A stretch of DNA of 64,000 bases from Mesorhizobium sp. SARCC-RB16n (GTDB lineage Bacteria > Pseudomonadota > Alphaproteobacteria > Rhizobiales > Rhizobiaceae), in NCBI RefSeq assembly GCF_008520305.1, contig NZ_ML703270.1, forward strand, positions 1 through 64,000, written 5' to 3'. Positions 1 to 64,000 of the stretch are shown piece after piece. The number at the start of each line of letters is the position of its first letter. Position 1 is the first letter of the stretch. A program made the position numbers and the translations under genes. A model generated the notes under the pieces. That model was not told where the DNA came from, did no database searches, and saw only the letters and a list, made by a program, of their open reading frames with translations.

Positions 1-103
1 GTGAATCACAATGCCAGAATTGTGCAACAGGCCCACGAGGGGGGAGATTGGATGCACCTCGACTTTCGCCAACTGCCAACGTCGAAAAAGGGGCGGGACC
101 GCC

Positions 104-178
104 AAGTTGCCAATCTCCCCCCATGTGGACCCCATGTGGGGAGATGCCCGGCAGGGCAGAGGGGGGCGCCTCGCGCCT
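104..178. repeat. Intergenic palindromic repeat, Mesorhizobium type
   Basis: The block has a stem formed by ATCTCCCC (113-120) and GGGGAGAT (138-145), followed by a GGCAGGGCAGAGGGGGG tract. Elements of this kind are scattered between genes in Mesorhizobium genomes. That is recalled, not searched. No credible gene lies in the first 199 bases; the open frames there are low-complexity by-products of the repeat. Confidence 0.5.
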
Positions 179-199
179 ACATCTCCTATTTCTGTCGGC

Positions 200-802
200 T
201 CACCACGGCACGACCGAAATCTCCGGCCATTTCTCCCGCGCCCGCTTGCCCTTCGCCTCATGTGTCCGCCGATTATCCATCACCCGGTTCGGTATGATGC
301 GAAACGAGAAGATATCGTCGAGCCCGAACGGCGCCACCAGCTCCAACTGCCCGTCGGTGTCGTAGCGCACCCCGACCGCATGCGTCTTCGAGGCGAAATA
401 ACCGACGGACTCACTGGCACTCGTATAGCGCGGGCAGGGCTGGCCGAACTTCTGCGGATACCACAGATGCACGCGGGCCTGGTTGCGCACTTCGACCGGC
501 AGCGGCAGTCCCTCGAAATGCGCCGCCGCCCGGCGGATGACGCTGTCCTCTGCCTCATAGGACAGGTCGGAGTCATCGAAATAGAAGAGGTCGACATCCC
601 TGACGCCATAACCCGACGGCTTGCCGGTCAGATGGTTCCAGACGCTGTTATAGAGCGCGCCGGACACGACGAGCCAATCCGGCAAGGCAAACGCGCGCAC
701 CCGTGCCAGCGTTTCGACAAGCAGCGGATCAGCCGCGACGATGTCGAGAAACGCCGCACGCTGTACCTCGAAGGGAAGCCCGGAATACGAGAGATGGTTC
801 AT
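200..802 (-). CDS. Nucleotidyltransferase-like protein (COG3575 / NTP_transf_6 type)
   Basis: This 200-residue cytosolic protein resembles the bacterial family annotated as nucleotidyltransferase family protein. The visible core is DWLVVSGALYNSVWNHLTG followed by GYGVRDVDLFYFDDSDLSYEAED, where the paired acidic residues (DVD and DDSD) look like the metal-binding carboxylates of a pol-beta-type fold. It ends with a basic KGKRAREKWP tail. The substrate of this family is not established to my knowledge. It lies just downstream of pheT on the same strand, 46 bases away, and may be read from the same transcript. The ATG at 802 has an AAAAGG only two bases ahead, so the start is not strongly supported. 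Confidence 0.72.
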   Translation of the reverse strand: MNHLSYSGLPFEVQRAAFLDIVAADPLLVETLARVRAFALPDWLVVSGALYNSVWNHLTGKPSGYGVRDVDLFYFDDSDLSYEAEDSVIRRAAAHFEGLPLPVEVRNQARVHLWYPQKFGQPCPRYTSASESVGYFASKTHAVGVRYDTDGQLELVAPFGLDDIFSFRIIPNRVMDNRRTHEAKGKRAREKWPEISVVPW

Positions 803-848
803 CGCCTTTTGGAGGGCGATTCGCCACCTGCTCGCAATCCTGAATTCT

Positions 849-3257
849 CTACGCCCTCAGCACGCCGCCCGTCTGCTTGCCGACATTGTCGACGATGCGC
901 TTGGCCAGCGCCTCGAAATCCTCGTCGGTCAGCGTCTTCTCGACCGGCTGGATCGACACTTCGATGGCGATCGACTTCTTGCCTTCGCCGAGCGACGCGC
1001 CCTCGAAGACGTCGAAGACCGAAACGGCTGTGATCAGCTTCTTGTCGGCGGCAAGTGCGGCGCGCACCAGTGTGCCTGCCTCGACCGCTTTGTCGACGAC
1101 GAAGGCGAAGTCGCGCTTCACCGCCTGGAAGGCGGAGAGTTCGAGCTTCGGCTTGGTCTTGGTCGGCTTGGCCTTCGGCTCGGGCACGGCATCGACGAAC
1201 ACCTCGAAGCCGCACAGCGGCCCGGAAACATCGAGCCCTTCCAGCGTCTTCGGATGGAACTCGCCGAATGTGCCAAGCACGGTCTTCGGACCGAGCTTGA
1301 TCGTGCCGGAGCGGCCGGGATGATACCAGGCCGGTCCGCCTGCCTCGATCTGCAGCCGGTCGACCGGCGCGCCACAGGCTTCGAGGGCGGCGATCGCGTC
1401 GGCCTTGGCGTCGAACACGCCGACCGAGCCCGAATTGCCGGCCCAGTTGCGGCCGGAGCCGTCGAGCTTGGCCGTGCCGCGCCGCACGCCGGCGGCGACG
1501 CGGCGCTGCTGGTCGGCGCCGTCGCCTTCATAAGTGCCCGACACTTCGAACAGCGCCACGTCGCCAATGCCCTTGTCGGCATTGCGCTGTGCGGCCGAAA
1601 TCAGCCCCGGCAGCAGCGAAGGCCGCATGTCGGACATGTCGGCGGCGATCGGGTTGGCCAGTTTCAGCGCCGTCTGGCCGCCGCCGAACAGTTCGGCGTG
1701 TTTGGCCGGAATGAAAGACCAGGTAACGGCCTCCATCATGCCCCGCACGGCAAGCGAACGCTTGGCGGCGCGGGTGCGGATCTGCAGCGTGGTCAGGATC
1801 TTGCCGTTGACCGCGTCATGCGCGCCGAGCGGCTGCGGCGCGATGTTGTCGACGCCATGGATGCGCATGACTTCCTCGACCAGATCGGCCTTGCCGTCGA
1901 TATCGGGGCGCCAGGAGGGCACGGTCACGTCGACGACCTCGCCCGATCCCTGCGCGTGGAAGCCGAGATGCGACAGGATGTCGAGGCTCTCCGCCTTTGG
2001 CACCTCGATGCCGGTCAGCCGCTTCACTTCCGACAGCGGGAAGGAAACGATCTTCGGCTGATGTCCGGCATAGCCGGCCACCTCGGTCTCCGTCGGCGTG
2101 CCGCCGCAGAAGTCGATCACCAGCTTGGTCGCCAGCTCGATACCCGGTACCATGAATTCAGGGTCGACACCGCGCTCGAAGCGGTAGCGCGCATCGGTGA
2201 TGATGCCGAGCGTGCGGCCGGTGCGGGCCGTGGTGATCGGGTCCCAAAGCGCCGATTCGATCAGCACGTCCGTCGTGTTCTCGTCGCAGCCGGAATGCTC
2301 GCCGCCCATGATGCCGGCAATGGACTCGACGCCATTGTCGTCGGCGATCACGCACATCTCCGGCGTCAGTGTGTATTCGCGCCCATCGAGCGCCTGCACC
2401 TTTTCGCCATCCTTGGCGCGGCGCACGACGAGATTGCCGGCGACCTTGGCGGCATCGAAGACGTGCAGCGGCCGGCCGCGATCGAAGGTGACGTAATTGG
2501 TGATGTCGACCAGCGCGCTGATCGGCCTGAGACCAGTGGCGATCAGCCGCTGCTGCAGCCACTTTGGCGACGGCCCGTTCTTGACGCCCTTGACCAGCCT
2601 GAGCGCGAAGCCGGGGCAAAGTTCCGGCGCTTCGATCGTCACCTTGACCGGACACATGCCGCTGCCGACATGCGGCATGATCGCCCCGCCGACGAGGCGG
2701 CCGAGGCCGCTCGCCGCCAGATCCCTGGCGATGCCGTAGACGCTGGTGGCATCGGGCCGGTTCGGCGTCAGATTGATCTCGATAACCGGATCGTCAAGAT
2801 TCGCATAGGCGGCGAAGCTGGTGCCGACCGGCGCATCCTCAGGCAGGTCGATGATGCCGTTATGCTCGTCGGACAGTTCCAGCTCGCGCTCGGAACACAT
2901 CATGCCATGGCTTTCGACGCCACGGATCTTGCCGACCGTCAGCGTCACGTCGATGCCGGGCACATAGGTGCCGGGCGCGGCGAAGGCGCCGATCAGGCCC
3001 GCCCGAGCGTTCGGCGCGCCACAGACGACCTGCACCGGCGGCTTGCCGTCACCGGTATCGACGGTCAGTACCCGCAACCGGTCGGCGTCGGGATGCTGCA
3101 CCGCCGTCAGCACCTTGGCGATGACGAAGGGTTTCAGGCCCGCCTTGTCGTCGACATGCTCGACCTCGAGGCCGATCGACGTCAGCCGCTCGACGATCTC
3201 ATTGAGCGAGGCGCCGGTCTCGAGATGATCCTTGAGCCAGGAGAGGGTGAATTTCAT
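849..3257 (-). CDS. pheT: Phenylalanine-tRNA ligase beta subunit
   Basis: The beta chain of the alpha2-beta2 phenylalanyl-tRNA synthetase carries tRNA binding and editing. The 802 residues match the usual bacterial length. In order: an N-terminal EMAP/OB tRNA-binding domain (about 40-150, with [18 protein letters not shown] and [11 protein letters not shown]), the B3/B4 editing region, B5 (about 400-475), the pseudo-catalytic core, and a C-terminal ferredoxin-like anticodon-binding domain from about residue 705 ([14 protein letters not shown]). It follows pheS by 43 bases on the same strand, so the two are almost certainly co-transcribed. The C-terminal end is intact. Confidence 0.97.
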
Positions 3258-3300
3258 TGGGCTGTTCCGTAATAGCTGGCAGCAGGAGTCTTCAGGAAAG

Positions 3301-4398
3301 TCACGGGCTCAGGCCCCCGAACAGCGTCGGCATATCGAGCGGACGGAAGCCGTAATGCGACAGCCAGCGCACATCCGCGTCGAAGAAGGCGCGCAGGTCC
3401 GGCATGCCGTATTTCAGCATGGCGATGCGGTCGATGCCCATGCCCCAGGCAAAGCCCTGGTATTCGTCGGGGTCGAGCCCGCCGGCCCTGAGCACGTTGG
3501 GATGCACCATGCCGCAGCCGAGGATCTCCATCCAGTCGGAGCCTTCGCCGAAACGCACTTCGCCCGGCCGCGAGCGATCGCACTGGATGTCGACCTCGAG
3601 GCTCGGCTCGGTGAACGGGAAGAAGGACGGCCGGAAGCGCATCTTGACCTGCGGCACTTCGAAGAAGGCCTTGCAGAACTCTTCCAGCACCCACTTCATG
3701 TTGGCGACATTAGCCGTTTTGTCGATCACCAGCCCTTCGACCTGATGGAACATCGGCGAATGGGTTGCGTCGGAATCCTGGCGGTAGGTCTTGCCGGGAA
3801 TGACGATGCGGATCGGCGGCTTCTGCTTCTCCATGGTGCGGATCTGCACTGGCGAGGTGTGTGTGCGCAAAAGCTTGCGTTCGCCCTTCTCGTCCGGCTG
3901 GAAGAAGAAGGTGTCGTGCATCTCGCGCGCCGGGTGGCCCTCGGGAAAATTCAGCGCGGTGAAATTGTAATAGTCGGTCTCGATATCGGGACCCTCTGCG
4001 ATGGCGAAGCCGAGATCGCCGAAGATCGCCGCGATCTCATCGATGACCTGGCTGATCGGATGGATGCGGCCGCGCTCGGCCGGCGACTGCCGCACAGGCA
4101 GGGTGACGTCGACCTTCTCGGCGGCAAGCCGTGCGGCGATCGCCACGTCTTTCAGCTCCGACTTGCGCAGAGCAAGCGCCTCGGTGACGCGGTTCTTCAG
4201 GCCGTTGATAACAGGGCCCTTCACCTGCCGTTCCTCGGCGGTCATGGCGCCAAGCGTCTTCAGCATCTCGGACACGGTGCCCTTCTTGCCGAAGGCAGCG
4301 ATGCGCACGGCCTCGATGGCCGGCTCATCGGCGGCCGATGCGATGTCGGCAAGCAGTGAAGCTTCCAGGGTTTCAAGATTTCCAGCGGTGGCGTTCAC
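3301..4398 (-). CDS. pheS: Phenylalanine-tRNA ligase alpha subunit
   Basis: The catalytic chain of phenylalanyl-tRNA synthetase activates Phe and loads tRNA-Phe. Class II signatures are visible: [19 protein letters not shown] (motif 2 region), [10 protein letters not shown] and [10 protein letters not shown] (motif 3). The open frame runs to an ATG at 4431, but I chose the GTG at 4398 ([15 protein letters not shown]). It has GAGAGAG a suitable distance upstream and gives 365 residues, close to family length, whereas the extra 11 residues overlap a repeated operator-like sequence. The GTG shares its GTGA with the stop of a 24-codon upstream frame (4395-4469). The order rplT-pheS-pheT matches the classical infC-rpmI-rplT-pheST arrangement. 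Confidence 0.95.
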
Positions 4399-4469
4399 GG
4401 CGAAACTCTCTCGATCGGCGACCGATACCATTTTGGTTTCGGTGTCACCATTTTGGTTACATCAGGCAT
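4395..4469 (-). CDS. Possible 24-codon upstream ORF overlapping pheS start
   Basis: After the terminator downstream of rplT, an ATG opens a 24-residue frame (starting [18 protein letters not shown]). Its TGA overlaps the GTG start of pheS as GTGA. It contains no Phe codon, so it is not a pheM-like attenuator peptide. No clear Shine-Dalgarno sequence precedes its ATG. It may couple translation into pheS or may be chance. Confidence 0.25.
4427..4457. promoter_or_regulatory. Twin ACCATTTTGGT boxes upstream of pheS
   Basis: Two identical 11-base pseudo-palindromes, ACCATTTTGGT, occupy 4427-4437 and 4447-4457. Their starts are exactly 20 bases apart, about two helical turns. They lie between the rplT terminator and the pheS start, where a pheST promoter would sit. 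This looks like a dimeric-repressor operator or paired half-site arrangement. No regulator is suggested by the neighbours. Confidence 0.35.
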
Positions 4470-4472
4470 AAG

Positions 4473-4504
4473 AAAAACCCGCGCCAGCCGTGCCAGCGCG
4501 GGTT
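4473..4504 (-). terminator. Rho-independent terminator after rplT
   Basis: On the minus strand AACCCGCGC and GCGCGGGTT pair perfectly (4476-4484 with 4496-4504) and the stem is followed by TTTTTC. It sits 40 bases beyond the rplT stop and before pheS, so it ends or attenuates the rpmI-rplT transcript. Confidence 0.8.
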
Positions 4505-4543
4505 CCCCAAATCAGAATTGCGAATGCTTGGGAAGCGCTGGTC

Positions 4544-4945
4544 TTAGGCGACAGCGCTCTCAAAAGCGTTCGGCGTAGTGTTCTTCAGATATTCGAGCGC
4601 GACCTTGGCCTTGGCGACCAGGGCGGCGAACGCCTGCGGCTCGTGGATGGCCATGTCGGACAGGATCTTGCGATCGATCTCGATGCCGGCCTTGTTCAAA
4701 CCGTCGATGAAGCGGCCATAGGTCAGGCCGTGCTCGTGGGTCGCGGCGTTGATGCGCTGGATCCACAGCGCGCGGAACGAGCGCTTGCGGTTCTTGCGGT
4801 CGCGGTAAGCGTACTGCAGCGACTTTTCCACCGCCTGCTTGGCGATGCGAATGGTGTTCTTGCGGCGGCCGTAGAAACCCTTGGCGGCTTTCAGGACCTT
4901 CTTGTGCTTGGCGTGCGAGGTGACGCCTCTCTTTACGCGTGCCAT
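4544..4945 (-). CDS. rplT: 50S ribosomal protein L20
   Basis: L20 is an early-assembly 23S rRNA-binding protein of the large subunit and in many bacteria an autogenous translational repressor of its own operon. The 133-residue product starts [24 protein letters not shown] and contains the conserved [19 protein letters not shown] segment. The C-terminal tail (about residues 118-133) is slightly longer than in E. coli. It lies 20 bases downstream of rpmI in the same operon and is followed by a strong terminator. Confidence 0.98.
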
Positions 4946-4965
4946 GTCATGATCTCCTTAAAAAC

Positions 4966-5169
4966 TTAAAGGCCGTTCGGAAGAAAATTCTTGATGACCT
5001 TCTTGCCATCCGGTTCAGCCAGAACCATCGTGCCGCGGGCATTTCGAATGAACTTGTTGGAACGCTTGATCATGCCGTGACGCTTGCCGGCCGCAGCCGA
5101 CAGGACTTTACCCGTACCTGTGATCTTGAACCGCTTCTTGGCGGCCGATTTGGTCTTCATCTTGGGCAT
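4966..5169 (-). CDS. rpmI: 50S ribosomal protein L35
   Basis: L35 is a small basic protein of the large ribosomal subunit. The 67 residues ([20 protein letters not shown] with [17 protein letters not shown]) match the family in length and sequence. It is the first gene of a two-gene rpmI-rplT unit. Unlike the classical operon, infC is not directly adjacent: a membrane methyltransferase gene lies between, so rpmI probably has its own promoter in 5170-5245. Confidence 0.97.
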
Positions 5170-5245
5170 TTTGCTACTCCGTATTGTTGGCGCACGATCG
5201 CGCTTCTTGTTCGCTCCGGGCCGACCAAAGCCCGAAAAGCAAATG

Positions 5246-5277
5246 AAACCGCCACGGCATGCCCTGCCGGGCGGTTT
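5246..5277 (-). terminator. Probable terminator of the methyltransferase gene
   Basis: AAACCGCC (5246-5253) pairs with GGCGGTTT (5270-5277), with an inner GGCA/TGCC stem. On the minus strand the stem is followed by CATTTGCTTTTC, a discontinuous U tract. It lies between the methyltransferase stop and rpmI. It may act on either strand. Confidence 0.55.
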
Positions 5278-5351
5278 TCTTGGAACGCGGTGCTATAGAT
5301 CAAAGACGGCGCGGGCGCAACACCTGAAGCCGTGCGACGCTCTGCCCCCGG

Positions 5352-5978
5352 TCAGGGCAATGTGAACCAGACCGGCAGCATACCCGACTGCTGGGCGCCA
5401 TCGATCAGTTCGAAAGCCGGCAGCGCTATGAGAAACACAAGGCCGTCGAGCAGGGTGGTCAAAAGCAGGCGCGGCTTGAAGCTGCCGGTGTCGCCTTCCT
5501 GGTAGAGCGAAAGCTTGGGGAAGAAGCGCGGCACGCGCGCCAGATAGTCGGCATACGGGGCGCCGAGCGCTTCCTTGAGGAATTTCTCCTCGCGCAGGAT
5601 GACGATATGGAACGCACCAGCGCACAGAACCGCGAAAAGGATGATGCCGGAGAACGAGCCGATCTGCGCGCCAACGCCGGCGGCGGCCACGGTCGAGAAC
5701 ACATAGAGCGGGTTGCGGGTGATCGAATAGGGCCCACCGGTCACCACCTCGGAGGATTTGCGCCCGCCAATATAGAGCGTCGCCCAGAGGCGTCCGACGA
5801 TGCCGAGGAAAATCAAAAGCACGCCGAACATCTCGATCGTTTCGTGCACCGGCGTGTCCGGCGGGAACGTCGACTGGCCGAACAGCAGCGCCAGAAACAG
5901 CACCACCACGAGCACGGCAAGCACCAGCCGGCGCATCTGCTGGTAGTTGCCCAGCCCGTGTTTGTATTCTGTGTCCAA
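5352..5978 (-). CDS. Isoprenylcysteine-methyltransferase-like membrane protein
   Basis: This polytopic membrane protein resembles the ICMT/phospholipid-methyltransferase superfamily. The conserved core is TGGPYSITRNPLYVFSTVAAAG followed by EEKFLKEALGAPYADYLARVPRFFP, which forms the SAM-binding and catalytic end in the family. About four hydrophobic segments are visible, at roughly residues 20-38, 50-72, 100-130 and 180-195. The substrate is unknown; homologues methylate isoprenylcysteines or lipids, or are uncharacterised. The open frame reaches 6071, but that upstream part covers a perfect hairpin, so I used the TTG at 5978 (208 residues). An ATG at 5936 is an alternative. It separates infC from rpmI. 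Confidence 0.75.
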   Translation of the reverse strand: MDTEYKHGLGNYQQMRRLVLAVLVVVLFLALLFGQSTFPPDTPVHETIEMFGVLLIFLGIVGRLWATLYIGGRKSSEVVTGGPYSITRNPLYVFSTVAAAGVGAQIGSFSGIILFAVLCAGAFHIVILREEKFLKEALGAPYADYLARVPRFFPKLSLYQEGDTGSFKPRLLLTTLLDGLVFLIALPAFELIDGAQQSGMLPVWFTLP

Positions 5979-6033
5979 GGTTGGGATCCGATCGTCGAGG
6001 AGCTTAGCCGGCGATCGCAGCTCTAGCCAGGAA

Positions 6034-6066
6034 ACAGGCGTCCCGCCGATCGTCGGGACGCCCTGT
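6034..6066. terminator. Strong hairpin downstream of infC
   Basis: ACAGGCGTCCC and GGGACGCCCTGT form an almost perfect stem with a single bulged C. There is no U tract. It lies between infC and the methyltransferase gene. It may be a weak terminator or an mRNA-stabilising end, and it argues against coding extending through here. Confidence 0.5.
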
Positions 6067-6141
6067 AGCACAATTCAGGCGGATTTTAGCGCGATAACTG
6101 GGTCTGACGTCATCGTGATCCAAGCGGGTTCCGCCAAAGTG

Positions 6142-6179
6142 TCCATGGTTTTGCGGTGAGAACCCGCGACAACCATGGA
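6142..6179. repeat. Inverted repeat just after infC
   Basis: TCCATGGTT (6142-6150) and AACCATGGA (6171-6179) are perfect complements, with GCGG/CCGC pairing inside. The stem lies 40 bases beyond the infC stop and probably forms the 3' end structure of that mRNA. Confidence 0.5.
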
Positions 6180-6219
6180 AACCATGCGGACGACGCGTTG
6201 CGAAGCGAGCGGAGCCTGC

Positions 6220-6756
6220 TCAGCGCGGCGCCAGCACCATCATCATTTGGCGGCCTTCGAGTTTCGGCTCGGCTTCCACCTTGGCGATGGTCGACACTTC
6301 CTCGCGCACCTTGTTCAGAAGCTGCATGCCGAGCTCCATATGCGCCATCTCGCGGCCGCGGAAGCGCAGCGTCAGCTTGACCTTGTCGCCTTCCTCGAAG
6401 AAGCGGCGGACCGCCTTCATCTTGGTCTCGTAGTCATGGCTGTCGATGTTCGGGCGCATCTTGATCTCCTTGATCTCGATGACCTTCTGGTTCTTGCGCG
6501 CCTCGGCCGCCTTCTTCTGGTTGGCGTATTTCAATTTGCCGAGATCGAGGATTTTTACGACGGGCGGCACCGCGTTGGGCGATATTTCGACCAGATCGAG
6601 CCCGGCCTCTTCGGCGAGCAGCAATGCGTCGTTGATGGAAACATCGCCGCGGTTCTGGCCTTCGGCGTCGATAAGCTGGACCCGGGGAACCCGGATGTCA
6701 CGGTTGGAGCGCGGCCCATCCTTGGTCGGCGCCGCTGCTTTGAAAGGTCTGCGAAT
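6220..6756 (-). CDS. infC: Translation initiation factor IF-3 (ATT start)
   Basis: IF-3 binds the 30S subunit and discriminates against wrong initiation codons and tRNAs. The N-domain ([20 protein letters not shown]), the linker helix rich in Lys/Ala ([18 protein letters not shown]) and the C-domain ([27 protein letters not shown]) are complete. The first in-frame ATG at 6849 would add 31 unrelated residues. A canonical AAGGAG lies nine bases before an ATT at 6754-6756, giving a 178-residue protein starting (M)RRPFKAAAP. An AUU start is the known device by which IF-3 represses its own translation in many bacteria. Confidence 0.95.
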
Positions 6757-6975
6757 GGTCGTGGTCTCCTTGGCCGTTTCGTTCAGGGTTCGGACAAATC
6801 TGTGTGCGGACGCGCAATGTGGGAAGCGCGCGGCGCAAGTCAATAGCACAACGTTCTCAAGAAATCACCTGATCACGAGCCTGTGCCAAGCAAAGAAACG
6901 TCGCGAGCACTTTCCGCCTTGCCTTTGGCCGTGCCAAAAGCGAGGCGTGAAAAAAACCAGGACCGCCCCACAGCC

Positions 6976-7743
6976 ATGACCGCCGCTCCGACCTTTCTGG
7001 ATGTTGATGGATCCGATATCGCCGTGCGCCATACGGGCGGCTCGACGCCCGGCATCGTCTGGCTGGGGGGCTACAAGTCGGACATGCTGGGCACGAAGGC
7101 AGAGACGCTGTCGGACTGGGCAGCACGGGAAGGCCGCGCCTTCCTGCGGCACGACTATTCGGGCCATGGCGAATCCGGCGGCGCCTTCGCCGACGGTACG
7201 ATTTCGAAATGGCTTGCGCAAAGCCTTGCGGTTTTCCGGCATTTCGCCAAGGGCGATCAAATACTGGTCGGTTCGTCGATGGGTGCCTGGATCGCGCTGC
7301 GCATGGTGCAGGAATTGCGCAAGGCGGGCGACGCAAGCGTCGTCGGCCTGGTGCTGCTGGCGCCGGCGCCCGATTTTACCAGCGACCTGGTCGAACCGAT
7401 GCTGACCAAGGCGCAGAAGCGCGACCTCGCCAAAAAGGGCTACTTCGCGGAGCCGTCGGACTATTCCGCGGAACCCTACATCTACACGCGTGCGCTGATC
7501 GAGGACGGGCGCGAAAACCGCGTGATGACCGGGCCGATCGACACGCATTGCCCGGTTCACATCTTGCAGGGTCTGGCCGATGCGGACGTGCCGTCGAGCC
7601 ACGCGTTGAAACTCGCCGCCCTGCTGCCGGCCGACGATGTCACGCTGTCGCTGATTCCTGACGGCGACCATCGCCTGTCGCGGCCACAAGACCTCGACAT
7701 GCTGGTGCGGGCCGTCGGCGACATGGCCGGACGGGGCAAATGA
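6976..7743 (+). CDS. Alpha/beta hydrolase
   Basis: A 255-residue alpha/beta-fold hydrolase. The nucleophile elbow is GSSMGAW, the oxyanion region is HDYSGHGESGG, an acidic residue lies in GLADADVPSSHAL and the general-base His in DGDHRLSRP. This resembles the carboxylesterase / ABHD10-like group; the substrate cannot be read from the sequence. The start was moved from an upstream ATG (6883) to MTAAPTFLDVDG at 6976, where family similarity begins. Its TGA overlaps the ATG region of the BenE-type transporter, so the two are translationally coupled and may share a physiological role such as handling of an aromatic ester or acid. Confidence 0.85.
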   Translation: MTAAPTFLDVDGSDIAVRHTGGSTPGIVWLGGYKSDMLGTKAETLSDWAAREGRAFLRHDYSGHGESGGAFADGTISKWLAQSLAVFRHFAKGDQILVGSSMGAWIALRMVQELRKAGDASVVGLVLLAPAPDFTSDLVEPMLTKAQKRDLAKKGYFAEPSDYSAEPYIYTRALIEDGRENRVMTGPIDTHCPVHILQGLADADVPSSHALKLAALLPADDVTLSLIPDGDHRLSRPQDLDMLVRAVGDMAGRGK

Positions 7744-8930
7744 CGATGCGCCTTTCCATCCCGATCTCCGCCTTCGTCGCGGCAATCGTCGGCTTTGGCG
7801 GCACGCTGGCCATCGTCATTGCCGCCGCCAAGGCGGTCGGGGCGACGCAGGTCGAGACGGCAAGTGGCGTGACGGCGATCTGTCTGGCCATGACGGTTGA
7901 GTGCCTGTGGTTGTCATGGCGCACCAAAATGCCTGTCATCACCGCCTGGTCGACACCGGGCCTGGCACTGGTCGCCGCCTCGAGCGGCTTTTCGATGGGC
8001 GAGGCCGTCGGCGCCTATATCGTCACGGGCGTGCTGCTGGTCGCAACCGGCCTGTTTGGGCCGCTGACCCGGTTGATATCGAGGATACCGGCTTCGGTCG
8101 CCTCAGGCATGCTGGCTGGTATCGTCGTCACCTTCGCCATCAATGCCATGAAGGCCATTCCGGCGGACCCTTGGCTCATCCTGCCGCTGATCGCGGCATT
8201 CTTTGTCATCCGGCTGTTCAATCCGGCTCTATCGGTGCTGGCGGTGCTGGTTGGCGGCGGCCTGGCCGCTTTCCTGACCGGCCGCGTCGGCGGCTTGCCC
8301 GCGCCCGAACTGTCGACACTGACGTTTATTGCTCCCCATTTCACCGCAAAGGCGATCATCGGCCTGGCGCTGCCGCTCTATCTCGTCACCATGGCCTCGC
8401 AGAACCTTTCCGGCCTCGCTGTGCTGCGCGCCGCGGGGTACCACCCCGAGCCCGGCCCGCTGATCGGTGTCACCGGCCTGTTTTCGCTCTTGTCGGCGCC
8501 ATTCGGGGCCGGAACCACCAATCTGGCGGCGATCTCGGCGGCGATCTGCACCGGGCCTGACGTGCATCCCGATCCGGCTGAGCGCTGGAAGACCGGCCCG
8601 TTCTATGCGCTCGCCTATTTGATCTTCGCGATTTTCGGGGCCTCGCTGGTGGCGATCTTCGCCGTCCTGCCGCAGAGCCTGATCGTGCTGGTGGCGGGTC
8701 TCGCACTGATGGCGTCGCTTGCCAACGCGCTGGCGATCGCGCTCAAGGATGAGGGCGACCGCATGGCCGCCACCGTCACCTTCGTCGTCACCGCCTCCGG
8801 GCTGACGCTGTTCGGCGTCGGTGCGGCATTTTGGGGCCTGATCGCCGGCTTGGCCGTGCTTTTCCTCGATATGCTCAAAAAGCGACAATCATTTCAGAAG
8901 CTTGTCCGGTTTTGGCCGACATTGTCTTGA
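7740..8930 (+). CDS. benE: BenE-type benzoate/H+ symporter family protein
   Basis: This inner-membrane protein has about 11-12 hydrophobic segments over 396 residues, the usual BenE length. Conserved stretches include ECLWLSWRTKMPVITAWSTPG and the later SAPFGAGTTNLAAISAAICTG followed by HPDPAERWKTGPFYAL. Family members import benzoate with protons, but the substrate here is inferred only from the family; no benzoate catabolic genes are nearby. Two possible starts, ATG at 7740 and at 7746, follow the hydrolase without a gap. Confidence 0.85.
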   Translation: MTMRLSIPISAFVAAIVGFGGTLAIVIAAAKAVGATQVETASGVTAICLAMTVECLWLSWRTKMPVITAWSTPGLALVAASSGFSMGEAVGAYIVTGVLLVATGLFGPLTRLISRIPASVASGMLAGIVVTFAINAMKAIPADPWLILPLIAAFFVIRLFNPALSVLAVLVGGGLAAFLTGRVGGLPAPELSTLTFIAPHFTAKAIIGLALPLYLVTMASQNLSGLAVLRAAGYHPEPGPLIGVTGLFSLLSAPFGAGTTNLAAISAAICTGPDVHPDPAERWKTGPFYALAYLIFAIFGASLVAIFAVLPQSLIVLVAGLALMASLANALAIALKDEGDRMAATVTFVVTASGLTLFGVGAAFWGLIAGLAVLFLDMLKKRQSFQKLVRFWPTLS

Positions 8931-9005
8931 ATCGCCGTTTTCGCCTTCCCATTTCGATTCCACGCAGCCGGTTCTGGCTGTCTCCAACCGAAGGAATGGG
9001 AGAAA

Positions 9006-9488
9006 ATGAACACATCTGCATTGATCCGCCCGGCCTGGACGCCGGCGACCATCGCGTTGATGGTGATCGGCTTCATGGTGTTCTGGCCGCTCGGCTTCGC
9101 CATGCTCGCCTACATCATTTGGGGCGACCGGCTCGAGGGCTTCAAGCGTGACGTCAACCGCGCGACCGACGGCATCTTCGCCGGCTGCCGCCGTGGTTCC
9201 GACAAGGCCGCACGCTGGGGTAACGGCTCCGCTCGCACCGGCAACGTCGCTTTCGACGACTGGCGCGAAAAGGAGCTTGAGCGCCTGAACGAAGAGCGCC
9301 GCAAGCTCGACGAGATGCTGACCCAGTTCGACGAGTACGCTCGCGAATTGCGCCGCGCCAAGGATCAGGACGAGTTCGACCGATTCATGGCCAACCGCAA
9401 CAAGTCGACCGCCCCGACCAAGACCGATCCGAGCACCGAAACGACTTCCACCAAGCGTGGCAAAGGCTCGAACCTGCTCGACGACTAA
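9006..9488 (+). CDS. DUF2852 family membrane protein
   Basis: A 160-residue protein with one long hydrophobic segment (residues about 14-40, IALMVIGFMVFWPLGFAMLA) and then a charged helical cytosolic part with heptad-like Glu/Arg/Leu spacing (WREKELERLNEERRKLDEML), likely a coiled coil. It ends in a Ser/Thr-rich tail. It matches the alphaproteobacterial DUF2852 family, whose function is unknown. A GGGAG-type ribosome-binding site precedes the ATG at 9006, and a terminator follows. Confidence 0.85.
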   Translation: MNTSALIRPAWTPATIALMVIGFMVFWPLGFAMLAYIIWGDRLEGFKRDVNRATDGIFAGCRRGSDKAARWGNGSARTGNVAFDDWREKELERLNEERRKLDEMLTQFDEYARELRRAKDQDEFDRFMANRNKSTAPTKTDPSTETTSTKRGKGSNLLDD

Positions 9489-9516
9489 GGCCTAGCGACA
9501 GGGCCAAGGTAGGATG

Positions 9517-9549
9517 ACGGCGTCGCGCGAGCGGCGCCGTTTCTTTTTT
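9517..9549 (+). terminator. Terminator after the DUF2852 gene
   Basis: ACGGCG (9517-9522) pairs with CGCCGT (9535-9540), with a GCGC..GAGC inner stem, and is followed by TTCTTTTTT. It sits 28 bases after the stop. Confidence 0.75.
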
Positions 9550-9587
9550 GTTCTATTCGTTTTCCTCGAATCGCGTATCGTCCCGCC

Positions 9588-10346
9588 ATGACCATTGGGT
9601 TCTTCCGCAATCTGACGAAGCCCAAACCCACGCCTGCCGTGGAGCGGGAATATTGTGTCGCCGGCCGCACCCTGCCGCTCAAGATCGTCGAGAGCGCCAG
9701 GGCAAAGCGCCTGACGCTGCGCATCGATTCCGGCGGTCAGGGCCTGCGCATCACCGTGCCGCCGGGCTTGCGCCGGGGCGAGGTGGACAGGTTCCTCGAC
9801 CGCCACCAGGACTGGCTGGAGCAGCGGCTGGCCAAGGTGCCGACGCGGCCGCAGGTGCGGCCCGGCATCAAGATCCCGGTGCGCGGCGTGCCGCACCGCA
9901 TTGTCCATGAACCATCAAAGCGCGGCACCGTCACCATATCGCGCGACGAGCGCGGACCGCTGCTCATCGTGCATGGCGAACGCATCCATCTGCCGCGCCG
10001 CATCGCCGACTTTTTGAAGCGCGAGGCCAAGAAGGAGATCGAGAAGCTGGTCGTCAGACACACCGAGGCGCTCGGCAAGCGCGCCAAGGCGATCCGCTAC
10101 AAGGACACCTCCAGCCGCTGGGGCTCCTGCACCTCCGAAGGCAATCTGTCCTTTTCCTGGCGCATCATGATGGCGCCGCAGCCGGTCATCAACTACCTCG
10201 TCGCGCATGAAGTGGCGCATCTCAAGGAGATGAACCACGGTCCGAAATTCTGGAAACTGTGTGAAAAGCTCTGCCCCGACACCGACCGCTGCAAGGATTG
10301 GCTGAAGCGCAATGGCGGCGCGCTGCAGGCTATCGTGTTCGAGTAG
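9588..10346 (+). CDS. YgjP-like zinc metalloprotease (M48/DUF45)
   Basis: The 252-residue protein carries the zinc-protease signature HEVAHLKEMNH (two His and the catalytic Glu) followed by GPKFWKLCEKLCPD, as in the YgjP/SprT-like family. The upstream RWGSCTSEGNLSFSWRIMMAP block is the family-specific region before the zinc helix. The N-terminal part contains basic beta-strand-rich sequence. No signal peptide is seen, so it is likely cytosolic. Family members are largely uncharacterised, so a housekeeping proteolytic role is only inferred. Confidence 0.88.
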   Translation: MTIGFFRNLTKPKPTPAVEREYCVAGRTLPLKIVESARAKRLTLRIDSGGQGLRITVPPGLRRGEVDRFLDRHQDWLEQRLAKVPTRPQVRPGIKIPVRGVPHRIVHEPSKRGTVTISRDERGPLLIVHGERIHLPRRIADFLKREAKKEIEKLVVRHTEALGKRAKAIRYKDTSSRWGSCTSEGNLSFSWRIMMAPQPVINYLVAHEVAHLKEMNHGPKFWKLCEKLCPDTDRCKDWLKRNGGALQAIVFE

Positions 10347-10378
10347 GGGACGACCGCGTTTCAGCTACCGGCCGCCAC

Positions 10379-10597
10379 TTAATCATCATTCGCCGCGTTG
10401 AGCTCATCCGGCCGCAATCCCTCATCGCCATGATGCGGCCAGGGCAGAAAGTTCCGGTCGAAGCCGTCGCTGCCGAAATATTCCAGCGCCCGATGTGCTT
10501 CGGCGCCGTTGAAGGCGGCCTTGTCCATCAGATGCGCGATCACCTCGCGCGCCTGGGCGATCTTCTGCTTCAGTTCGGCAACGGTCTGGTCGGCCAT
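10379..10597 (-). CDS. Small conserved hypothetical protein
   Basis: A 72-residue acidic protein, MADQTVAELKQKIAQAREVI followed by a short helical region and ending PDELNAANDD. A GGGAGAAAG sits just before the ATG at 10597, which supports this start over the much longer open frame that runs antisense through trpF. No known domain is recognised. It is convergent with the YgjP-like gene and divergent from trpF. Confidence 0.7.
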   Translation of the reverse strand: MADQTVAELKQKIAQAREVIAHLMDKAAFNGAEAHRALEYFGSDGFDRNFLPWPHHGDEGLRPDELNAANDD

Positions 10598-10708
10598 GGT
10601 CTTTCTCCCGCCTGGCATGCTGTCCATCCATAGGTAGCGCCTTTGGCCTTGCCGGCAAACAGCATGCTTTTTCTCGACTCTTGGCGCTTTTCGTGCCAAT
10701 TCCGCGCC

Positions 10709-11368
10709 ATGGCGCTCGACATCAAGATCTGCGGCTTGAAGACCGACCAGGCAATGGCGGCGGCGCTGGCCGGCGGCGCCAGCCATGTCGGCTTCATTTT
10801 TTTCGCCAAAAGCCCGCGTTACGTCGAACCGGCCGAAGCCGGTCGTCTGCGCGAAGCGGCGCGTGGCAAGGCCTTGGCGGTTGCCGTCACCGTCGATGCC
10901 AGCGACGCCTTCCTGGATGAAATCGTGGAAAAGATGCAGCCCGACATGCTGCAACTGCATGGCTCCGAGACCCCCGAGCGAGTGGCCGAACTGAAAGCCC
11001 GCTATGGTCTGCCGGTGATGAAGGCGTTGCCACTCAGCGACGCTGCCGATCTCGACCGGATCAATCCGTTCATCGGCATCGCGGACCGCTTCCTGTTCGA
11101 CGCAAAGCCGCCAAAGGGCTCCGAGCTGCCGGGCGGCAATGGCGTCGCCTTCGACTGGCGCATCCTCGCCGGCCTTGACGCCGGGATCGATTACATGCTT
11201 TCCGGTGGGCTCAACGCCGCCAACATCGGCGATGCCCTTCGGCTTTCCAATCCGCCCGCAATAGACATTTCGTCGGGCGTGGAAAGCGCGCCGGGCGTCA
11301 AGGATCCGGCGCTGATCGAACAGTTTTTCCGGGCCGTCAGGGCCGCGCGGGACGACCGCGCCGCCTGA
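10709..11368 (+). CDS. trpF: Phosphoribosylanthranilate isomerase
   Basis: This (beta/alpha)8 enzyme converts phosphoribosylanthranilate to CdRP in tryptophan synthesis. The N-terminal MALDIKICGLK provides the catalytic Cys, and RFLFDAKPP contains the general-acid Asp. The phosphate-binding end reads LSGGLNAANIGDAL and DISSGVESAPGVKD. The longer open frame from 10643 adds non-conserved residues, so I used the ATG at 10709 (219 residues). It heads a trpFBA cluster, an arrangement established for rhizobia, where trp genes are split into separate groups. A rhizobial palindrome separates it from trpB. Confidence 0.96.
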   Translation: MALDIKICGLKTDQAMAAALAGGASHVGFIFFAKSPRYVEPAEAGRLREAARGKALAVAVTVDASDAFLDEIVEKMQPDMLQLHGSETPERVAELKARYGLPVMKALPLSDAADLDRINPFIGIADRFLFDAKPPKGSELPGGNGVAFDWRILAGLDAGIDYMLSGGLNAANIGDALRLSNPPAIDISSGVESAPGVKDPALIEQFFRAVRAARDDRAA

Positions 11369-11384
11369 ACAGAATTTCGAACCC

Positions 11385-11435
11385 TGAGCATGTCCCGGAA
11401 AAGTGGAAACCGGTTTTCCGACAGGGACATGCTCA
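11385..11435. repeat. Rhizobial intergenic palindrome
   Basis: TGAGCATGTCCC (11385-11396) and GGGACATGCTCA (11424-11435) are perfect inverted arms. Inside them GGAAAA..GGTTTTCC-type arms repeat the symmetry (GGAAAAGTGGAAACCGGTTT). This nested palindrome is a repeat seen between genes in many Rhizobiales genomes, from recall. Here it lies between trpF and trpB and would fold strongly in the mRNA. Confidence 0.8.
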
Positions 11436-11459
11436 AAGTATAGATCTAGGAGATCGGCG

Positions 11460-12680
11460 ATGAACAAGCCGGCGACACCCAATTCCTTCCGCACCGGACC
11501 TGACGAGCAGGGAATGTTCGGCATTTTCGGCGGACGTTTCGTTGCCGAAACGCTGATGCCGCTGATCCTCGACCTGGAGAAAAACTGGAACGAGGTCAAG
11601 AACGATCCGGATTTCAGGGCTGAGCTGACCGATCTGTCGACCCACTATGCCGGCCGGCCCTCGAAGCTCTATTTCGCCGAAGGCCTGACCAGACATCTCG
11701 GTGGCGCGAAAGTCTATTTCAAGCGCGAGGATCTGAACCACACCGGCTCGCACAAGATCAACAATTGCCTCGGCCAGATCCTGCTGGCCAAGCGCATGGG
11801 CAAGAAGCGCATCATCGCCGAAACCGGCGCCGGCCAGCATGGCGTGGCGTCGGCGACCGTCGCCGCCCGCTTCGGCTTTCCCTGCGTCGTCTATATGGGG
11901 GCGACCGACGTTGCCCGCCAAAGCCCCAATGTCTTCCGCATGAAGCTGCTGGGCGCCGAAGTGCGGCCGGTCACCGCTGGCCACGGCACGCTGAAGGACG
12001 CCATGAACGAAGCCCTTCGTGATTGGGTGACCAATGTCGAGGACACCTATTATTTGATTGGCACCGCCGCCGGTCCGCACCCCTATCCGGAACTGGTGCG
12101 CGACTTCCAGTCGGTGATCGGTACCGAGGCGCGCGCGCAGATCCTCGAACAGGAGGGACGGCTGCCCGACACCATCATCGCCGCCGTCGGCGGCGGTTCC
12201 AATGCCATCGGCATGTTCCATCCCTTCCTCGATGACAAAGAGGTTCGCATCATCGGCATCGAAGCGGGCGGGCGCGGCCTCGACGGCATCGAGCATTGCG
12301 CCTCGATGAATGCCGGTTCCCCCGGCGTGCTGCACGGCAACCGCACCTATCTCCTGCAGAACGCTGACGGGCAGATCATGGACGGCCATTCGATCTCCGC
12401 CGGCCTCGATTATCCCGGCGTTGGCCCGGAGCATTCCTGGCTGCGCGATTCCGGCCGTGTCGAATATGTGCCTATCCTCGACGACGAGGCGCTCGAAGCC
12501 TTCAAGCTGACGACGCGCGTCGAAGGCATCATCCCGGCGCTGGAATCGGCGCACGCCATCGCTCATGCGGTCAAGATCGTACCAGCCATGGACAAGGACC
12601 AGATCGTCATCGTCAACCTGTCCGGCCGTGGCGACAAAGACGTGCACACGGTGGCCTCGATGCTGGGCATGGAGATCTAG
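11460..12680 (+). CDS. trpB: Tryptophan synthase beta chain
   Basis: This PLP enzyme condenses indole with serine. The PLP lysine lies in [13 protein letters not shown], the catalytic Glu in [13 protein letters not shown], and the phosphate-binding loop is [11 protein letters not shown]. The COMM-domain sequence is complete. The 406-residue protein starts [18 protein letters not shown] at 11460, directly after AGGAGATCGGCG. It is followed by trpA after a 62-base intergenic stretch whose first base is the last base of the trpB stop codon and forms a perfect stem-loop. Confidence 0.97.
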
Positions 12681-12738
12681 GCCCTTTGGACAGTTTCGAT
12701 TTGGGAGTTGATTATGAGCAAAATTCGTCCAAAGGGCC
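12680..12738 (+). promoter_or_regulatory. Stem-loop covering the trpA ribosome-binding site
   Basis: GGCCCTTTGGAC (12680-12691) and GTCCAAAGGGCC (12727-12738) are perfect 12-base complements around a 35-base loop. The right arm contains the AAAGGG that is positioned as the trpA Shine-Dalgarno sequence six bases before the ATG at 12743. The left arm begins on the final G of the trpB TAG. The loop carries its own Shine-Dalgarno and ATG for a mini-ORF. The layout suggests translation-dependent control of trpA. Confidence 0.6.
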
Positions 12739-12749
12739 AGACATGGTGA
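12714..12749 (+). CDS. Possible 11-residue leader ORF before trpA
   Basis: An ATG at 12714 follows GGGAG with six-base spacing and opens [11 protein letters not shown]. The single Trp codon is immediately before the TGA at 12747, and the TGG overlaps the trpA ATG at 12743. Translating it would open the stem that hides the trpA Shine-Dalgarno, and the terminating ribosome would stand on the trpA start. It is in a different frame from trpA. Existence as a peptide is inference from layout. Confidence 0.4.
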
Positions 12750-13582
12750 CCCGCATCGACCGCCGCATGGCGAAGCTCAGGAACGAAGGCCGCCCGGCGC
12801 TCGTCACCTATTTCATGGGTGGCGACCCCGACTATGACACCTCGCTGTCGATCATGAAGGCGCTGCCCAAAGCGGGCGCTGACGTGATCGAGATGGGAAT
12901 GCCGTTTTCCGACCCGATGGCTGACGGCCCGGCCATCCAGGCAGCCGGCCTGCGCGCGCTGAAGGGTGGCCAGACGCTGGTCAAGACGCTGAAACTGGCG
13001 TCCGACTTTCGCGCCGGCGACGACGAGACGCCGATCGTGCTGATGGGCTATTACAACCCGATCTACATCTACGGCGTCGACCGTTTCCTGAAGGACGCGA
13101 TCGCCAGCGGCATTGACGGGCTGATCGTCGTCGACCTGCCGCCGGAGATGGACGAGGAACTCTGCATCCCGGCGCTCAAGGCCGGCATCAACTTCATCCG
13201 GTTGGCGACGCCGACCACCGACGACAAGCGCCTGCTCAAGGTGCTGCAGAACACCTCCGGCTTCGTCTACTACGTGTCGATGACCGGCATCACCGGCTCG
13301 GCGCTAGCCGACACCGGCAAGGTCGCCACGGCGGTCCAGCGCATCAAGGGTCACACCAACCTGCCGGTCTGCGTCGGCTTCGGCGTCAAGACCGCCGAAC
13401 AGGCGCGCGTCATCGGCGCCAATGCCGACGGCGTGGTCGTCGGCACGGCAATCGTCAATGCGGTTGCCAATGTGCTGGGGCCGAAGGGCGAAAAGACCGC
13501 CGATCCGGCCGAGGCCGTCGCCACGCTGGTCAGCGGCCTTGCGCAAGGCGTGCGCTCGGCCCGCCTTGCTGCCGCCGAATAG
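12743..13582 (+). CDS. trpA: Tryptophan synthase alpha chain
   Basis: The alpha subunit cleaves indole-3-glycerol phosphate and channels indole to TrpB. The catalytic Glu is in [17 protein letters not shown] and the second acid in MADGPAIQ; the phosphate-binding loop is [12 protein letters not shown] and [12 protein letters not shown]. The 279-residue form starts [20 protein letters not shown] at 12743; a longer in-frame TTG at 12686 would add 19 non-conserved residues and lies inside the stem-loop. Its ribosome-binding site is buried in that stem. Confidence 0.96.
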
Positions 13583-13628
13583 TTTTCTTATCTCTTCCCC
13601 ACTCTTCGTCAGGACAGGAGCCGAAGCG

Positions 13629-14555
13629 ATGAACTGGATCACCAATTACGTTCGCCCGAAGATCAACTCGATGCTCGGCCGGCGTACCGACATGCCCGAG
13701 AATCTCTGGATCAAGGATCCCGAGACCGGCGAGATGGTGTTCCACAAGGACCTGGAATCCAACCAGTTCGTCATCCCGTCTTCCGGCCATCACATGAAGA
13801 TCTCGGCCAAGGAGCGGCTGAAATACTTCCTCGACGACGGCAAATACGAGCAGCTCGAAAACCCCAAGGTCGTGCAGGATCCGCTGAAGTTCCGCGACGA
13901 GAAGCGCTACACCGACCGGCTGAAGGACGCCAAGGCCAAGACCGGCCTGGAAGATGCCATCATCAATGCGCTGGGCACCATCGAGGGCCTGCCCGTGGTG
14001 GTGACGGTGCAGGATTTCGCTTTCATGGGCGGTTCGCTCGGCATGGCGGCCGGTGATGCCATCGTACATGGCTTCGAGGTCGCCCTGCAGCGCAGACGGC
14101 CGCTGATCCTGTTCGCTGCTTCCGGCGGCGCCCGCATGCAGGAAGGCATCCTGTCGCTGATGCAGCTGCCGCGCACCACGGTCGGCGTCGACCGGCTGAA
14201 GGAAGCCGGCCTGCCTTATATCGTCGTGCTGACCAATCCGACCACTGGCGGTGTCACCGCCTCCTACGCCATGCTGGGCGACGTGCACATCGCCGAGCCA
14301 GGCGCGCTGATCGGTTTTGCCGGGCCGCGTGTCATCGAGCAGACCATCCGCGAGAAATTGCCGGACGGCTTCCAGCGCTCCGAATACCTGATGGAGCACG
14401 GCATGGTAGACATGGTGGTGTCCAGGCTGGAAATGCGCCAGACGATCGCGCGGCTCCTGAAAATGCTGCTCAAGATGCCGGAAGAGCAAAAGCCGCTTGA
14501 GCCGGAAATCCTGCCGCCGGCCGTGCCTGCCGCCGAAGCCCGGCCGCAGGCTTGA
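13629..14555 (+). CDS. accD: Acetyl-CoA carboxylase carboxyltransferase beta subunit
   Basis: AccD with AccA transfers the carboxyl group from carboxybiotin to acetyl-CoA. The crotonase-like core is clear ([54 protein letters not shown]). The start [19 protein letters not shown] at 13629 follows CAGGAGCCGAAGCG; the frame opens earlier, inside trpA. In E. coli the N-terminus has a four-Cys zinc ribbon. The equivalent stretch here, [13 protein letters not shown] to [13 protein letters not shown], has no cysteine at all. It is part of the conserved trpFBA-accD-folC run. Confidence 0.96.
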
Positions 14556-14707
14556 CGCTACAATGGCCGGACGCGACACCAGCTTGACGCGACACTGGTT
14601 GCCGCGAACAGCGATTGCACAGCATCCGTGGCGCGCTGTAGCCTTTTGATAGCCGTGGTCATTGCGGGAGCGATTCTGGCTCTCGGGCCATGCGCCGGGA
14701 TTGTGCC

Positions 14708-16033
14708 ATGACGACGCTTGCCGCCGACCGCGAAATCGAAGCCCTGATGGCGCTTCACCCGAAAGGCTTCGACCTTTCGCTCGACCGCATCACGCGGCTG
14801 TTGGAGCGGCTGGGCAATCCGCAGGACCTGCTGCCGCCGGTCATCCACATCGCCGGCACCAACGGCAAAGGGTCCTGCGCCGCCTTCTCGCGGGCGCTGC
14901 TGGAAGCTTCCGGCCGGCTCGTCCATGTCCACACCTCGCCGCATCTGGTCAGCTGGCACGAGCGCTACAGGCTGGCCGCCGAGGGCGGCGGCAGGCTGGT
15001 CGACGATGACATCTTCGCAGAGGCCATTGCCCGCGTCGCGAAGGCCAATGCAGGCCAGAAGATCACCGTCTTCGAAATTCTCACCGCGGTCACCTTCATC
15101 CTGTTTTCGGAACATCCGGCCGATGCCGCCATCATCGAGGTCGGTCTTGGCGGCCGCTTCGACGCCACCAATGTCGTCGCGCGGCCGGCCGTGTCGGTGA
15201 TCATGCCGGTGTCGATGGACCATGAGGCCTATCTCGGCGACCGTGTCGAACTGATCGCCGCCGAAAAGGCCGGCATCATGAAACGCGGCTGCCCGGTGGT
15301 CATCGGCGCGCAGGAAAGCGAGACTGCGCTGCAGGTGTTGATCGACACCGCCGAGCGGCTGGAATGCCCGACCCTCGTCTATGGCCAGGATTTTCTCGCC
15401 TTCGAGGAAAACGGCCGCATGGTCTACCAGGACGATGATGGGCTGATGGACCTGCCGCCGCCTCGCCTGCCGGGTCGCCACCAGTTCGCCAATGCCGCCG
15501 CCGCGATCGCCGCGGTCAAGGCCGCCGGCTTCGAGATCAGCCACCGCGCCGCCGAGAAGGCGCTGACCAACGTCGCTTGGCCCGGCCGCATGCAGAAGCT
15601 GGGGCAGGGCCGGCTGGCCGAACTTGCGCCGAAGGGCGCCGATATCTGGCTCGACGGCGGCCACAATCCGGGCGCCGGCGTGGTCGTCGCCGAAGCGCTG
15701 GCCGAGCAGGAAGAAAAGAACCCCCGTCCGCTCTTCCTCATTTCGGGCATGATCAACACCAAGGACCAGAGCGGCTATTTCAGCGCCTTCAAGGGCTTGG
15801 TCAGGCATGTCTACACGGTGCCGGTGAGCCAGAGCGACGCCGGCGTGCCCAACGACGAACTGGCCATCCGCGCCACGGAAGCCGGGCTGACGGCCGAGCC
15901 GGTAAGCTCCGTCGCCAGCGCGCTGATGCTGCTGCGCGACACCTGGGACGGCCCGACGCCGCGCATCCTGATCGGCGGCTCGCTCTATCTCGCAGGCGCG
16001 GTGCTGGCGGAGAACGGCACGCCGCCAACCTGA
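14708..16033 (+). CDS. folC: Folylpolyglutamate / dihydrofolate synthase
   Basis: This Mur-ligase-type ATPase adds glutamate to dihydropteroate and folates. The P-loop is IHIAGTNGKGSCAAF (about residues 48-62), followed by the folate-binding SPHLVSWHERYR, the metal site EVGLGGRFDATNVV and the C-terminal domain with DGGHNPGAG. It has about 441 residues, normal length. I used the ATG at 14708 (MTTLAADREIEALMALHPKG); another ATG at 14690 is possible. It follows accD by about 150 bases that hold no recognised gene. Confidence 0.94.
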   Translation: MTTLAADREIEALMALHPKGFDLSLDRITRLLERLGNPQDLLPPVIHIAGTNGKGSCAAFSRALLEASGRLVHVHTSPHLVSWHERYRLAAEGGGRLVDDDIFAEAIARVAKANAGQKITVFEILTAVTFILFSEHPADAAIIEVGLGGRFDATNVVARPAVSVIMPVSMDHEAYLGDRVELIAAEKAGIMKRGCPVVIGAQESETALQVLIDTAERLECPTLVYGQDFLAFEENGRMVYQDDDGLMDLPPPRLPGRHQFANAAAAIAAVKAAGFEISHRAAEKALTNVAWPGRMQKLGQGRLAELAPKGADIWLDGGHNPGAGVVVAEALAEQEEKNPRPLFLISGMINTKDQSGYFSAFKGLVRHVYTVPVSQSDAGVPNDELAIRATEAGLTAEPVSSVASALMLLRDTWDGPTPRILIGGSLYLAGAVLAENGTPPT

Positions 16034-16122
16034 GAACGGTAACAATTTACGCCCTGCATCTTTAGACGCCTGCGGCGGAATTCTGCCCTATCTCGCTTTT
16101 GACCGAAAGATCCAAGGGCCGT

Positions 16123-16536
16123 TCAGAAGTCCCACGGCGAGATCAGGTCAAGGCTGGTGGCACCAAAGTCATTGAGATTACGCGTTGCCAGTCGACCACC
16201 ATTCACGCGCGCGATCGCGGCAATCATTCCGTCGGGAGCCGACATGCCGCGGCCTTGGCGCGCCGCGGCCCCCATGATCTCGCCATAAGCCAAGGCAGCC
16301 TCTTCCGTCAGCCCAAAAATCCGGTCGGCAAATCGATGGCGCCATTGGGAAAGGCCCTGCTCCAGCCGATCGGCACGCTCGTCAGGTCTTATTTTTTGAA
16401 TGCCGAAGGCAATTTCGGCAATCGCCACTGTGGGAAGGGCCAGTTCAGCATCATTCCGGACAAGCCACGCCAGGACGGCCGCATCCGGCGCCTTCCTCAA
16501 GGTCTCCGAAATCACATTGGTATCGACAAAAATCAA
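16123..16536 (-). CDS. vapC: VapC-type PIN-domain toxin
   Basis: A 137-residue PIN ribonuclease. The acidic residues of the active site are visible in MIFVDTNVISETLR (first Asp), AIAEIAFGI (Glu) and SAPDGMIAAIARV (Asp), with RNLNDFGATSLDLISPW closing the fold as in plasmid-stability VapC/StbB proteins. Such toxins cleave specific RNAs, often initiator tRNA or rRNA. It overlaps the antitoxin stop by four bases. The pair lies between folC and a cupin gene and shows no disruption. Confidence 0.92.
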   Translation of the reverse strand: MIFVDTNVISETLRKAPDAAVLAWLVRNDAELALPTVAIAEIAFGIQKIRPDERADRLEQGLSQWRHRFADRIFGLTEEAALAYGEIMGAAARQGRGMSAPDGMIAAIARVNGGRLATRNLNDFGATSLDLISPWDF

Positions 16537-16781
16537 AGCTCAGGTCCTGGATGGACCTGGCGGCCTTCGCGGATAATCTTCTCCAGATCGATGTCGGTGC
16601 CACTGGTTGACGCAAGTCGAGCATAAAAGGTGGATGCCGGTTCGCGACCCGCTTCACGAATCTCGTAGGATTCAAGCGCACGTTCGACCACATCGGCTAT
16701 CGAACGATTTTCGCGGCGAGCAAGTCTATGGGCTAGGTCGCGCGCTTTTGCACTGCGGACTGAGAGCTGTGGTTCGGCCAT
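16533..16781 (-). CDS. vapB: VapB-type antitoxin
   Basis: An 82-residue antitoxin. The N-terminal half (PQLSVRSAKARDLAHRLARR) fits the ribbon-helix-helix-like DNA-binding part of the Rv0623-type VapB group. The C-terminal half (ASTFYARLASTSGTDIDLEK) would wrap VapC. The ATG at 16781 has GGGAG six bases upstream; an earlier ATG at 16808 overlaps the likely -10 region. Expected to bind the palindromes at 16826-16861 and repress the operon. Confidence 0.88.
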   Translation of the reverse strand: MAEPQLSVRSAKARDLAHRLARRENRSIADVVERALESYEIREAGREPASTFYARLASTSGTDIDLEKIIREGRQVHPGPEL

Positions 16782-16825
16782 TTCAAACTCCCGTTCGAAA
16801 AGGGACATATATATCGATTAGGGTG

Positions 16826-16861
16826 TGCCATCAAGATGGCAGTTGATGGCATGCCATCAAC
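16826..16861. promoter_or_regulatory. Tandem palindromic operator of vapBC
   Basis: Two palindromes are adjacent: TGCCATC-AA-GATGGCA (16826-16841) and the perfect GTTGATGGCA/TGCCATCAAC (16842-16861). Both share the TGCCATC half-site. A minus-strand -10-like AT run (ATATATAT, about 16807-16814) lies downstream, so a bound VapB-VapC complex would cover the -35 region. Confidence 0.7.
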
Positions 16862-16869
16862 CCTGGCAG

Positions 16870-17151
16870 CTACTTCAGCTCGATCTCGATAAAGGCGTAC
16901 TCGCCCTCATTGGCGCTGATGACGTCATGTTCGACGCCCTCCTTGCGGAAATAGGGGGAACCTTTCTTCATCTCGGCGAAGGTTTCGCCGTCCTTGGTCA
17001 CCAGCTTCAGCTTGCCGTCCATCAGCGGCACGACGACATAGTCGTGGCCATGGCGATGCCAGCCGGTGTTGTCGCCCGGCTGGAAGCGGTACTCGGTGAC
17101 GATGACGCGCTCATTGTCGATGAAGACGGTGGCCTTGGCGGATCCGGTCAT
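16870..17151 (-). CDS. Small cupin-domain protein
   Basis: A 93-residue single-domain cupin. The metal-binding motif 1 is visible as GWHRHGHDYVVVPLMDG (His, His, Glu replaced by Asp/Tyr context) and motif 2 as YFRKEGVEHDVI. Length is typical of short monocupins without an assigned substrate. The ATG at 17151 is preceded by GGGAGAGA. The vapBC operator starts eight bases after its stop, so its 3' end is very close to the toxin-antitoxin promoter. Confidence 0.82.
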   Translation of the reverse strand: MTGSAKATVFIDNERVIVTEYRFQPGDNTGWHRHGHDYVVVPLMDGKLKLVTKDGETFAEMKKGSPYFRKEGVEHDVISANEGEYAFIEIELK

Positions 17152-17234
17152 TTCTCTCTCCCTGCTTCTGCTGCCAACAGAGGACATGGAGTGCCCCGAT
17201 GTGAGGGCCAGAGCGGCGCACCGATGACGCCAAC

Positions 17235-17258
17235 AAAAAGCCCGGCGATGGCCGGGCT
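17235..17258 (-). terminator. Terminator of trxA
   Basis: On the minus strand AGCCCGGC and GCCGGGCT (17239-17246 with 17251-17258) form a perfect eight-base stem with a four-base loop, followed by TTTTT. It is 22 bases after the trxA stop and ends the divL-to-trxA gene run. Confidence 0.88.
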
Positions 17259-17280
17259 CATGCTTCGAATGCAGATAGTA

Positions 17281-17604
17281 TCAGGCGAGATTGCCATTGA
17301 CCCAGTGCGACAGCGCGGTCTTGGGCGCGGCGCCAACCTTGATGTCGGCCACTTCGCCACCCTTGAAGATCATCAGCGTCGGGATCGAGCGCACGCCAAA
17401 CTGGGCGGCAAGCTCCGGGTTCTCGTCGATGTTCAGCTTGGCGATCTTGACCTTGGCACCGAGTTCGGTGGCGATGTCCTCAAGCGCCGGTGCGATCATC
17501 TTGCAAGGGCCGCACCATTCCGCCCAGAAATCAACCACGACCGGTACCTGAGCATTGAGCACATCGGCCTGGAAATTGTTCTTGTCGACCTTGACGGTGG
17601 TCAT
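17281..17604 (-). CDS. trxA: Thioredoxin 1
   Basis: A 107-residue cytosolic thioredoxin with the active site [13 protein letters not shown] and the cis-Pro loop [14 protein letters not shown]. The ATG at 17604 has GAAAGGA upstream. It follows addA by about 75 bases; the addA-trxA adjacency is common in Rhizobiales. It probably supplies reducing power to ribonucleotide reductase and other cytosolic targets. Confidence 0.97.
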
Positions 17605-17678
17605 GCGGAAATCCTTTCGAAATTTTTCGTCGCACCAAATGTGGTGGTTGTCGCGCCCTTCTTCAAGCAGTTCTTGTG

Positions 17679-20600
17679 TCACGCTCCCGTGAGTCGGGCA
17701 AGGGCGTCGTCCATCGCCCGGGCCGGGAGCTCGATCAGTCTTGGCGCTTCGGTGAACAGCAGGGCCGCCTTGACTTCTCGCCCGGGATAGAGCGGCTGCA
17801 GCAGGGCGCGATAGAGCGCGAGCTGAAGCAGATAGGCGGCGGGGACGTCGGCCAGAGAGGTGGGTGCTGGCCTGTTGGTCTTGTAGTCGACGATCGAAAC
17901 CGTATCGGGCGTCGCCGCCAGCCGGTCGATCTTGCCGGAGATGGAGCGGATTTTCCCCTTGACCTCCAGGCTGCCCATGATCGCGACCTCGGCGCGTGAC
18001 GATGGCGCGAACAGTTGACCGAGGGCGGGGTCGGCCAGGATGGCCATGACCGATGCCAGGGCCTTTTCACGCTCGGCTTGCGGCCATGCCGCACCCGTTC
18101 GCGAGAGGTAACGCTCCGCCGCACTTTGACGTTCGCTCTCGGCAATGCCGGGCAGCATCTGCAGCAGTTTGTGCAGGGCGAGCCCGCGCAGCACGGCAAA
18201 ACCCGGCTCGGCATCGGCGTCCAGCACCGGCGACGCCTTGTCGACCACCGCTTCCTTGCCTTCCTCGATCAGCGCCGAGGCGCCCGACGGCGACAAGGGG
18301 CGCGGCAGGTCCTCGAAAGGTGGCAAGGGCCGGAACAGGGTCGCCGGCAATGGACCGAAAGCATCTGCCTGCCGCGCCTGCTCGCCCGGAGCGGGCGCAA
18401 CCGGCGGCAGTTTGGTGACGTGGAAACGGTAGACAGGCTCGCCGCCAGCAGGATGCGGACGCTGTCCGCTCTCGGGTGCGTCGCTCAGCGCGCGGCTGAC
18501 GATCGAATGCCAGGTGCCGGTGTTCGGCGCCCGCTTGCCATGGTAGCCGCAGACGATAAGCCGGTCCTCGGCACGCGTCATGCCGACATAGAGCAGCCGG
18601 CGGTACTCGTCGTCCGCAAGTTCGCGTGCCCTCGCGGCTGCCGTTTTCGAGAAGCCGTTGGCGACGTCGCCGGCAGAACGCCAGAGATAGCCCTTGCCGT
18701 CCCAATGCCGGCCCGAGCCGTCGAAAGGCATCAGGCGCGGCAGATGCTGGTCACTGAACGGGGCGGAACCGCCGTCGACCAGGAACACCACCGGGGCCTC
18801 CAGGCCCTTCGCAGCATGCACGGTCATCACCCGGACCTCGTCGCGGGTCTGATCCATCTCGCGTTTGATCTCGGGGCCGGCGTTTTCCAGGGTCGACAGG
18901 AAGGCTTCCAGCCCCGGCAGGCCGGTCCGCTCCTCGGCAAGGCAGAAGCTCAGGAACTCATCGAGAATATCGCCGGCTTCCGGCCCGAGCCGCGCGACCA
19001 TCTTGCGGCGCACGCCATCGCGCGCCAGCAGGGCGGCGTAGAACTCGAACACCGGCTTGAAGGCAGCCTCGTCAGCCCAGGCGTCGAGCCGCGTGACGAT
19101 CGCCGCGAGCGCTTCGCTTTCGCCGGCATGCTGGCGCAGGGACGCCGCCAGCGACACGCCGGGCGGCCGCTGCGCGGCGAGCGTGAACAGCGTCTCCTCC
19201 GGCAGGTCGAAGATCGGGCTGCGCAGGACGGCGGCCAGCGACAGGTCGTCCTGCGGTTGGATCAGCAGGTGGCCGAGCGCGATCAGGTCCTTGACCGCGA
19301 TATGGCCGGGCAGGCTCAGCCGGTCGGCGCCGGCAACCGGGATGTCGCGCCGTTTGAGCGCTCGCGTCAGCGCATGGACGAAGCTGTCGCGCTTGCGCAC
19401 CAGCACCAGCACGTCGCCCGGCCGCAGCCGCTTGCCACGGCCCTCGATGACTTCGCCCTTGCCGATCCAACCGGCAATGGTGGCCGCGACATTCTCGGCC
19501 ACACGCACCGCCGGCGCATGGGCATGGTCGATCGCCTGCGTCCAGTCGTCGGGCTCGTCGACGGCCTCGGCGCCGATCGACGGCCAGACCTCGACATAGC
19601 CCGGCGCATCGGTGCGGATCGCCTTGTGGTTCAGCGGATCGGGATCGTGGCTGATGCCGCGCCGCACGATTGGATCGGCAAAGACGCGGTCGACGGCGGC
19701 CAGTACATCGTCCGTGGAGCGGAACGACCAGGTCAGCTTGAGGTCGGCGAAGGACGCCTCGGCGTCACGCACCCGCCCGGCGAACAACAACCGGCTGTCG
19801 GCGAAGGAATCCGGGGCAGCACCCTGGAAGGAATAGATCGACTGCTTCTCGTCGCCGACGGCGAAGACCGTGCGGTGGACCCGGTCGCGGGAGCCGAAGC
19901 CGGCAAAGAATTCTTCCGCCAACCGTTTCACCACCTCCCATTGATCCGGGCTGGTGTCCTGCGCCTCGTCGAGCAGGATGTGGTCGATGCCCTGGTCGAG
20001 CTTGTACTGCACCCATGGACCGGCATCGGGCCGCGCCAGAAGGTTCACTGTGCGGGTGATCAGGTCATTGAAGTCGAGAAAGCTGCGGCTGCGTTTCAAC
20101 ACTTCGTACCGCGCGATCAGCCAGTCGGCGATGGTCAGGGCCGCGCGTGTGCCTTCCAGCATCCGGAACAGCGCCAGCCGGTCGGCGGTCTCCATGATGG
20201 CGCGGGCAGCCGAGAGATAGCGCTCGGCCAGGTCCGGCAGCCGGTCGGTGAGCGCCTTCTTGAAGGCGTTTGCCGGGTCGTAGGGGGCGCCATCGGTCTT
20301 GAGGAAGGCTCTTGCCAGCAGTTGCAGCCGGCGCAGAGGATCGCTTTCTGCAAAGGCCTGACGCGCATAGGGCAGGATGTTGTTCAACACCGATCTGGCT
20401 TCGGTGGCTTCGGCGGCCTGGGCAAAGCCGGCGAAATAGTCCGGCAGGAAGCCGGGCAGCGGCCATATCGATCCCGCCAGGCCCTCGGCGGTCAGACCGG
20501 AGCGGAAATGGAATTCATCGAACAAGGGCTGGAAGCCGTCACGCCCGACGGCATCGAGGAATTGGCGCAACCCGTCGCGCTTGCGCACGATCTCGCCGAG

Positions 20601-21185
20601 CAGGGCGTCGAGGCCGGCTTCGCCGCCGCGTTCCAGGACAGTGGCGAAGGCCTCCGCCAGAGCCCTGTCGCCGGCGGCGGAAATCATCTCGCGGCGCGCG
20701 GCGGCAAAAAGCGAGGCCTCCATCTGATTGTCGAGCATTTCGAAATGGGCCGGGATGTTGGCTTCCAGCGGGAACTGGTGCAGCACCGATTCGCAGAAGG
20801 CGTGGATGGTCTGGATCTTCAGCCCGCCAGGCGTCTCCAGGGCCTCGGCGAACAGGCGGCGGGCCCTGCGCATGGTGTCCCGATCGGGCCGGCGCCCCTC
20901 CAGCCCCTCGACTTTGGAGCCCAGATCGGCGTCGCTAAGCGTCGTCCACTCCGAAAGCGTGGAAAAAACCCGGTTCGACATGTTGGCGGCGGCGGCACGC
21001 GTATAGGTCAGGCACAGGATCTTCGACGGGTCGGTGCCGTTGAGCAGCAGCCGGATGACACGCTGGGCAAGCACATGGGTCTTGCCCGAGCCGGCGTTGG
21101 CCGACACCCAGGCGGAATTGCCGGGATCGGCGGCGCGGGCCTGGCTCGAAGCGGTATCGCTCGGGATCGGATAGGCTTTCTTCAT
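17679..21185 (-). CDS. addA: AddA double-strand break repair helicase-nuclease
   Basis: The UvrD-like 3'-5' helicase and nuclease subunit of the AddAB recombination complex, the alphaproteobacterial counterpart of RecBCD. Walker A is [18 protein letters not shown] (about residue 25-45), motif Ia [10 protein letters not shown], Walker [14 protein letters not shown], motif [16 protein letters not shown] and motif [17 protein letters not shown]. The C-terminal PD-(D/E)XK nuclease is visible in [23 protein letters not shown]. It has 1168 residues. Its ATG overlaps the addB stop by four bases, so the two subunits are made together. Confidence 0.95.
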
Positions 21186-24100
21186 GCCTCCCCTCCCTCA
21201 TCCCCGGCATCTCCGCCGGCGGACCATTCGAGCACGCGGGCGAGATGGTCGTAGTCGCCATCGGTTTCGCCTTCGCGAAACGGCAGCGCCCGCGACAGAT
21301 AGCCGGTCGCCGGGTCGGCATAATGGATCAGCAGTTTCTCCAGCCGCGCCCAGGCCTCTTCGGCGAGATCGGCCGCGGTGCGTGGCTGGCGGTTGTGTTC
21401 GAGAATGGACTCCTCGAACACCTCGCCATTCGGCTTCAGCCTGATGAAGGCCAACTGCGACGGTTCGCGTGCGCCCAAATCCTTGAACGCGCCGCGCCTG
21501 AGCAGTGCGCCTTCCAGTGCCAGCTGAGGCGCCAGCAGCGTATGCGCCTGCGCCTTGGAGGGCGAGGACCCGGTCTTGTAGTCCAGAATATCGGCCATGC
21601 CGCCGGCCAGCAGATCGACCCGGTCGGCATAGCCGGACAGCGTCACGCCGGACTGGCCGACCACGGTCTTGCCGGCCCTCTCCTCGGCATGCCGCCGCGC
21701 CACTGCGTCGGCGCGCGTGCGCTCCCATTCGACGATGTTGGCCGCGAGTTTTTCGAAGCGCGGCCACCACACCGCCTCGACATCGGCCGGAAGCGCCGCC
21801 TCGGCAAAGCAGGCGCGGCCGGCGGCGATGAGCCCGGCCAACGCGTCCGGCGCGCGCGGGTCGGCCACCTCGGACGAGAAGAGATGCAGGATGGCGTGAA
21901 ACAGCGTGCCGCGCTCGGCCGCACCGGGATCACGGATGAGAGGATCGAGCGCCATCAGGCCGAGGATTCTCCGGGCGTAGATGGCGTAGGGGTCGCGGCG
22001 CAGCGTCTCGATCTCGGTGACGGAGAAATGCGTCGGGCGCACCGAAAGCGGCGGCTTCGGCTGCGGTCGCGGCGCGAAATCCCGCTTCGGCCCTGTGTCC
22101 AGCGCGCGTGCCCAGGCAAGCAATTCATCGCCGCGCCGGCGTAGCACCGCTGCGTGGTCATTGCCTATAAAGGTGAGCAGCCGCTGCAGCCAGCGCGACG
22201 GGACGGCAGGTGCGTCGCCGGCACGCGCCGAGCGGGCCAACAACACCTTCCTGGCGCCCATGGCCATCTGGAAATCATGCGCGGCTAGACCGATGCGCCG
22301 CTCCGGCGGCTCGAGATCGATGCCGGTCTTCATCAGCCGCGACATGAAGCGGTCGCTCTCCGGCTTGCGCGGCCAGACACCTTCGTTGAGCCCGCCGATG
22401 ACCAGCGTGTCGACATCCTGCAGCCGCGCTTCCAAGGCGCCCCAGATCGCGATGTTTCTGTCGGTGCCTTGCGCCGGCTTGACGGTCTCGGGCGCGATCA
22501 GCGCCTCCATCACGTCGGGCCATTCGATTGCTGAGAGCGACAGTGGCGCCGAAGCCGCGACCAGCCCGCGCAAAAGTTCGGCGAGCTTTTCGCCGGCGTC
22601 GCCGGCGTAGAGTTCGCCAAGGCCGCCATCCGCCGAGCGGCCAAGATTCTCCAGGGCAACGACGCTGGCTTCGACCAGCGCGGCAAGGCCGGCTTCCGCC
22701 TGGCCGCGAAGGACCGAAAGCGGCGCCAGTGCTTCAGTCAGGCGTGCGAGAAGGATCCGCGCGCTTTCGATGGAGCGTACGGTCAGCCGGGCAAACCAGA
22801 AGGGAGGGCGGCTGTCGCCTCCCAGGCCGGTGAGGCGAGCCTCGAAAAGATCCGGCAGTGACGCGATGTCGGGGCGGCCGGTGCCGCCGCGCAGCGCGAC
22901 CAGCTCGACCAGTTCCGCCGCGTGACGCACATCGGCCCTCTCCAGGCCAAGGCCAAGCAGGGGATGCTTGAGCAGCGACAACAGGCCGACCGGGTCGCCC
23001 GGCCGGAACATCGCTTCAAGCGCCAGCCTGAGCAGGCTGGCCGCCGGGGTGTTGGAAAGCGGCGTGCCGCCGGAATCGTCGGCAACAACACCGAAGCGCT
23101 TGAGTTCGACGCTGACGCGACGTGCCAGGGCGCGGTCACCGGTGACGAGCGCCGCTCTCTGGCCTGGTTCTTCGACCGCGCGCTTGAGCGCGACGGCGAT
23201 CGCGACGGCCTCATCGCGTTCGCTTGCCGCTTCGAGTAGGGTCACGTCGGCAAAGGCGCCGGCAATATCGGACGCCGAAAACCCACCGCGCGTCTCCGCC
23301 CACAATTCGGTGGTCTCGGCCGGCCGCAGCGCCTCGCCGACAAGGGCGGCGCGGAGCGCAAGCCTCGGCTCGGCCACGCCGATCTCCTCGACATCGCCGC
23401 GCAGCACGCCAATCCTGCCGATCAGCTTCGCCAGGCCGTATTGCGGATGGCCAAGCACGGCTGGACGCGCGCCAGGTGCGACGAGCGCCTGGAAGGAGGC
23501 TTCGTCCAGCATCTGGTCGAGCCCTGGCAGCACGACGGCGCCGCCTGAGAGCCCGGCGATGGTCGCAAGCAACTCCGCCGTGGCTGGGATGGAGCCGGTG
23601 GATCCCGCGGCTATGACCGGCCCGGTGGACGGATTGCGTCGCAGCCGCGCGGCCTCTGCACGGATCAGGGCGCTGCGATGCGCGGCCGGGTTGGAGCGGT
23701 CGCTCTCTTCCAGGAATTTTGGCCAGGCATCGGTGACGATACCGAGGAATTCGAGCGTCACCTGCCACCATCCGGCAAGGTTCCCGCTCACAAGGCCGGC
23801 GAGTTTGGCCCAATCGGTGCCTTCCGTCTCGATCTCGTCCATCAGGCCTGCCAGATCGCGCGCCAGCCAGATCGCGTCGGTCGTGGAGGCAGGCACAACG
23901 ATCTCCTCGGCGAATAGGGCCGCGACATGGGCGGGCAAGCGGCGTTTCCACGCCCGCACCAGCGGCGTAAGCAGCAACAGCCGTTCGGTCGCCGAGATCG
24001 GTGGCGCGAGATCGATTGCCGCAGTTGGCTCGGCATCGAACGCGGCCTCATCCTCGTCGAATTCGCCGAGCGGACGGATTACCGGCAGGATCGCCGAACC

Positions 24101-24316
24101 GCCGCCGCCACGCGCCTTCAGGCTGTCGACGAACACGCCGCGCAAGGCCCGTGCGGCGCGGCGCGTCGGCACATAGATGGTAACATCGGCCAAAGCGAGC
24201 GGGTCGCCGTCGAAACGAAACCCGGGAACAAGGCGGCCGTCAAGCAGCGCCTCGGCCAGCGTCGGCAGAAACGGCGCTCCGGAGGGAATGGAGAAAACGC
24301 GGCTCGAGCCGCTCAT
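21182..24316 (-). CDS. addB: AddB double-strand break repair subunit
   Basis: AddB is the second AddAB subunit, with an inactivated helicase part and a functional C-terminal PD-(D/E)XK nuclease (GVTLSGYADRVDLLAGGMADILDYKTGSSPSK). The N-terminal region includes VYVPTRRAARALRGVF, and the remnant helicase block GGLNEGVWPRKPESDRFMSR is characteristic. 1044 residues from the ATG at 24316 (MSGSSRVFSIPSGAPF); the reading frame continues upstream in non-conserved sequence inside the murU-like gene. The start overlaps that gene's stop by four bases. Confidence 0.94.
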   Translation of the reverse strand: MSGSSRVFSIPSGAPFLPTLAEALLDGRLVPGFRFDGDPLALADVTIYVPTRRAARALRGVFVDSLKARGGGGSAILPVIRPLGEFDEDEAAFDAEPTAAIDLAPPISATERLLLLTPLVRAWKRRLPAHVAALFAEEIVVPASTTDAIWLARDLAGLMDEIETEGTDWAKLAGLVSGNLAGWWQVTLEFLGIVTDAWPKFLEESDRSNPAAHRSALIRAEAARLRRNPSTGPVIAAGSTGSIPATAELLATIAGLSGGAVVLPGLDQMLDEASFQALVAPGARPAVLGHPQYGLAKLIGRIGVLRGDVEEIGVAEPRLALRAALVGEALRPAETTELWAETRGGFSASDIAGAFADVTLLEAASERDEAVAIAVALKRAVEEPGQRAALVTGDRALARRVSVELKRFGVVADDSGGTPLSNTPAASLLRLALEAMFRPGDPVGLLSLLKHPLLGLGLERADVRHAAELVELVALRGGTGRPDIASLPDLFEARLTGLGGDSRPPFWFARLTVRSIESARILLARLTEALAPLSVLRGQAEAGLAALVEASVVALENLGRSADGGLGELYAGDAGEKLAELLRGLVAASAPLSLSAIEWPDVMEALIAPETVKPAQGTDRNIAIWGALEARLQDVDTLVIGGLNEGVWPRKPESDRFMSRLMKTGIDLEPPERRIGLAAHDFQMAMGARKVLLARSARAGDAPAVPSRWLQRLLTFIGNDHAAVLRRRGDELLAWARALDTGPKRDFAPRPQPKPPLSVRPTHFSVTEIETLRRDPYAIYARRILGLMALDPLIRDPGAAERGTLFHAILHLFSSEVADPRAPDALAGLIAAGRACFAEAALPADVEAVWWPRFEKLAANIVEWERTRADAVARRHAEERAGKTVVGQSGVTLSGYADRVDLLAGGMADILDYKTGSSPSKAQAHTLLAPQLALEGALLRRGAFKDLGAREPSQLAFIRLKPNGEVFEESILEHNRQPRTAADLAEEAWARLEKLLIHYADPATGYLSRALPFREGETDGDYDHLARVLEWSAGGDAGDEGGEA

Positions 24317-25041
24317 TGCGATCCGATGAGTGCGCCGGCCACCGCGTCTTCGGCGAGCGGAATGGCATCGGGCGTGCCGACGGTTATCCAGTGGCCATGC
24401 ATCGGCATGCCGAACAGGCGGCCGGCGGCAATCGCCTTGTCGAAATAGGCGTTGAGCGAATGCGGTTCGGCGGGTGCGTCCTTGAACAGGCGCGGATGGA
24501 TGATCGCGGCGCCGGCATAGACCAGGCCGGCAGGATCGCCTTTCGAACGCCGCAGGGCGCCGTCCGGCGCCACCAGGAAATCGGTGTTGCCACAATGTCC
24601 TGTCGCCTGATGGAGATCCGCCAGCATCAGCAGAATATCCATTTTCGCCGCGTCCCATGCAAGGGCAAGCCGCCCGAGATTGAGCGGGCCGTGGTCGATC
24701 CAGAATGTATCGGCGTTGAGGATGTAGAACGGCTGTTGACCGAGCTCCGGCAGCGCCTTGACGATGCCGCCGGCGGAATCGAGCAGCCGGTCGCTCTCGT
24801 CGGAAATGACGATGCGCGGCGCGCGGCGCGCGGCGACATGGGCGACGATCTGTTCGGGAAGGTAATGGACGTTGACCACCGCCTTGCCGACGCCGGCCGC
24901 GGCCAGGCTGTCGAGGCCCCAGTCGAGCAGCGTCTTGCCGGCGATGCGGACCAGCGGCTTGGGGATGGTGTCGGTGATCGGCCGCATGCGCTTGCCGAGC
25001 CCGGCGGCAAGAACGATGGCGGTGTCCGGTCTCGTTGTCAC
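24313..25041 (-). CDS. murU: MurU-like sugar-phosphate nucleotidyltransferase
   Basis: A 242-residue NDP-sugar pyrophosphorylase domain. The nucleotide-binding motif is VLAAGLGKRMRPITDTIPKPLV, and the metal Asp lies in YILNADTFW. It resembles MurU, which makes UDP-MurNAc from MurNAc-1-phosphate in the cell-wall recycling route described in Pseudomonas, and other mannose-1-phosphate guanylyltransferase relatives. The assignment is supported by the adjacent AmgK-type kinase, with which it overlaps by four bases. Together they would recycle MurNAc to UDP-MurNAc, bypassing de novo synthesis. Confidence 0.8.
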   Translation of the reverse strand: MTTRPDTAIVLAAGLGKRMRPITDTIPKPLVRIAGKTLLDWGLDSLAAAGVGKAVVNVHYLPEQIVAHVAARRAPRIVISDESDRLLDSAGGIVKALPELGQQPFYILNADTFWIDHGPLNLGRLALAWDAAKMDILLMLADLHQATGHCGNTDFLVAPDGALRRSKGDPAGLVYAGAAIIHPRLFKDAPAEPHSLNAYFDKAIAAGRLFGMPMHGHWITVGTPDAIPLAEDAVAGALIGSQ

Positions 25042-26549
25042 AGCGCTCGTTCCTCCAGCAACCCGTGCGCGCTGTAGAAATCCCGCAGGTCGGCGAGCGC
25101 GGGATGCGACAGCGCCCGCCTGAGATAGTCGCGAATGCGCGGCAGGTGCTTGAGATAATAAGGCTTGCCGTCGCGCTTTTCGAGGCGCACGAAAATGCCG
25201 AGGATCTTGGAATTGCGTTGCGCGGCCATGATCGCATAGGCTTCGAGGAAGGCAGCTTTGTCAAATGGGCCGGCGGCCTGGCGCGCGGCGACGTAGGCGG
25301 CAAGCGTCCGCTGTTCCATATCGGGCGAGATGGTGACGCGCGCGTCCATGGCAAGCGAGGCGACGTCGTAGGCCGAAGGCCCGATCAGCGCGTCCTGCAC
25401 GTCCACGATGCCGAGCCGGTCGAGGCCCGACCGCTCCCCGCGCCAGATGATGTTGGGCGAGTGGAAGTCGCGCAGCATCAGCGTGTATTCGCTGTCCTGC
25501 AACCGGTCGAGAAGCGCGTTCCATTTTCCGTGATAGCCGGAACGCAGCGCGTCGCTTGCCGGGCGGCCCGATATCGCTGGCACGTACCAGTCGATCAGCA
25601 GGTCCGCTTCGATCAGCATGGCGTCGCGATCGAAGGGCGGCACGTCATGGACGACGCCGGGAGCCGCCTCCATGCGGTGAGGCCAGGCATTGCCGTGCAT
25701 CATGGCGAGAAGTTCGGCCGCCGCCTCATACCGTTCGGCGACCGGCTCGTCATTGCCGTCGAGGAAGCCTTCCGAGCCCAGATGCTCGAGCAGCAGGAAA
25801 CCTTGGTCGAGATCCTGCGCGTCGATCCTGGGCACCGCGACCCCGGCGGCCAGCAGCGCACGGTCGATGGCGACGAAGGCGGACACCGACTGGGCGGTGT
25901 GGGCGATCACGGCATAGGGTTTGCCGTCGCGCACGGGAGGGCCGAGCACCAGCCGCGGCGAATTCATCAGCACGCGCGGCGCCTCGCCGGGAAGCGACAC
26001 GATCTCGTAGGAACGGGCCGAGGCATCGCCGATGAAATGCCGGCGACGCGCTTGCCCCCATCCGGCGCTCTCCAGGAAGCCGCGCATGGCCAGCGAGCGC
26101 GCGACACGGTCGAAGGTCGCGCCTTGCCCCGACAGGCGTGCCAGCCGACCCTCGCCATGCTGGACGAGTTCGATCAGCACTGTCGTCTTGGGCAGATAGC
26201 CGTCAGCCCGTTCCGGCCATTCGATCAGGGCAGCACCTTGCGCCAGCGCCTCATCGAAGCCGAGTTCGTCCAGTTCGGCCGCCGACGACAGCCGGTAGAG
26301 ATCGAAATGATGGACGGGGATGCGTGTGTCGTAGCTCTGCACCAGCGTGAAGGTCGGGCTCGGCACTTCGAGAGCGGCATCGTCGGCCAGTGTCCAGATC
26401 AGCGCTCTTGCCAGCGTCGACTTGCCGGCGCCGAGATCGCCCTTGAGCGCCAGCACGTCGCCCACGCGCAGCGCCAGCGCCAGGTCCTCGCCCAGCCGCG
26501 CCGTCTGGGTCTCGTCGGCGAGCAAACGCTCCAGCACCGGTTCCATCAT
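25038..26549 (-). CDS. TsaE-AmgK fusion (tRNA t6A ATPase / sugar kinase)
   Basis: A 503-residue two-domain protein. Residues about 1-150 are TsaE, the ATPase of the t6A37 tRNA-modification complex: Walker A LKGDLGAGKSTLARAL, then PSPTFTLVQSY and HHFDLYRL. From about residue 165 it is an aminoglycoside-phosphotransferase-fold kinase resembling AmgK (anomeric N-acetylmuramate/glucosamine kinase), with MLRDFHSPNIIWRGE as the catalytic loop and LGIVDVQDALIGPSAYDVASL as the metal site. The fusion is known in alphaproteobacteria. The following gene is murU-like, consistent with the AmgK-MurU pathway. TsaE is normally essential. Confidence 0.9.
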   Translation of the reverse strand: MMEPVLERLLADETQTARLGEDLALALRVGDVLALKGDLGAGKSTLARALIWTLADDAALEVPSPTFTLVQSYDTRIPVHHFDLYRLSSAAELDELGFDEALAQGAALIEWPERADGYLPKTTVLIELVQHGEGRLARLSGQGATFDRVARSLAMRGFLESAGWGQARRRHFIGDASARSYEIVSLPGEAPRVLMNSPRLVLGPPVRDGKPYAVIAHTAQSVSAFVAIDRALLAAGVAVPRIDAQDLDQGFLLLEHLGSEGFLDGNDEPVAERYEAAAELLAMMHGNAWPHRMEAAPGVVHDVPPFDRDAMLIEADLLIDWYVPAISGRPASDALRSGYHGKWNALLDRLQDSEYTLMLRDFHSPNIIWRGERSGLDRLGIVDVQDALIGPSAYDVASLAMDARVTISPDMEQRTLAAYVAARQAAGPFDKAAFLEAYAIMAAQRNSKILGIFVRLEKRDGKPYYLKHLPRIRDYLRRALSHPALADLRDFYSAHGLLEERAL

Positions 26550-26557
26550 CGAGCGCG

Positions 26558-29143
26558 CTACTCGGCCGCTGCGCGGATACCCGGCATGTCGGGAAAGGTG
26601 CAGATGACGGTCGTGCCCTTGTCCTTGCCGGTTTCGATGCGAACGGCGCCGCCGTGCAGTTCGACAAAGCTCTTGACGATCGACAGGCCGAGGCCGGCGC
26701 CGCGCCGGCGGCCGCCATTGGCGCGCGGCTCGAAGCGGCGGAATACCGAATCGAGCACGTCGGGCGGCATGCCTGGCCCATCATCGTGGACCGAGAATTC
26801 CACCCCGTCCGCCAACTGGCGGCAGGCCAGCCGGATGGTGCTGGCCTCCGGCGCGTAGTTGGCGGCGTTGCTCAGCAAATTGTAGAGGATCTGGCGGATG
26901 CGGGTTTCGTCGCCGTGGAACGTCTTCGGCGCGGCGGCGGCGTCGACCGCAAGCCGGATCGAATGCTCCTCCAGCCGGTCGGCGACAAGCTCGGCCGCGG
27001 CCGCGATGGTGCGGTCGACATGCACTTCGGAAATGTCGAGCTGCATAATGCCGGCATCGACCGTCGCCAGGTCGAGTATGTCGTTGACGATGGTCAGCAG
27101 CACCGAGGAGGACGAGCCGACATGCTCGACATATTCGCGCTGCTTCTGCGTCAACGGGCCGGTAGACGGCAGCGACAACAGCTCGGTGAAGCCGATGATG
27201 TTGGTCAGCGGCGAACGCAGTTCGTAGGACACATGCTGGACGAATTCGTTCTTGAGCTGGTCTGATTTCTCGAGCGCCTCGTTCCTGTCCTTGAGCGCGC
27301 GTTCGACATGGACGCTGTCGGTGACGTCGACGAAGGTCATCATCACTTGCCCGTTGGGCAGCGGGATCACGGCGTAACGCAGCACGGTGCCGTTGTTGAG
27401 CTCGGTCTGGCCGTGGCGGTCGCGGCGCTCGTCGTCGAAGCCGGTGATGGCGGCGACGAAGCCGGGCCAGGGGCTCTCGACCGCTTGCCGATCGGAGAGA
27501 TCGCGTATGGCCGATACATGCACATTGGGCTTGGCCGCTTCCCTGTCCAACCCCCACAGAGTGGCGAAAGCCGGGTTCGACAGCCGCAGCCGTCCGTCGG
27601 GGCCGAACACCGCGACGCCTTCGGCGAGATTGTCGAGTGTTTCACCCTGGACCCGAACCGCGGTGCGGTAGCGGCTTTCGAGATCCATCTTCTCGGTAAG
27701 GTTCTCGAACACCCACGTGACGCCGCCCTTGGGTTGCGGGTTGGCGACGACGCGGATCGTCTTGCCGTCCGGCAGGTGCCACCAGTGTTCCTGAGATTCG
27801 ACCGCACGGTAGGCGCCGAGCAGGCCTTCCTTCCAGCGGCGCCATTCCGGCTGTTCAGCGATCTTGCCCTCGCTGCGCAGCCGGTCGAGCAAAAGGGCAT
27901 TGTCAGGCGCGCTGTGCAGGAAGCCGCTGTCGAGCCCCCACAGTTTCTGGAAAGCCTGGTTGAAGAAGCGCAGCTTCTCGTCGGTGTCGAAGATGGCGAC
28001 CGCGGTATTGAGCTGGTCGAGCGTATCGGCGTGGCTGCGTACGGTCCGCTCATATTCGCCACGGATGGCTTCGATGGCGCTGGTGTCGCAGGCAAGGCCG
28101 GCCGAACCGTCGGCGCCGGCAAAGTCGGTCACGGCGAACACGCGGCGGTCGCCCTCGATCACCGTCGAAAGCGACTGCTCGAACACCGGATGCGATTTGT
28201 GTTGCGTGGCGATGGCCTCGCGCGCCTGGCCGCCGAGGAACTCCTTGGCGTCACGCACCGCGGCTTCCGCGCTCTCGGCTTCGACCGCGTCGGCATAGGC
28301 CCGGTTGACCCATTTCAGGCGGCCATGCTCGTCACGCAGCCATGCCGGCATCTTCAGCGCCTCGAGCAGGCCGATCATCGTGTCATGGTCGGTGGCCAGC
28401 CGCTGGTTGTCGATCTTGAGCCGGGCTTGGCTGCGCTGTGTCTCGGACAGCGAAACGAACCGCACCAGCACATGCGCCGCGCTCTTGCGGCCGTGCACTT
28501 CCAATGGAGCGCCGGCCTGGGATTCGATCACCAGGTCGAACGGCCTGCCTTTTTCGCGCAGACCCGCCACGGCATGTTCGAGTGCCGCGGCCGAACGCGG
28601 CATCAGCCAGCGGCCAAAGGCGAGGAACGCGGACCGTTCCTCCGGCGCGCCGCTTTCGGTCGGCAATGTGCCGATGAGTTCGGGTTTCTTGTTTTCCGAG
28701 GCCCAGACGACGACACGCTGATCGCGCAAATTGAGCAGTGCTTCCGAACGCCGCAACGCCGCGCTGATATCGGCGACGCGGCTTCTCAGTTCGACATTCT
28801 CCGCCGAGGTACGCGCCCGTTCGCGGATGAGAACGATGGCCGACAGGAATGCCGTACCCGTCACGCCGACGAATACGGCCAGTTGTACGACCTCGACGGT
28901 GCTGATCGAAAGATTGGCCACCGAGGCGCCGGCGGCCTGGGCATGCGCGACCGCGCTCGCCAAGGGACAGGCAAGAGCGGAGCCGGCAAGGAGCAATCCC
29001 GCACGGGCGCGCCATGAAAGGCGCTCGCCTCGCGTGGCGGAGCCCATGGTCCTCGAATCGTCATGGCCGCCGGAAACGGCCTGTCCCGCGTGAAGCGGGT
29101 TATCCCCCGGCATGTCTTGGTCCTCTTCGCCGCCTGAATGCAA
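26558..29143 (-). CDS. divL: DivL-type PAS sensor pseudo-histidine kinase
   Basis: An 861-residue membrane kinase-like protein: signal/TM region (about 45-110), several PAS-like repeats (about 240-600, including two FxxxxWGLD elements), then a DHp and HATPase domain. The DHp motif reads FVQHVSYELRSPLTNIIG, so a Tyr (residue 640) stands where histidine kinases have the phospho-accepting His. This is the hallmark of DivL, the cell-cycle regulator that acts on the CckA-CtrA pathway with DivK in Caulobacter and rhizobia. The ATP site is intact: LYNLLSNAANYAPE, DDGPGMP, GAGLGLSIV. It lies between ahcY and tsaE-amgK. Confidence 0.87.
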   Translation of the reverse strand: MHSGGEEDQDMPGDNPLHAGQAVSGGHDDSRTMGSATRGERLSWRARAGLLLAGSALACPLASAVAHAQAAGASVANLSISTVEVVQLAVFVGVTGTAFLSAIVLIRERARTSAENVELRSRVADISAALRRSEALLNLRDQRVVVWASENKKPELIGTLPTESGAPEERSAFLAFGRWLMPRSAAALEHAVAGLREKGRPFDLVIESQAGAPLEVHGRKSAAHVLVRFVSLSETQRSQARLKIDNQRLATDHDTMIGLLEALKMPAWLRDEHGRLKWVNRAYADAVEAESAEAAVRDAKEFLGGQAREAIATQHKSHPVFEQSLSTVIEGDRRVFAVTDFAGADGSAGLACDTSAIEAIRGEYERTVRSHADTLDQLNTAVAIFDTDEKLRFFNQAFQKLWGLDSGFLHSAPDNALLLDRLRSEGKIAEQPEWRRWKEGLLGAYRAVESQEHWWHLPDGKTIRVVANPQPKGGVTWVFENLTEKMDLESRYRTAVRVQGETLDNLAEGVAVFGPDGRLRLSNPAFATLWGLDREAAKPNVHVSAIRDLSDRQAVESPWPGFVAAITGFDDERRDRHGQTELNNGTVLRYAVIPLPNGQVMMTFVDVTDSVHVERALKDRNEALEKSDQLKNEFVQHVSYELRSPLTNIIGFTELLSLPSTGPLTQKQREYVEHVGSSSSVLLTIVNDILDLATVDAGIMQLDISEVHVDRTIAAAAELVADRLEEHSIRLAVDAAAAPKTFHGDETRIRQILYNLLSNAANYAPEASTIRLACRQLADGVEFSVHDDGPGMPPDVLDSVFRRFEPRANGGRRRGAGLGLSIVKSFVELHGGAVRIETGKDKGTTVICTFPDMPGIRAAAE

Positions 29144-29237
29144 GACCGCCCTGATGCGTGCGCCGATCCTCGTCCCCGGACCCGCGAATCACAACAATAG
29201 CGCCTGCCGGAATCGGCGTGAAGAATCATTCGGCGCA

Positions 29238-29272
29238 AAAATAAAGCCGGGCGAAAAGTCAATCGCCCGGCG
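29238..29272 (-). terminator. Terminator of ahcY
   Basis: GCCGGGCGA (29247-29255) pairs with TCGCCCGGC (29264-29272); on the minus strand it is followed by TTTATTTTTG. It lies 30 bases beyond the ahcY stop. Confidence 0.85.
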
Positions 29273-29301
29273 TCAATATCTGGTGGCAAATTTGGATTTG
29301 G

Positions 29302-30702
29302 TTAATAGCGGTAGTGTTCCGGCTTGAACGGACCCTGCGGCGTGACGCCGATATAGGCTGCCTGCTCGCCCGATAGTTCGGTCAACCGGGCGCCGAGCTT
29401 GTCGAGATGCAGGCGCGCGACCTTCTCGTCAAGATGCTTGGGCAGCACATAGACCTGGTTCTGGTACTGCTCGCCCTTGGTGAACAGTTCGATCTGCGCC
29501 AGCACCTGGTTGGTGAAGGACGCCGACATGACGAAGCTCGGATGGCCGGTGGCGTTGCCGAGATTGAGCAGGCGGCCCTCCGACAGGAGGATCATCCGCT
29601 TGCCGTCCGGGAAGGTGATCATGTCGACCTGCGGCTTGACATTGGTCCACTTCAGATTGCGCAGCGAGGCGACCTGGATCTCGTTGTCGAAATGGCCGAT
29701 GTTGCCGACGATCACCATGTCCTTCATCGAGCGCATATGGTCGAGGGTGACGACATCCTTGTTGCCGGTGGTGGTGATGACGATGTCGGCGGTCGGTGCC
29801 GCATCTTCCAGCGTGACCACTTCAAAGCCGTCCATCGCCGCCTGCAGCGCGCAGATCGGGTCGACCTCGGTGACCTTGACGCGGGCGCCCGCACCCTTGA
29901 GCGAGGCCGACGAGCCCTTGCCGACGTCGCCATAGCCGCACACGACCGCGACCTTGCCGGCCATCATCGTGTCGGTGCCGCGACGGATGCCGTCGACCAG
30001 CGATTCCTTGCAGCCATATTTGTTGTCGAACTTCGACTTGGTGACCGAGTCGTTGACGTTGATGGCGGGGAAGGGCAGCAGGCCCTTCTTCTGCAACTGG
30101 TAGAGCCGGTTGACGCCGGTCGTCGTCTCTTCAGTAACGCCGCGGATCGCCGCCTTCTGCTTGGTGAAGAAGCCAGGCGAAGCCTTCAGGCGCTTCTTGA
30201 CCTGGGCGTAGAAGTATTCCTCTTCCTCGCTCTGCGGATTGGACAGCACGTCCTCGCCGGCCTCGGCGCGGGCGCCGATCAGGATGTACATGGTGGCGTC
30301 GCCGCCATCATCGAGGATCATGTTGGAGAGGCCGCCATCTGCCCACTGGAAGATCCTGTCGGTGTAGTCCCAGTACTGCTCGAGGCTCTCGCCCTTGACG
30401 GCGAAGACCGGAATGCCGGTCTCGGCAATGGCCGCGGCGGCGTGGTCCTGGGTCGAGAAGATGTTGCAGGAAGCCCAGCGGATGTCGGCGCCGAGCGCCT
30501 TCAGCGTTTCGATCAGCACCGCCGTCTGGATGGTCATGTGCAGCGAGCCGGTGATGCGCGCGCCCTTGAGCGGCTGCTTGGCGCCGAATTCCTCGCGGCA
30601 GGCCATCAGGCCCGGCATTTCGGTTTCGGCGATATCGAGTTCCTTGCGGCCCCAGCCGGCAAGCGAGATGTCGGCGACCACATAGTCTTTGCTACCCGTC
30701 AT
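29302..30702 (-). CDS. ahcY: Adenosylhomocysteinase
   Basis: AhcY hydrolyses S-adenosylhomocysteine to adenosine and homocysteine, using bound NAD. The NAD-binding region is [27 protein letters not shown], and catalytic residues are in [15 protein letters not shown] and [10 protein letters not shown]. The C-terminus ends FKPEHYRY, conserved in the family and needed for NAD binding. The 466 residues match bacterial length. GGAG precedes the ATG at 30702. A 16-base palindrome 130 bases upstream is a candidate operator. It follows the PTS genes in the order typical of rhizobia. Confidence 0.98.
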
Positions 30703-30790
30703 GGCAGTGCTCCGATGCGAATTGTTATGCGTGCGAATTGTTTGCGGATGCGCCCGTGCCGGAAGACATTTCCAAGGGCGCGAATTGCCG

Positions 30791-30810
30791 GCCTGACTAG
30801 CAGATCAGGC
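30791..30810. promoter_or_regulatory. Small hairpin in the ahcY leader
   Basis: GCCTGA (30791-30796) and TCAGGC (30805-30810) are perfect arms with an eight-base loop. The position, about 90 bases before ahcY, would put it near the 5' end of the transcript. I could not match the leader to a known SAH or SAM riboswitch. Confidence 0.3.
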
Positions 30811-30828
30811 TTCGCACGACAATGGGAT

Positions 30829-30844
30829 ATAAAGAAATCTTTAT
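30829..30844. promoter_or_regulatory. AT-rich palindrome upstream of ahcY
   Basis: ATAAAGA-AA-TCTTTAT is a perfect inverted repeat between ahcY and the HPr gene. Similar ATATAAAGA..TCTTTATAT sites precede methionine-cycle genes in Rhizobiales and are attributed to ArsR-type regulators of the SahR group; this link is from recall. No such regulator gene is in the window. It could also overlap the ahcY -10/-35 region. Confidence 0.5.
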
Positions 30845-30875
30845 TCGTGCATGTCCCGGAGACCTGACTTGGGGG

Positions 30876-31172
30876 TCAGCACTCTTCGCCGAAACGGGAG
30901 GCGACAAGCTGCTCCAGCGCATCCATGACCTCGAGCGCCTCCGGTCCGCTGGCGGTCACGCGGATCGAGTATCCCGGGCTGGCGGCCAGCATCATCAGGC
31001 CCATGATCGAGGTGCCGCCGACTTTGACGCCGTCCTTTTCGACATGGACCGAAGCGTTGAAACCGCTGGCAAGCTGGACGAATTTCGCCGAAGCGCGCGC
31101 ATGCAGGCCGCGCTGGTTGACGATCGGAAACTCCCGGACGATCTGGTCTTTTTCCGGGGATATCGCGTTCAT
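30876..31172 (-). CDS. ptsH: HPr-like phosphocarrier of the nitrogen-type PTS
   Basis: A 98-residue HPr-fold protein. The phosphorylated His is H24 (QRGLHARASAKFV) and the HprK-target Ser is S55 (GGTSIMGLMML). It would take phosphate from EI-Ntr (not in this window) and pass it to the EIIA proteins. Its start overlaps the EIIA stop by four bases. The HprK, EIIA and HPr trio here fits the regulatory PTS of alphaproteobacteria, which lacks sugar permeases. Confidence 0.95.
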   Translation of the reverse strand: MNAISPEKDQIVREFPIVNQRGLHARASAKFVQLASGFNASVHVEKDGVKVGGTSIMGLMMLAASPGYSIRVTASGPEALEVMDALEQLVASRFGEEC

Positions 31173-31570
31173 TTACTGCTCAGAAGCTGGCTGGCGACGT
31201 TGATGTATTTGCGGCCTGCGGCCTGCGCCTCGTCGAGCGCGGCCGCCATGTTGTCGCCCTTGCGAATCGACGACAGCTTGATCAGCATCGGCAGGTTCAT
31301 GCCGGCGATCACCTCGGTGCGGCCGGACTCCATCACCGAGATTGCCAGGTTGGATGGCGTGCCGCCGAACATGTCGGTCAGCACGATCACACCTGCCCCG
31401 GTATCGACGCGGGCGACCGCGTCGACGATGTCGCGGCGACGCTGCTCCATATCGTCGTCGGCACCGATCGCCACGGTTTCGAAATTGTCTTGTGGCCCGA
31501 CGACATGTTCGACGGCATGTCGGAACTCGGTGGCCAGTTGACCGTGCGTTACAAGCACGAGTCCGATCAT
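31169..31570 (-). CDS. PTS EIIA component, mannose family
   Basis: A 133-residue EIIA-Man fold protein. The phospho-accepting His is H9 in MIGLVLVTHGQLA; the family-typical LTDMFGGTPSNLAISVM and GMNLPMLIKL follow. In rhizobia such an EIIA works with HPr and HprK and has been linked to carbon metabolism and ChvGI control rather than sugar transport. It is translationally coupled to HPr downstream and follows a truncated HprK after 164 bases. Confidence 0.94.
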   Translation of the reverse strand: MIGLVLVTHGQLATEFRHAVEHVVGPQDNFETVAIGADDDMEQRRRDIVDAVARVDTGAGVIVLTDMFGGTPSNLAISVMESGRTEVIAGMNLPMLIKLSSIRKGDNMAAALDEAQAAGRKYINVASQLLSSK

Positions 31571-31734
31571 TCTTTGGTGGCTCCCGTCATCGACGCTTCA
31601 CAGGCGCATTTTATGCTCGCCAGCCATTCCAGGCGGCGGGAGCGCTATCTTGTCGACGCGCGGCCCGTTGACAAGCCCAAAATTGCGCCGGCCCATGCCA
31701 TTTTGACGCATTGCAGCAAAAAACCCTGGGCGGA

Positions 31735-32196
31735 TCATAGAAAAGGCGCGATCGACAGCCGCGCCATGATGGCCGGCAAGGCCGTGGCGGCGTTGCGCTC
31801 GGCAAGGTCGATACGCGGCACCGGGCAGCCTGCGACCGGCTCACTGAGTTCCTCCTGGAAACGGGCCATTTCCGCCTTCGGCACAAGCCGCACATGCAGG
31901 TCGATTACGCCGCCCGGCTCGAATGGCAGCGGGCGCGGCATGAACCCAGGCACCTCGGCGAGACCAGCGATGGTCGGCGGCACGCGGCAGACCAGCCGCC
32001 CGGCGTGGGCCGAGGCAAGCAGCCTGTCGTCGCCGATCAGCCGCGAGAACAGCGCGCGCGCCCGGCAGTGGTCCAGGAGTGTCAGCGCCAGTGTCGTCTT
32101 GCCGGCGCCGGACGCCCCGGTGATGAGAACGCCGCGATCGCCGATCAGGATCGCGGTTCCGTGGATGTTTTCAGGCTGCGCGGCGGCTTCGGGCAT
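31735..32196 (-). CDS. hprK: Short HPr kinase/phosphorylase
   Basis: A 153-residue HprK catalytic domain without the N-terminal domain found in Firmicutes, as is usual in alphaproteobacteria. Walker A is ITGASGAGKTTLALTLL, and the HprK signature covers the LIGDDRLLAS and AEVPGFMPRPL parts. It phosphorylates the HPr regulatory Ser. It is the first gene after chvG, with 19 bases between them, tying the two-component system to the PTS. Confidence 0.93.
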   Translation of the reverse strand: MPEAAAQPENIHGTAILIGDRGVLITGASGAGKTTLALTLLDHCRARALFSRLIGDDRLLASAHAGRLVCRVPPTIAGLAEVPGFMPRPLPFEPGGVIDLHVRLVPKAEMARFQEELSEPVAGCPVPRIDLAERNAATALPAIMARLSIAPFL

Positions 32197-32215
32197 GGTT
32201 ATGTTCGAGCCAAGG

Positions 32216-34000
32216 TCATCCCTCGGCCGGCAGCGTCACGACGAAGCGTGCGCCCTTGATCTCGCCAGGCTTGGTGCCGGGAATGTTTTCGGCGGTCAGC
32301 GTACCGCCATGGGCCTCGACGATCTGCCTGGAGATCGACAGGCCAAGGCCCGAATTCTGGCCGAACGCCTCGCCGGCGGGCCGGTCGGTATAGAAGCGTT
32401 CGAAGATGCGGTCGATGTTGTCGGCGCGGATGCCGGGACCATTGTCGTCGACGGTCAGGATGTTGAACTTGCCGGCGCGCGCCAGCGACAGGCTGATGTG
32501 GCCATGGTCCTCGGGCACAAAGGAGCGGGCGTTCTCGATCAAATTGGTGATGACCTGGCCGATGCGCAGGTCATGACCGACGACGACATAGCCCTTGGCG
32601 CCCTGCGGTAGCTTGGCAACCTTGAGCTCGATCTCGACCGCCTTCTTGTTGCGCGTCGCTTCACGCGAAACAGCGACGAGGTCGGTAACGAATTTCTTCA
32701 GGTCGACGGTTCCCGCGTCCTCGCGCGCCAGTTCGGCGTCGAGACGGGAGGCATCGGAAATGTCGGTGATGAGGCGGTCCAGCCGTTTGACGTCATGCTG
32801 GATGATCTCCATCAGACGCGCGCGAGAGGTGTCATTCTTCGCCAGGGGCAGTGTTTCGACAGCGCTGCGTAGCGACGTCAACGGGTTCTTCAGCTCATGC
32901 GAAACATCGGCGGCGAAGCTCTCGATCGCCTCGATGCGCGCGTAGAGCGCGTTGGTCATGTCGCGCACAGCGATCGACAGATTGCCTATCTCGTCCTGGC
33001 GGTCGGAAAAATCCGGGATTTCTTCGCGGCTCTTGACGCCGCGCCTGACCCGTACGGCAGCGGCGGACAGACGCCGCAGCGGATTGGCGATGGTCGAAGC
33101 CAAGAGCATCGACAGGATGGCCGTGACGAGGGCCGCGATGCCGAAGACGCGCAGGATCGCCTTGCGTTCGGCGGCGACGATCTTGTCGATATCGCCGCCT
33201 TCGGTCGACAGCATCAGCACACCGAGAACGGCGCGAAAACGCTGGATCGGCACCGCCACCGAGACGATCTGCTCACCCTGTTCCGAGACGCGCACGATGG
33301 TCGACGGGCTGCCGGTCAGCGCCTTGACCACTTCCGGATAGGCGGCACCATTGCCGCCCGGCTGCTCGTGATAGACCGGCAGGTCGGTATTGCGGAAGAA
33401 GTCGAAGATGAATTTCTGGATGCTCTCGACAAGGTCGGGCTCTTCCTCGTCGACCGGCGGCAGGTCGTAGCGCAGGATCTGGCCGCGCGAATAGAGATGG
33501 CGCGAATCGAGCAGCAGGTTGGCGTCGCGGTCATAGATGCGGGCGCGAGTACGGGTCGGCGAGATCAGCCGCCGCAGCACCGGCGCCACGCGCTCGGGAT
33601 TGATCGGAAAATCCAGATTGTCGAGCTGGTCCGAGCCCGGCCCCAGGCTTTCGCCGGCCTGCAGCTCGAGCAGCTTTTCCGGGTCGATGCTGATCGAATC
33701 CGTCTCGACCGTCGCCGACGCCGCGATGGCGCCGGCGATGATCTCGCCCTGCGTCATCAAGCTTTCGACACGCGCGTCGATCAGCCCGTCGCGGAAGGTG
33801 TTGAGGTAGAGAATGCCGGTGACCAGGACAGCCAGGCCGGCAAGGTTGAGGAAGAGGATACGCCGCGTCAGGCTGGAAAAGATATGGTGGCCGAGGAAAC
33901 GGCGCATCGGCACCGTGAATTTCGACACGAAGGACGGCATGATGCGCGACGGCCGCCTGGCAGCGCCCGCCGGTCTTGTTCGCTGTGCTTCCACTGCCAT
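32216..34000 (-). CDS. chvG: ChvG sensor histidine kinase
   Basis: A membrane sensor kinase homologous to ChvG/ExoS, which responds to acid or envelope stress and governs exopolysaccharide, motility and host entry genes. One N-terminal TM segment (residues about 45-65), a long periplasmic domain, a second TM near residue 300, then HAMP. The phospho-accepting His is in FAADVSHELKNPLTSLRSA; ATP motifs are NLIENARSFVPE, DDNGPGIRADNIDRIFERF and GLGLSISRQIVEAHGG. I used the ATG at 34000 (594 residues, matching known ChvG proteins), with GGGAG upstream. Confidence 0.94.
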   Translation of the reverse strand: MAVEAQRTRPAGAARRPSRIMPSFVSKFTVPMRRFLGHHIFSSLTRRILFLNLAGLAVLVTGILYLNTFRDGLIDARVESLMTQGEIIAGAIAASATVETDSISIDPEKLLELQAGESLGPGSDQLDNLDFPINPERVAPVLRRLISPTRTRARIYDRDANLLLDSRHLYSRGQILRYDLPPVDEEEPDLVESIQKFIFDFFRNTDLPVYHEQPGGNGAAYPEVVKALTGSPSTIVRVSEQGEQIVSVAVPIQRFRAVLGVLMLSTEGGDIDKIVAAERKAILRVFGIAALVTAILSMLLASTIANPLRRLSAAAVRVRRGVKSREEIPDFSDRQDEIGNLSIAVRDMTNALYARIEAIESFAADVSHELKNPLTSLRSAVETLPLAKNDTSRARLMEIIQHDVKRLDRLITDISDASRLDAELAREDAGTVDLKKFVTDLVAVSREATRNKKAVEIELKVAKLPQGAKGYVVVGHDLRIGQVITNLIENARSFVPEDHGHISLSLARAGKFNILTVDDNGPGIRADNIDRIFERFYTDRPAGEAFGQNSGLGLSISRQIVEAHGGTLTAENIPGTKPGEIKGARFVVTLPAEG

Positions 34001-34083
34001 CGAATAGCAGCTCCCGCTAGTCCTTGGTTTGACGCATGTCGCAGTCCCGAGCCCAGGACCGCTTTTGGTCGACATACATCAAA

Positions 34084-34785
34084 TTATGCTTCGCGGAACC
34101 GGTATCCGACTCCGTAAAGGGTTTCGATCATCTCGAAGTCGTCATCGACGGCCTTGAACTTCTTGCGCAGCCGCTTGATGTGGCTGTCGATCGTGCGGTC
34201 ATCGACATAGACCTGCTCATCATAAGCCGAATCCATCAGCGCATCACGGCTTTTTACCACGCCGGGGCGTTGCGCCAGCGAATGCAGGATCAGGAACTCG
34301 GTGACGGTGAGCGTCACCGGTTCGCCCTTCCAGGTGCAGGTATGGCGTTCCTGGTCCATGACGAGCTGGCCGCGCTCGAGCGAGCGGGCCTGCTGGCTCG
34401 GCGCTTTTGCCGCAGCCTCGCGGGCGCTGGCCCGGCGCAGCACGGCGCGCACCCGTTCGACCAGCAGGCGCTGCGAGAACGGTTTGCGGATGAAGTCGTC
34501 GGCGCCCATCTTGAGACCGAACAATTCATCGATCTCGTCGTCCTTGGAGGTCAGGAAGATCACCGGCAGATCGGATTTCTGGCGCATCCGGCGCAGAAGC
34601 TCCATGCCGTCCATGCGCGGCATCTTGATGTCGAGGATGGCGAGATTCGGCGGCCGGGCCGCCAGGCCTTCCAGCGCGGACGCACCATCCGTATAGGTCT
34701 CGACGCGATACCCCTCGGATTCGAGGGCGATCGACACCGACGTCAGAATGTTGCGGTCGTCATCGACAAGCGCGATTGTTGCCAT
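34084..34785 (-). CDS. chvI: ChvI response regulator
   Basis: A 233-residue OmpR-type regulator. The receiver has [14 protein letters not shown], the phospho-accepting Asp in [17 protein letters not shown], and the conserved Lys in [10 protein letters not shown]. The winged helix starts near residue 140 with [19 protein letters not shown]. The ATG at 34785 ([10 protein letters not shown]) has GGGAG upstream; a longer form from 34803 is less likely. With ChvG, 83 bases downstream, it forms a conserved rhizobial system next to pckA. Confidence 0.96.
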
Positions 34786-35128
34786 TTCAAGCGGCTCCCT
34801 CATGAGCTGTCCCTTCTGTCGTAAGAGAAGGGGCTTTTGCAGGACAAATTAGGTACAAAATGTGGCATAGGCCTTGTCCGCTGTCACGAGCGGCGTGCCG
34901 GCGGCCACAATCCTACCTCGCCGAGGATTGGACGAACGAGCACCGCCAATCCTTTGGGCAACCACCAAACTTTTTGCATATATAAACGATTTAAACAACT
35001 TTCAAAATATTTAAATCGATTAAAGATTTGATATCATTTGGCTTTTCTGGTTCTGACCATCTATCCTGCTTAGTAGGTTGCCGGAAATATGCCGGCACAG
35101 ATGCGGCAAATCTTGAGAAGGGTCACCA
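34786..35128. promoter_or_regulatory. AT-rich divergent promoter region of chvI and pckA
   Basis: This 343-base gap holds no gene. Its right part (about 34965-35045) is far more AT-rich than the rest of the window and contains CGATTTAAA (34987-34995) and TTTAAATCG (35010-35018), perfect inverted arms 14 bases apart. The left part nearer chvI is GC-rich with no clear element. The AT-rich part probably drives pckA, a gene induced on gluconeogenic carbon; the regulator is not evident. Confidence 0.55.
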
Positions 35129-36739
<1,611 letters not shown>

Positions 36740-36829
36740 TCGCCAAGGCATCGTTGCGGCTCAGCACCATTGAAGGCTCGGTTTCGATCGGGCCTTTTCT
36801 TTTTCGGTCCGCCGCGCCATGACTGCGGC

Positions 36830-37267
36830 ATGCCGATCGACGACGACATCATCATCTCAGGCGAGGCCGTGATACACCCGGGCGACCTGCACGAGGATTT
36901 CATCCGCTCGTCCGGTCCGGGCGGCCAGAATGTCAACAAGGTGGCGACGGCGGTGCAGCTTCGCTTCGACGCGCAGAACGCGGAGGGCCTGTCGGAGCGC
37001 GTGCGCGAGCGGACCATAAAACTTGCTGGCCAACGCGCCACCAAGGACGGTGTCATCGTCATCGAGGCAGGACGCTTCCGCACGCAGGAGCAGAACCGCG
37101 CCGATGCGCGGGCCAGGCTCACGGCACTGGTGGCCAAGGCCGCCGAACCCCCGCCGCCGCCGCGCAAGAAGACACGGCCGTCCAAGGGTGCGGTCGAGCG
37201 GCGGCTGAAGAGCAAGGCGGGACGCGGTACGATCAAGAAGCTGCGCGGCCGGGTAGAGAACGATTAA
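36830..37267 (+). CDS. arfB: Alternative ribosome-rescue factor ArfB
   Basis: A 145-residue peptidyl-tRNA hydrolase of the class-I release-factor fold that frees stalled ribosomes. The catalytic GGQ lies in RSSGPGGQNVNKVATAVQL, followed by the family's positively charged C-terminal tail (RPSKGAVERRLKSKAGRG, then TIKKLRGRV) that enters the mRNA tunnel. The frame opens at 36770, but I chose MPIDDDIIISGE at 36830, near the expected length. No strong ribosome-binding site is seen. Confidence 0.93.
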   Translation: MPIDDDIIISGEAVIHPGDLHEDFIRSSGPGGQNVNKVATAVQLRFDAQNAEGLSERVRERTIKLAGQRATKDGVIVIEAGRFRTQEQNRADARARLTALVAKAAEPPPPPRKKTRPSKGAVERRLKSKAGRGTIKKLRGRVEND

Positions 37268-37422
37268 TCATCCCCATCATGTGTACAAACGGTCTCCCAT
37301 TCTTGTTCATCAACCGCCTTTGGCCACTTGGGAAACGCGAATTCACCGCCTATTCCCGCTTCCGAAATTTCAGTGAGATCGACGACGGATTTCGGGTCGC
37401 CCCATGCCTGTGATGGTGGCAT
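37264..37422 (-). CDS. Possible small hypothetical protein
   Basis: A 52-residue acidic frame (MPPSQAWGDPKSVVDLTEIS up to WETVCTHDGDD) fills the gap between arfB and alkB on the opposite strand, overlapping the arfB stop. GGAG lies seven bases before its ATG. Codon use is less GC-rich than the neighbours. No family is recognised; it may be a remnant. Confidence 0.35.
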   Translation of the reverse strand: MPPSQAWGDPKSVVDLTEISEAGIGGEFAFPKWPKAVDEQEWETVCTHDGDD

Positions 37423-37459
37423 CCTGTGGCTCCGAACATCCGCGAGGTGAGCCAATCCC

Positions 37460-38089
37460 ATGCTCGTTCTGCCCAAGGGCGTCCGCCACATGCCGGGCCA
37501 TCTGTCCCGCGCCATCCAGGAGACGCTGGTCGAGGAAGTGAGGAGCATCGTCCAGCAAGCGCCGCTGTTCGTGCCGGCCATGCCGCGGACCGGCAAGGAG
37601 ATGAGCGTGCGCATGACCAATTGCGGTCCGCTCGGCTGGGTCACCGACAAGGAACGCGGCTATCGCTACCAGCCGACGCATCCGCTGACCGGAGAGCCAT
37701 GGCCGCCTATCCCCGACAGCCTGCTCGACTTGTGGCGGCAGGTGTCGGGCTATCCGAATCCACCGGAGGCCTGCCTGATCAATTTCTACGCGCCTGACGC
37801 GAAGATGGGCCTGCATCAGGATCGCGACGAGGCCGATTTCTCGGCACCCGTCGTCTCTGTCTCGCTGGGCGACGACTGCCTGTTCAGGGTCGGCCAGACA
37901 ACGCGCGATGGCGCCACCAAATCGTTCAGGCTGAAAAGCGGCGATGTCGTCGTGCTTGGCGGCGAGGGCCGTCTTGCCTTCCATGGCGTCGACCGCATCT
38001 ACCCTTCGACCTCGGCGCTGCTCAAAAACGGCGGCAGGATCAATCTGACGCTGCGGCGGGTGACGAAGCCCGACGAGACCTCCAAATAA
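37460..38089 (+). CDS. alkB: AlkB-type 2-oxoglutarate-dependent dioxygenase
   Basis: This enzyme oxidatively removes alkyl groups from damaged bases such as 1-methyladenine and 3-methylcytosine. Fe(II) ligands are visible in MGLHQDRDEADF (His and Asp) and LAFHGVDR (His); the 2-oxoglutarate Arg is in INLTLRRV. The nucleotide-lid region NCGPLGWVTDKERGYRY is typical of true AlkB. 209 residues. No ada gene is adjacent. An AGGTGAGCC precedes the ATG at 37460. Confidence 0.94.
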   Translation: MLVLPKGVRHMPGHLSRAIQETLVEEVRSIVQQAPLFVPAMPRTGKEMSVRMTNCGPLGWVTDKERGYRYQPTHPLTGEPWPPIPDSLLDLWRQVSGYPNPPEACLINFYAPDAKMGLHQDRDEADFSAPVVSVSLGDDCLFRVGQTTRDGATKSFRLKSGDVVVLGGEGRLAFHGVDRIYPSTSALLKNGGRINLTLRRVTKPDETSK

Positions 38090-38145
38090 GCCGATCTTAA
38101 CGCGCGTCCCCTATCAAGGCTGCCAGGGTCTTGAAAAACAGCGCA

Positions 38146-39369
38146 ATGGCATCAGTCAACCAGACTGCCCCCAATCGATCCGATATCCGTTTCGCGGCAC
38201 TTGTGCTGTGCACCGGGATTCTGATCGGGCTGCGCTATCACCTGGGATTGTGGACATCCGACGAGCGCGGCTTGTCCGTGGTCAGCCACGGAATGCCCTA
38301 TTGGGACTTCACAAACCTCTGGGCGGGCGGACGCATGGCGCTCGACGGGCATGTCGCGTTCCTGTTCGACATGGACAGCTACCGCGCAACCCTGCGGCAC
38401 ATGTTTTCGCCAGACCTCCCCAACCAGGAGTGGAGCTACCCGCCCAGCATCCTGATTTTCGGCGCGCCGCTTGCGCTGCTGCCGATATTTCCCGCCTATC
38501 TCGTCTGGACCTTGGGCACGGTGTTTTGTCTCTGGCTGGCCATCCGGCCGCTGCAACTGGGCAAGGCTGCCGAAGCAGCCATCCTCTTTTGTCCGGCGGT
38601 GCTGCTCAACGCGGCCTTCGGCCAGAACGGCGCCCTGACGACGGCCTTGCTCATCGGCGGATTGGCGGCGGTGCCGAAGCGGCCGGTCCTGGCAGGGCTG
38701 CTCTTCGGCCTGCTGACGGTAAAACCGCATCTCGGCATACTGGTGCCATTCTGCTTGCTGGCGAACGGCAACTGGCGCGCCATTGTCGCCGCCGCGCTGT
38801 CGTCGTCGGCCCTGATCGTCCTGACCGGCCTGCTGCTGGGCTCCGAGGTCTGGACGCTGTTCTGGACCGAGACCCGTCCCCTGATGACGAAGATTCTCGA
38901 GGCTCCCTACCCTCAGCCCTATCAGTCGAATGCGGCGACCATGTTCTTCCTGGCTCGTGCATCGGGTCTGGGACTGACCGCGGCCTATGCGCTGCAAGCC
39001 ATTGCCGCGGTCGCGGCGATCGCAACGGCGATCTGGATCTGGTTGCCATGGCGGCGGGTCGAGCACCGCGAACGGGTCGTGCTCACCGCCGTGCTGGCGA
39101 CACTGGCGACGCCTTACGGCTATAGCTACGATACGATCGGCCTAGCCGTTGCCGTCGCCTATCTGTTCTCGACGCGCAATGCCATGCCAAGGATTTTTCT
39201 GGCTCTGATCTGGCTATACCCGGCCATCGCCCATCTGGTGAACAATGCCGGGCTTGGCGTCGGCGTGCTGGTACCGTTGTTTCTGTCGGCATGGATGCTT
39301 GCCGACATAATAGCCCGCGAGCGCAGGACCACGGTTGGCGGCACGCCTGGCATCGACATGCCGTCGTAG
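38146..39369 (+). CDS. GT87-like (DUF2029) polytopic membrane glycosyltransferase
   Basis: About 407 residues with roughly ten hydrophobic segments. It fits the GT87/DUF2029 family of C-class membrane glycosyltransferases that use polyprenyl-phosphate sugars: DFTNLWAGGRMALDGH near the start contains the family-typical Asp, and WSYPPSILIFGAPLALLP and LTVKPHLGILVPFCLL are conserved. An in-frame TTG at 38131 is possible, but the ATG at 38146 (MASVNQTAPNRSDI) is more likely. It is convergent with the next membrane protein and probably part of the local glycan region. Confidence 0.78.
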   Translation: MASVNQTAPNRSDIRFAALVLCTGILIGLRYHLGLWTSDERGLSVVSHGMPYWDFTNLWAGGRMALDGHVAFLFDMDSYRATLRHMFSPDLPNQEWSYPPSILIFGAPLALLPIFPAYLVWTLGTVFCLWLAIRPLQLGKAAEAAILFCPAVLLNAAFGQNGALTTALLIGGLAAVPKRPVLAGLLFGLLTVKPHLGILVPFCLLANGNWRAIVAAALSSSALIVLTGLLLGSEVWTLFWTETRPLMTKILEAPYPQPYQSNAATMFFLARASGLGLTAAYALQAIAAVAAIATAIWIWLPWRRVEHRERVVLTAVLATLATPYGYSYDTIGLAVAVAYLFSTRNAMPRIFLALIWLYPAIAHLVNNAGLGVGVLVPLFLSAWMLADIIARERRTTVGGTPGIDMPS

Positions 39370-39388
39370 GACGCTTGGCTGTAAATAT

Positions 39389-40951
39389 CTATTGGCGGGC
39401 CTTGACGTCGGCGCGGATGAACACGGTCACCGACCCGTTCTGAAGCAATGGGCGGTAATCCGACAAGGTCTTGGCGATTGCGATGTTGTCCCTCAAGGGT
39501 ATTGGCGCACGCGGCTCCGCCGTCCCGTCGTCGACCACGATGTCGGGCCGCTTCGCGGCAAGTTCGCCGGCGATCGCCGCGGTATATTGCTGGCGCAAGG
39601 TTTCCAGATCCAGCCGTTGGGCAGGGTCCTGCGCCAACTGAATGAGGATCCCGGCATCGTTGACCATCCAGGCGGACGGGTTACGCGCCACGACACGGGC
39701 GCCCGTCATTCGGGCGAGGGGGTTGCCGGCTTGCAGCCGCGAGCCGATCGACATGAAAGTTGGATGGTCGATCGCGCGGGTGACGGCGACCGCCGCCGCG
39801 TCGAGATCGCCGCGTGGCTGAGTGAATGCCAGACCTTGCTGCGCCACGACCAATTTCACGATCGAAAACAGCCCAAGCGCGGTCCCAAAGATGGCCGGCG
39901 AGGGGAGGCTTCGCAATGGTCTCAGCCTGACAGACTGCAGCATCAATGCCAGGACCCCGACTGTCAGGAACGGCAGCGCCTGATACGTCCACCCCTTGCC
40001 CATGATGACGAAGGCAGGGACATAGGCCGCTCCCGCCAGAAGCAGTATTTGCGCATCGCGATGAGGCCGGCCGGGATAAGCCATCACCAGTGTGGCCCCT
40101 GCCATGGCCGCGAACATAGGGATAGGCCATAGCATCAACATGTCCATGACCGGCATCCGCGTCGGCAAATAGACCTGACGCAACAAAGGCAGCACCTCGG
40201 CGAAGAAAGGCTGCATGAAAACGCCAAGGGCAATCAGGTAGGCAACAGTCAGAATACCGCCGACCACACTCTCCGTTGTAAAAAGCGGACGCAGCGAGCG
40301 TCGCTGTAATGCAATCACAAGGGCCGGCAGCGCCAGAGCCAGCACGCTGTAGGGTGGTTTGATCATCACGAAAATACCGGCGCCGACACCGGCGACGATC
40401 TGTTCGGCGGTGCTGCCCGCACGAAAATTCGGCGTCCGGTCACGTGCCGAAAGCAACGCCAGCCACGGCAGCAAGGCGATCATGGCAATCTGCTCGCGCT
40501 GGCCGAAATCCGGCGGAAACAGGAACAGCACGACAAACACCGCCGCCGGAATGATCCAGACGTGCCGCTTCAGAACCTCGTCGGCCCGTGCAAGAATGCG
40601 AGCTGAAAAGCAGACGGAAGCTGCCGCGAGCGCCGCTACGCCCACACTCACCCAGAATTCCGCCGACAGCCCGGTCAGGCGCTCCATGACGAGGAAAGGC
40701 AGATAGAGCCAGGTTGAAAAAGGGGGATTGCCTTCGGCGATATCGACGTAAAGGCGTTCGCCGTTGAGGACACGGTCGCCAACCGTCAGCAGCCAGGACA
40801 CGTCGACATTGCTCGGCACCACGAAGAGCGAGACGACGATCGCGTAAACGGCGATCAACAGCGTTGCGACAACCGGCCCGACAAGTCGAAATACGGCCTT
40901 GCTAGATTTCGAGCTTGCCAGCTTGCCCTGAGCAACGAGCGGCGCATCCAT
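39389..40951 (-). CDS. Polytopic membrane protein, unknown function
   Basis: 520 residues with about 11-12 hydrophobic segments and a soluble C-terminal domain of some 130 residues. The overall layout resembles GT39/GT-C glycosyltransferases or O-antigen-ligase-like proteins: an early acidic loop SNVDVSWLLTVGDRVLNGE and IAEGNPPFSTWLYLPF look like a GT-C loop with Asp/Glu residues. No confident family assignment is possible by eye. It lies upstream of the glycosyltransferase operon only in position; it is read on the same strand but 216 bases beyond that operon's last gene. Confidence 0.65.
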   Translation of the reverse strand: MDAPLVAQGKLASSKSSKAVFRLVGPVVATLLIAVYAIVVSLFVVPSNVDVSWLLTVGDRVLNGERLYVDIAEGNPPFSTWLYLPFLVMERLTGLSAEFWVSVGVAALAAASVCFSARILARADEVLKRHVWIIPAAVFVVLFLFPPDFGQREQIAMIALLPWLALLSARDRTPNFRAGSTAEQIVAGVGAGIFVMIKPPYSVLALALPALVIALQRRSLRPLFTTESVVGGILTVAYLIALGVFMQPFFAEVLPLLRQVYLPTRMPVMDMLMLWPIPMFAAMAGATLVMAYPGRPHRDAQILLLAGAAYVPAFVIMGKGWTYQALPFLTVGVLALMLQSVRLRPLRSLPSPAIFGTALGLFSIVKLVVAQQGLAFTQPRGDLDAAAVAVTRAIDHPTFMSIGSRLQAGNPLARMTGARVVARNPSAWMVNDAGILIQLAQDPAQRLDLETLRQQYTAAIAGELAAKRPDIVVDDGTAEPRAPIPLRDNIAIAKTLSDYRPLLQNGSVTVFIRADVKARQ

Positions 40952-41166
40952 GGCAAATGGCTTTCATCACCAGAACAACCAGTATCGGTGCGTGTCTAGC
41001 AGCCAGCAGTTAAGGGCGTTCTAACTGGCGGTTGAACGAACGTTACAGATTGCACGGCGCGTCGCTGTCGGCCTGGATGCTTACCGGGCTCAGGGTCCGC
41101 GAACGCGGGAACCGTCTGCAGGCCCGCCAGACAACATAGCCATAGCGAGCAGATGCGGTTGCTGTC

Positions 41167-42651
41167 TCAGCGCAGCGGCGAAAAGGTCGCCGAGACCAGC
41201 TCGAACGGCAAGGCGCCATAGGCGGCGACCGTCGCCTGATCATCCCATTGGCGGAATTGTCGCGACGGCCGCGCTTCCAGCGTCAAGGCATGCTGACGGC
41301 CGTCGACCATGACCTTGCCGCGGAAGCGCAGCACCCTTTCCCCACCGGATCGACTGATGGCCATGGCACGCAGGCGCGCGACGTGGTCGTCATCCCGGTT
41401 GATCTCCATTTCGATGCGGCGCCGGACCGGCGGAATGCTGATCCTGACCACGATGTCCAGCATCATCTCCCCCACCGTTGGCGGGCACGGTATGGTCTGC
41501 GAGAAGACCAGCGGCGACGGTCCCTCCAGCGGCTCGCGTGGGCCTGGCCTGCCACGCCATGCCTTGCCTCGCCACCCCTTGGCGGCTGGCTCTTGCCGCA
41601 GCCGGCCGCTCTTGCGTCTCAGCCGCAACTGCTTGGCAAAGCCGCGCGACAGCCAGATCAGCCTGCCGAAATCGGTTCGCGGCTTGGCCTGCAGCACCGC
41701 TGACCAGCGCGAAAGGCCGGTGCGGTCGGCCATGTCAAGAACGTGCGCCAGCACCCTGTCCGGCACCGCCACGCCAATATCGAGCGCAAGGTAGGAGAGC
41801 GCCACCGCCGCGGCAACGGCAAGGCCACGCCTGGCGACCACATCGAGGAACACATCCCAGTCGACGTCGCCGGCGCGAATGGCCACTGCGCAATCGACCA
41901 GCCAATCGCTATGCGTGTGGGCGTCGAGCCCGCCATGCGCGATGGCGAGCGCGATGCGGTCCGCAGGCGACGGCACCAGCACGCCGACACCGCTGAATTC
42001 GGCCGCCGCCGCCCGCCGCCAGATCGCCTGGTCGTCCTCGTCGCTTTGCTGCGAACCGTCATAGGCAAGCTGGTGCAGATCGATGTCGCCATAATTGCCC
42101 TTGAAGAAGTTCATCGAGCGCAGCGAGGCCAGTCTTGTCCTCAGATATTGCGGGCTCACCCCGGTGGCGATCTGCCAGTCGCGGTCGCGTAGCACGTCGA
42201 ACGCCGTTCGCATGTCCTGCGGCCGCACCAATATGTCGATGTCGTGCGCCACCCGGCCACGCTGCGCCGATGCGTTCAAGGCGATGCGGCTGGCCCCCTT
42301 GATCAGCATCACCAGGCATCCGGCGCCCGTCATCGCCTGCAGCGTCGGTTCGGCCTCGCGCATCGCCATGCGCGACTTGGTCCACAGCATCTTTTGCAGG
42401 CCGACAAGACGTGGATAGGCGGAATGGCCGGCCAATTTCCGGCCGAACCGGTCGCAGATGGCGGCCAGCAGCCGATGCTCCCTGAAGGAAACGAGATCGA
42501 TGTCGTTGGCGCTCAGCCACTGCATCGCTTGACCGGCGGCCGCGTCGTCGTCGGCAAGAAGCGCGGCCTTGAGCAACTGGTCGAGCCCGCCCGTCGGCCA
42601 GGACCAGCCATAGTCCGGGAAACGTCGGCTGATGCGGCGGATGCGCGCCAT
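41167..42651 (-). CDS. NTP_transf_5-type nucleotidyltransferase family protein
   Basis: 494 residues. The central region MLIKGASRIALNASAQRGRVAHDIDILVRPQDM contains the GS-like KGAS and the DIDILV acidic pair of pol-beta-type nucleotidyltransferases; this and the downstream GDIDLHQLAYDGSQ fit the uncharacterised NTP_transf_5 family. The C-terminal ~130 residues, after a basic low-complexity linker (GWRGKAWRGRPGPREP), look like a separate beta-rich domain. This family recurs with PqqD-like and HprK-like genes. Its start shares one base with the stop of the preceding glycosyltransferase (TGATG), so it is the last gene of that operon. Confidence 0.77.
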   Translation of the reverse strand: MARIRRISRRFPDYGWSWPTGGLDQLLKAALLADDDAAAGQAMQWLSANDIDLVSFREHRLLAAICDRFGRKLAGHSAYPRLVGLQKMLWTKSRMAMREAEPTLQAMTGAGCLVMLIKGASRIALNASAQRGRVAHDIDILVRPQDMRTAFDVLRDRDWQIATGVSPQYLRTRLASLRSMNFFKGNYGDIDLHQLAYDGSQQSDEDDQAIWRRAAAAEFSGVGVLVPSPADRIALAIAHGGLDAHTHSDWLVDCAVAIRAGDVDWDVFLDVVARRGLAVAAAVALSYLALDIGVAVPDRVLAHVLDMADRTGLSRWSAVLQAKPRTDFGRLIWLSRGFAKQLRLRRKSGRLRQEPAAKGWRGKAWRGRPGPREPLEGPSPLVFSQTIPCPPTVGEMMLDIVVRISIPPVRRRIEMEINRDDDHVARLRAMAISRSGGERVLRFRGKVMVDGRQHALTLEARPSRQFRQWDDQATVAAYGALPFELVSATFSPLR

Positions 42652-43328
42652 CAGCCCGCGCCGGCCTTGTTCCGGGCCCGTCGCAGCATGGCCAGCCGCG
42701 CCACTTCGAGGTAGCCGCGGTCGCGCGTCGCATCACGCCCGTAGGACAGGCTGCCGGGCCTGATGCGGCGCAGCGCCAGGACCTCCTCCATCATGTCGAG
42801 GACAAGGCCCGCCTCGCGTGCCCGCGCGATCCAGTCGATCATTTCGCCGCGGCCGCCCGGCGGATCGACGACTGGTCCGACGGTCTCGGCTACCTCGCGC
42901 CGGATCAGCATCGTGGTCCGCGACCAGCCGGGCACGGTGGCGTCCTCGGGTGCGTCCGGCCGGTCATTGCGGAAGTTTCGCACATGGCAGAAGACGCCCG
43001 ATGTGCCGGGCAATCCTCGCAGATAGGCAAGCTGACCCTCTATCTTGGTCGGCAGCCACAGATCGTCGGCGTCGAGCGTTGCGATGAACGGCGTCGACAG
43101 CGCGGCGATGCCTCTGGTCGTGGCGCTGCCCGGTCCGGCATTTGCCTGGCGCAGCAATTGCAGCGGCAGGTCCGTTCCGCCGATCGCCGCGGCGAGATCG
43201 TCGGTTGATCCGTCGTCGACGATCACCACCAGTTCCGGGCGCACCGTCTGCGCCGCGACCGATCGCAGCGTCTCGGCAATGGTGCCGCTGGCGTTGAAGG
43301 CCGGTATGACGACGCCGTATCGGTCCAT
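42651..43328 (-). CDS. Family-2 glycosyltransferase
   Basis: A 225-residue GT-A glycosyltransferase. The nucleotide-binding start is VVIPAFNASGTIAETLRSVAAQ, then VIVDDGSTDD, and the DXD-like metal motif lies in ATLDADDLWLP. It lacks a membrane segment. The start at 43328 forms an ATGA overlap with the preceding glycosyltransferase. It is less similar to the two upstream glycosyltransferases than those are to each other. Donor and acceptor are unknown. Confidence 0.85.
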   Translation of the reverse strand: MDRYGVVIPAFNASGTIAETLRSVAAQTVRPELVVIVDDGSTDDLAAAIGGTDLPLQLLRQANAGPGSATTRGIAALSTPFIATLDADDLWLPTKIEGQLAYLRGLPGTSGVFCHVRNFRNDRPDAPEDATVPGWSRTTMLIRREVAETVGPVVDPPGGRGEMIDWIARAREAGLVLDMMEEVLALRRIRPGSLSYGRDATRDRGYLEVARLAMLRRARNKAGAG

Positions 43329-44080
43329 CACAGGGAACGCCAATCTGAAAGTTTGTCGAGCTCGAAGATACCTTCGATCGGGCGCAGCGACGGGTCGGCC
43401 TTGCGCCGTTTCATGGATTTATAGATAGCGCGCAGGAATTCCCGCGACTGGACGCCCTCCTGCCTGGTCATGTTGCCCGCATGCCGTCTGTAATAGAGCG
43501 CGACCGTGTCGGGAAGCACGTAACTGGGGCCGCTCTCAAAACCGCGCAGCAGGTAGTCGGTGTCTTCGGCCTGGACGAAGTCCTCGTCGAAATCGCCTAT
43601 CCGCGCGACGAGCCGGCGCGCGAAGATCGCCGCCGACAGATGAATGCCACGAACCGTGATGCTGTTGCTGTCCGCCGTCGGCTCCAGGGTCCCGTCGTCG
43701 ATCTTGTCGACCAGCATCATCCTCGAATAGGTCAGATCGAGATCGGGTTTCTTCCGGAAAAGCTCGACATCGGCCTTGAAGCGTCCGGCTGGCGAGATGT
43801 CGTCCGAGTCGAGGAACGACACGAGTTCCGCCTCGGGCTTGAGCTGCCTGAGCCCGCTGTTGCGCGCCCGTGTCACTCCCATGTTCTCCTGTTGGAACAG
43901 CCGGATGCAGGAATGATCGTCCATGATGGCGCGCACGGCCTCGGCCGAGCCATCGGTCGAGCCGTCATCGATGACGATGATGTCGAGGTCTGCGGCGTCG
44001 CCTTGCCTGATCAACGAGCGCAGCGCAGCGCCGACATAGGCCTCACGATTGTAGACGGGCATGATCACGCTCAGTCTCAT
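43328..44080 (-). CDS. Family-2 glycosyltransferase, paralogue B
   Basis: A 250-residue GT-A enzyme: VIMPVYNREAYVGAALRSLI, IIVIDDGSTDGSAE, metal motif FLDSDDISPAGRF, and catalytic-base region QAEDTDYLLRGFE. It aligns almost without gaps with the next upstream glycosyltransferase, with well over half of positions identical by eye, so the two arose by tandem duplication. The start MRLSVIMPVYNRE at 44080 is chosen by comparison with its twin. The 55-base gap to the twin holds nothing recognisable. Confidence 0.87.
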   Translation of the reverse strand: MRLSVIMPVYNREAYVGAALRSLIRQGDAADLDIIVIDDGSTDGSAEAVRAIMDDHSCIRLFQQENMGVTRARNSGLRQLKPEAELVSFLDSDDISPAGRFKADVELFRKKPDLDLTYSRMMLVDKIDDGTLEPTADSNSITVRGIHLSAAIFARRLVARIGDFDEDFVQAEDTDYLLRGFESGPSYVLPDTVALYYRRHAGNMTRQEGVQSREFLRAIYKSMKRRKADPSLRPIEGIFELDKLSDWRSL

Positions 44081-44135
44081 CCTCGACCTCGCGGGCGCTG
44101 CGGCACCATCCGATTTGATCGCGAGATAACGTGCA

Positions 44136-44888
44136 TCAAAGCACCCGCCAGTCGGGCGAGCTCTTGAGCTCGAAAATGCCGGGGATCTCACGAAGGGACG
44201 GGTTGGCCCTGCGTCGCCGAATCGATTTGTGGATCGCCCGCATGTGGTTGCGAAGCCGGCCCTCGTGCTCCTTGGTGACATTGCCGGCATGGCGCCTGTA
44301 GTAGATCGCGACGGTCTCCAGAAGGCGGTAATTCGGACCCGTTTCGAAGATGCGCAGCAGATAGTCAGTGTCCTCGCCCTGATCGAATTCCTCGTCGAAA
44401 TAGCCGATGCGATCGACAAGCGCCCGGCTGAACAGGCCGGTGCTCATCGAAATTCCGCGCAGCGTTACAGTGCGGCTGCCCGCTACAGGCTCCAGCGTGT
44501 TATCGTCTATCTGCTCGGCCAGGGTCATCAGGGAGTAGGTCAGGTCAAGGCCCGGGTCGGCCTCGAAGCAAGCCAGATCCGTCTTGAAGCGTCCGGCAAG
44601 CGAGATGTCGTCGGAATCGAGGAACGACACAAACCCGGCATCCGGCGGCAACTGCCTCAGCCCGGCATTGCGCGCCTTCGCGACACCCATATTGGGTTGC
44701 AGGAACAGGCGGATGCAGGACGCCTCGCGCATCGTTGACGTTATGGCCTCCACCGAGGCGTCCGTGGAGCCGTCGTCGATGACGATGATGTCGAAGTCGG
44801 CGTCAGCGCGCTGCCTGATCAACGAGCGCAGCGCAGCGCCGACATAGCGCTCGCGATTGTAGACAGGCAGGATCACGCTGAGCTTCAC
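44136..44888 (-). CDS. Family-2 glycosyltransferase, paralogue A
   Basis: A 250-residue GT-A enzyme, starting at a GTG (44888) as MKLSVILPVYNRERYVGAAL. Metal motif FLDSDDISLAGRF and DQGEDTDYLLRIFETGP match its twin downstream. The C-terminal LREIPGIFELKSSPDWRVL is nearly the same in both, a tail that is not a general glycosyltransferase feature. GTGA overlap with the HprK-like gene indicates translational coupling, so it very likely acts in the same pathway as the PqqD/HprK-like pair. Confidence 0.87.
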   Translation of the reverse strand: MKLSVILPVYNRERYVGAALRSLIRQRADADFDIIVIDDGSTDASVEAITSTMREASCIRLFLQPNMGVAKARNAGLRQLPPDAGFVSFLDSDDISLAGRFKTDLACFEADPGLDLTYSLMTLAEQIDDNTLEPVAGSRTVTLRGISMSTGLFSRALVDRIGYFDEEFDQGEDTDYLLRIFETGPNYRLLETVAIYYRRHAGNVTKEHEGRLRNHMRAIHKSIRRRRANPSLREIPGIFELKSSPDWRVL

Positions 44889-45934
44889 CAGGCGCCCCGT
44901 GTCAGGAAATCCTCGATCGTGCCGGCGATCTCTGTCGGGTCGGTGCCGAGGGACAAACGAAAGCAGGGCAGGTGGCGCGTCAATTCGCTGAAGAAGCGAA
45001 AGCCGCTCTCGCGCTCGCCCGGCATCTGTGCGGTGCCGGACGGCGCCAAGGCAATCATGGCGTCCCTGCGCGACACCGGCATGATCGAACTTGCTCCGCC
45101 TCCGCTGATATGTGGCACCACCAGCGCAACGATGTCCAGCATCGCGGGCACCGGCCCAGGCGCGATGTCATCAATGTGAAACGTGTGCTTGCCCTGCCAG
45201 TTCAGCGGGCCCTGCGCCGTTAGCCGCTGTTGCAGGCCCAGTCGCGTGAAACCTTGCGCATCCTGCTTCAGCGTCGAGAAAAGGGGCCGCGCGGCCACGC
45301 CTCCGGCGAGATCGATCAGCACATAGTCGTCGCCGACGCTGTCGAGCCCGTTGAGCAGGCCGGCTGCGACGGTGCCGGATTTCCCTGCCCCGCCCGAGCC
45401 GGCAAGCAGGATACCCTTGCCGTCGACGCCGAGCGTGCCGGCATGGGTCAGCCGCATGCCGCGCGCGGCATATTCCCAATGCAGGAAGGCGCGCAACGGT
45501 GCTCCCGGCTCCCATGGCGGAAAGGCCTCGGCCGAGGCCATCAGCTGCACGCCAATGCGACGTTGCGGATCGTAGATCTGCCAGAAATCCAGGTCGTGGA
45601 AATAGTGCCCGCGCAACCCGGCCTCGGCGAGCCGTTTGGCAAAACCGTGCTCGGTGAAATGCGCATCGCCCCAATGCGCTGGCTCGGGGATGCTGTCGAT
45701 GCCGGGATGAGCGATGAAGATGCGGCACGTGGACGGTTCCGGTTGATCGTGACCGGCCTCGACAAATGCATGGCTCAGTGCATCGGCAAGCACACCATGG
45801 CCGAGATGCGCGGTCAGTTCCAGACGGGGCAGGCGAACCTTTCGTGTGGTCGGATAGCGCGCGGTCGCGCCTTCGGCGGCGGCGATGAGATACCGGGCGT
45901 AGTCGGGTAAGGTTTCGAGCGTGACGCGCGGCAT
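44885..45934 (-). CDS. HprK-like serine-kinase-fold protein (HprK-related kinase A type)
   Basis: 349 residues. The C-terminal half has an HPr-kinase-like P-loop, GILLAGSGGAGKSGTVAAGLL, followed by VGDDYVLIDLAGGV (the Walker-B-like acidic pair). The N-terminal half is specific to this group (RIFIAHPGIDSIPEPAHWGD). It is not a housekeeping HprK: a normal hprK exists in the PTS block. Such genes accompany PqqD-family proteins in sets that annotation pipelines call HPr-rel-A systems, of unknown function; related kinases phosphorylate lasso peptides. Start at 45934 (MPRVTLETLPDYARYL), 34 bases after the PqqD-like gene. Confidence 0.8.
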   Translation of the reverse strand: MPRVTLETLPDYARYLIAAAEGATARYPTTRKVRLPRLELTAHLGHGVLADALSHAFVEAGHDQPEPSTCRIFIAHPGIDSIPEPAHWGDAHFTEHGFAKRLAEAGLRGHYFHDLDFWQIYDPQRRIGVQLMASAEAFPPWEPGAPLRAFLHWEYAARGMRLTHAGTLGVDGKGILLAGSGGAGKSGTVAAGLLNGLDSVGDDYVLIDLAGGVAARPLFSTLKQDAQGFTRLGLQQRLTAQGPLNWQGKHTFHIDDIAPGPVPAMLDIVALVVPHISGGGASSIMPVSRRDAMIALAPSGTAQMPGERESGFRFFSELTRHLPCFRLSLGTDPTEIAGTIEDFLTRGAW

Positions 45935-45968
45935 CAAGCGCCTTCCATCACGGGCTGCGCCCGGCCGG

Positions 45969-46400
45969 TCAGGAAGCCTGCTTGACCGCCGGCCAGCCAA
46001 GAGGCTCTTCGACCTCATGGATGGGATCAACGACGATCAGGTCGGCGAGGTCGTCGTGAATGCTCACATTGAGCGGCTCGTTCGTGGCGGCAAGCTCGGC
46101 AGGCAATTCGCCTGGCAATGGCTGCGCAGTCGTTTCCAGACGCACCAGCAAACCCAATTCGAGCAATTGCGATATGAAGTGTTCGAGTTCGGCCAGGGCT
46201 ATTGTCGAGCCGCCCGCGGCCAGCCCGACCAGAGCTCGGGCATCTACTCCGGACGAAAGCGCCTGCCAGACCTTGCTGCCGGAATCGGAGAAGCCGAAAT
46301 ATTTGCCGTTCGCAAGGTTGAGCACCACGGCTTCGCCATCGAAGGATTCGAAAACGATATCCCGGCTCGCAACCGCATAGGCATGGGAAACATGCTTCAT
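45969..46400 (-). CDS. PqqD-like peptide-binding (RRE) protein
   Basis: 143 residues. The first ~90 form a PqqD-like winged helix: YAVASRDIVFESFDGEAVVLNLANGKYFGFSDSG and then a helical region up to ISQLLELGLLV. PqqD domains bind leader peptides of ribosomally made, modified peptides. The ~50-residue tail is acidic and ends DPIHEVEEPLGWPAVKQAS. It is the first recognised gene of the HprK-like/glycosyltransferase operon. Its ATG is shared as ATGA with the stop of a short upstream frame, a likely peptide substrate. Confidence 0.82.
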   Translation of the reverse strand: MKHVSHAYAVASRDIVFESFDGEAVVLNLANGKYFGFSDSGSKVWQALSSGVDARALVGLAAGGSTIALAELEHFISQLLELGLLVRLETTAQPLPGELPAELAATNEPLNVSIHDDLADLIVVDPIHEVEEPLGWPAVKQAS

Positions 46401-46501
46401 TGTTGCCCCGCTTTACATTCCTGCCCGCCAGCAGGACCGCATCCACCAACAACGCCTGTAAACGCTCGGTTCTTCGTTGGCAAGGCAAGCTGTGCCGACA
46501 A
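46397..46501 (-). CDS. Candidate substrate peptide for the PqqD/HprK-like system
   Basis: A 34-codon frame from a TTG at 46501, ending TGVVGGCGPAGGQECKAGQQ, with two Cys and a Gly-rich C-terminus after a short N-terminal segment (SAQLALPTKNRAF). Its TGA overlaps the PqqD-like ATG (ATGA). It fills the 132-base gap after the ferredoxin-reductase gene. No ATG/GTG start exists in this gap; the frame continues back into the reductase gene, where ATGs near 46590 could give a longer form. The Shine-Dalgarno is weak. Being a precursor is inference from position and composition. Confidence 0.4.
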   Translation of the reverse strand: MSAQLALPTKNRAFTGVVGGCGPAGGQECKAGQQ

Positions 46502-46532
46502 GGTGCCGACTATCTCTGGGATCAGTTCGGGA

Positions 46533-47642
46533 TCACGCCTCGATTTCCAGTGCCGATAGCGGCCTGGAGCAGCAGGCCAGGATAAAACCATCATCGATCT
46601 CGTGATCGAGGATGCCGCCATTGTGGCTCATTTCGACAGCTCCGGTGACCTTCTTCACCTTGCAGGTTCCGCACAGGCCGAATTCGCAGGCCGCTGGTAT
46701 CCGCACACCCGAGGCACGCGCCGTCTGCAGCACGGTCTGGCCGGCGACGCATTCGGCGTCGACATCCGAAAGCGCGAAGCGGATCGGTGTTGTGGCATCG
46801 ACGGAAATTGCCGTGCCGTCTTCAACCGGTGAGGCAAACGGCGCCGGGATCTCTTCCACGGTCGGCGCGGCAAAGCTCTCCTGATGGTACTTTGCCATGT
46901 CGAATCCAGCGGCCTCAAGCATGCCGCGCACCGCGCGCATGAAGGGATCTGGGCCGCAACAGAAGATTTCGCGTTCGCGGAAATCGGGCGCCAGCAGCGG
47001 CAGCCGGATGGCGTCGATGCGACCCATATGGCCGTACCAGCCCTCGCGGCTCGACCGCTCCTCGATCATGAAGCCGAGGGACAGGCCCGGCATATTGCCA
47101 CCGAGCAGTTCGAGCTCCTTGCGGAAGATGATCTCTTCCGGGCGCCGCGCGCAGTTGACGAAGCCGACATCGGTCCATGGCGCGCAGTCGTTCAGCCAGC
47201 GCAGCATCGACATCATCGGCGTCACGCCGGAACCGGCAGAGATGAACAGATATTTCGCCGCCGGATGGCTGTGCAGTGAAAAGTCGCCGCCTGGTCCATA
47301 GGCCTTGACGTGCGAGCCCGGCGCCAGGTGATCGAACATCCAGCGTGTGCCGACGCTGCCCGCCTGCGCCTTCACCGTCACCGCGATCGAGAACGGTCGC
47401 GACGGCGAGGACGACAGTGTGTAGGTGCGCATCAGCGGGCCGTCCGTTGTCGGCAACTCCAGCGTCACGAACTGGCCTGGCTTGTAGCGGAACCAGGTCT
47501 GGTTGTCGGACCGGAAGGTAAAGGTCTTCACGTCGGGGGCCTCGTCGGTGATGCCGGTCACCTCCAGCACCTGCAGCCTGTCGTTCCATGGCGCCATCTG
47601 GTCGAGATGGCGATAGAGGCCAAGGTCGGTCATCGCATTCAC
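46533..47642 (-). CDS. gbcB: Betaine-type monooxygenase reductase subunit
   Basis: 369 residues, a ferredoxin-NADP reductase with a C-terminal plant-type 2Fe-2S domain. FAD-binding TYTLSSSPSRP, NAD-binding FISAGSGVTPMMSML and FCCGPDPFMRAV are clear; the cluster motif is ACEFGLCGTCKVKK followed by FILACCSRP. It transfers electrons from NAD(P)H to the Rieske oxygenase encoded 11 bases upstream. The pair resembles glycine betaine monooxygenase GbcAB and related stachydrine or carnitine demethylases. Confidence 0.85.
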   Translation of the reverse strand: MNAMTDLGLYRHLDQMAPWNDRLQVLEVTGITDEAPDVKTFTFRSDNQTWFRYKPGQFVTLELPTTDGPLMRTYTLSSSPSRPFSIAVTVKAQAGSVGTRWMFDHLAPGSHVKAYGPGGDFSLHSHPAAKYLFISAGSGVTPMMSMLRWLNDCAPWTDVGFVNCARRPEEIIFRKELELLGGNMPGLSLGFMIEERSSREGWYGHMGRIDAIRLPLLAPDFREREIFCCGPDPFMRAVRGMLEAAGFDMAKYHQESFAAPTVEEIPAPFASPVEDGTAISVDATTPIRFALSDVDAECVAGQTVLQTARASGVRIPAACEFGLCGTCKVKKVTGAVEMSHNGGILDHEIDDGFILACCSRPLSALEIEA

Positions 47643-47653
47643 CCCTCAGCCTC

Positions 47654-48901
47654 TCATGCGACGCTGCGCAGCGCCGGCCGCCCGCCTTCGGCAAGGCGCG
47701 GGCCGATGAAGCGGGCATACCAGTCGACGAACTGGATAACGCCGCCCTCATGCAACTCCGAATAAGGGCCGGGCTCGTAGGCCGGCGACAGGATACCGAA
47801 GGCGTTCTCCTCGACGATGCGGCGATCCTGGTCGTTGGTCTCGGTCCAGACATGGGTGAGTTCGGCGAGATCGTAGTCGACGCCCTCGACCGCGTCCTTG
47901 TGCACCAGCCATTTGGTCGTCACTGCTGTTTCTGTGGCGCTGACCGGCAGCACGCGGAAGGTAACCGCATGATCCACGAGGATGTGGTTCCAGGTCGTCG
48001 GATAATGATAATGCATCAAGGTGCCGATCTGGTCGGCCGAAACGCTGTCGGACAGGTTCTTCTTCACTGCCCGCCTGCCGGTCATCGTGTAGCTCTGGGC
48101 ATCGCGCAGCAGCGGCGCCCGGGTGGCGCGGTATTGCCCGGCCGGATCGATGCGGAACTTGCTGGGCAGGCCAGCAGCCTCGCACTTCGCCCAGTGGGCC
48201 AGCATCTCCGGGTCTCTGTCGGCGCCTTGCACTCCGGTCACGGTCGGTGCTTCCGGGAACGTCTTGCACAGCTCCGGATGATTGCCTGCACAATGGTAGC
48301 ACTCGCGGTTGTTTTCCCAGACCAGCTTCCAGTTGCCCTTCTCGATGATCGTGCTCTCGAAGGCGACCTTGGCCTCGCTCAGCCGGTGCGGCTGGAGATA
48401 GGGCTCGATCAGCGCCCGCATCGGCGCGAAGTCGGGGGGCTCCTTGGCCAGGCAGATGAAGACATAGCCGGCGACGCTTTCGCAGGCGACCGGCTTGAGC
48501 CCGAACTGGCTCTTGTCGAACCCATCGGTCATCTGGCGGGCGAACAGTAGCCGGCCGTCAAGCTCGTAGGTCCACTGGTGATAGGGACAGACCAGTTTGG
48601 CGGCCATGCCCTTGTCGCTGTTGCAGACGCGGCTGCCGCGATGGCGGCAGGAATTGTGGAAGGCGTTGATCTTGCCTTGCTGATCGCGCACCAGCACGAC
48701 CGGATAATCGCCGATCTGCACGGTGATGAAGCTGCCCGGCTTGGGCAATTCGCAATCATGGCCGATGAACAGCCAGTCGCGGTACCAGATCAACTCCATG
48801 TCCAGCTTGAAGTAGTCCGGGTCGGTATAAAAGGGCTGTTCCAGTGAAAAGCCCTGTCTGCGGCTGTTCAAGAGCCTCAGCATGTCGTTGCGCGCGTCCA
48901 T
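47654..48901 (-). CDS. gbcA: Rieske oxygenase alpha subunit, betaine demethylase type
   Basis: 415 residues. The Rieske 2Fe-2S site is CRHRGSRVCNSDKG followed by LVCPYHQWTYELDG; mononuclear iron ligands lie in ENNRECYHCAGNHPEL. The sequence is close to glycine betaine monooxygenase (GbcA), which demethylates glycine betaine to dimethylglycine; proline betaine or carnitine are alternatives. GAGGACAGG precedes the ATG. A cobalamin riboswitch lies about 125 bases upstream on the same strand with no gene between. Confidence 0.83.
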   Translation of the reverse strand: MDARNDMLRLLNSRRQGFSLEQPFYTDPDYFKLDMELIWYRDWLFIGHDCELPKPGSFITVQIGDYPVVLVRDQQGKINAFHNSCRHRGSRVCNSDKGMAAKLVCPYHQWTYELDGRLLFARQMTDGFDKSQFGLKPVACESVAGYVFICLAKEPPDFAPMRALIEPYLQPHRLSEAKVAFESTIIEKGNWKLVWENNRECYHCAGNHPELCKTFPEAPTVTGVQGADRDPEMLAHWAKCEAAGLPSKFRIDPAGQYRATRAPLLRDAQSYTMTGRRAVKKNLSDSVSADQIGTLMHYHYPTTWNHILVDHAVTFRVLPVSATETAVTTKWLVHKDAVEGVDYDLAELTHVWTETNDQDRRIVEENAFGILSPAYEPGPYSELHEGGVIQFVDWYARFIGPRLAEGGRPALRSVA

Positions 48902-49025
48902 GTCCTGTCCTCATTTTCAAGGACTGAACTGGTGGTGATTGAGGAAGGACTGGGCGCAGATCGGCGAAAAGCCGGACAAACACCATCCGCCTCTTGACCG
49001 CCCACCGCGATCAGTCGAGTTCTAG

Positions 49026-49210
49026 CCATCTCGGGCTGGTTTCCGGGCTCTGGAGTTGTCCTTGCGGACGATCGCGACACCTTCCCAGGCCTTCGCCCAG
49101 TGGTCTCCCGTTGCGACTTGAACTCCACCACCGTTGCGGGGGCAGCGCCGGAATCTGACCGGCTTCCCAATTCTCCGCTCCATCGTCACGCAGCGGCACC
49201 TGAGATGCCT
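49026..49210 (-). promoter_or_regulatory. Cobalamin riboswitch
   Basis: Read on the minus strand, the conserved core is present in order: GGTGCC, GGGAAGCCGGTCAGATTCCGG, GCTGCCCCCGCAACGGT, GGGAAGGTGTCGCGATC, and the B12 box GAGCCCGGAAACCAGCC. CATCTC/GAGATG closes the outer P1 helix. These are hallmark elements of AdoCbl riboswitches. The next gene downstream on this strand is the Rieske oxygenase. I could not identify a clear terminator or anti-Shine-Dalgarno pairing in the 125-base stretch between them; a short CGGC-TTTTC-GCCG hairpin is near 48965. Confidence 0.9.
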
Positions 49211-49703
49211 GATCTAATCACGACAGGGTTTGGGACATCGGCACGAAAGCGACATCGCATCCATGCGGCGCGACACGCATGCTGGATCGTCGTGACAGGG
49301 TCGTGGAATCGCCTTCTGTCAGCCAGGCGCGCCGGCACTGTTTCGACCTTTGCCGGGGATAAAAAGGTTAACAGTTTCAAAAAGTGACTATTAGCAGAGT
49401 CTAAAATCGAACCGAACGGTTCGTTTCTGTTGACGGTGCGTGCAGGACGGTGTGAACGCCGAGCCTCCGACACAGTTGGTGATCGAGGCGCTGGTCTTAG
49501 ATAACGACTTGATATTACGAAGAAAAAGAACGAATGTGGAAAGCCCTGGTACAATTTCAAGTGGTGGAGTCATGGTCCACGCTGAACAACTTCGTGATTG
49601 GAAACGGCCGGAGGGCTCTCCCACATCGGGGCTGTCCGAACGACGCGATTTTTAATCCCAAGACACGCCGCTAGACGGACGGAAAAATACTGGAGTACCC
49701 AAA
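49211..49703. other. Non-coding stretch upstream of the riboswitch and DUF680 genes
   Basis: About 490 bases without a convincing gene. The open frames on both strands overlap the riboswitch or show no coding character. It should hold the minus-strand promoter of the riboswitch transcript and the plus-strand promoter of the DUF680 genes. The only clear element is the palindrome at 49408-49423. The stretch is AT-richer than its surroundings. Confidence 0.6.
49408..49423. promoter_or_regulatory. TetR-like operator palindrome
   Basis: CGAACCG-AA-CGGTTCG is a perfect seven-base inverted repeat with a two-base spacer, flanked by AT-rich sequence. Its form resembles TetR-family operators. It lies between the riboswitch transcript and the DUF680 genes and could serve either. 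No tetR gene is in the window. Confidence 0.5.
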
Positions 49704-49907
49704 ATGAAAAAGATTGTTCTCACTGCCGCCGCCCTTCTGGCCATTTCCGGCAGCGCCTTCGCTGGTAGCGACAACTACGGTTCGAACGGTGCCAATCAGC
49801 CCGCAGCAGCCGTGGACAGCTCGTACACCGCTTCGACCGGCAAGTCGGAGCCGGCTGCTCATGCGCCTGTGACGGGCGCAGACCACAACCTCTTCGGCAA
49901 CAACTAA
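49704..49907 (+). CDS. DUF680-type secreted small protein, copy 1
   Basis: 67 residues: a signal peptide (MKKIVLTAAALLAISGSAFA, cleavage expected after SAFA) and a short mature part starting GSDNYGSNGANQP and ending ADHNLFGNN. It is one of three tandem paralogues. The composition is Ser/Ala/Asn-rich with no Cys. The family is abundant in Mesorhizobium and has no known function. TGGAGTACC precedes the ATG. Confidence 0.87.
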   Translation: MKKIVLTAAALLAISGSAFAGSDNYGSNGANQPAAAVDSSYTASTGKSEPAAHAPVTGADHNLFGNN

Positions 49908-49980
49908 CAGCCGATCCCCGGCACGCGGCGGGGTGACCCTTGCCGCGCCGGTGGATGCCACAAATTCAGGAGTACTTAAA

Positions 49981-50187
49981 ATGAACAAGACCCTCATTGT
50001 TGCCGCCGCCGTCCTGGCCCTCTCCGGCAGCGCCTTCGCCGGCAGTGACAATTACGGTTCGAGCGGCGCCGACCAGGCCGCTGTCACTTCGACCGACAAC
50101 TCGAACACAGCGTCGATCGGCAAGTCGGCTCCGGCCACGCAGGCGCCTGCCCAGCAGGGCAGCGATCGCAACCTCTTCGGCCGTTAA
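49981..50187 (+). CDS. DUF680-type secreted small protein, copy 2
   Basis: 68 residues with signal peptide MNKTLIVAAAVLALSGSAFA and mature part GSDNYGSSGADQAAV to SDRNLFGR. AGGAGTACTTAAA precedes the ATG, nearly the same leader as copies 1 and 3. It follows copy 1 by 73 bases containing a GC-rich hairpin and is followed by a GC hairpin (about 50197-50225) without a U tract, which may partly end or protect the transcript. Confidence 0.87.
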   Translation: MNKTLIVAAAVLALSGSAFAGSDNYGSSGADQAAVTSTDNSNTASIGKSAPATQAPAQQGSDRNLFGR

Positions 50188-50196
50188 CGGCCCATC

Positions 50197-50225
50197 CGCG
50201 AGTGGCGGGCTAGCCCGCCGCTCGT
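50197..50225 (+). repeat. Hairpin between DUF680 copies 2 and 3
   Basis: CGAGTGGCGGGCT and AGCCCGCCGCTCG pair with a single G-U-type mismatch. There is no U tract. It probably sets relative mRNA levels of the tandem genes. Confidence 0.55.
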
Positions 50226-50253
50226 GGAATTCAAGAAATCAGGAGTATTTGAA

Positions 50254-50502
50254 ATGAACAAGATCCTCATTGCTGCCGCCGCCGTTCTGGCCCTCTCCGG
50301 CAGCGCCTTCGCCGGCAGTGACAACTATGGCTCCAATGGCGCCAATCAGCCCACTGCGTCGTCGACCGTCAATGTCGATACGTCGAATACGGGTTCGATC
50401 CGCAACAGCGACTCGCCCGTCTACAAGCTGCTCAATTCGTCCGGCGACGTGCAGAAGCCGGCCCATCAGGGTGCCGATCGCAATCTGTTCGGCAATAACT
50501 AA
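50254..50502 (+). CDS. DUF680-type secreted small protein, copy 3
   Basis: 82 residues: signal peptide MNKILIAAAAVLALSGSAFA and mature part GSDNYGSNGANQPTASS to ADRNLFGNN. It differs from the other copies by an insert (about residues 50-68, RNSDSPVYKLLNSSGD) before the conserved C-terminus. AGGAGTATTTGAA precedes the ATG. A strong terminator follows. The near-identical signal peptide and ends, with a variable middle, suggest tandem duplication and divergence. Confidence 0.87.
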   Translation: MNKILIAAAAVLALSGSAFAGSDNYGSNGANQPTASSTVNVDTSNTGSIRNSDSPVYKLLNSSGDVQKPAHQGADRNLFGNN

Positions 50503-50527
50503 CAGACCCGAACCATAGACATAGACA

Positions 50528-50562
50528 AAAAAGAGCGGCGGGCCATGCCCGCCGCTCTTTTT
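50528..50562. terminator. Bidirectional terminator, DUF680 genes / aglK
   Basis: AAAAAGAGCGGCGGGC and GCCCGCCGCTCTTTTT are perfect arms around a three-base loop (CAT). A and T runs at both ends let it work on both strands, ending the DUF680 cluster and the agl operon, which converge here. Confidence 0.92.
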
Positions 50563-50584
50563 GCGTCGTCGAGAACAGTTGGTT

Positions 50585-51697
<1,113 letters not shown>

Positions 51698-51727
51698 TGA
51701 TTTCCTCCCAGTGGTTCCTCAGATGTT

Positions 51728-53392
<1,665 letters not shown>

Positions 53393-53396
53393 TGTC

Positions 53397-54551
53397 TCAA
53401 CCTCCTTTCACCGAGCCGGCCAGCAGCCCGCGGACGAAATAGCGCTGTAGTGAGAAGAAGACGATCAGCGGCACGATGATGGTGATGAAGGCCGATGTCG
53501 TCAGGATCTCCCAGTTGCCGCCGCGCGAACCGAGCAGCGCGTTGAGCTTGGCCGTCAGCACGATCTGGTCGGGCGCCGTTCCGAGGAAAACCATTGCCAC
53601 CAGCAGATCGTTCCATACCCACAGGAATTGGAAGATGGCGAAGGAGGCAAGCACCGGGAAGGACAGCGGCAGCACGATCTTGACGAAGATCTCGAAATCG
53701 CTGGCACCGTCGATGCGCGCCGATTCCATGATCTCGCGCGGCAGGCCGGCAATATAGCTGCGCAACAGGTAGATGGCGAAGGGCAGGCCGAAGCCGGTAT
53801 GCGCCAGCCAGATGCCCAGATAGGTCTTGGACGGCACGCCGAAGAAAGTGCCGACGCCGTTGTAGAGCCTAAGCAGCGGGATCAGCGACATCTGCAGCGG
53901 CACCACCAGGAGGCCGATGATGACCGCGATCAGTAGCGCCCGGCCGGGAAACCGCATCCAGGCCAGGGCATAGGCAGCAAAGGCCGCGATCAGGATCGGG
54001 ATCACGGTCGCCGGGATGGTGACCGTCAGCGAATTCATGAAGGAGCGGCCGATGCCTTCGGAAAACAGCACGGTCTGGTAGTTGTCGGTGGTGAATTTTG
54101 GCGGCGCCGACGAGGCGTAGTAGACGCGCTGGCCGCGATCGCCTTCGAACGCCTTGGGCGATGACATGACGAAGCTGCCGTCGGCGTTGACCTGCAGCGT
54201 CACGCCGTCACCGAGGTCGGCCGACGTGCCGGCCGGATATTGTGTCGGTGCCGCTGCCTTGATGCCGAAGGCGCTGATGTTGCGCTTGGCGCTGTCGCCG
54301 AAGATGTTGCCCTCAAGGACGAACTTGCCATCCTTCTGGGTCTGCGCCGAGGCGGCGGGGAGACGCCCGGCCTCGGTCTGGCTGGAGCTGGCGAACGAAT
54401 TCCACCAGCCCGAGGCGATGATCTGGTCCTTGTCGCGCAGCGACGAGACCAGGATGCCGAGCGTGGGGATGGTCCAGATCACCACGAAGACAAGCACCGC
54501 GATATGGACGCCGAAACGGCTGGCGAATGAATTTCCGGTCGCGACGGCCAT
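53397..54551 (-). CDS. aglG: Alpha-glucoside ABC transporter permease AglG
   Basis: 384 residues with TM1 near residues 15-35, a long periplasmic segment (about 45-180), then five TM segments. The EAA loop that contacts AglK is AGLPREIMESARIDGASDFEIFVKIVLPLSFP. The extra periplasmic part is usual for AglG. It pairs with AglF. It starts one base after the aglF stop. Confidence 0.92.
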   Translation of the reverse strand: MAVATGNSFASRFGVHIAVLVFVVIWTIPTLGILVSSLRDKDQIIASGWWNSFASSSQTEAGRLPAASAQTQKDGKFVLEGNIFGDSAKRNISAFGIKAAAPTQYPAGTSADLGDGVTLQVNADGSFVMSSPKAFEGDRGQRVYYASSAPPKFTTDNYQTVLFSEGIGRSFMNSLTVTIPATVIPILIAAFAAYALAWMRFPGRALLIAVIIGLLVVPLQMSLIPLLRLYNGVGTFFGVPSKTYLGIWLAHTGFGLPFAIYLLRSYIAGLPREIMESARIDGASDFEIFVKIVLPLSFPVLASFAIFQFLWVWNDLLVAMVFLGTAPDQIVLTAKLNALLGSRGGNWEILTTSAFITIIVPLIVFFSLQRYFVRGLLAGSVKGG

Positions 54552-54552
54552 C

Positions 54553-55566
54553 TCAGTGCCCTCCCGTCTCTTTGTTGGCCTGGCGGATGTTCCAGATCAT
54601 GATCGGAATGACAGCGATCATGATGATGATGGCAATGGTCGCGCCGCGGCCGAAATCGCCGCCGCCGCGGAACATCCAGTCGAACATCAGATTGGCCAGC
54701 ACCTGGCTGTTCCATTGGCCGTTGGTCATGGTCAAGACGATGTCGAACACTTTCAGCACCAGGATGGTGATGGTGGTCCACACCACCGCGATGGTACCCC
54801 AGATCTGTGGCACCATGATCTTCCAGAAGATCTGGAACGGGTTGGCGCCGTCTATGACCGCGGCTTCCAGCGTTTCTTCGGGGATGCCGCGCAGCGCCGA
54901 CGAAAGGATGACCATGGCGAAGCCGGTCTGGATCCAGATCAGGATGACCATCAGGAAGAAATTGTTCCAGAACGGCAGCGATATCCAGACCTGCGGCTGG
55001 CCGCCGAAATGCTGGATGATGGCGTTGAGCAGGCCGATCTGGATCTGGCCCTGGCCTCGATATTCGTAGATGAACTTCCAGATCACACTGGCGCCGACGA
55101 AGGAGATGGCCAGCGGCAGGAAGATCAGGCTCTTGGCAATCGTGCCCCACCATATCTTGTCGGTGAGCACGGCGATGATCAGGCCGAGGAAGGTGCAGGC
55201 CGCCGGGACCACCGCCAGCCACAGGACGTTGTTCAGGATCGCGTTTCGCAGATCCGGATCGCGCAGCGCCCATTCGTAGTTGGCGGCCCCAACGAAACTC
55301 GTGCCGCCGCGGTCGAAGAAAGACAGCCACAGGGTCGCGATCACCGGATAGATCAGATAGATGGTCAGGATGATCAGCGCCGGACCCACGAACAGCCAGG
55401 GCCGCACCAACCCCTGCCGGCGCAGATTGTTGACGGCAGCCGTTCCGGACACCCCGCGCGAGGGGAAGGTCAAGTCGAGCAGCTTGTTGGCGCCCCAGAA
55501 ATAGGCGACACAGCCGCCGACGCCGATGATGATGACGAATATTGCCGAGAAAATCTGAGCCGCCAT
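54553..55566 (-). CDS. aglF: Alpha-glucoside ABC transporter permease AglF
   Basis: 337 residues, about eight hydrophobic segments. The EAA motif is LRGIPEETLEAAVIDGANPFQIFWKIMVPQIW. It forms the transmembrane channel with AglG. Upstream, the 174-base gap to aglE contains hairpins including a perfect ten-base stem, a usual feature where the binding protein is made in excess. Confidence 0.92.
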   Translation of the reverse strand: MAAQIFSAIFVIIIGVGGCVAYFWGANKLLDLTFPSRGVSGTAAVNNLRRQGLVRPWLFVGPALIILTIYLIYPVIATLWLSFFDRGGTSFVGAANYEWALRDPDLRNAILNNVLWLAVVPAACTFLGLIIAVLTDKIWWGTIAKSLIFLPLAISFVGASVIWKFIYEYRGQGQIQIGLLNAIIQHFGGQPQVWISLPFWNNFFLMVILIWIQTGFAMVILSSALRGIPEETLEAAVIDGANPFQIFWKIMVPQIWGTIAVVWTTITILVLKVFDIVLTMTNGQWNSQVLANLMFDWMFRGGGDFGRGATIAIIIMIAVIPIMIWNIRQANKETGGH

Positions 55567-55678
55567 GGGTCCCTCTCCCTGCGCATGACCTGCCAGGCAG
55601 TCCTGGCGATCGGATGCACCGACTTTCAGTTGTTCGGAACAATCGAAACGCGAAGGCTTCCGGCGTGCACCGCCGGTC

Positions 55679-55702
55679 GGATCCGGGCCGTAGCCCGGAT
55701 CC
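55679..55702 (-). repeat. Perfect hairpin between aglE and aglF
   Basis: GGATCCGGGC (55679-55688) and GCCCGGATCC (55693-55702) form a ten-base stem with a four-base loop and no U tract. It follows the aglE stop and probably stabilises aglE mRNA or lowers downstream expression. A second small stem, GCCAGG-CAGT-CCTGGC, lies at about 55582-55605. Confidence 0.65.
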
Positions 55703-55740
55703 AGTAGGAAGATTTAGAAGGCCTTAGGTCGCGCTGCGGC

Positions 55741-57096
55741 CTATTTGATAGCGTCCCAGCTCTTCTGGATGTCGGTGGCGACGTCCTGGGCGGACTTGCC
55801 GCCGACCAGGTCGATCATGCCGGTCCAGAAGGAGCCGGCGCCGACCTTGCCAGGCATCAGGTCGGAGCCGTCGAAGCGCACCGTGGTGGCGCCGACCAGG
55901 ATCTCGCCCTGCTTCTTCAGCGCGTCGCTGCCATAAGCGTCCTTGTTGGCCCCCTTGAAGGGGGTGACGAAGCTCTTCTGCGCCATCCACAATTCATGCG
56001 CGAGTGGCATCTGCAGGAACTTGATGAATTCGCGCGATGCCTTGGAATCCTTGGTGATCATCACCAGGGTTCCGGCCACTTCCAGCGGCGTCCCGAGTTC
56101 CGGCTTGGAGGCGTAGGGCGGGTAGGGGAAGAAGTCGGCATCCTGGCCGAGCTTTGTGCCCTCGGGGAAGAAAGAGGGGATAAACGATGCCTGGTGATGC
56201 ATGTAGCACTTCGGCGGCACGGTGAAGAGGCCCTTCGGGCTGTCACGGAAGTCGGTCGCCGCTACCGCCTTGGCGCCGCCGTCGACCATCTTGTCGTCGG
56301 TGGCGATCTTGCCGAAGATGTCGATGGCGTTGACCACTGCCGGATCGGTGAACGGGATCTCGTTCTTCACCCACTTGTCATAGACTTCGGGCGGCTGCGT
56401 GCGCAGCATGATGTCCTCGACCCAGTCGGTCGCCGGCCAGCCGGTCGCGCCGCCCGACCCGAGCCCGATGCACCACGGCTTGCCGCCATCGGCGATGATC
56501 TTCTTCTCGAGTTCGGCGAGTTCTTCCTGCGTCTTCGGAACCTTGTAGCCGGCCTCCTGGAAATTGTCGGGCGAGTACCAGACCAGCCCTTTCACGTCGA
56601 TCTTGTAGGGAAAGGCATAGAAGCCCGGCTTGCCGTCCTTGCCGTTGTAGGTGCCGAGCTTGGCCCAGGAGTCGCCGGCGGCGTAATTCTCCTTGACCCA
56701 GGCCGCGACGTCGTCGCCGAGCGGGGTCAGCACGCCCTTGGAAGCGAGGTCTTGGATCAGGCCCGGCTGCGGCAGGACCGCGATGTTGGGCGGGCTGCCG
56801 GCCTGGGTGTCGATGACGATCTGCTGCTCGTAATTCTCGGACGAGGAATATTTGACCTCTGCGCCGGTAGCCTCGGAGAAATAATCGAGTACCGACCGGA
56901 CAAGCGTCTCGTCTTCGCCACGCCACGGCCCGAAGATCGACAGGGTCTCACCCTTGAGGTCGACTTTCTTGAGGTCTTCGTAATTCGCCCAGTGAAAGCG
57001 CTGGTCCTCGCCGGGCTTGAACTTCAGTTCGGCGTGCGCGGGTGCGCTCAGGGCGAACGCGGCAGACGCAACGCCCAGCAAAAGCATCTTCTTCAT
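55741..57096 (-). CDS. aglE: Alpha-glucoside-binding periplasmic protein
   Basis: 451 residues with a signal peptide MKKMLLLGVASAAFALSAPAHA, cleaved before ELKFKPG. Family-1 solute-binding fold with FGPWRGEDETLVRSVLDYFSEATG near the start and a C-terminal GMIDLVGGKSAQDVATDIQK. It delivers alpha-glucosides to AglFGK. The start at 57096 has GGGAGGAATACC upstream; the longer open frame to 57258 would lack a signal peptide. First gene of aglEFGAK. Confidence 0.93.
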   Translation of the reverse strand: MKKMLLLGVASAAFALSAPAHAELKFKPGEDQRFHWANYEDLKKVDLKGETLSIFGPWRGEDETLVRSVLDYFSEATGAEVKYSSSENYEQQIVIDTQAGSPPNIAVLPQPGLIQDLASKGVLTPLGDDVAAWVKENYAAGDSWAKLGTYNGKDGKPGFYAFPYKIDVKGLVWYSPDNFQEAGYKVPKTQEELAELEKKIIADGGKPWCIGLGSGGATGWPATDWVEDIMLRTQPPEVYDKWVKNEIPFTDPAVVNAIDIFGKIATDDKMVDGGAKAVAATDFRDSPKGLFTVPPKCYMHHQASFIPSFFPEGTKLGQDADFFPYPPYASKPELGTPLEVAGTLVMITKDSKASREFIKFLQMPLAHELWMAQKSFVTPFKGANKDAYGSDALKKQGEILVGATTVRFDGSDLMPGKVGAGSFWTGMIDLVGGKSAQDVATDIQKSWDAIK

Positions 57097-57207
57097 CGGT
57101 ATTCCTCCCAGTGGGTCACACATACCGGACGGAACCTCCATTCCGCCCGCCGACGCCGCAGGACTGTGACTCAGTCGCAAGGGAACCGCAACCTTTTGAA
57201 GAGTCTT

Positions 57208-57221
57208 CCAAAGCGCTTTGG
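57208..57221. promoter_or_regulatory. LacI-family operator upstream of aglE
   Basis: CCAAAGCGCTTTGG is a perfect 14-base palindrome with the central CG of LacI/GalR-type sites. It lies 112 bases before the aglE ATG and probably covers the aglE promoter. It is the likely AglR site. Confidence 0.75.
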
Positions 57222-57431
57222 CTTTGCTGATCTCGCCATTGAATCGGGTGAGAGTCAAGAGGCTCGAGAGCTAATCGATTTAATTATCGGCGGTGCCGGC
57301 TCGAAAAGTGCACCGCAACATGCTTTTTTTGGCGGTGAAACTGCAATTTCTGTTTCAAACCCGGCCGCGGCACGCTTATGGTCTCTGCGATATGGCCGCA
57401 TCCTTGATGGTGTTTGGGCCGATTCAATTTA

Positions 57432-57441
57432 AAAGCGCTTT
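57432..57441. promoter_or_regulatory. LacI-family operator upstream of aglR
   Basis: AAAGCGCTTT, the same core as the site near aglE, lies 19 bases before the aglR start. Binding there would autoregulate aglR; the two sites are about 220 bases apart, permitting a loop. Confidence 0.68.
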
Positions 57442-57459
57442 GAGGCAGGGAGGCCTCTC

Positions 57460-58482
57460 GTGAACCTCAAGCAACTCGCGCACATGCTGGCGCTTTCCCA
57501 GACAACGGTAAGCCGGGCACTGAACGGCTATCCCGAAGTCAACGAGGAAACCCGCAGGCGCGTCATGGACGCCGCCAAGCGCCATGGCTATCGCCCCAAT
57601 CCGAGCGCGCGCCGGCTGGCCACGGGCAAGTCTGGAATGATCGGCTACGTGCTGCCGACGGGAGCCGCCGTCGACATCGACCCGCACTTCGTCGAATTCC
57701 TGTCCGGCCTGGGCGACTATGCCCGCTCGCACGATCTTGACCTGGTGCTGTCCCCGGCTGATGCCGACGATCAGGAGACGACCTACCGGCGTATCGCCGC
57801 CAACCGGCAGGTCGATGCCATTTACATCTCTTCGCCCAGGCCCGCCGACCGGCGTGTGGCGCTGGTCAACACGCTGGGCATTCCCTTCATCGTCCACGGC
57901 CGCAGCGAGGGCTCGGGTTTCGACTATCCCTATCTCGATATCGACAATGAGGGCGCCTTTCACGAGGCGTCCCGGCTGCTTGTCCAGCTCGGCCACCGGC
58001 GCCTGGCGCTGATCAACGGAGATGACAGGGAAACCTTCGCCATTCATCGCGAGCGCGGCGTGCGCCGGGCGCTGGCCGCAAGCGGCCTGAGATTGGAAAA
58101 TCGCCATGTCTGTTCCGTCGTCATGACCGAGGAGAACGGCTATCGCGCCGCCCGGCGCCTGCTCGAACAGGACGGCGCGCCGACGGCAATCGCCTGCTCC
58201 AGCCTGATCATGGCGCTCGGCGTCGTGCGCGCGGTGCGTGATCTCGGGCTCAGCATTCCCGGCGACGTGTCGCTGATTGCCCATGACGACGTCTTTCCCT
58301 GGCTGAAGCCGGAGAATTTTTCCGTGCCGCTGTCGACGACGCGCTCGTCGATCCGGCTAGCCGGCGCACGCATCGCCGAGCGGCTGGCGGCGCGGATATC
58401 GGGACTCGAGGAGGGCGCGCGCGGCGAAGTCTGGCCGGTCGACCTGGTGGTCAGGGGATCGGTCGCCGGCGCGCCGGTTTAG
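57460..58482 (+). CDS. aglR: LacI-type transcriptional regulator AglR
   Basis: 340 residues. The N-terminal helix-turn-helix reads LAHMLALSQTTVSRALNGYPEV, with the hinge RPNPSARRLATGKSG, then a periplasmic-binding-like effector domain. The start is a GTG at 57460 with GGGAGG six bases upstream. It is divergent from aglEFGAK and would repress it without an alpha-glucoside inducer. Confidence 0.93.
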   Translation: MNLKQLAHMLALSQTTVSRALNGYPEVNEETRRRVMDAAKRHGYRPNPSARRLATGKSGMIGYVLPTGAAVDIDPHFVEFLSGLGDYARSHDLDLVLSPADADDQETTYRRIAANRQVDAIYISSPRPADRRVALVNTLGIPFIVHGRSEGSGFDYPYLDIDNEGAFHEASRLLVQLGHRRLALINGDDRETFAIHRERGVRRALAASGLRLENRHVCSVVMTEENGYRAARRLLEQDGAPTAIACSSLIMALGVVRAVRDLGLSIPGDVSLIAHDDVFPWLKPENFSVPLSTTRSSIRLAGARIAERLAARISGLEEGARGEVWPVDLVVRGSVAGAPV

Positions 58483-58590
58483 CGATCAAGTTTCAATCAC
58501 TCTGCGTTCGATCCCCAAATGCTAACCTTGTCGGCCAAAACCGAGGCTCCCATTAACGTCGCTTTAGCCAGCCTACTCCAACATGGGCCG

Positions 58591-59244
58591 ATGAATACCG
58601 ATCAGCCCGGCACGGTTTTCGGCCGACGCGGACGCAAGAGTCGCGCCCGGGCTGTACTGACGGACCGCAGCGCGAGACCGACGCGCGTCGTCGGTCATGT
58701 CGCATGTCTGTTTGGTTTGGCGAGCCTTTTGCCGGCCGTCATAGGCACTATCTTCTGGACGCTGCCAGGCATCGAGAAGCTGAACGCCGAGGCCGCTCGG
58801 GCGGAACAGAAGGTGGTCGAAATTGTCAACCAGCCGATTACCCATCTGCCCCGCTCGGGGCCAGTGTCGGAGTTTTCACCAGGTTGGTTTCATCCGGGAG
58901 CCACGAAGCCGGACTTCAACAACGTCGATATCCGCGCCACACAGGAACTTACCTATGATGGCCACGTCACGTCCGATCTGAACCCCTCCGAAATGTTCAA
59001 CGGACGTGAACTCGAATTCAACACGATGACCAAGTACTTCTATACTGACCGAACACTGCCGAAAAAGCGGCTGTCTGAAGCCGAAATGGTCGAGATCAAC
59101 GGTCTCTATCGCGTCATCGGCGGCGATGAGTATGGCGTCTTGACGCGATGGGCGGCGGTGATTGGGTTGGCTGCCGTCGGGTTTTGTCTTGGAGTCGCCT
59201 TGCTTCTGCTATTGCTTCGGAGCCGGCGACTGGTCACAGGTTGA
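58591..59244 (+). CDS. Two-span membrane protein, unknown
   Basis: About 217 residues. TM segments near residues 35-55 (ACLFGLASLLPAVIGTIFW) and 188-212, with a ~130-residue loop between. The loop contains repeated charged and aromatic residues but no recognised motif. An in-frame ATG at 58519 is possible; MNTDQPGTVFGRRG at 58591 seems better. No family recognised and no neighbour suggests a role. Confidence 0.6.
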   Translation: MNTDQPGTVFGRRGRKSRARAVLTDRSARPTRVVGHVACLFGLASLLPAVIGTIFWTLPGIEKLNAEAARAEQKVVEIVNQPITHLPRSGPVSEFSPGWFHPGATKPDFNNVDIRATQELTYDGHVTSDLNPSEMFNGRELEFNTMTKYFYTDRTLPKKRLSEAEMVEINGLYRVIGGDEYGVLTRWAAVIGLAAVGFCLGVALLLLLLRSRRLVTG

Positions 59245-59298
59245 TCGATACGGTTCGCTCGCCGCAGATCGACGAAATCGACGCCTGAAGCGAAAAGC

Positions 59299-60738
59299 CT
59301 ACTCCCTCGCGGCCTCGGCCGCCTTAAGATCCAGCAGCCCATAGCCGAAATCATTGTCGCGTCCCTTCGGGCCTAGATCCTTGGCGGTCGCGGCAAGCGC
59401 CTTCTCGATGTCGTCGGCCGAGCGGTCGGGCGCGGCGTGGATGAGATTGGCGATGGCGCCGCTGACGATCGCCGCGGCGAACGAGGTGCCCGTAACGACA
59501 TCCGAGCCGGCGCCGCTCGGCGCCACCATCTCGACGCCCGGCGCCGAGATGAAGACGTAGGCGCCGCGATTGGCCTGCGGCATCAACCCGTCCTTGGCGT
59601 CGGTGGCCGTCACCGCGATGACGCCGTCGAAAGCGGCCGGATAGCCATACGGTGCCTTCGGACCGTTGTTGCCGGCGGCAGCGACCAGCACCATGCCGAG
59701 CGCGCGCGCGTTGCGGCAGGCGGTGCCGAGCAGGTCGTTTTTCGGGCCGACGAAGCTCATGTTGATGATGCTGACATTCTGGTCCGCCGCCCAGTCGAGC
59801 GCCGACAGGATGACGTCCATGGTCGACTTGCCGCCCTCGAAGGCGCGCGCATGGTAGATCCTGGCGCCCGGCGCCATGCCTTCAAGCGCGCCGACGCCGG
59901 CGATCAGGCCATCGACCGAAGTGCCGTGATCGCGCTTTTCGATCGGCACGTCCGGCATGGCGTCGAACTGCGCGGCGATGACGCCGGCCAGAGCCGGATT
60001 GCTGTCGTCGATGCCGGTATCGATGACGGCGACACGCACGTTTTCGCCGCTGGCCTGTTTGGCGTCGAGCACGATGTGGTCGAAAGCATAGTTGACGATG
60101 CTGGCCGCCTGCTGCAGCGAATAGATGTGGTTGGGCTCGCGGCGCTGGGTGCGGCCGTCGGCGGCAAGCTGCGCCAGCACGACGCCGACCGGGCGGCCGT
60201 CGGGAATGCCGAAGCGCACCAAAGTGCTGCCGAGCAGCCGGGACTGGCGCTGTGAGCGCACTTCAAGGCCGAAGGAGGCGGCGATCTGCTGCACGGCGCC
60301 GGCATCGCCATTAACGGTCACCAGCACCTCGTCGGGCACGAACTCGCCGGTCACGGCGCGCGGCGGCTGAACGGCGATGAGATCGGTCGGCGAGACGATC
60401 GGGCCACCCGGTGGCGAACCGGCCTGGTTGCCTCCAGGGGGTGTCGCGGGCTCCGGCTGTGGTGGCGGCGCCGGTGCGGGAGGGGCGACCGGGTTGGGGA
60501 AGAGGTCGACAATCAAGGCGGGCAGAAAAACGGCGCCGGCCTGGGCTGCACCCGAGCCGCCCTTGGTGCCGCCCCTGGCCTTGACACATTCGGCCGCCGT
60601 CGCATTGGCCTCTTTGCTGCAATCGATTTTCGTCCGGTCTGGATTGGCATCGTTGGTCTGCGCCGACGCAGGCACGGCGGCGATTGTCATCGCCGCCGCA
60701 AGGATAGCCGCAAATCGAATGACCGCCTCAGCCGCCAT
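59299..60738 (-). CDS. Subtilisin-like S8 serine protease
   Basis: 479 residues with a signal peptide (to about residue 27, VPASAQ), a Cys-containing segment, a Pro-rich linker (PAPAPPPQPEPATPP), an inhibitor-like propeptide and a subtilase domain. The catalytic triad is in VAVIDTGIDDSNP (Asp), KRDHGTSVDGLIAGVG (His) and VVTGTSFAAAIVSGA (Ser). Likely periplasmic or secreted. The frame also opens with a TTG at 60741. The start lies inside the end of the anti-sigma gene, so it belongs to the ECF operon. Confidence 0.9.
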   Translation of the reverse strand: MAAEAVIRFAAILAAAMTIAAVPASAQTNDANPDRTKIDCSKEANATAAECVKARGGTKGGSGAAQAGAVFLPALIVDLFPNPVAPPAPAPPPQPEPATPPGGNQAGSPPGGPIVSPTDLIAVQPPRAVTGEFVPDEVLVTVNGDAGAVQQIAASFGLEVRSQRQSRLLGSTLVRFGIPDGRPVGVVLAQLAADGRTQRREPNHIYSLQQAASIVNYAFDHIVLDAKQASGENVRVAVIDTGIDDSNPALAGVIAAQFDAMPDVPIEKRDHGTSVDGLIAGVGALEGMAPGARIYHARAFEGGKSTMDVILSALDWAADQNVSIINMSFVGPKNDLLGTACRNARALGMVLVAAAGNNGPKAPYGYPAAFDGVIAVTATDAKDGLMPQANRGAYVFISAPGVEMVAPSGAGSDVVTGTSFAAAIVSGAIANLIHAAPDRSADDIEKALAATAKDLGPKGRDNDFGYGLLDLKAAEAARE

Positions 60739-61396
60739 CAACAGGTTTCCTTCCCTCGATCACAGTCTCCGCGAAAGGCTGGGCGGCAATAAGGCCGCGC
60801 AGCTTCTCGTAGTCGGCGGCGGTCGTCGCCGGAATGGCGAGCCTGAAGACGCCGTCGGCGGTCGGTCCGCCGATGATCTTGAGCTTGTTGGTATCGAGGA
60901 AGACGGCAATATCGGCCATCCTTGCATCCGGCTTGAACTTGACCAGCGCGAACGGCATCTTCGCCAGGTCGTCTTCAGTGCCGGCGATCTCGAAATTCCC
61001 GCCCTTGCCGCCAGGCTGCACCAGCGACTGTACCGCGATCAAGACAAGCAGGACCGCCGCCGCCGCCCACGCGACGCCGACCGGCACAGCCATGAAGCGG
61101 CCCCAGGCCCGCGTCAGCCAGGACGCGCTTGCCGGCGCTCGGGCCGACCCTGCCTCGGCGTCCAGCGCCTTGGCGAAGCGGCTGAGTGCATCGGCCGGCG
61201 GGCGGATCGCTTCGTTGGCGGCTGATGTGCCGGAGAATTCGGCCTCGGCCTCGCCAAGGGCGGCAAGTGCGGAGGGATCGCTGGCCAGCCATTCCTCGAC
61301 GGCTTCCAGCTCCGAACCTTCTAGGGACCCGTTCAGGTAGAACGGCAGCAGCGTTTCCATTTCGTCGCGGCGCGACATCTTTTCAGCGGCGCTCAT
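60728..61396 (-). CDS. Putative anti-sigma factor
   Basis: 222 residues. The N-terminal part has the anti-sigma-like ETLLPFYLNGSLEGSELEAVEEWLAS; a TM segment is near residues 110-130 (AWAAAAVLLVLIAVQSLV); the C-terminal part is a periplasmic domain with FALVKFKPDARMADIAVFLD. It lacks the HxxxCxxC motif of zinc anti-sigma proteins. Its ATG is shared with the sigma-gene stop (ATGA). Expected to hold the ECF sigma at the membrane. Confidence 0.82.
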   Translation of the reverse strand: MSAAEKMSRRDEMETLLPFYLNGSLEGSELEAVEEWLASDPSALAALGEAEAEFSGTSAANEAIRPPADALSRFAKALDAEAGSARAPASASWLTRAWGRFMAVPVGVAWAAAAVLLVLIAVQSLVQPGGKGGNFEIAGTEDDLAKMPFALVKFKPDARMADIAVFLDTNKLKIIGGPTADGVFRLAIPATTAADYEKLRGLIAAQPFAETVIEGRKPVDGG

Positions 61397-62019
61397 GGCC
61401 ACCCCCTGTCGTAACCGGCGGCCTTCAGGGCCTCGCCGAGTTTCTTGCGGGCGTAGAACATCCGGGTCTTGACGGTGGCGACCGGGATGCCGAGCACATC
61501 GCCGATCTTGGTCACTGACTGCCCGTGATAGTAGGCAAGGTCGATCACCGTACGGTGCTCTTCCGGCAAGGCATCGATGAAGCGCCGCAAGGCAGCGGCC
61601 TTGTCCTCCTTCATGGTGACGACTTCCGGCGTGTCGGCGCTGTCGGGCACCGCGGCGGCGGCCTCGTCGTCGATCCAGTCTTCCTTCTTCTTGCGCAGCA
61701 GCGAGAGCGCCTTGAAGCGGGCGATGCCGAGCAGCCATGTCGAGACTTCGGAGCGTCCCTCGAAGCCCGGCGCCTGTCGCCACAGTTCGAGGAACACCTC
61801 GTTCGCGATATCGTCAGCCATCATTTCCGATCCCGTCTGGCGCGCCACGAAGCGGTAGATCCGCGCGTGGTGACGCATGAACAGGAGCCGCACGGCAGCC
61901 CGGTCGCCCTTCGCGACCCGGTCGACGAGCGCGCGATCGGTCTCCGTCGCCGCGGTCATGGCCGGTCGAGCCGCCTGGCTCCTGTCTGCTCTGTCGCCGA
62001 TCGGTCCAAAAAGGTTCAT
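61393..62019 (-). CDS. ECF-type RNA polymerase sigma factor
   Basis: 208 residues. Region 2 is visible as RLLFMRHHARIYRFVARQTG then MADDIANEVFLELWRQAPGFEG, and region 4 as ALPEEHRTVIDLAYYHGQSVTKIGDVLGIPVATVKTRMFYARKKL. Co-transcribed with its anti-sigma. GGAGG lies directly before the ATG at 62019, too close to be ideal, so MTAATETD at 61959 is an alternative start. Downstream targets may include the linked protease. Confidence 0.9.
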   Translation of the reverse strand: MNLFGPIGDRADRSQAARPAMTAATETDRALVDRVAKGDRAAVRLLFMRHHARIYRFVARQTGSEMMADDIANEVFLELWRQAPGFEGRSEVSTWLLGIARFKALSLLRKKKEDWIDDEAAAAVPDSADTPEVVTMKEDKAAALRRFIDALPEEHRTVIDLAYYHGQSVTKIGDVLGIPVATVKTRMFYARKKLGEALKAAGYDRGWP

Positions 62020-62076
62020 CCTCCGCCAAGGAATTTTCGGAGGCTAACCGAAGAGCGGGGACGTGGCCAGAGCATC

Positions 62077-62135
62077 CCTTCTCTCCGTTTCACGGGGAGA
62101 AGGCGCCGGCAGGCGGATGAGGGGCGGCGCCGGCC
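62077..62135. repeat. Intergenic repeat, Mesorhizobium type
   Basis: CCTTCTCTCCG and CGGGGAGAAGG (62077-62087, 62093-62103) form a stem with one mismatch, followed by GGCGCCGGCAGGCGGATGAGG. This arrangement recurs between genes in Mesorhizobium from recall. It sits between the phosphodiesterase stop and the ECF promoter. Confidence 0.5.
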
Positions 62136-62141
62136 GCCCGA

Positions 62142-62993
62142 TCAGGTGAGAAAAGCCTTCGCCTTCATCGTTGCCGGTACCGGCACGCCGAGACGGCTCA
62201 AGATGGTCGGCGCCAGTTGCAGCTGGTCAAGCAACACATCTCCCTCCGGCCCTTTGCCTTGTCCGAAATAATACAGGGCAAAATCCTGCATCTCGTCGTC
62301 ATGGCCGCCATGGTGGCCGCGATCGGTCTGGCCGTGGTCGGCGGTGACCACGACCTCGTAGCCGGCTTCGATCCAGCCCGGCAGGAAGGCTGCCAGCATG
62401 CCGTCCATGGCGTAGCAGGCATGGTCCATCTCATGGCAGTCATGGCCGAAACGGTGGCCCATCGAGTCCAGCGTGCAGGTGTGCAGGATGCCGTAGTCGA
62501 TGCCGTGGCGCCGGGTGAGCATGCTCAGCGTCGCGAACAGGTCGACATCGCTCGGTGTCATCTGGTTCTTGAGATTGTAGCCGGTCATGGTGTGGAAGCG
62601 GCCATGCGTGATCGGGCCGCCCGGCTCGTCATATTCCATGTTCTCGACGAGGTCGAACGGGTAGGAGCGGAAGAATTCCGACCAGTAGGAGTGGGTGACG
62701 GCACCGGTCTTGCCGCCGGCCTTGCTGACTTCCGAGAAGATGTCGGGCTGCCCGACGCGAAACCGGTTCTCGTTGGACAGGATGCCATGCACCTGCGGCG
62801 ACACGCCGGTGTGGATCGAGGCGTAGCAGCAGGCCGAGGTTGACGGCAGCACCGAGCGCATCTTCCACACCCGCGCCTCGCCCGACTGCACCCAGCCTTC
62901 GAGATTGCCCATCAGCCGGCGCCAGTTGCGGTAGGGAACGCCGTCGAGGATGATCAGCAGAAGCTTGGTCTTGAGCGCCACGGGCTGCTCCAT
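62142..62993 (-). CDS. Alkaline-phosphatase-superfamily phosphodiesterase/nucleotide pyrophosphatase
   Basis: About 283 residues. The metal-binding positions fit the type-I phosphodiesterase family: LIILDGVPYRNW (first Asp), SVLPSTSACCYASIHTG (Thr/Ser nucleophile region), CTLDSMGHRFGHDCHEMD and VVVTADHGQTDRGHHGGHDDEM. No signal peptide, so cytosolic. An upstream in-frame ATG at 63029 lies in the loop of a hairpin, so I used MEQPVALKTK at 62993. It follows a peptide-type binding-protein gene on the same strand, 71 bases away. Confidence 0.85.
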   Translation of the reverse strand: MEQPVALKTKLLLIILDGVPYRNWRRLMGNLEGWVQSGEARVWKMRSVLPSTSACCYASIHTGVSPQVHGILSNENRFRVGQPDIFSEVSKAGGKTGAVTHSYWSEFFRSYPFDLVENMEYDEPGGPITHGRFHTMTGYNLKNQMTPSDVDLFATLSMLTRRHGIDYGILHTCTLDSMGHRFGHDCHEMDHACYAMDGMLAAFLPGWIEAGYEVVVTADHGQTDRGHHGGHDDEMQDFALYYFGQGKGPEGDVLLDQLQLAPTILSRLGVPVPATMKAKAFLT

Positions 62994-63015
62994 GCGATTG
63001 TGTGTCGAAACGAGT

Positions 63016-63044
63016 GCGCCGCGTGTCATCAGGACACGCGGCGC
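63016..63044 (-). terminator. Hairpin after the solute-binding protein gene
   Basis: GCGCCGCGTGTC and GACACGCGGCGC are perfect 12-base arms with a five-base loop. On the minus strand there is no U run after it; on the plus strand TTTT follows. It probably weakens or protects the transcript between the two genes. Confidence 0.6.
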
Positions 63045-63064
63045 TTTTCACTATGTAATGGATG

Positions 63065-64000
63065 TCAGGCGTTCAGCCAGCATTCGCCGAGCGCGTAACC
63101 GTCCATCATTTCGCCGTTCGGGTTCTTGACCCAGCCGCTGATCTTGTTGGTGGCGGCGGCGTCGATGAACTGGTTGAAGAAGGGCACGATCAACCCGCCT
63201 TCGTCGCGCATCATCACGGCCATGTCGTGATAGATCGCCTTGCGCTTGGCATGGTCGAGCTCGGCACGGGCCGTGAACAGCATCTTGTCGAACTCCGGCC
63301 GCTTGAAGCGCGTGTCGTTCCAGTCGGCGGTCGAGACGTAGCCGGTGGAATACATCTGGTCCTGCGTCGGGCGCCCGCCCCAGTAGGAGAGCGAGAAGGG
63401 CTGCTTGTTCCAGACTTCGGACCAGTAGCCGTCGCCGGGCTCACGCTTGATCTCGATCTTGATGCCGGCCTTGGCCGCGCTCTGCTGATAGAGTTGGGCG
63501 GCGTCGACGGCGCCGGGGAAGGCGACATCCGATGTGCGCAGCAGGATGGAGCCGCTATGGCCCGACTTCTTGTAGGCGGCCGCGGCCTTTTCCGGATCGA
63601 ACTTGCGCTGCTCGATGTCGGTGGAAAACAGCGGATAGGCTTCGTTGATCGGGAAGTCGTTGCCGACCGAGCCGTAGCCGCGCAGGATTTTTTCCAGCAA
63701 CTCGTCGCGGTCCATGGCAAGCTTCAGCGCCAGCCGCAGGTCGTTGTTGTCGAAGGGAGCGGTGTCGCAGAACATGTTGAACGGGTAGTAGCCGCGCCCC
63801 GACACGTTCTCGATGGTGACGCCCGCGATGCGCTTGACCAGATCGACCACTTTCGGCTCGACCCGGTTGATGAGGTGAACCTGGCCGCCCTGCAGCGCGG
63901 CAAGCCGTGCAGTGGCATCGTTGATGACGACGATCTCGATCTGGTCGGCGTGGCCGGCCTTGTCGCCGCGCCAGTAATTGGCGAAGCGCTCGCCGCCATG
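63065..64000 (-). CDS. Family-5 ABC transporter substrate-binding protein, N-terminus missing
   Basis: The last 311 residues of a DppA/OppA-type periplasmic binding protein, cut by the window end at 64000 with an open frame across it. NMFCDTAPFDNNDLRLALKLAMDRDELLEKIL is the family-typical conserved block, and the C-terminal region YHDMAVMMRDEGGLIVPFFN is also characteristic. Family members bind peptides, opines or nickel; the substrate here is unknown. Transport genes would be expected beyond the window or elsewhere. Confidence 0.88.
   Translation of the reverse strand, partial: HGGERFANYWRGDKAGHADQIEIVVINDATARLAALQGGQVHLINRVEPKVVDLVKRIAGVTIENVSGRGYYPFNMFCDTAPFDNNDLRLALKLAMDRDELLEKILRGYGSVGNDFPINEAYPLFSTDIEQRKFDPEKAAAAYKKSGHSGSILLRTSDVAFPGAVDAAQLYQQSAAKAGIKIEIKREPGDGYWSEVWNKQPFSLSYWGGRPTQDQMYSTGYVSTADWNDTRFKRPEFDKMLFTARAELDHAKRKAIYHDMAVMMRDEGGLIVPFFNQFIDAAATNKISGWVKNPNGEMMDGYALGECWLNA

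Follow-up and report, generated by a model that had tools for sequence, protein, structure and literature searches.

A PqqD-like protein with a conserved C-terminal arm in a kinase, glycosyltransferase and nucleotidyltransferase operon of Mesorhizobium

On what does an operon act that encodes a PqqD-like protein, an HprK-like kinase, three glycosyltransferases and a nucleotidyltransferase-like protein? The stretch of 64,000 nucleotides of Mesorhizobium sp. SARCC-RB16n analysed here (the window) raises this question through six genes on its minus strand. These specify a PqqD-like protein of the RRE type with a C-terminal arm (143 aa, 45969–46400), an HprK-like P-loop kinase (349 aa, 44885–45934), the family-2 glycosyltransferases GT2-A (250 aa, 44136–44888), GT2-B (250 aa, a tandem relative of A, 43328–44080) and GT2-C (225 aa, 42651–43328), and an NTP_transf_5 nucleotidyltransferase-like protein (494 aa, 41167–42651). 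PqqD and the kinase are separated by 34 bp, the kinase and GT2-A overlap in GTGA, GT2-A and GT2-B lie 55 bp apart, and each of the two remaining junctions is a TGATG. The initial annotation had described six tightly packed minus-strand genes, and this is confirmed: all six are present, separated by overlaps or short gaps, and the operon is a real observation.

The PqqD protein exceeds its Pfam cut-off (27.4 against 23.4), as do the three glycosyltransferases (PF00535; 78.1, 87.4 and 76.3 bits for A, B and C against 23.3) and the NTP_transf_5 protein (PF14907, residues 88–288; 75.3 bits against a gathering cut-off of 31.2). Among the rows compared, the NTP_transf_5 motifs HDID[IL]LV and D[IV]DLHQ were found in 42/43 and 43/43, respectively. 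Approximately 100 residues at the C-terminus of this protein are unassigned.

Assignment of the operon kinase to the HprK-like proteins is based upon fold and motifs and not upon a Pfam cut-off. The kinase falls short of Hpr_kinase_C [PF07475, 15.7 vs 33.3] and of the HPr kinase model TIGR00679 [19.7 vs 240], a kinase profile gave only weak matches to HPr kinases in the PDB [E 0.3–0.48], and the kinases of two distant relatives had no Pfam match at 0.001. A fold search with the predicted model, however, matched the HPr kinase catalytic fold, complete with the P-loop, His and DD of the HprK/PEPCK superfamily; in our fold searches the listed chains alone were considered, and the absence of a family there is no evidence. 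The separate housekeeping hprK reported near 31.7 kb does exist as a short gene [PF07475, 38.0 vs 33.3].

The identification of the locus with the HPr-rel-A gene sets could not be upheld. Those sets (TIGR04352) involve similar parts, an HprK-related kinase and a PqqD-like protein, but the operon kinase reaches only 27.3 bits against a cut-off of 200, and on cut-offs we reject membership. At E 0.1 the matches listed for the PqqD protein were two lasso models, lasso_PqqD_Bac [31 vs 80] and lasso_PqqD_Strm [14.9 vs 70]; the HPr-rel-A PqqD model, which presumably exists, was not among them.

Based upon Pfam profiles and the list of open reading frames, none of the six genes encodes a precursor, protease, cyclase or exporter, in agreement with the earlier statement that a lasso-type protease, a cyclase and a transporter are missing; all six match other families, the kinase by its fold, and none is, by Pfam, a radical SAM maturase of the type found with PQQ and mycofactocin. 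The peptide substrate that had been suggested to lie upstream fared differently. Within the 160 bp preceding the PqqD gene the window has no ORF of at least 12 aa that both starts and stops there, nor is any short ORF common to the 13 relatives displayed. What is found instead is a promoter-like block, CTTGCCA-N14-GTTTACAG (46456–46484, minus strand), 55 bp before the PqqD start codon, which presumably functions as a promoter. Because the short ORFs differ among these relatives while the promoter-like pattern recurs in 27 of 42 rows (the window and 41 loci, 53–76 bp before the start codon), we reject an upstream short ORF as the substrate; this applies to short ORFs, longer overlapping ones not having been taken one by one. 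A functional tie to the upstream gbcAB genes is likewise rejected as not general, since the Aminobacter and several Mesorhizobium loci have no gbcAB within the flank.

What is chiefly new concerns the PqqD protein, in which an RRE fold of the lasso type precedes a conserved C-terminal arm. The initial annotation overlooked this arm, which we consider the best candidate for the "peptide". The RRE (winged-helix) domain is predicted by the model and fold search to occupy approximately residues 1–90 (46131–46400, minus strand). By both model and profile it is closest to the lasso protein TbiB1, a lasso B1 bound to its leader, and the peptide-binding character claimed for the protein is thereby supported. 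Behind a variable linker, alignments and dN/dS place the arm at residues 108–143 (45972–46079, minus strand); dN/dS and the tail alignment mark residues 125–141 (DPIHEVEEPLGWPAVKQ, 45978–46028, minus strand) as a core-like end. The arm consists of a leader-like stretch and, behind it, a DP[IV]H[DE]V…GWP end. The dN/dS of the core-like end (0.030, 42 sequences) is the lowest of six PqqD regions; among the others, two parts of the RRE give 0.092 and 0.327, the linker 0.349 and the ten N-terminal residues 0.364. Its D, P, H, G, W and P do not vary across 15 tails selected from 47, and no Ser, Thr or Tyr is conserved in the arm. AlphaFold2 places a strand at residues 112–115, inside the leader-like half, with residues 122–143 below pLDDT 50.

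The operon recurs in 42 fetched loci, the titles of which are nearly all Mesorhizobium or Aminobacter. The kinase, GT2-C and NTP transferase occur in all 42 and PqqD in 41; one locus (L042) starts inside the kinase gene, the end of which alone is visible there. One of the two A/B-type GT2 copies is absent in 11 of the 42, which otherwise have the same six genes. Reordered, the set also occurs in further genomes sampled at the level of order, class and phylum, and a cyanobacterial plasmid carries a PqqD with the same arm along with an NTP transferase, a kinase and a GT2. Co-occurrence better than chance had been set as a test of the proposal, and it was found: in the order-wide sample of 199 genomes (PqqD profile threshold 1e-6) all 12 PqqD-positive genomes were also kinase-positive, against 3 of the 187 others [Fisher p 8e-17, a significance inflated by kinship].

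A further 33 arm-bearing PqqD genes were located in 26 genomes. With profiles extended by hits from those same loci, and in stretches some of which are short, GT2 genes were found nearby at 33/33, the kinase at 28/33 and the NTP transferase at 24/33. The kinase is absent from the stretch at L078, L120, L123, L125 and L132, with no strong kinase near, and the NTP transferase from nine; at L132 PqqD and GT2 are the sole operon members within 20 kb. The association with glycosyltransferases, which was also to be checked, therefore holds at every locus examined. Single relatives possess further glycosyltransferases, an asparagine-synthase-like protein or a phosphodiesterase, and in one (L071) an ABC exporter is fused to a GT2. 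In Mantel tests of protein distances at the 21 of these 33 loci having all four proteins, signals were obtained for kinase/NTP transferase (0.42), kinase/RRE (0.27) and GT/RRE (0.26), those for kinase/GT, NTP transferase/GT and NTP transferase/RRE not being significant; since they are weak and mixed, strict co-evolution is not claimed. PqqD, HprK, GT2 and NTP transferase constitute a real co-occurring unit.

In 21 of the 33 further arms a motif resembling lasso leaders lies at fixed spacing, and 11 contain the published form [Y/W]xxPx[LVIAFY]; 500 shuffles gave a mean of 0.08 and a maximum of 2, some of the 33 rows being close relatives. By eye, the motif is absent from the window's own arm and from the 42-locus set. 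Behind the leader-like half the end is of the IH..GWP type in 28, DPPLP in four and of another kind in one. At 17/33 loci the core-like end lacks Ser, Thr and Tyr altogether, which disfavours ordinary Ser phosphorylation there.

No free-standing arm peptides were found in samples of 385 and 398 genomes, by searches that scored part of the first-look candidates (e.g. 19 of 31) and may have missed weak free copies. Arm matches occurred in 11 genomes (13 places) of the first sample and eight (8 places) of the second. All 17 believable places (16 distinct, G011 being in both samples) are PqqD fusions. Four low-scoring places [G289, G366, G917 and G779; E 0.0003–0.0096] were judged from their ORFs to be chance, two of these ORFs having weak PqqD-profile scores [0.0015 and 0.003].

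Searches were also begun from the kinase. A profile made from Mesorhizobium and Aminobacter alone gave 18 places, 16 of them at E 1e-13 or better. These 16 are all near an arm-bearing PqqD, one arm (G172/L074) being without GWP; 15 are in genomes which PqqD had already revealed, G088 being new. The two weak places have no PqqD within the stretch. With a wider profile the strong kinases again lay beside arm-bearing PqqD genes (8/8 and 5/5 places), a result which is not independent, the loci being known beforehand, several inside the profile, and five or seven candidates scored per genome. Among 23 weaker kinases 16 had a PqqD-like domain nearby, and six more, all resembling one Mesorhizobium locus type, were all accompanied by a PqqD; none of the 22 PqqD domains seen beside these other HprK-like kinases bears the arm.

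Among the titles and abstract openings listed in literature searches none described this gene set, and the strings DPIHDV, DPIHEV, DPVHDV and DPVHEV occurred in no paper text, figures and supplements lying outside the search. The operon shares a PqqD-type chaperone with the PQQ and mycofactocin systems, the latter combining a GT2 (MftF) with a short conserved peptide end; unlike them it has no radical SAM enzyme among its six genes, and we know of no fusion of peptide to chaperone in either.

The closest known kinds are the paeninodin-type clusters and the LPP family described in 2026. The paeninodin and pseudomycoidin lasso clusters (PadeK, PsmK, PsmN; PMC9266682) likewise have a PqqD-type B1 fold, an HprK-like kinase and a nucleotidyltransferase-like protein, and in pseudomycoidin the kinase and the NTP transferase together add phosphate and sugar to a lasso peptide. 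The operon has the B1-type RRE protein but no transporter; a B2 transglutaminase-like protease and an asparagine-synthase-like cyclase are absent from it and from the operons of related loci, no separate precursor gene is seen in the 160 bp ahead of the PqqD gene, whether in the window or in the 13 relatives displayed, and its arm has no conserved C-terminal Ser. In the LPP clusters of the Bacillota (PMC13381572), too, a discrete RRE is accompanied by an HprK-like kinase and an NTP transferase, with no lasso cyclase; the clusters frequently lie in polysaccharide loci, and their leader motif is YxxPx. The kinase LppK, which is HprK-like, phosphorylates a linear peptide associated with an RRE. 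The LPP clusters encode their precursor separately and have a protease of the SpI type and an exporter resembling MsbA, none of which is among our six genes, whereas the operon has GT2 genes at every locus examined and a conserved arm on its RRE.

We tentatively favour, at clearly less than even probability, the view that the operon encodes a peptide- or carrier-directed phospho-glycosylation machine in which the self-presented PqqD arm is modified or primes a glycan. The PqqD protein, on its lasso-type RRE base, would hold out a peptide of its own, the arm, whose leader-like half would sit in the leader-binding groove of the same molecule, probably in cis, exposing the core-like DP[IV]H[DE]V...GWP end, the putative acceptor, to the partner enzymes. 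The kinase, the NTP_transf_5 protein and the GT2s might then act in turn, presumably in that order, on the end so held or on a group that it bears, and the product would be a modified peptide or peptide-primed glycan retained on its carrier. Several observations argue for self-presentation: the gene set kept in 42 loci, the lasso B1-like fold, an arm with a leader-like motif, two end types, a strand at 112–115 and strong constraint, the association of arm and gene set at 33 further loci and on the cyanobacterial plasmid, the lack of any other peptide gene conserved upstream in the rows examined, and the precedents of pseudomycoidin and LppK. Against it count the 17 ends without Ser, Thr or Tyr, the studied kinases of this kind acting on Ser (PMC9266682, PMC13381572), and LppN, for which the LPP study detected no activity (PMC13381572). 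The operon contains neither a protease nor an exporter that would set a product free, which likewise weighs against it. The missing leader-like motif in the arms of the window and the 42 loci, and the arm-bearing loci without a kinase or NTP transferase, also speak against it, and the near-invariant end seems unlike the cores of secreted natural products.

Because the arm has no conserved Ser, Thr or Tyr acceptor, it is nearly as likely that the arm is unmodified and serves for docking or gating, a pseudo-leader closing the RRE groove while the DPIH..GWP end recruits GT2, kinase or NTP transferase to another acceptor. The extreme constraint on the end, the absence of a protease and the constant company of GT2, down to the PqqD and GT2 pair of L132, are consistent with this. 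A docking motif, however, need not resemble an RRE-binding leader, as 21 of the 33 arms do, nor come with alternative conserved ends of two types, and a closed groove would leave the RRE no peptide-binding role. Returning to self-presentation, we consider it rather unlikely that the system is RiPP-like in the full sense, with one protein as both precursor and recognition element: an RRE whose C-terminal arm supplies leader and near-invariant core, is offered in cis to kinase, NTP transferase and glycosyltransferases, and acts as a reusable peptide primer or carrier for a phospho-glycan.

Improbable is a linear RiPP of the classical kind, LPP-like and phosphorylated or glycosylated, with its precursor gene elsewhere in the genome, bound in trans by PqqD with the arm as an accessory. 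The LPP family does share the core of RRE, kinase and NTP transferase without a cyclase (PMC13381572), and among the genomes of 18 of the 42 loci, lasso B2-type proteases (Transglut_core3) were found outside the operon in 14. Such a protease was not found in the other four (three Aminobacter and one metagenome bin) and therefore seems not to be required; moreover, no precursor is conserved upstream in the rows examined, the other lasso-type loci inspected have their own arm-less PqqD, and in the scored candidates of the two genome samples all believable arm-like peptides were PqqD fusions. More improbable still is a small-molecule pathway of sugar activation and transfer for a surface glycan with PqqD merely a scaffold, for although kinase, nucleotidyltransferase and glycosyltransferase is the usual order of sugar activation and single relatives add glycosyltransferases, an asparagine-synthase-like protein or a phosphodiesterase, NTP_transf_5 is to our knowledge not a sugar-1-phosphate nucleotidyltransferase family, and arm and RRE would be left unexplained. 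PsmN, the relative of NTP_transf_5 that has been studied, takes a phosphopeptide as its substrate (PMC9266682).

The gene set may thus represent an undescribed route to modified peptides or peptide-anchored sugars. In a recent RRE survey, 21% of PF05402-matching proteins exceed the size of a plain RRE without other Pfam annotation (PMC12710340); for one such oversized group the arm-bearing PqqD family supplies a sequence element that can be defined, a gene context that recurs and a role that can be tested. Were the arm the substrate, a precursor would be fused to its own recognition domain, and RiPP chemistry would be connected with the building of glycans, in rhizobia as in other bacteria. 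Were it to serve for docking, it would remain informative about the way in which kinase, NTP transferase and glycosyltransferases are brought together by an RRE.

The operon comprises six co-directional genes on the minus strand (window 46400 to 41167), specifying in order a PqqD-like protein (143 aa), an HprK-like kinase (349 aa), the family-2 glycosyltransferases (GT2) GT2-A and GT2-B (250 aa each), GT2-C (225 aa) and an NTP_transf_5 protein (494 aa). The successive joints are 34 bp, GTGA, 55 bp, TGATG and TGATG, which bears out the tight packing described in the initial annotation. The upstream neighbours best match gbcB and gbcA, subunits of glycine betaine monooxygenase, with scores below the curated cut-offs; downstream lie a 520-aa gene without a family match and, on the opposite strand, a GT87 gene. 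The C-terminal ~100 residues of the NTP_transf_5 protein (41167–41469) are conserved after a variable linker, have no Pfam match and include ARPSRQFR, which is retained across the Mesorhizobium and Aminobacter rows shown. At 31735–34803 a short HPr kinase C-terminal protein (153 aa) has as neighbours a response regulator and a sensor kinase that contains a stimulus-sensing domain, the kind of housekeeping arrangement usual in Alphaproteobacteria.

A candidate peptide substrate had been proposed upstream of the operon. In the window no ORF of at least 12 codons has its start and stop inside the 160 bp before PqqD, and among the 13 relatives printed the short upstream ORFs are dissimilar and vary by locus; a separate upstream peptide gene was therefore rejected. 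Instead, 27 of 42 rows share a block, CTTGCCA-N14-GTTTACAG, located 53–76 bp ahead of the PqqD start codon and resembling a promoter or operator.

The window kinase retrieved 42 loci, by title nearly all Mesorhizobium or Aminobacter, the closest being from Mesorhizobium with kinase identities of up to 93%. Gene order (PqqD, kinase, one or two A/B-type GT2, GT2-C, NTP transferase) is kept across this set, with three GT2 genes in 31 loci and two in 11; gbcAB upstream is not general. When the window is included, the kinase retains its motifs in all but one of the 43 rows, the exception being L042, a locus which begins within the kinase gene. The NTP-transferase motifs are present in 42/43 and 43/43 rows; GT2-C has the exact LDADD string in 39/43. 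One locus (L032) has a shortened kinase and an interrupted NTP transferase, and another (L021) has the latter interrupted close to a contig end. Among 199 genomes sampled across the order the PqqD profile matches 12 and the kinase profile 15, all 12 being in common. By hand count, 65 of the 146 genomes in the genus sample carry a long PqqD (68 places, E < 1e-30); the next matches to this profile, from 1e-10 on, span the domain only.

The PqqD protein consists of its domain, a variable linker and a C-terminal extension, the arm (residues 108–143), which is present in 42/42 aligned rows. Across 42 sequences dN/dS is 0.030 for the last conserved stretch of the arm (residues 125–141), 0.153 for the leader-like stretch (108–124), 0.092 and 0.327 for two parts of the lasso-type peptide-binding domain (RRE), 0.349 for the linker and 0.364 for the first ten residues. 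AlphaFold2 predicts a strand at residues 112–115, within the leader-like half, and gives the final 22 residues a pLDDT < 50.

PqqD, arm or kinase profiles yielded 33 further arm-bearing loci in 26 genomes, six of them from the Mesorhizobium genus sample, including one (L135) of the window's own type. Their arm ends read D[PI][IV]H..GWP in 28 cases (counting L127, with DI instead of DP), DPPLP in four and DPIH without GWP in one. Remoter relatives retain the end: in 15 tails, hand-chosen from 47 with the DPPLP type excluded, the residues D, P, H, G, W and P never vary. Directly before the arm end, at fixed spacing, [YFW]xxPx[LVIAFYM] occurs in 21/33 loci; when the upstream residues were shuffled 500 times, it arose in 0.08 on average and never in more than 2. 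Judged by eye, this leader motif is met neither by the window's arm nor by those of the 42-locus set. The published lasso-RRE form, given in the accessible text of PMC13381572 as [Y/W]xxPx[L/V/I/A/F/Y], is found in 11/33 arms. A second arm type, ...RYxDMxxLxALDPPLP, is borne by PqqD at L078, L118, L119 and L120; the last three each have two NTP_transf_5-like matches and one gene family in common, whose L119 member matches a phosphodiesterase family.

As far as examined, the arm belongs to the PqqD/kinase/GT2/NTP-transferase set. Co-occurrence in relatives, which the initial annotation had put forward as a check, holds for GT2 (all 42 loci and 33/33 further ones) and fails for a conserved short upstream ORF. 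Of the 33 loci, 28 showed the kinase and 24 the NTP transferase (L135 yielded no match to the latter), in stretches spanning 3.7–20 kb, some of which stop at a contig end, and with profiles extended by hits from the same loci. When samples of 385 and 398 genomes were searched with the arm alone, the believable matches fell at 17 places, 17/17 being PqqD fusions. A kinase-first search, its profile built from the Mesorhizobium/Aminobacter set only and its genomes all but one known beforehand through PqqD, found an arm-bearing PqqD near 16/16 places with E 1e-13 or better and near 0/2 weaker ones. PqqD domains beside weaker-scoring HprK-like kinases bore the arm in 0/16 and 0/6 cases in two sets. 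A plasmid of the cyanobacterium Crinalium carries PqqD, NTP transferase, kinase and GT2 together, the PqqD having FEKPMLEKFTDMEDLLLLDPIHEVDVEAGWP close to its C-terminal end. At L071:11629–13995 a single in-cluster ORF combines an ABC exporter with a GT2 domain, the sole Pfam-confirmed exporter beside an arm-bearing PqqD.

Mesorhizobium ciceri WSM1271 has a canonical lasso cluster (L063:7613–11666) composed of a 50-aa precursor, PqqD, a transglutaminase-like protease (B2), cyclase and HprK-like kinase, with an NTP_transf_5-like gene (by eye) on the opposite strand; it lies ~180 kb away from the PqqD/kinase/GT2/NTP-transferase operon. In contrast to the arm-bearing proteins, its 104-aa PqqD is without the arm, and the leader, YETPSLTVHGSIETITQG, resides on the separate precursor. 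Another Mesorhizobium locus (L062:7851–9546) has a trio of B2, a 95-aa PqqD and HprK-like kinase adjoining an NTP_transf_5-like gene, and L064 and L065 are similar; no precursor or cyclase was seen at these three. The product of a nearby ~795-aa gene resembles, by eye, a polysaccharide chain-length protein. Single ORFs at L145:874–2127 and L157:1360–2565 match both the PqqD-like domain and the HprK-like kinase, as a fusion would, and overlap or adjoin an NTP_transf_5-matching ORF.

According to the accessible text of PMC9266682, PsmK acts as a lasso-peptide kinase, and one or two hexoses are attached at the residue it phosphorylates, by PsmN unless a host enzyme is responsible. In the linear polyphosphorylated peptide (LPP) system an RRE binds the leader of a linear precursor, which LppK phosphorylates, and deletion of lppN gave no detectable change (PMC13381572, accessible text). 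No precursor gene adjoins the present operon, and the RRE bears its own leader-like and core-like arm. We prefer the reading that the PqqD protein may present its own arm, which would occupy the RRE groove and offer its end to the kinase, NTP transferase and GT2. Against this, 17/33 arm ends are without Ser/Thr/Tyr, and a Ser kinase would therefore need a different target; nor does the operon hold a gene to release a product. Nearly as good is the suggestion that the arm is a docking or gating element. A precursor encoded elsewhere in the genome is less likely, as is a plain sugar-activation pathway.

Each part of the operon belongs to a known kind, and among described systems the paeninodin-type lasso clusters and LPP come nearest. 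In rumen bacteria, according to the accessible text of PMC7533575, glycosyltransferase genes occur in the vicinity of lasso clusters with an HPr kinase and a nucleotidyltransferase; that of the RRE surveys notes RRE-glycosyltransferase fusions (PMC7470986; PMC12710340) and points to long, unannotated PF05402 proteins as unexplored (PMC12710340). Unlike the paeninodin-type clusters and LPP, the operon has GT2 in every locus, an RRE extended by a conserved arm, and no precursor, protease or exporter, the lack of a lasso-type protease and transporter having been correctly called at the outset. This arrangement did not turn up in the literature searched, including the accessible parts of PMC7533575 and PMC7470986, and it is the combination that appears to be new.
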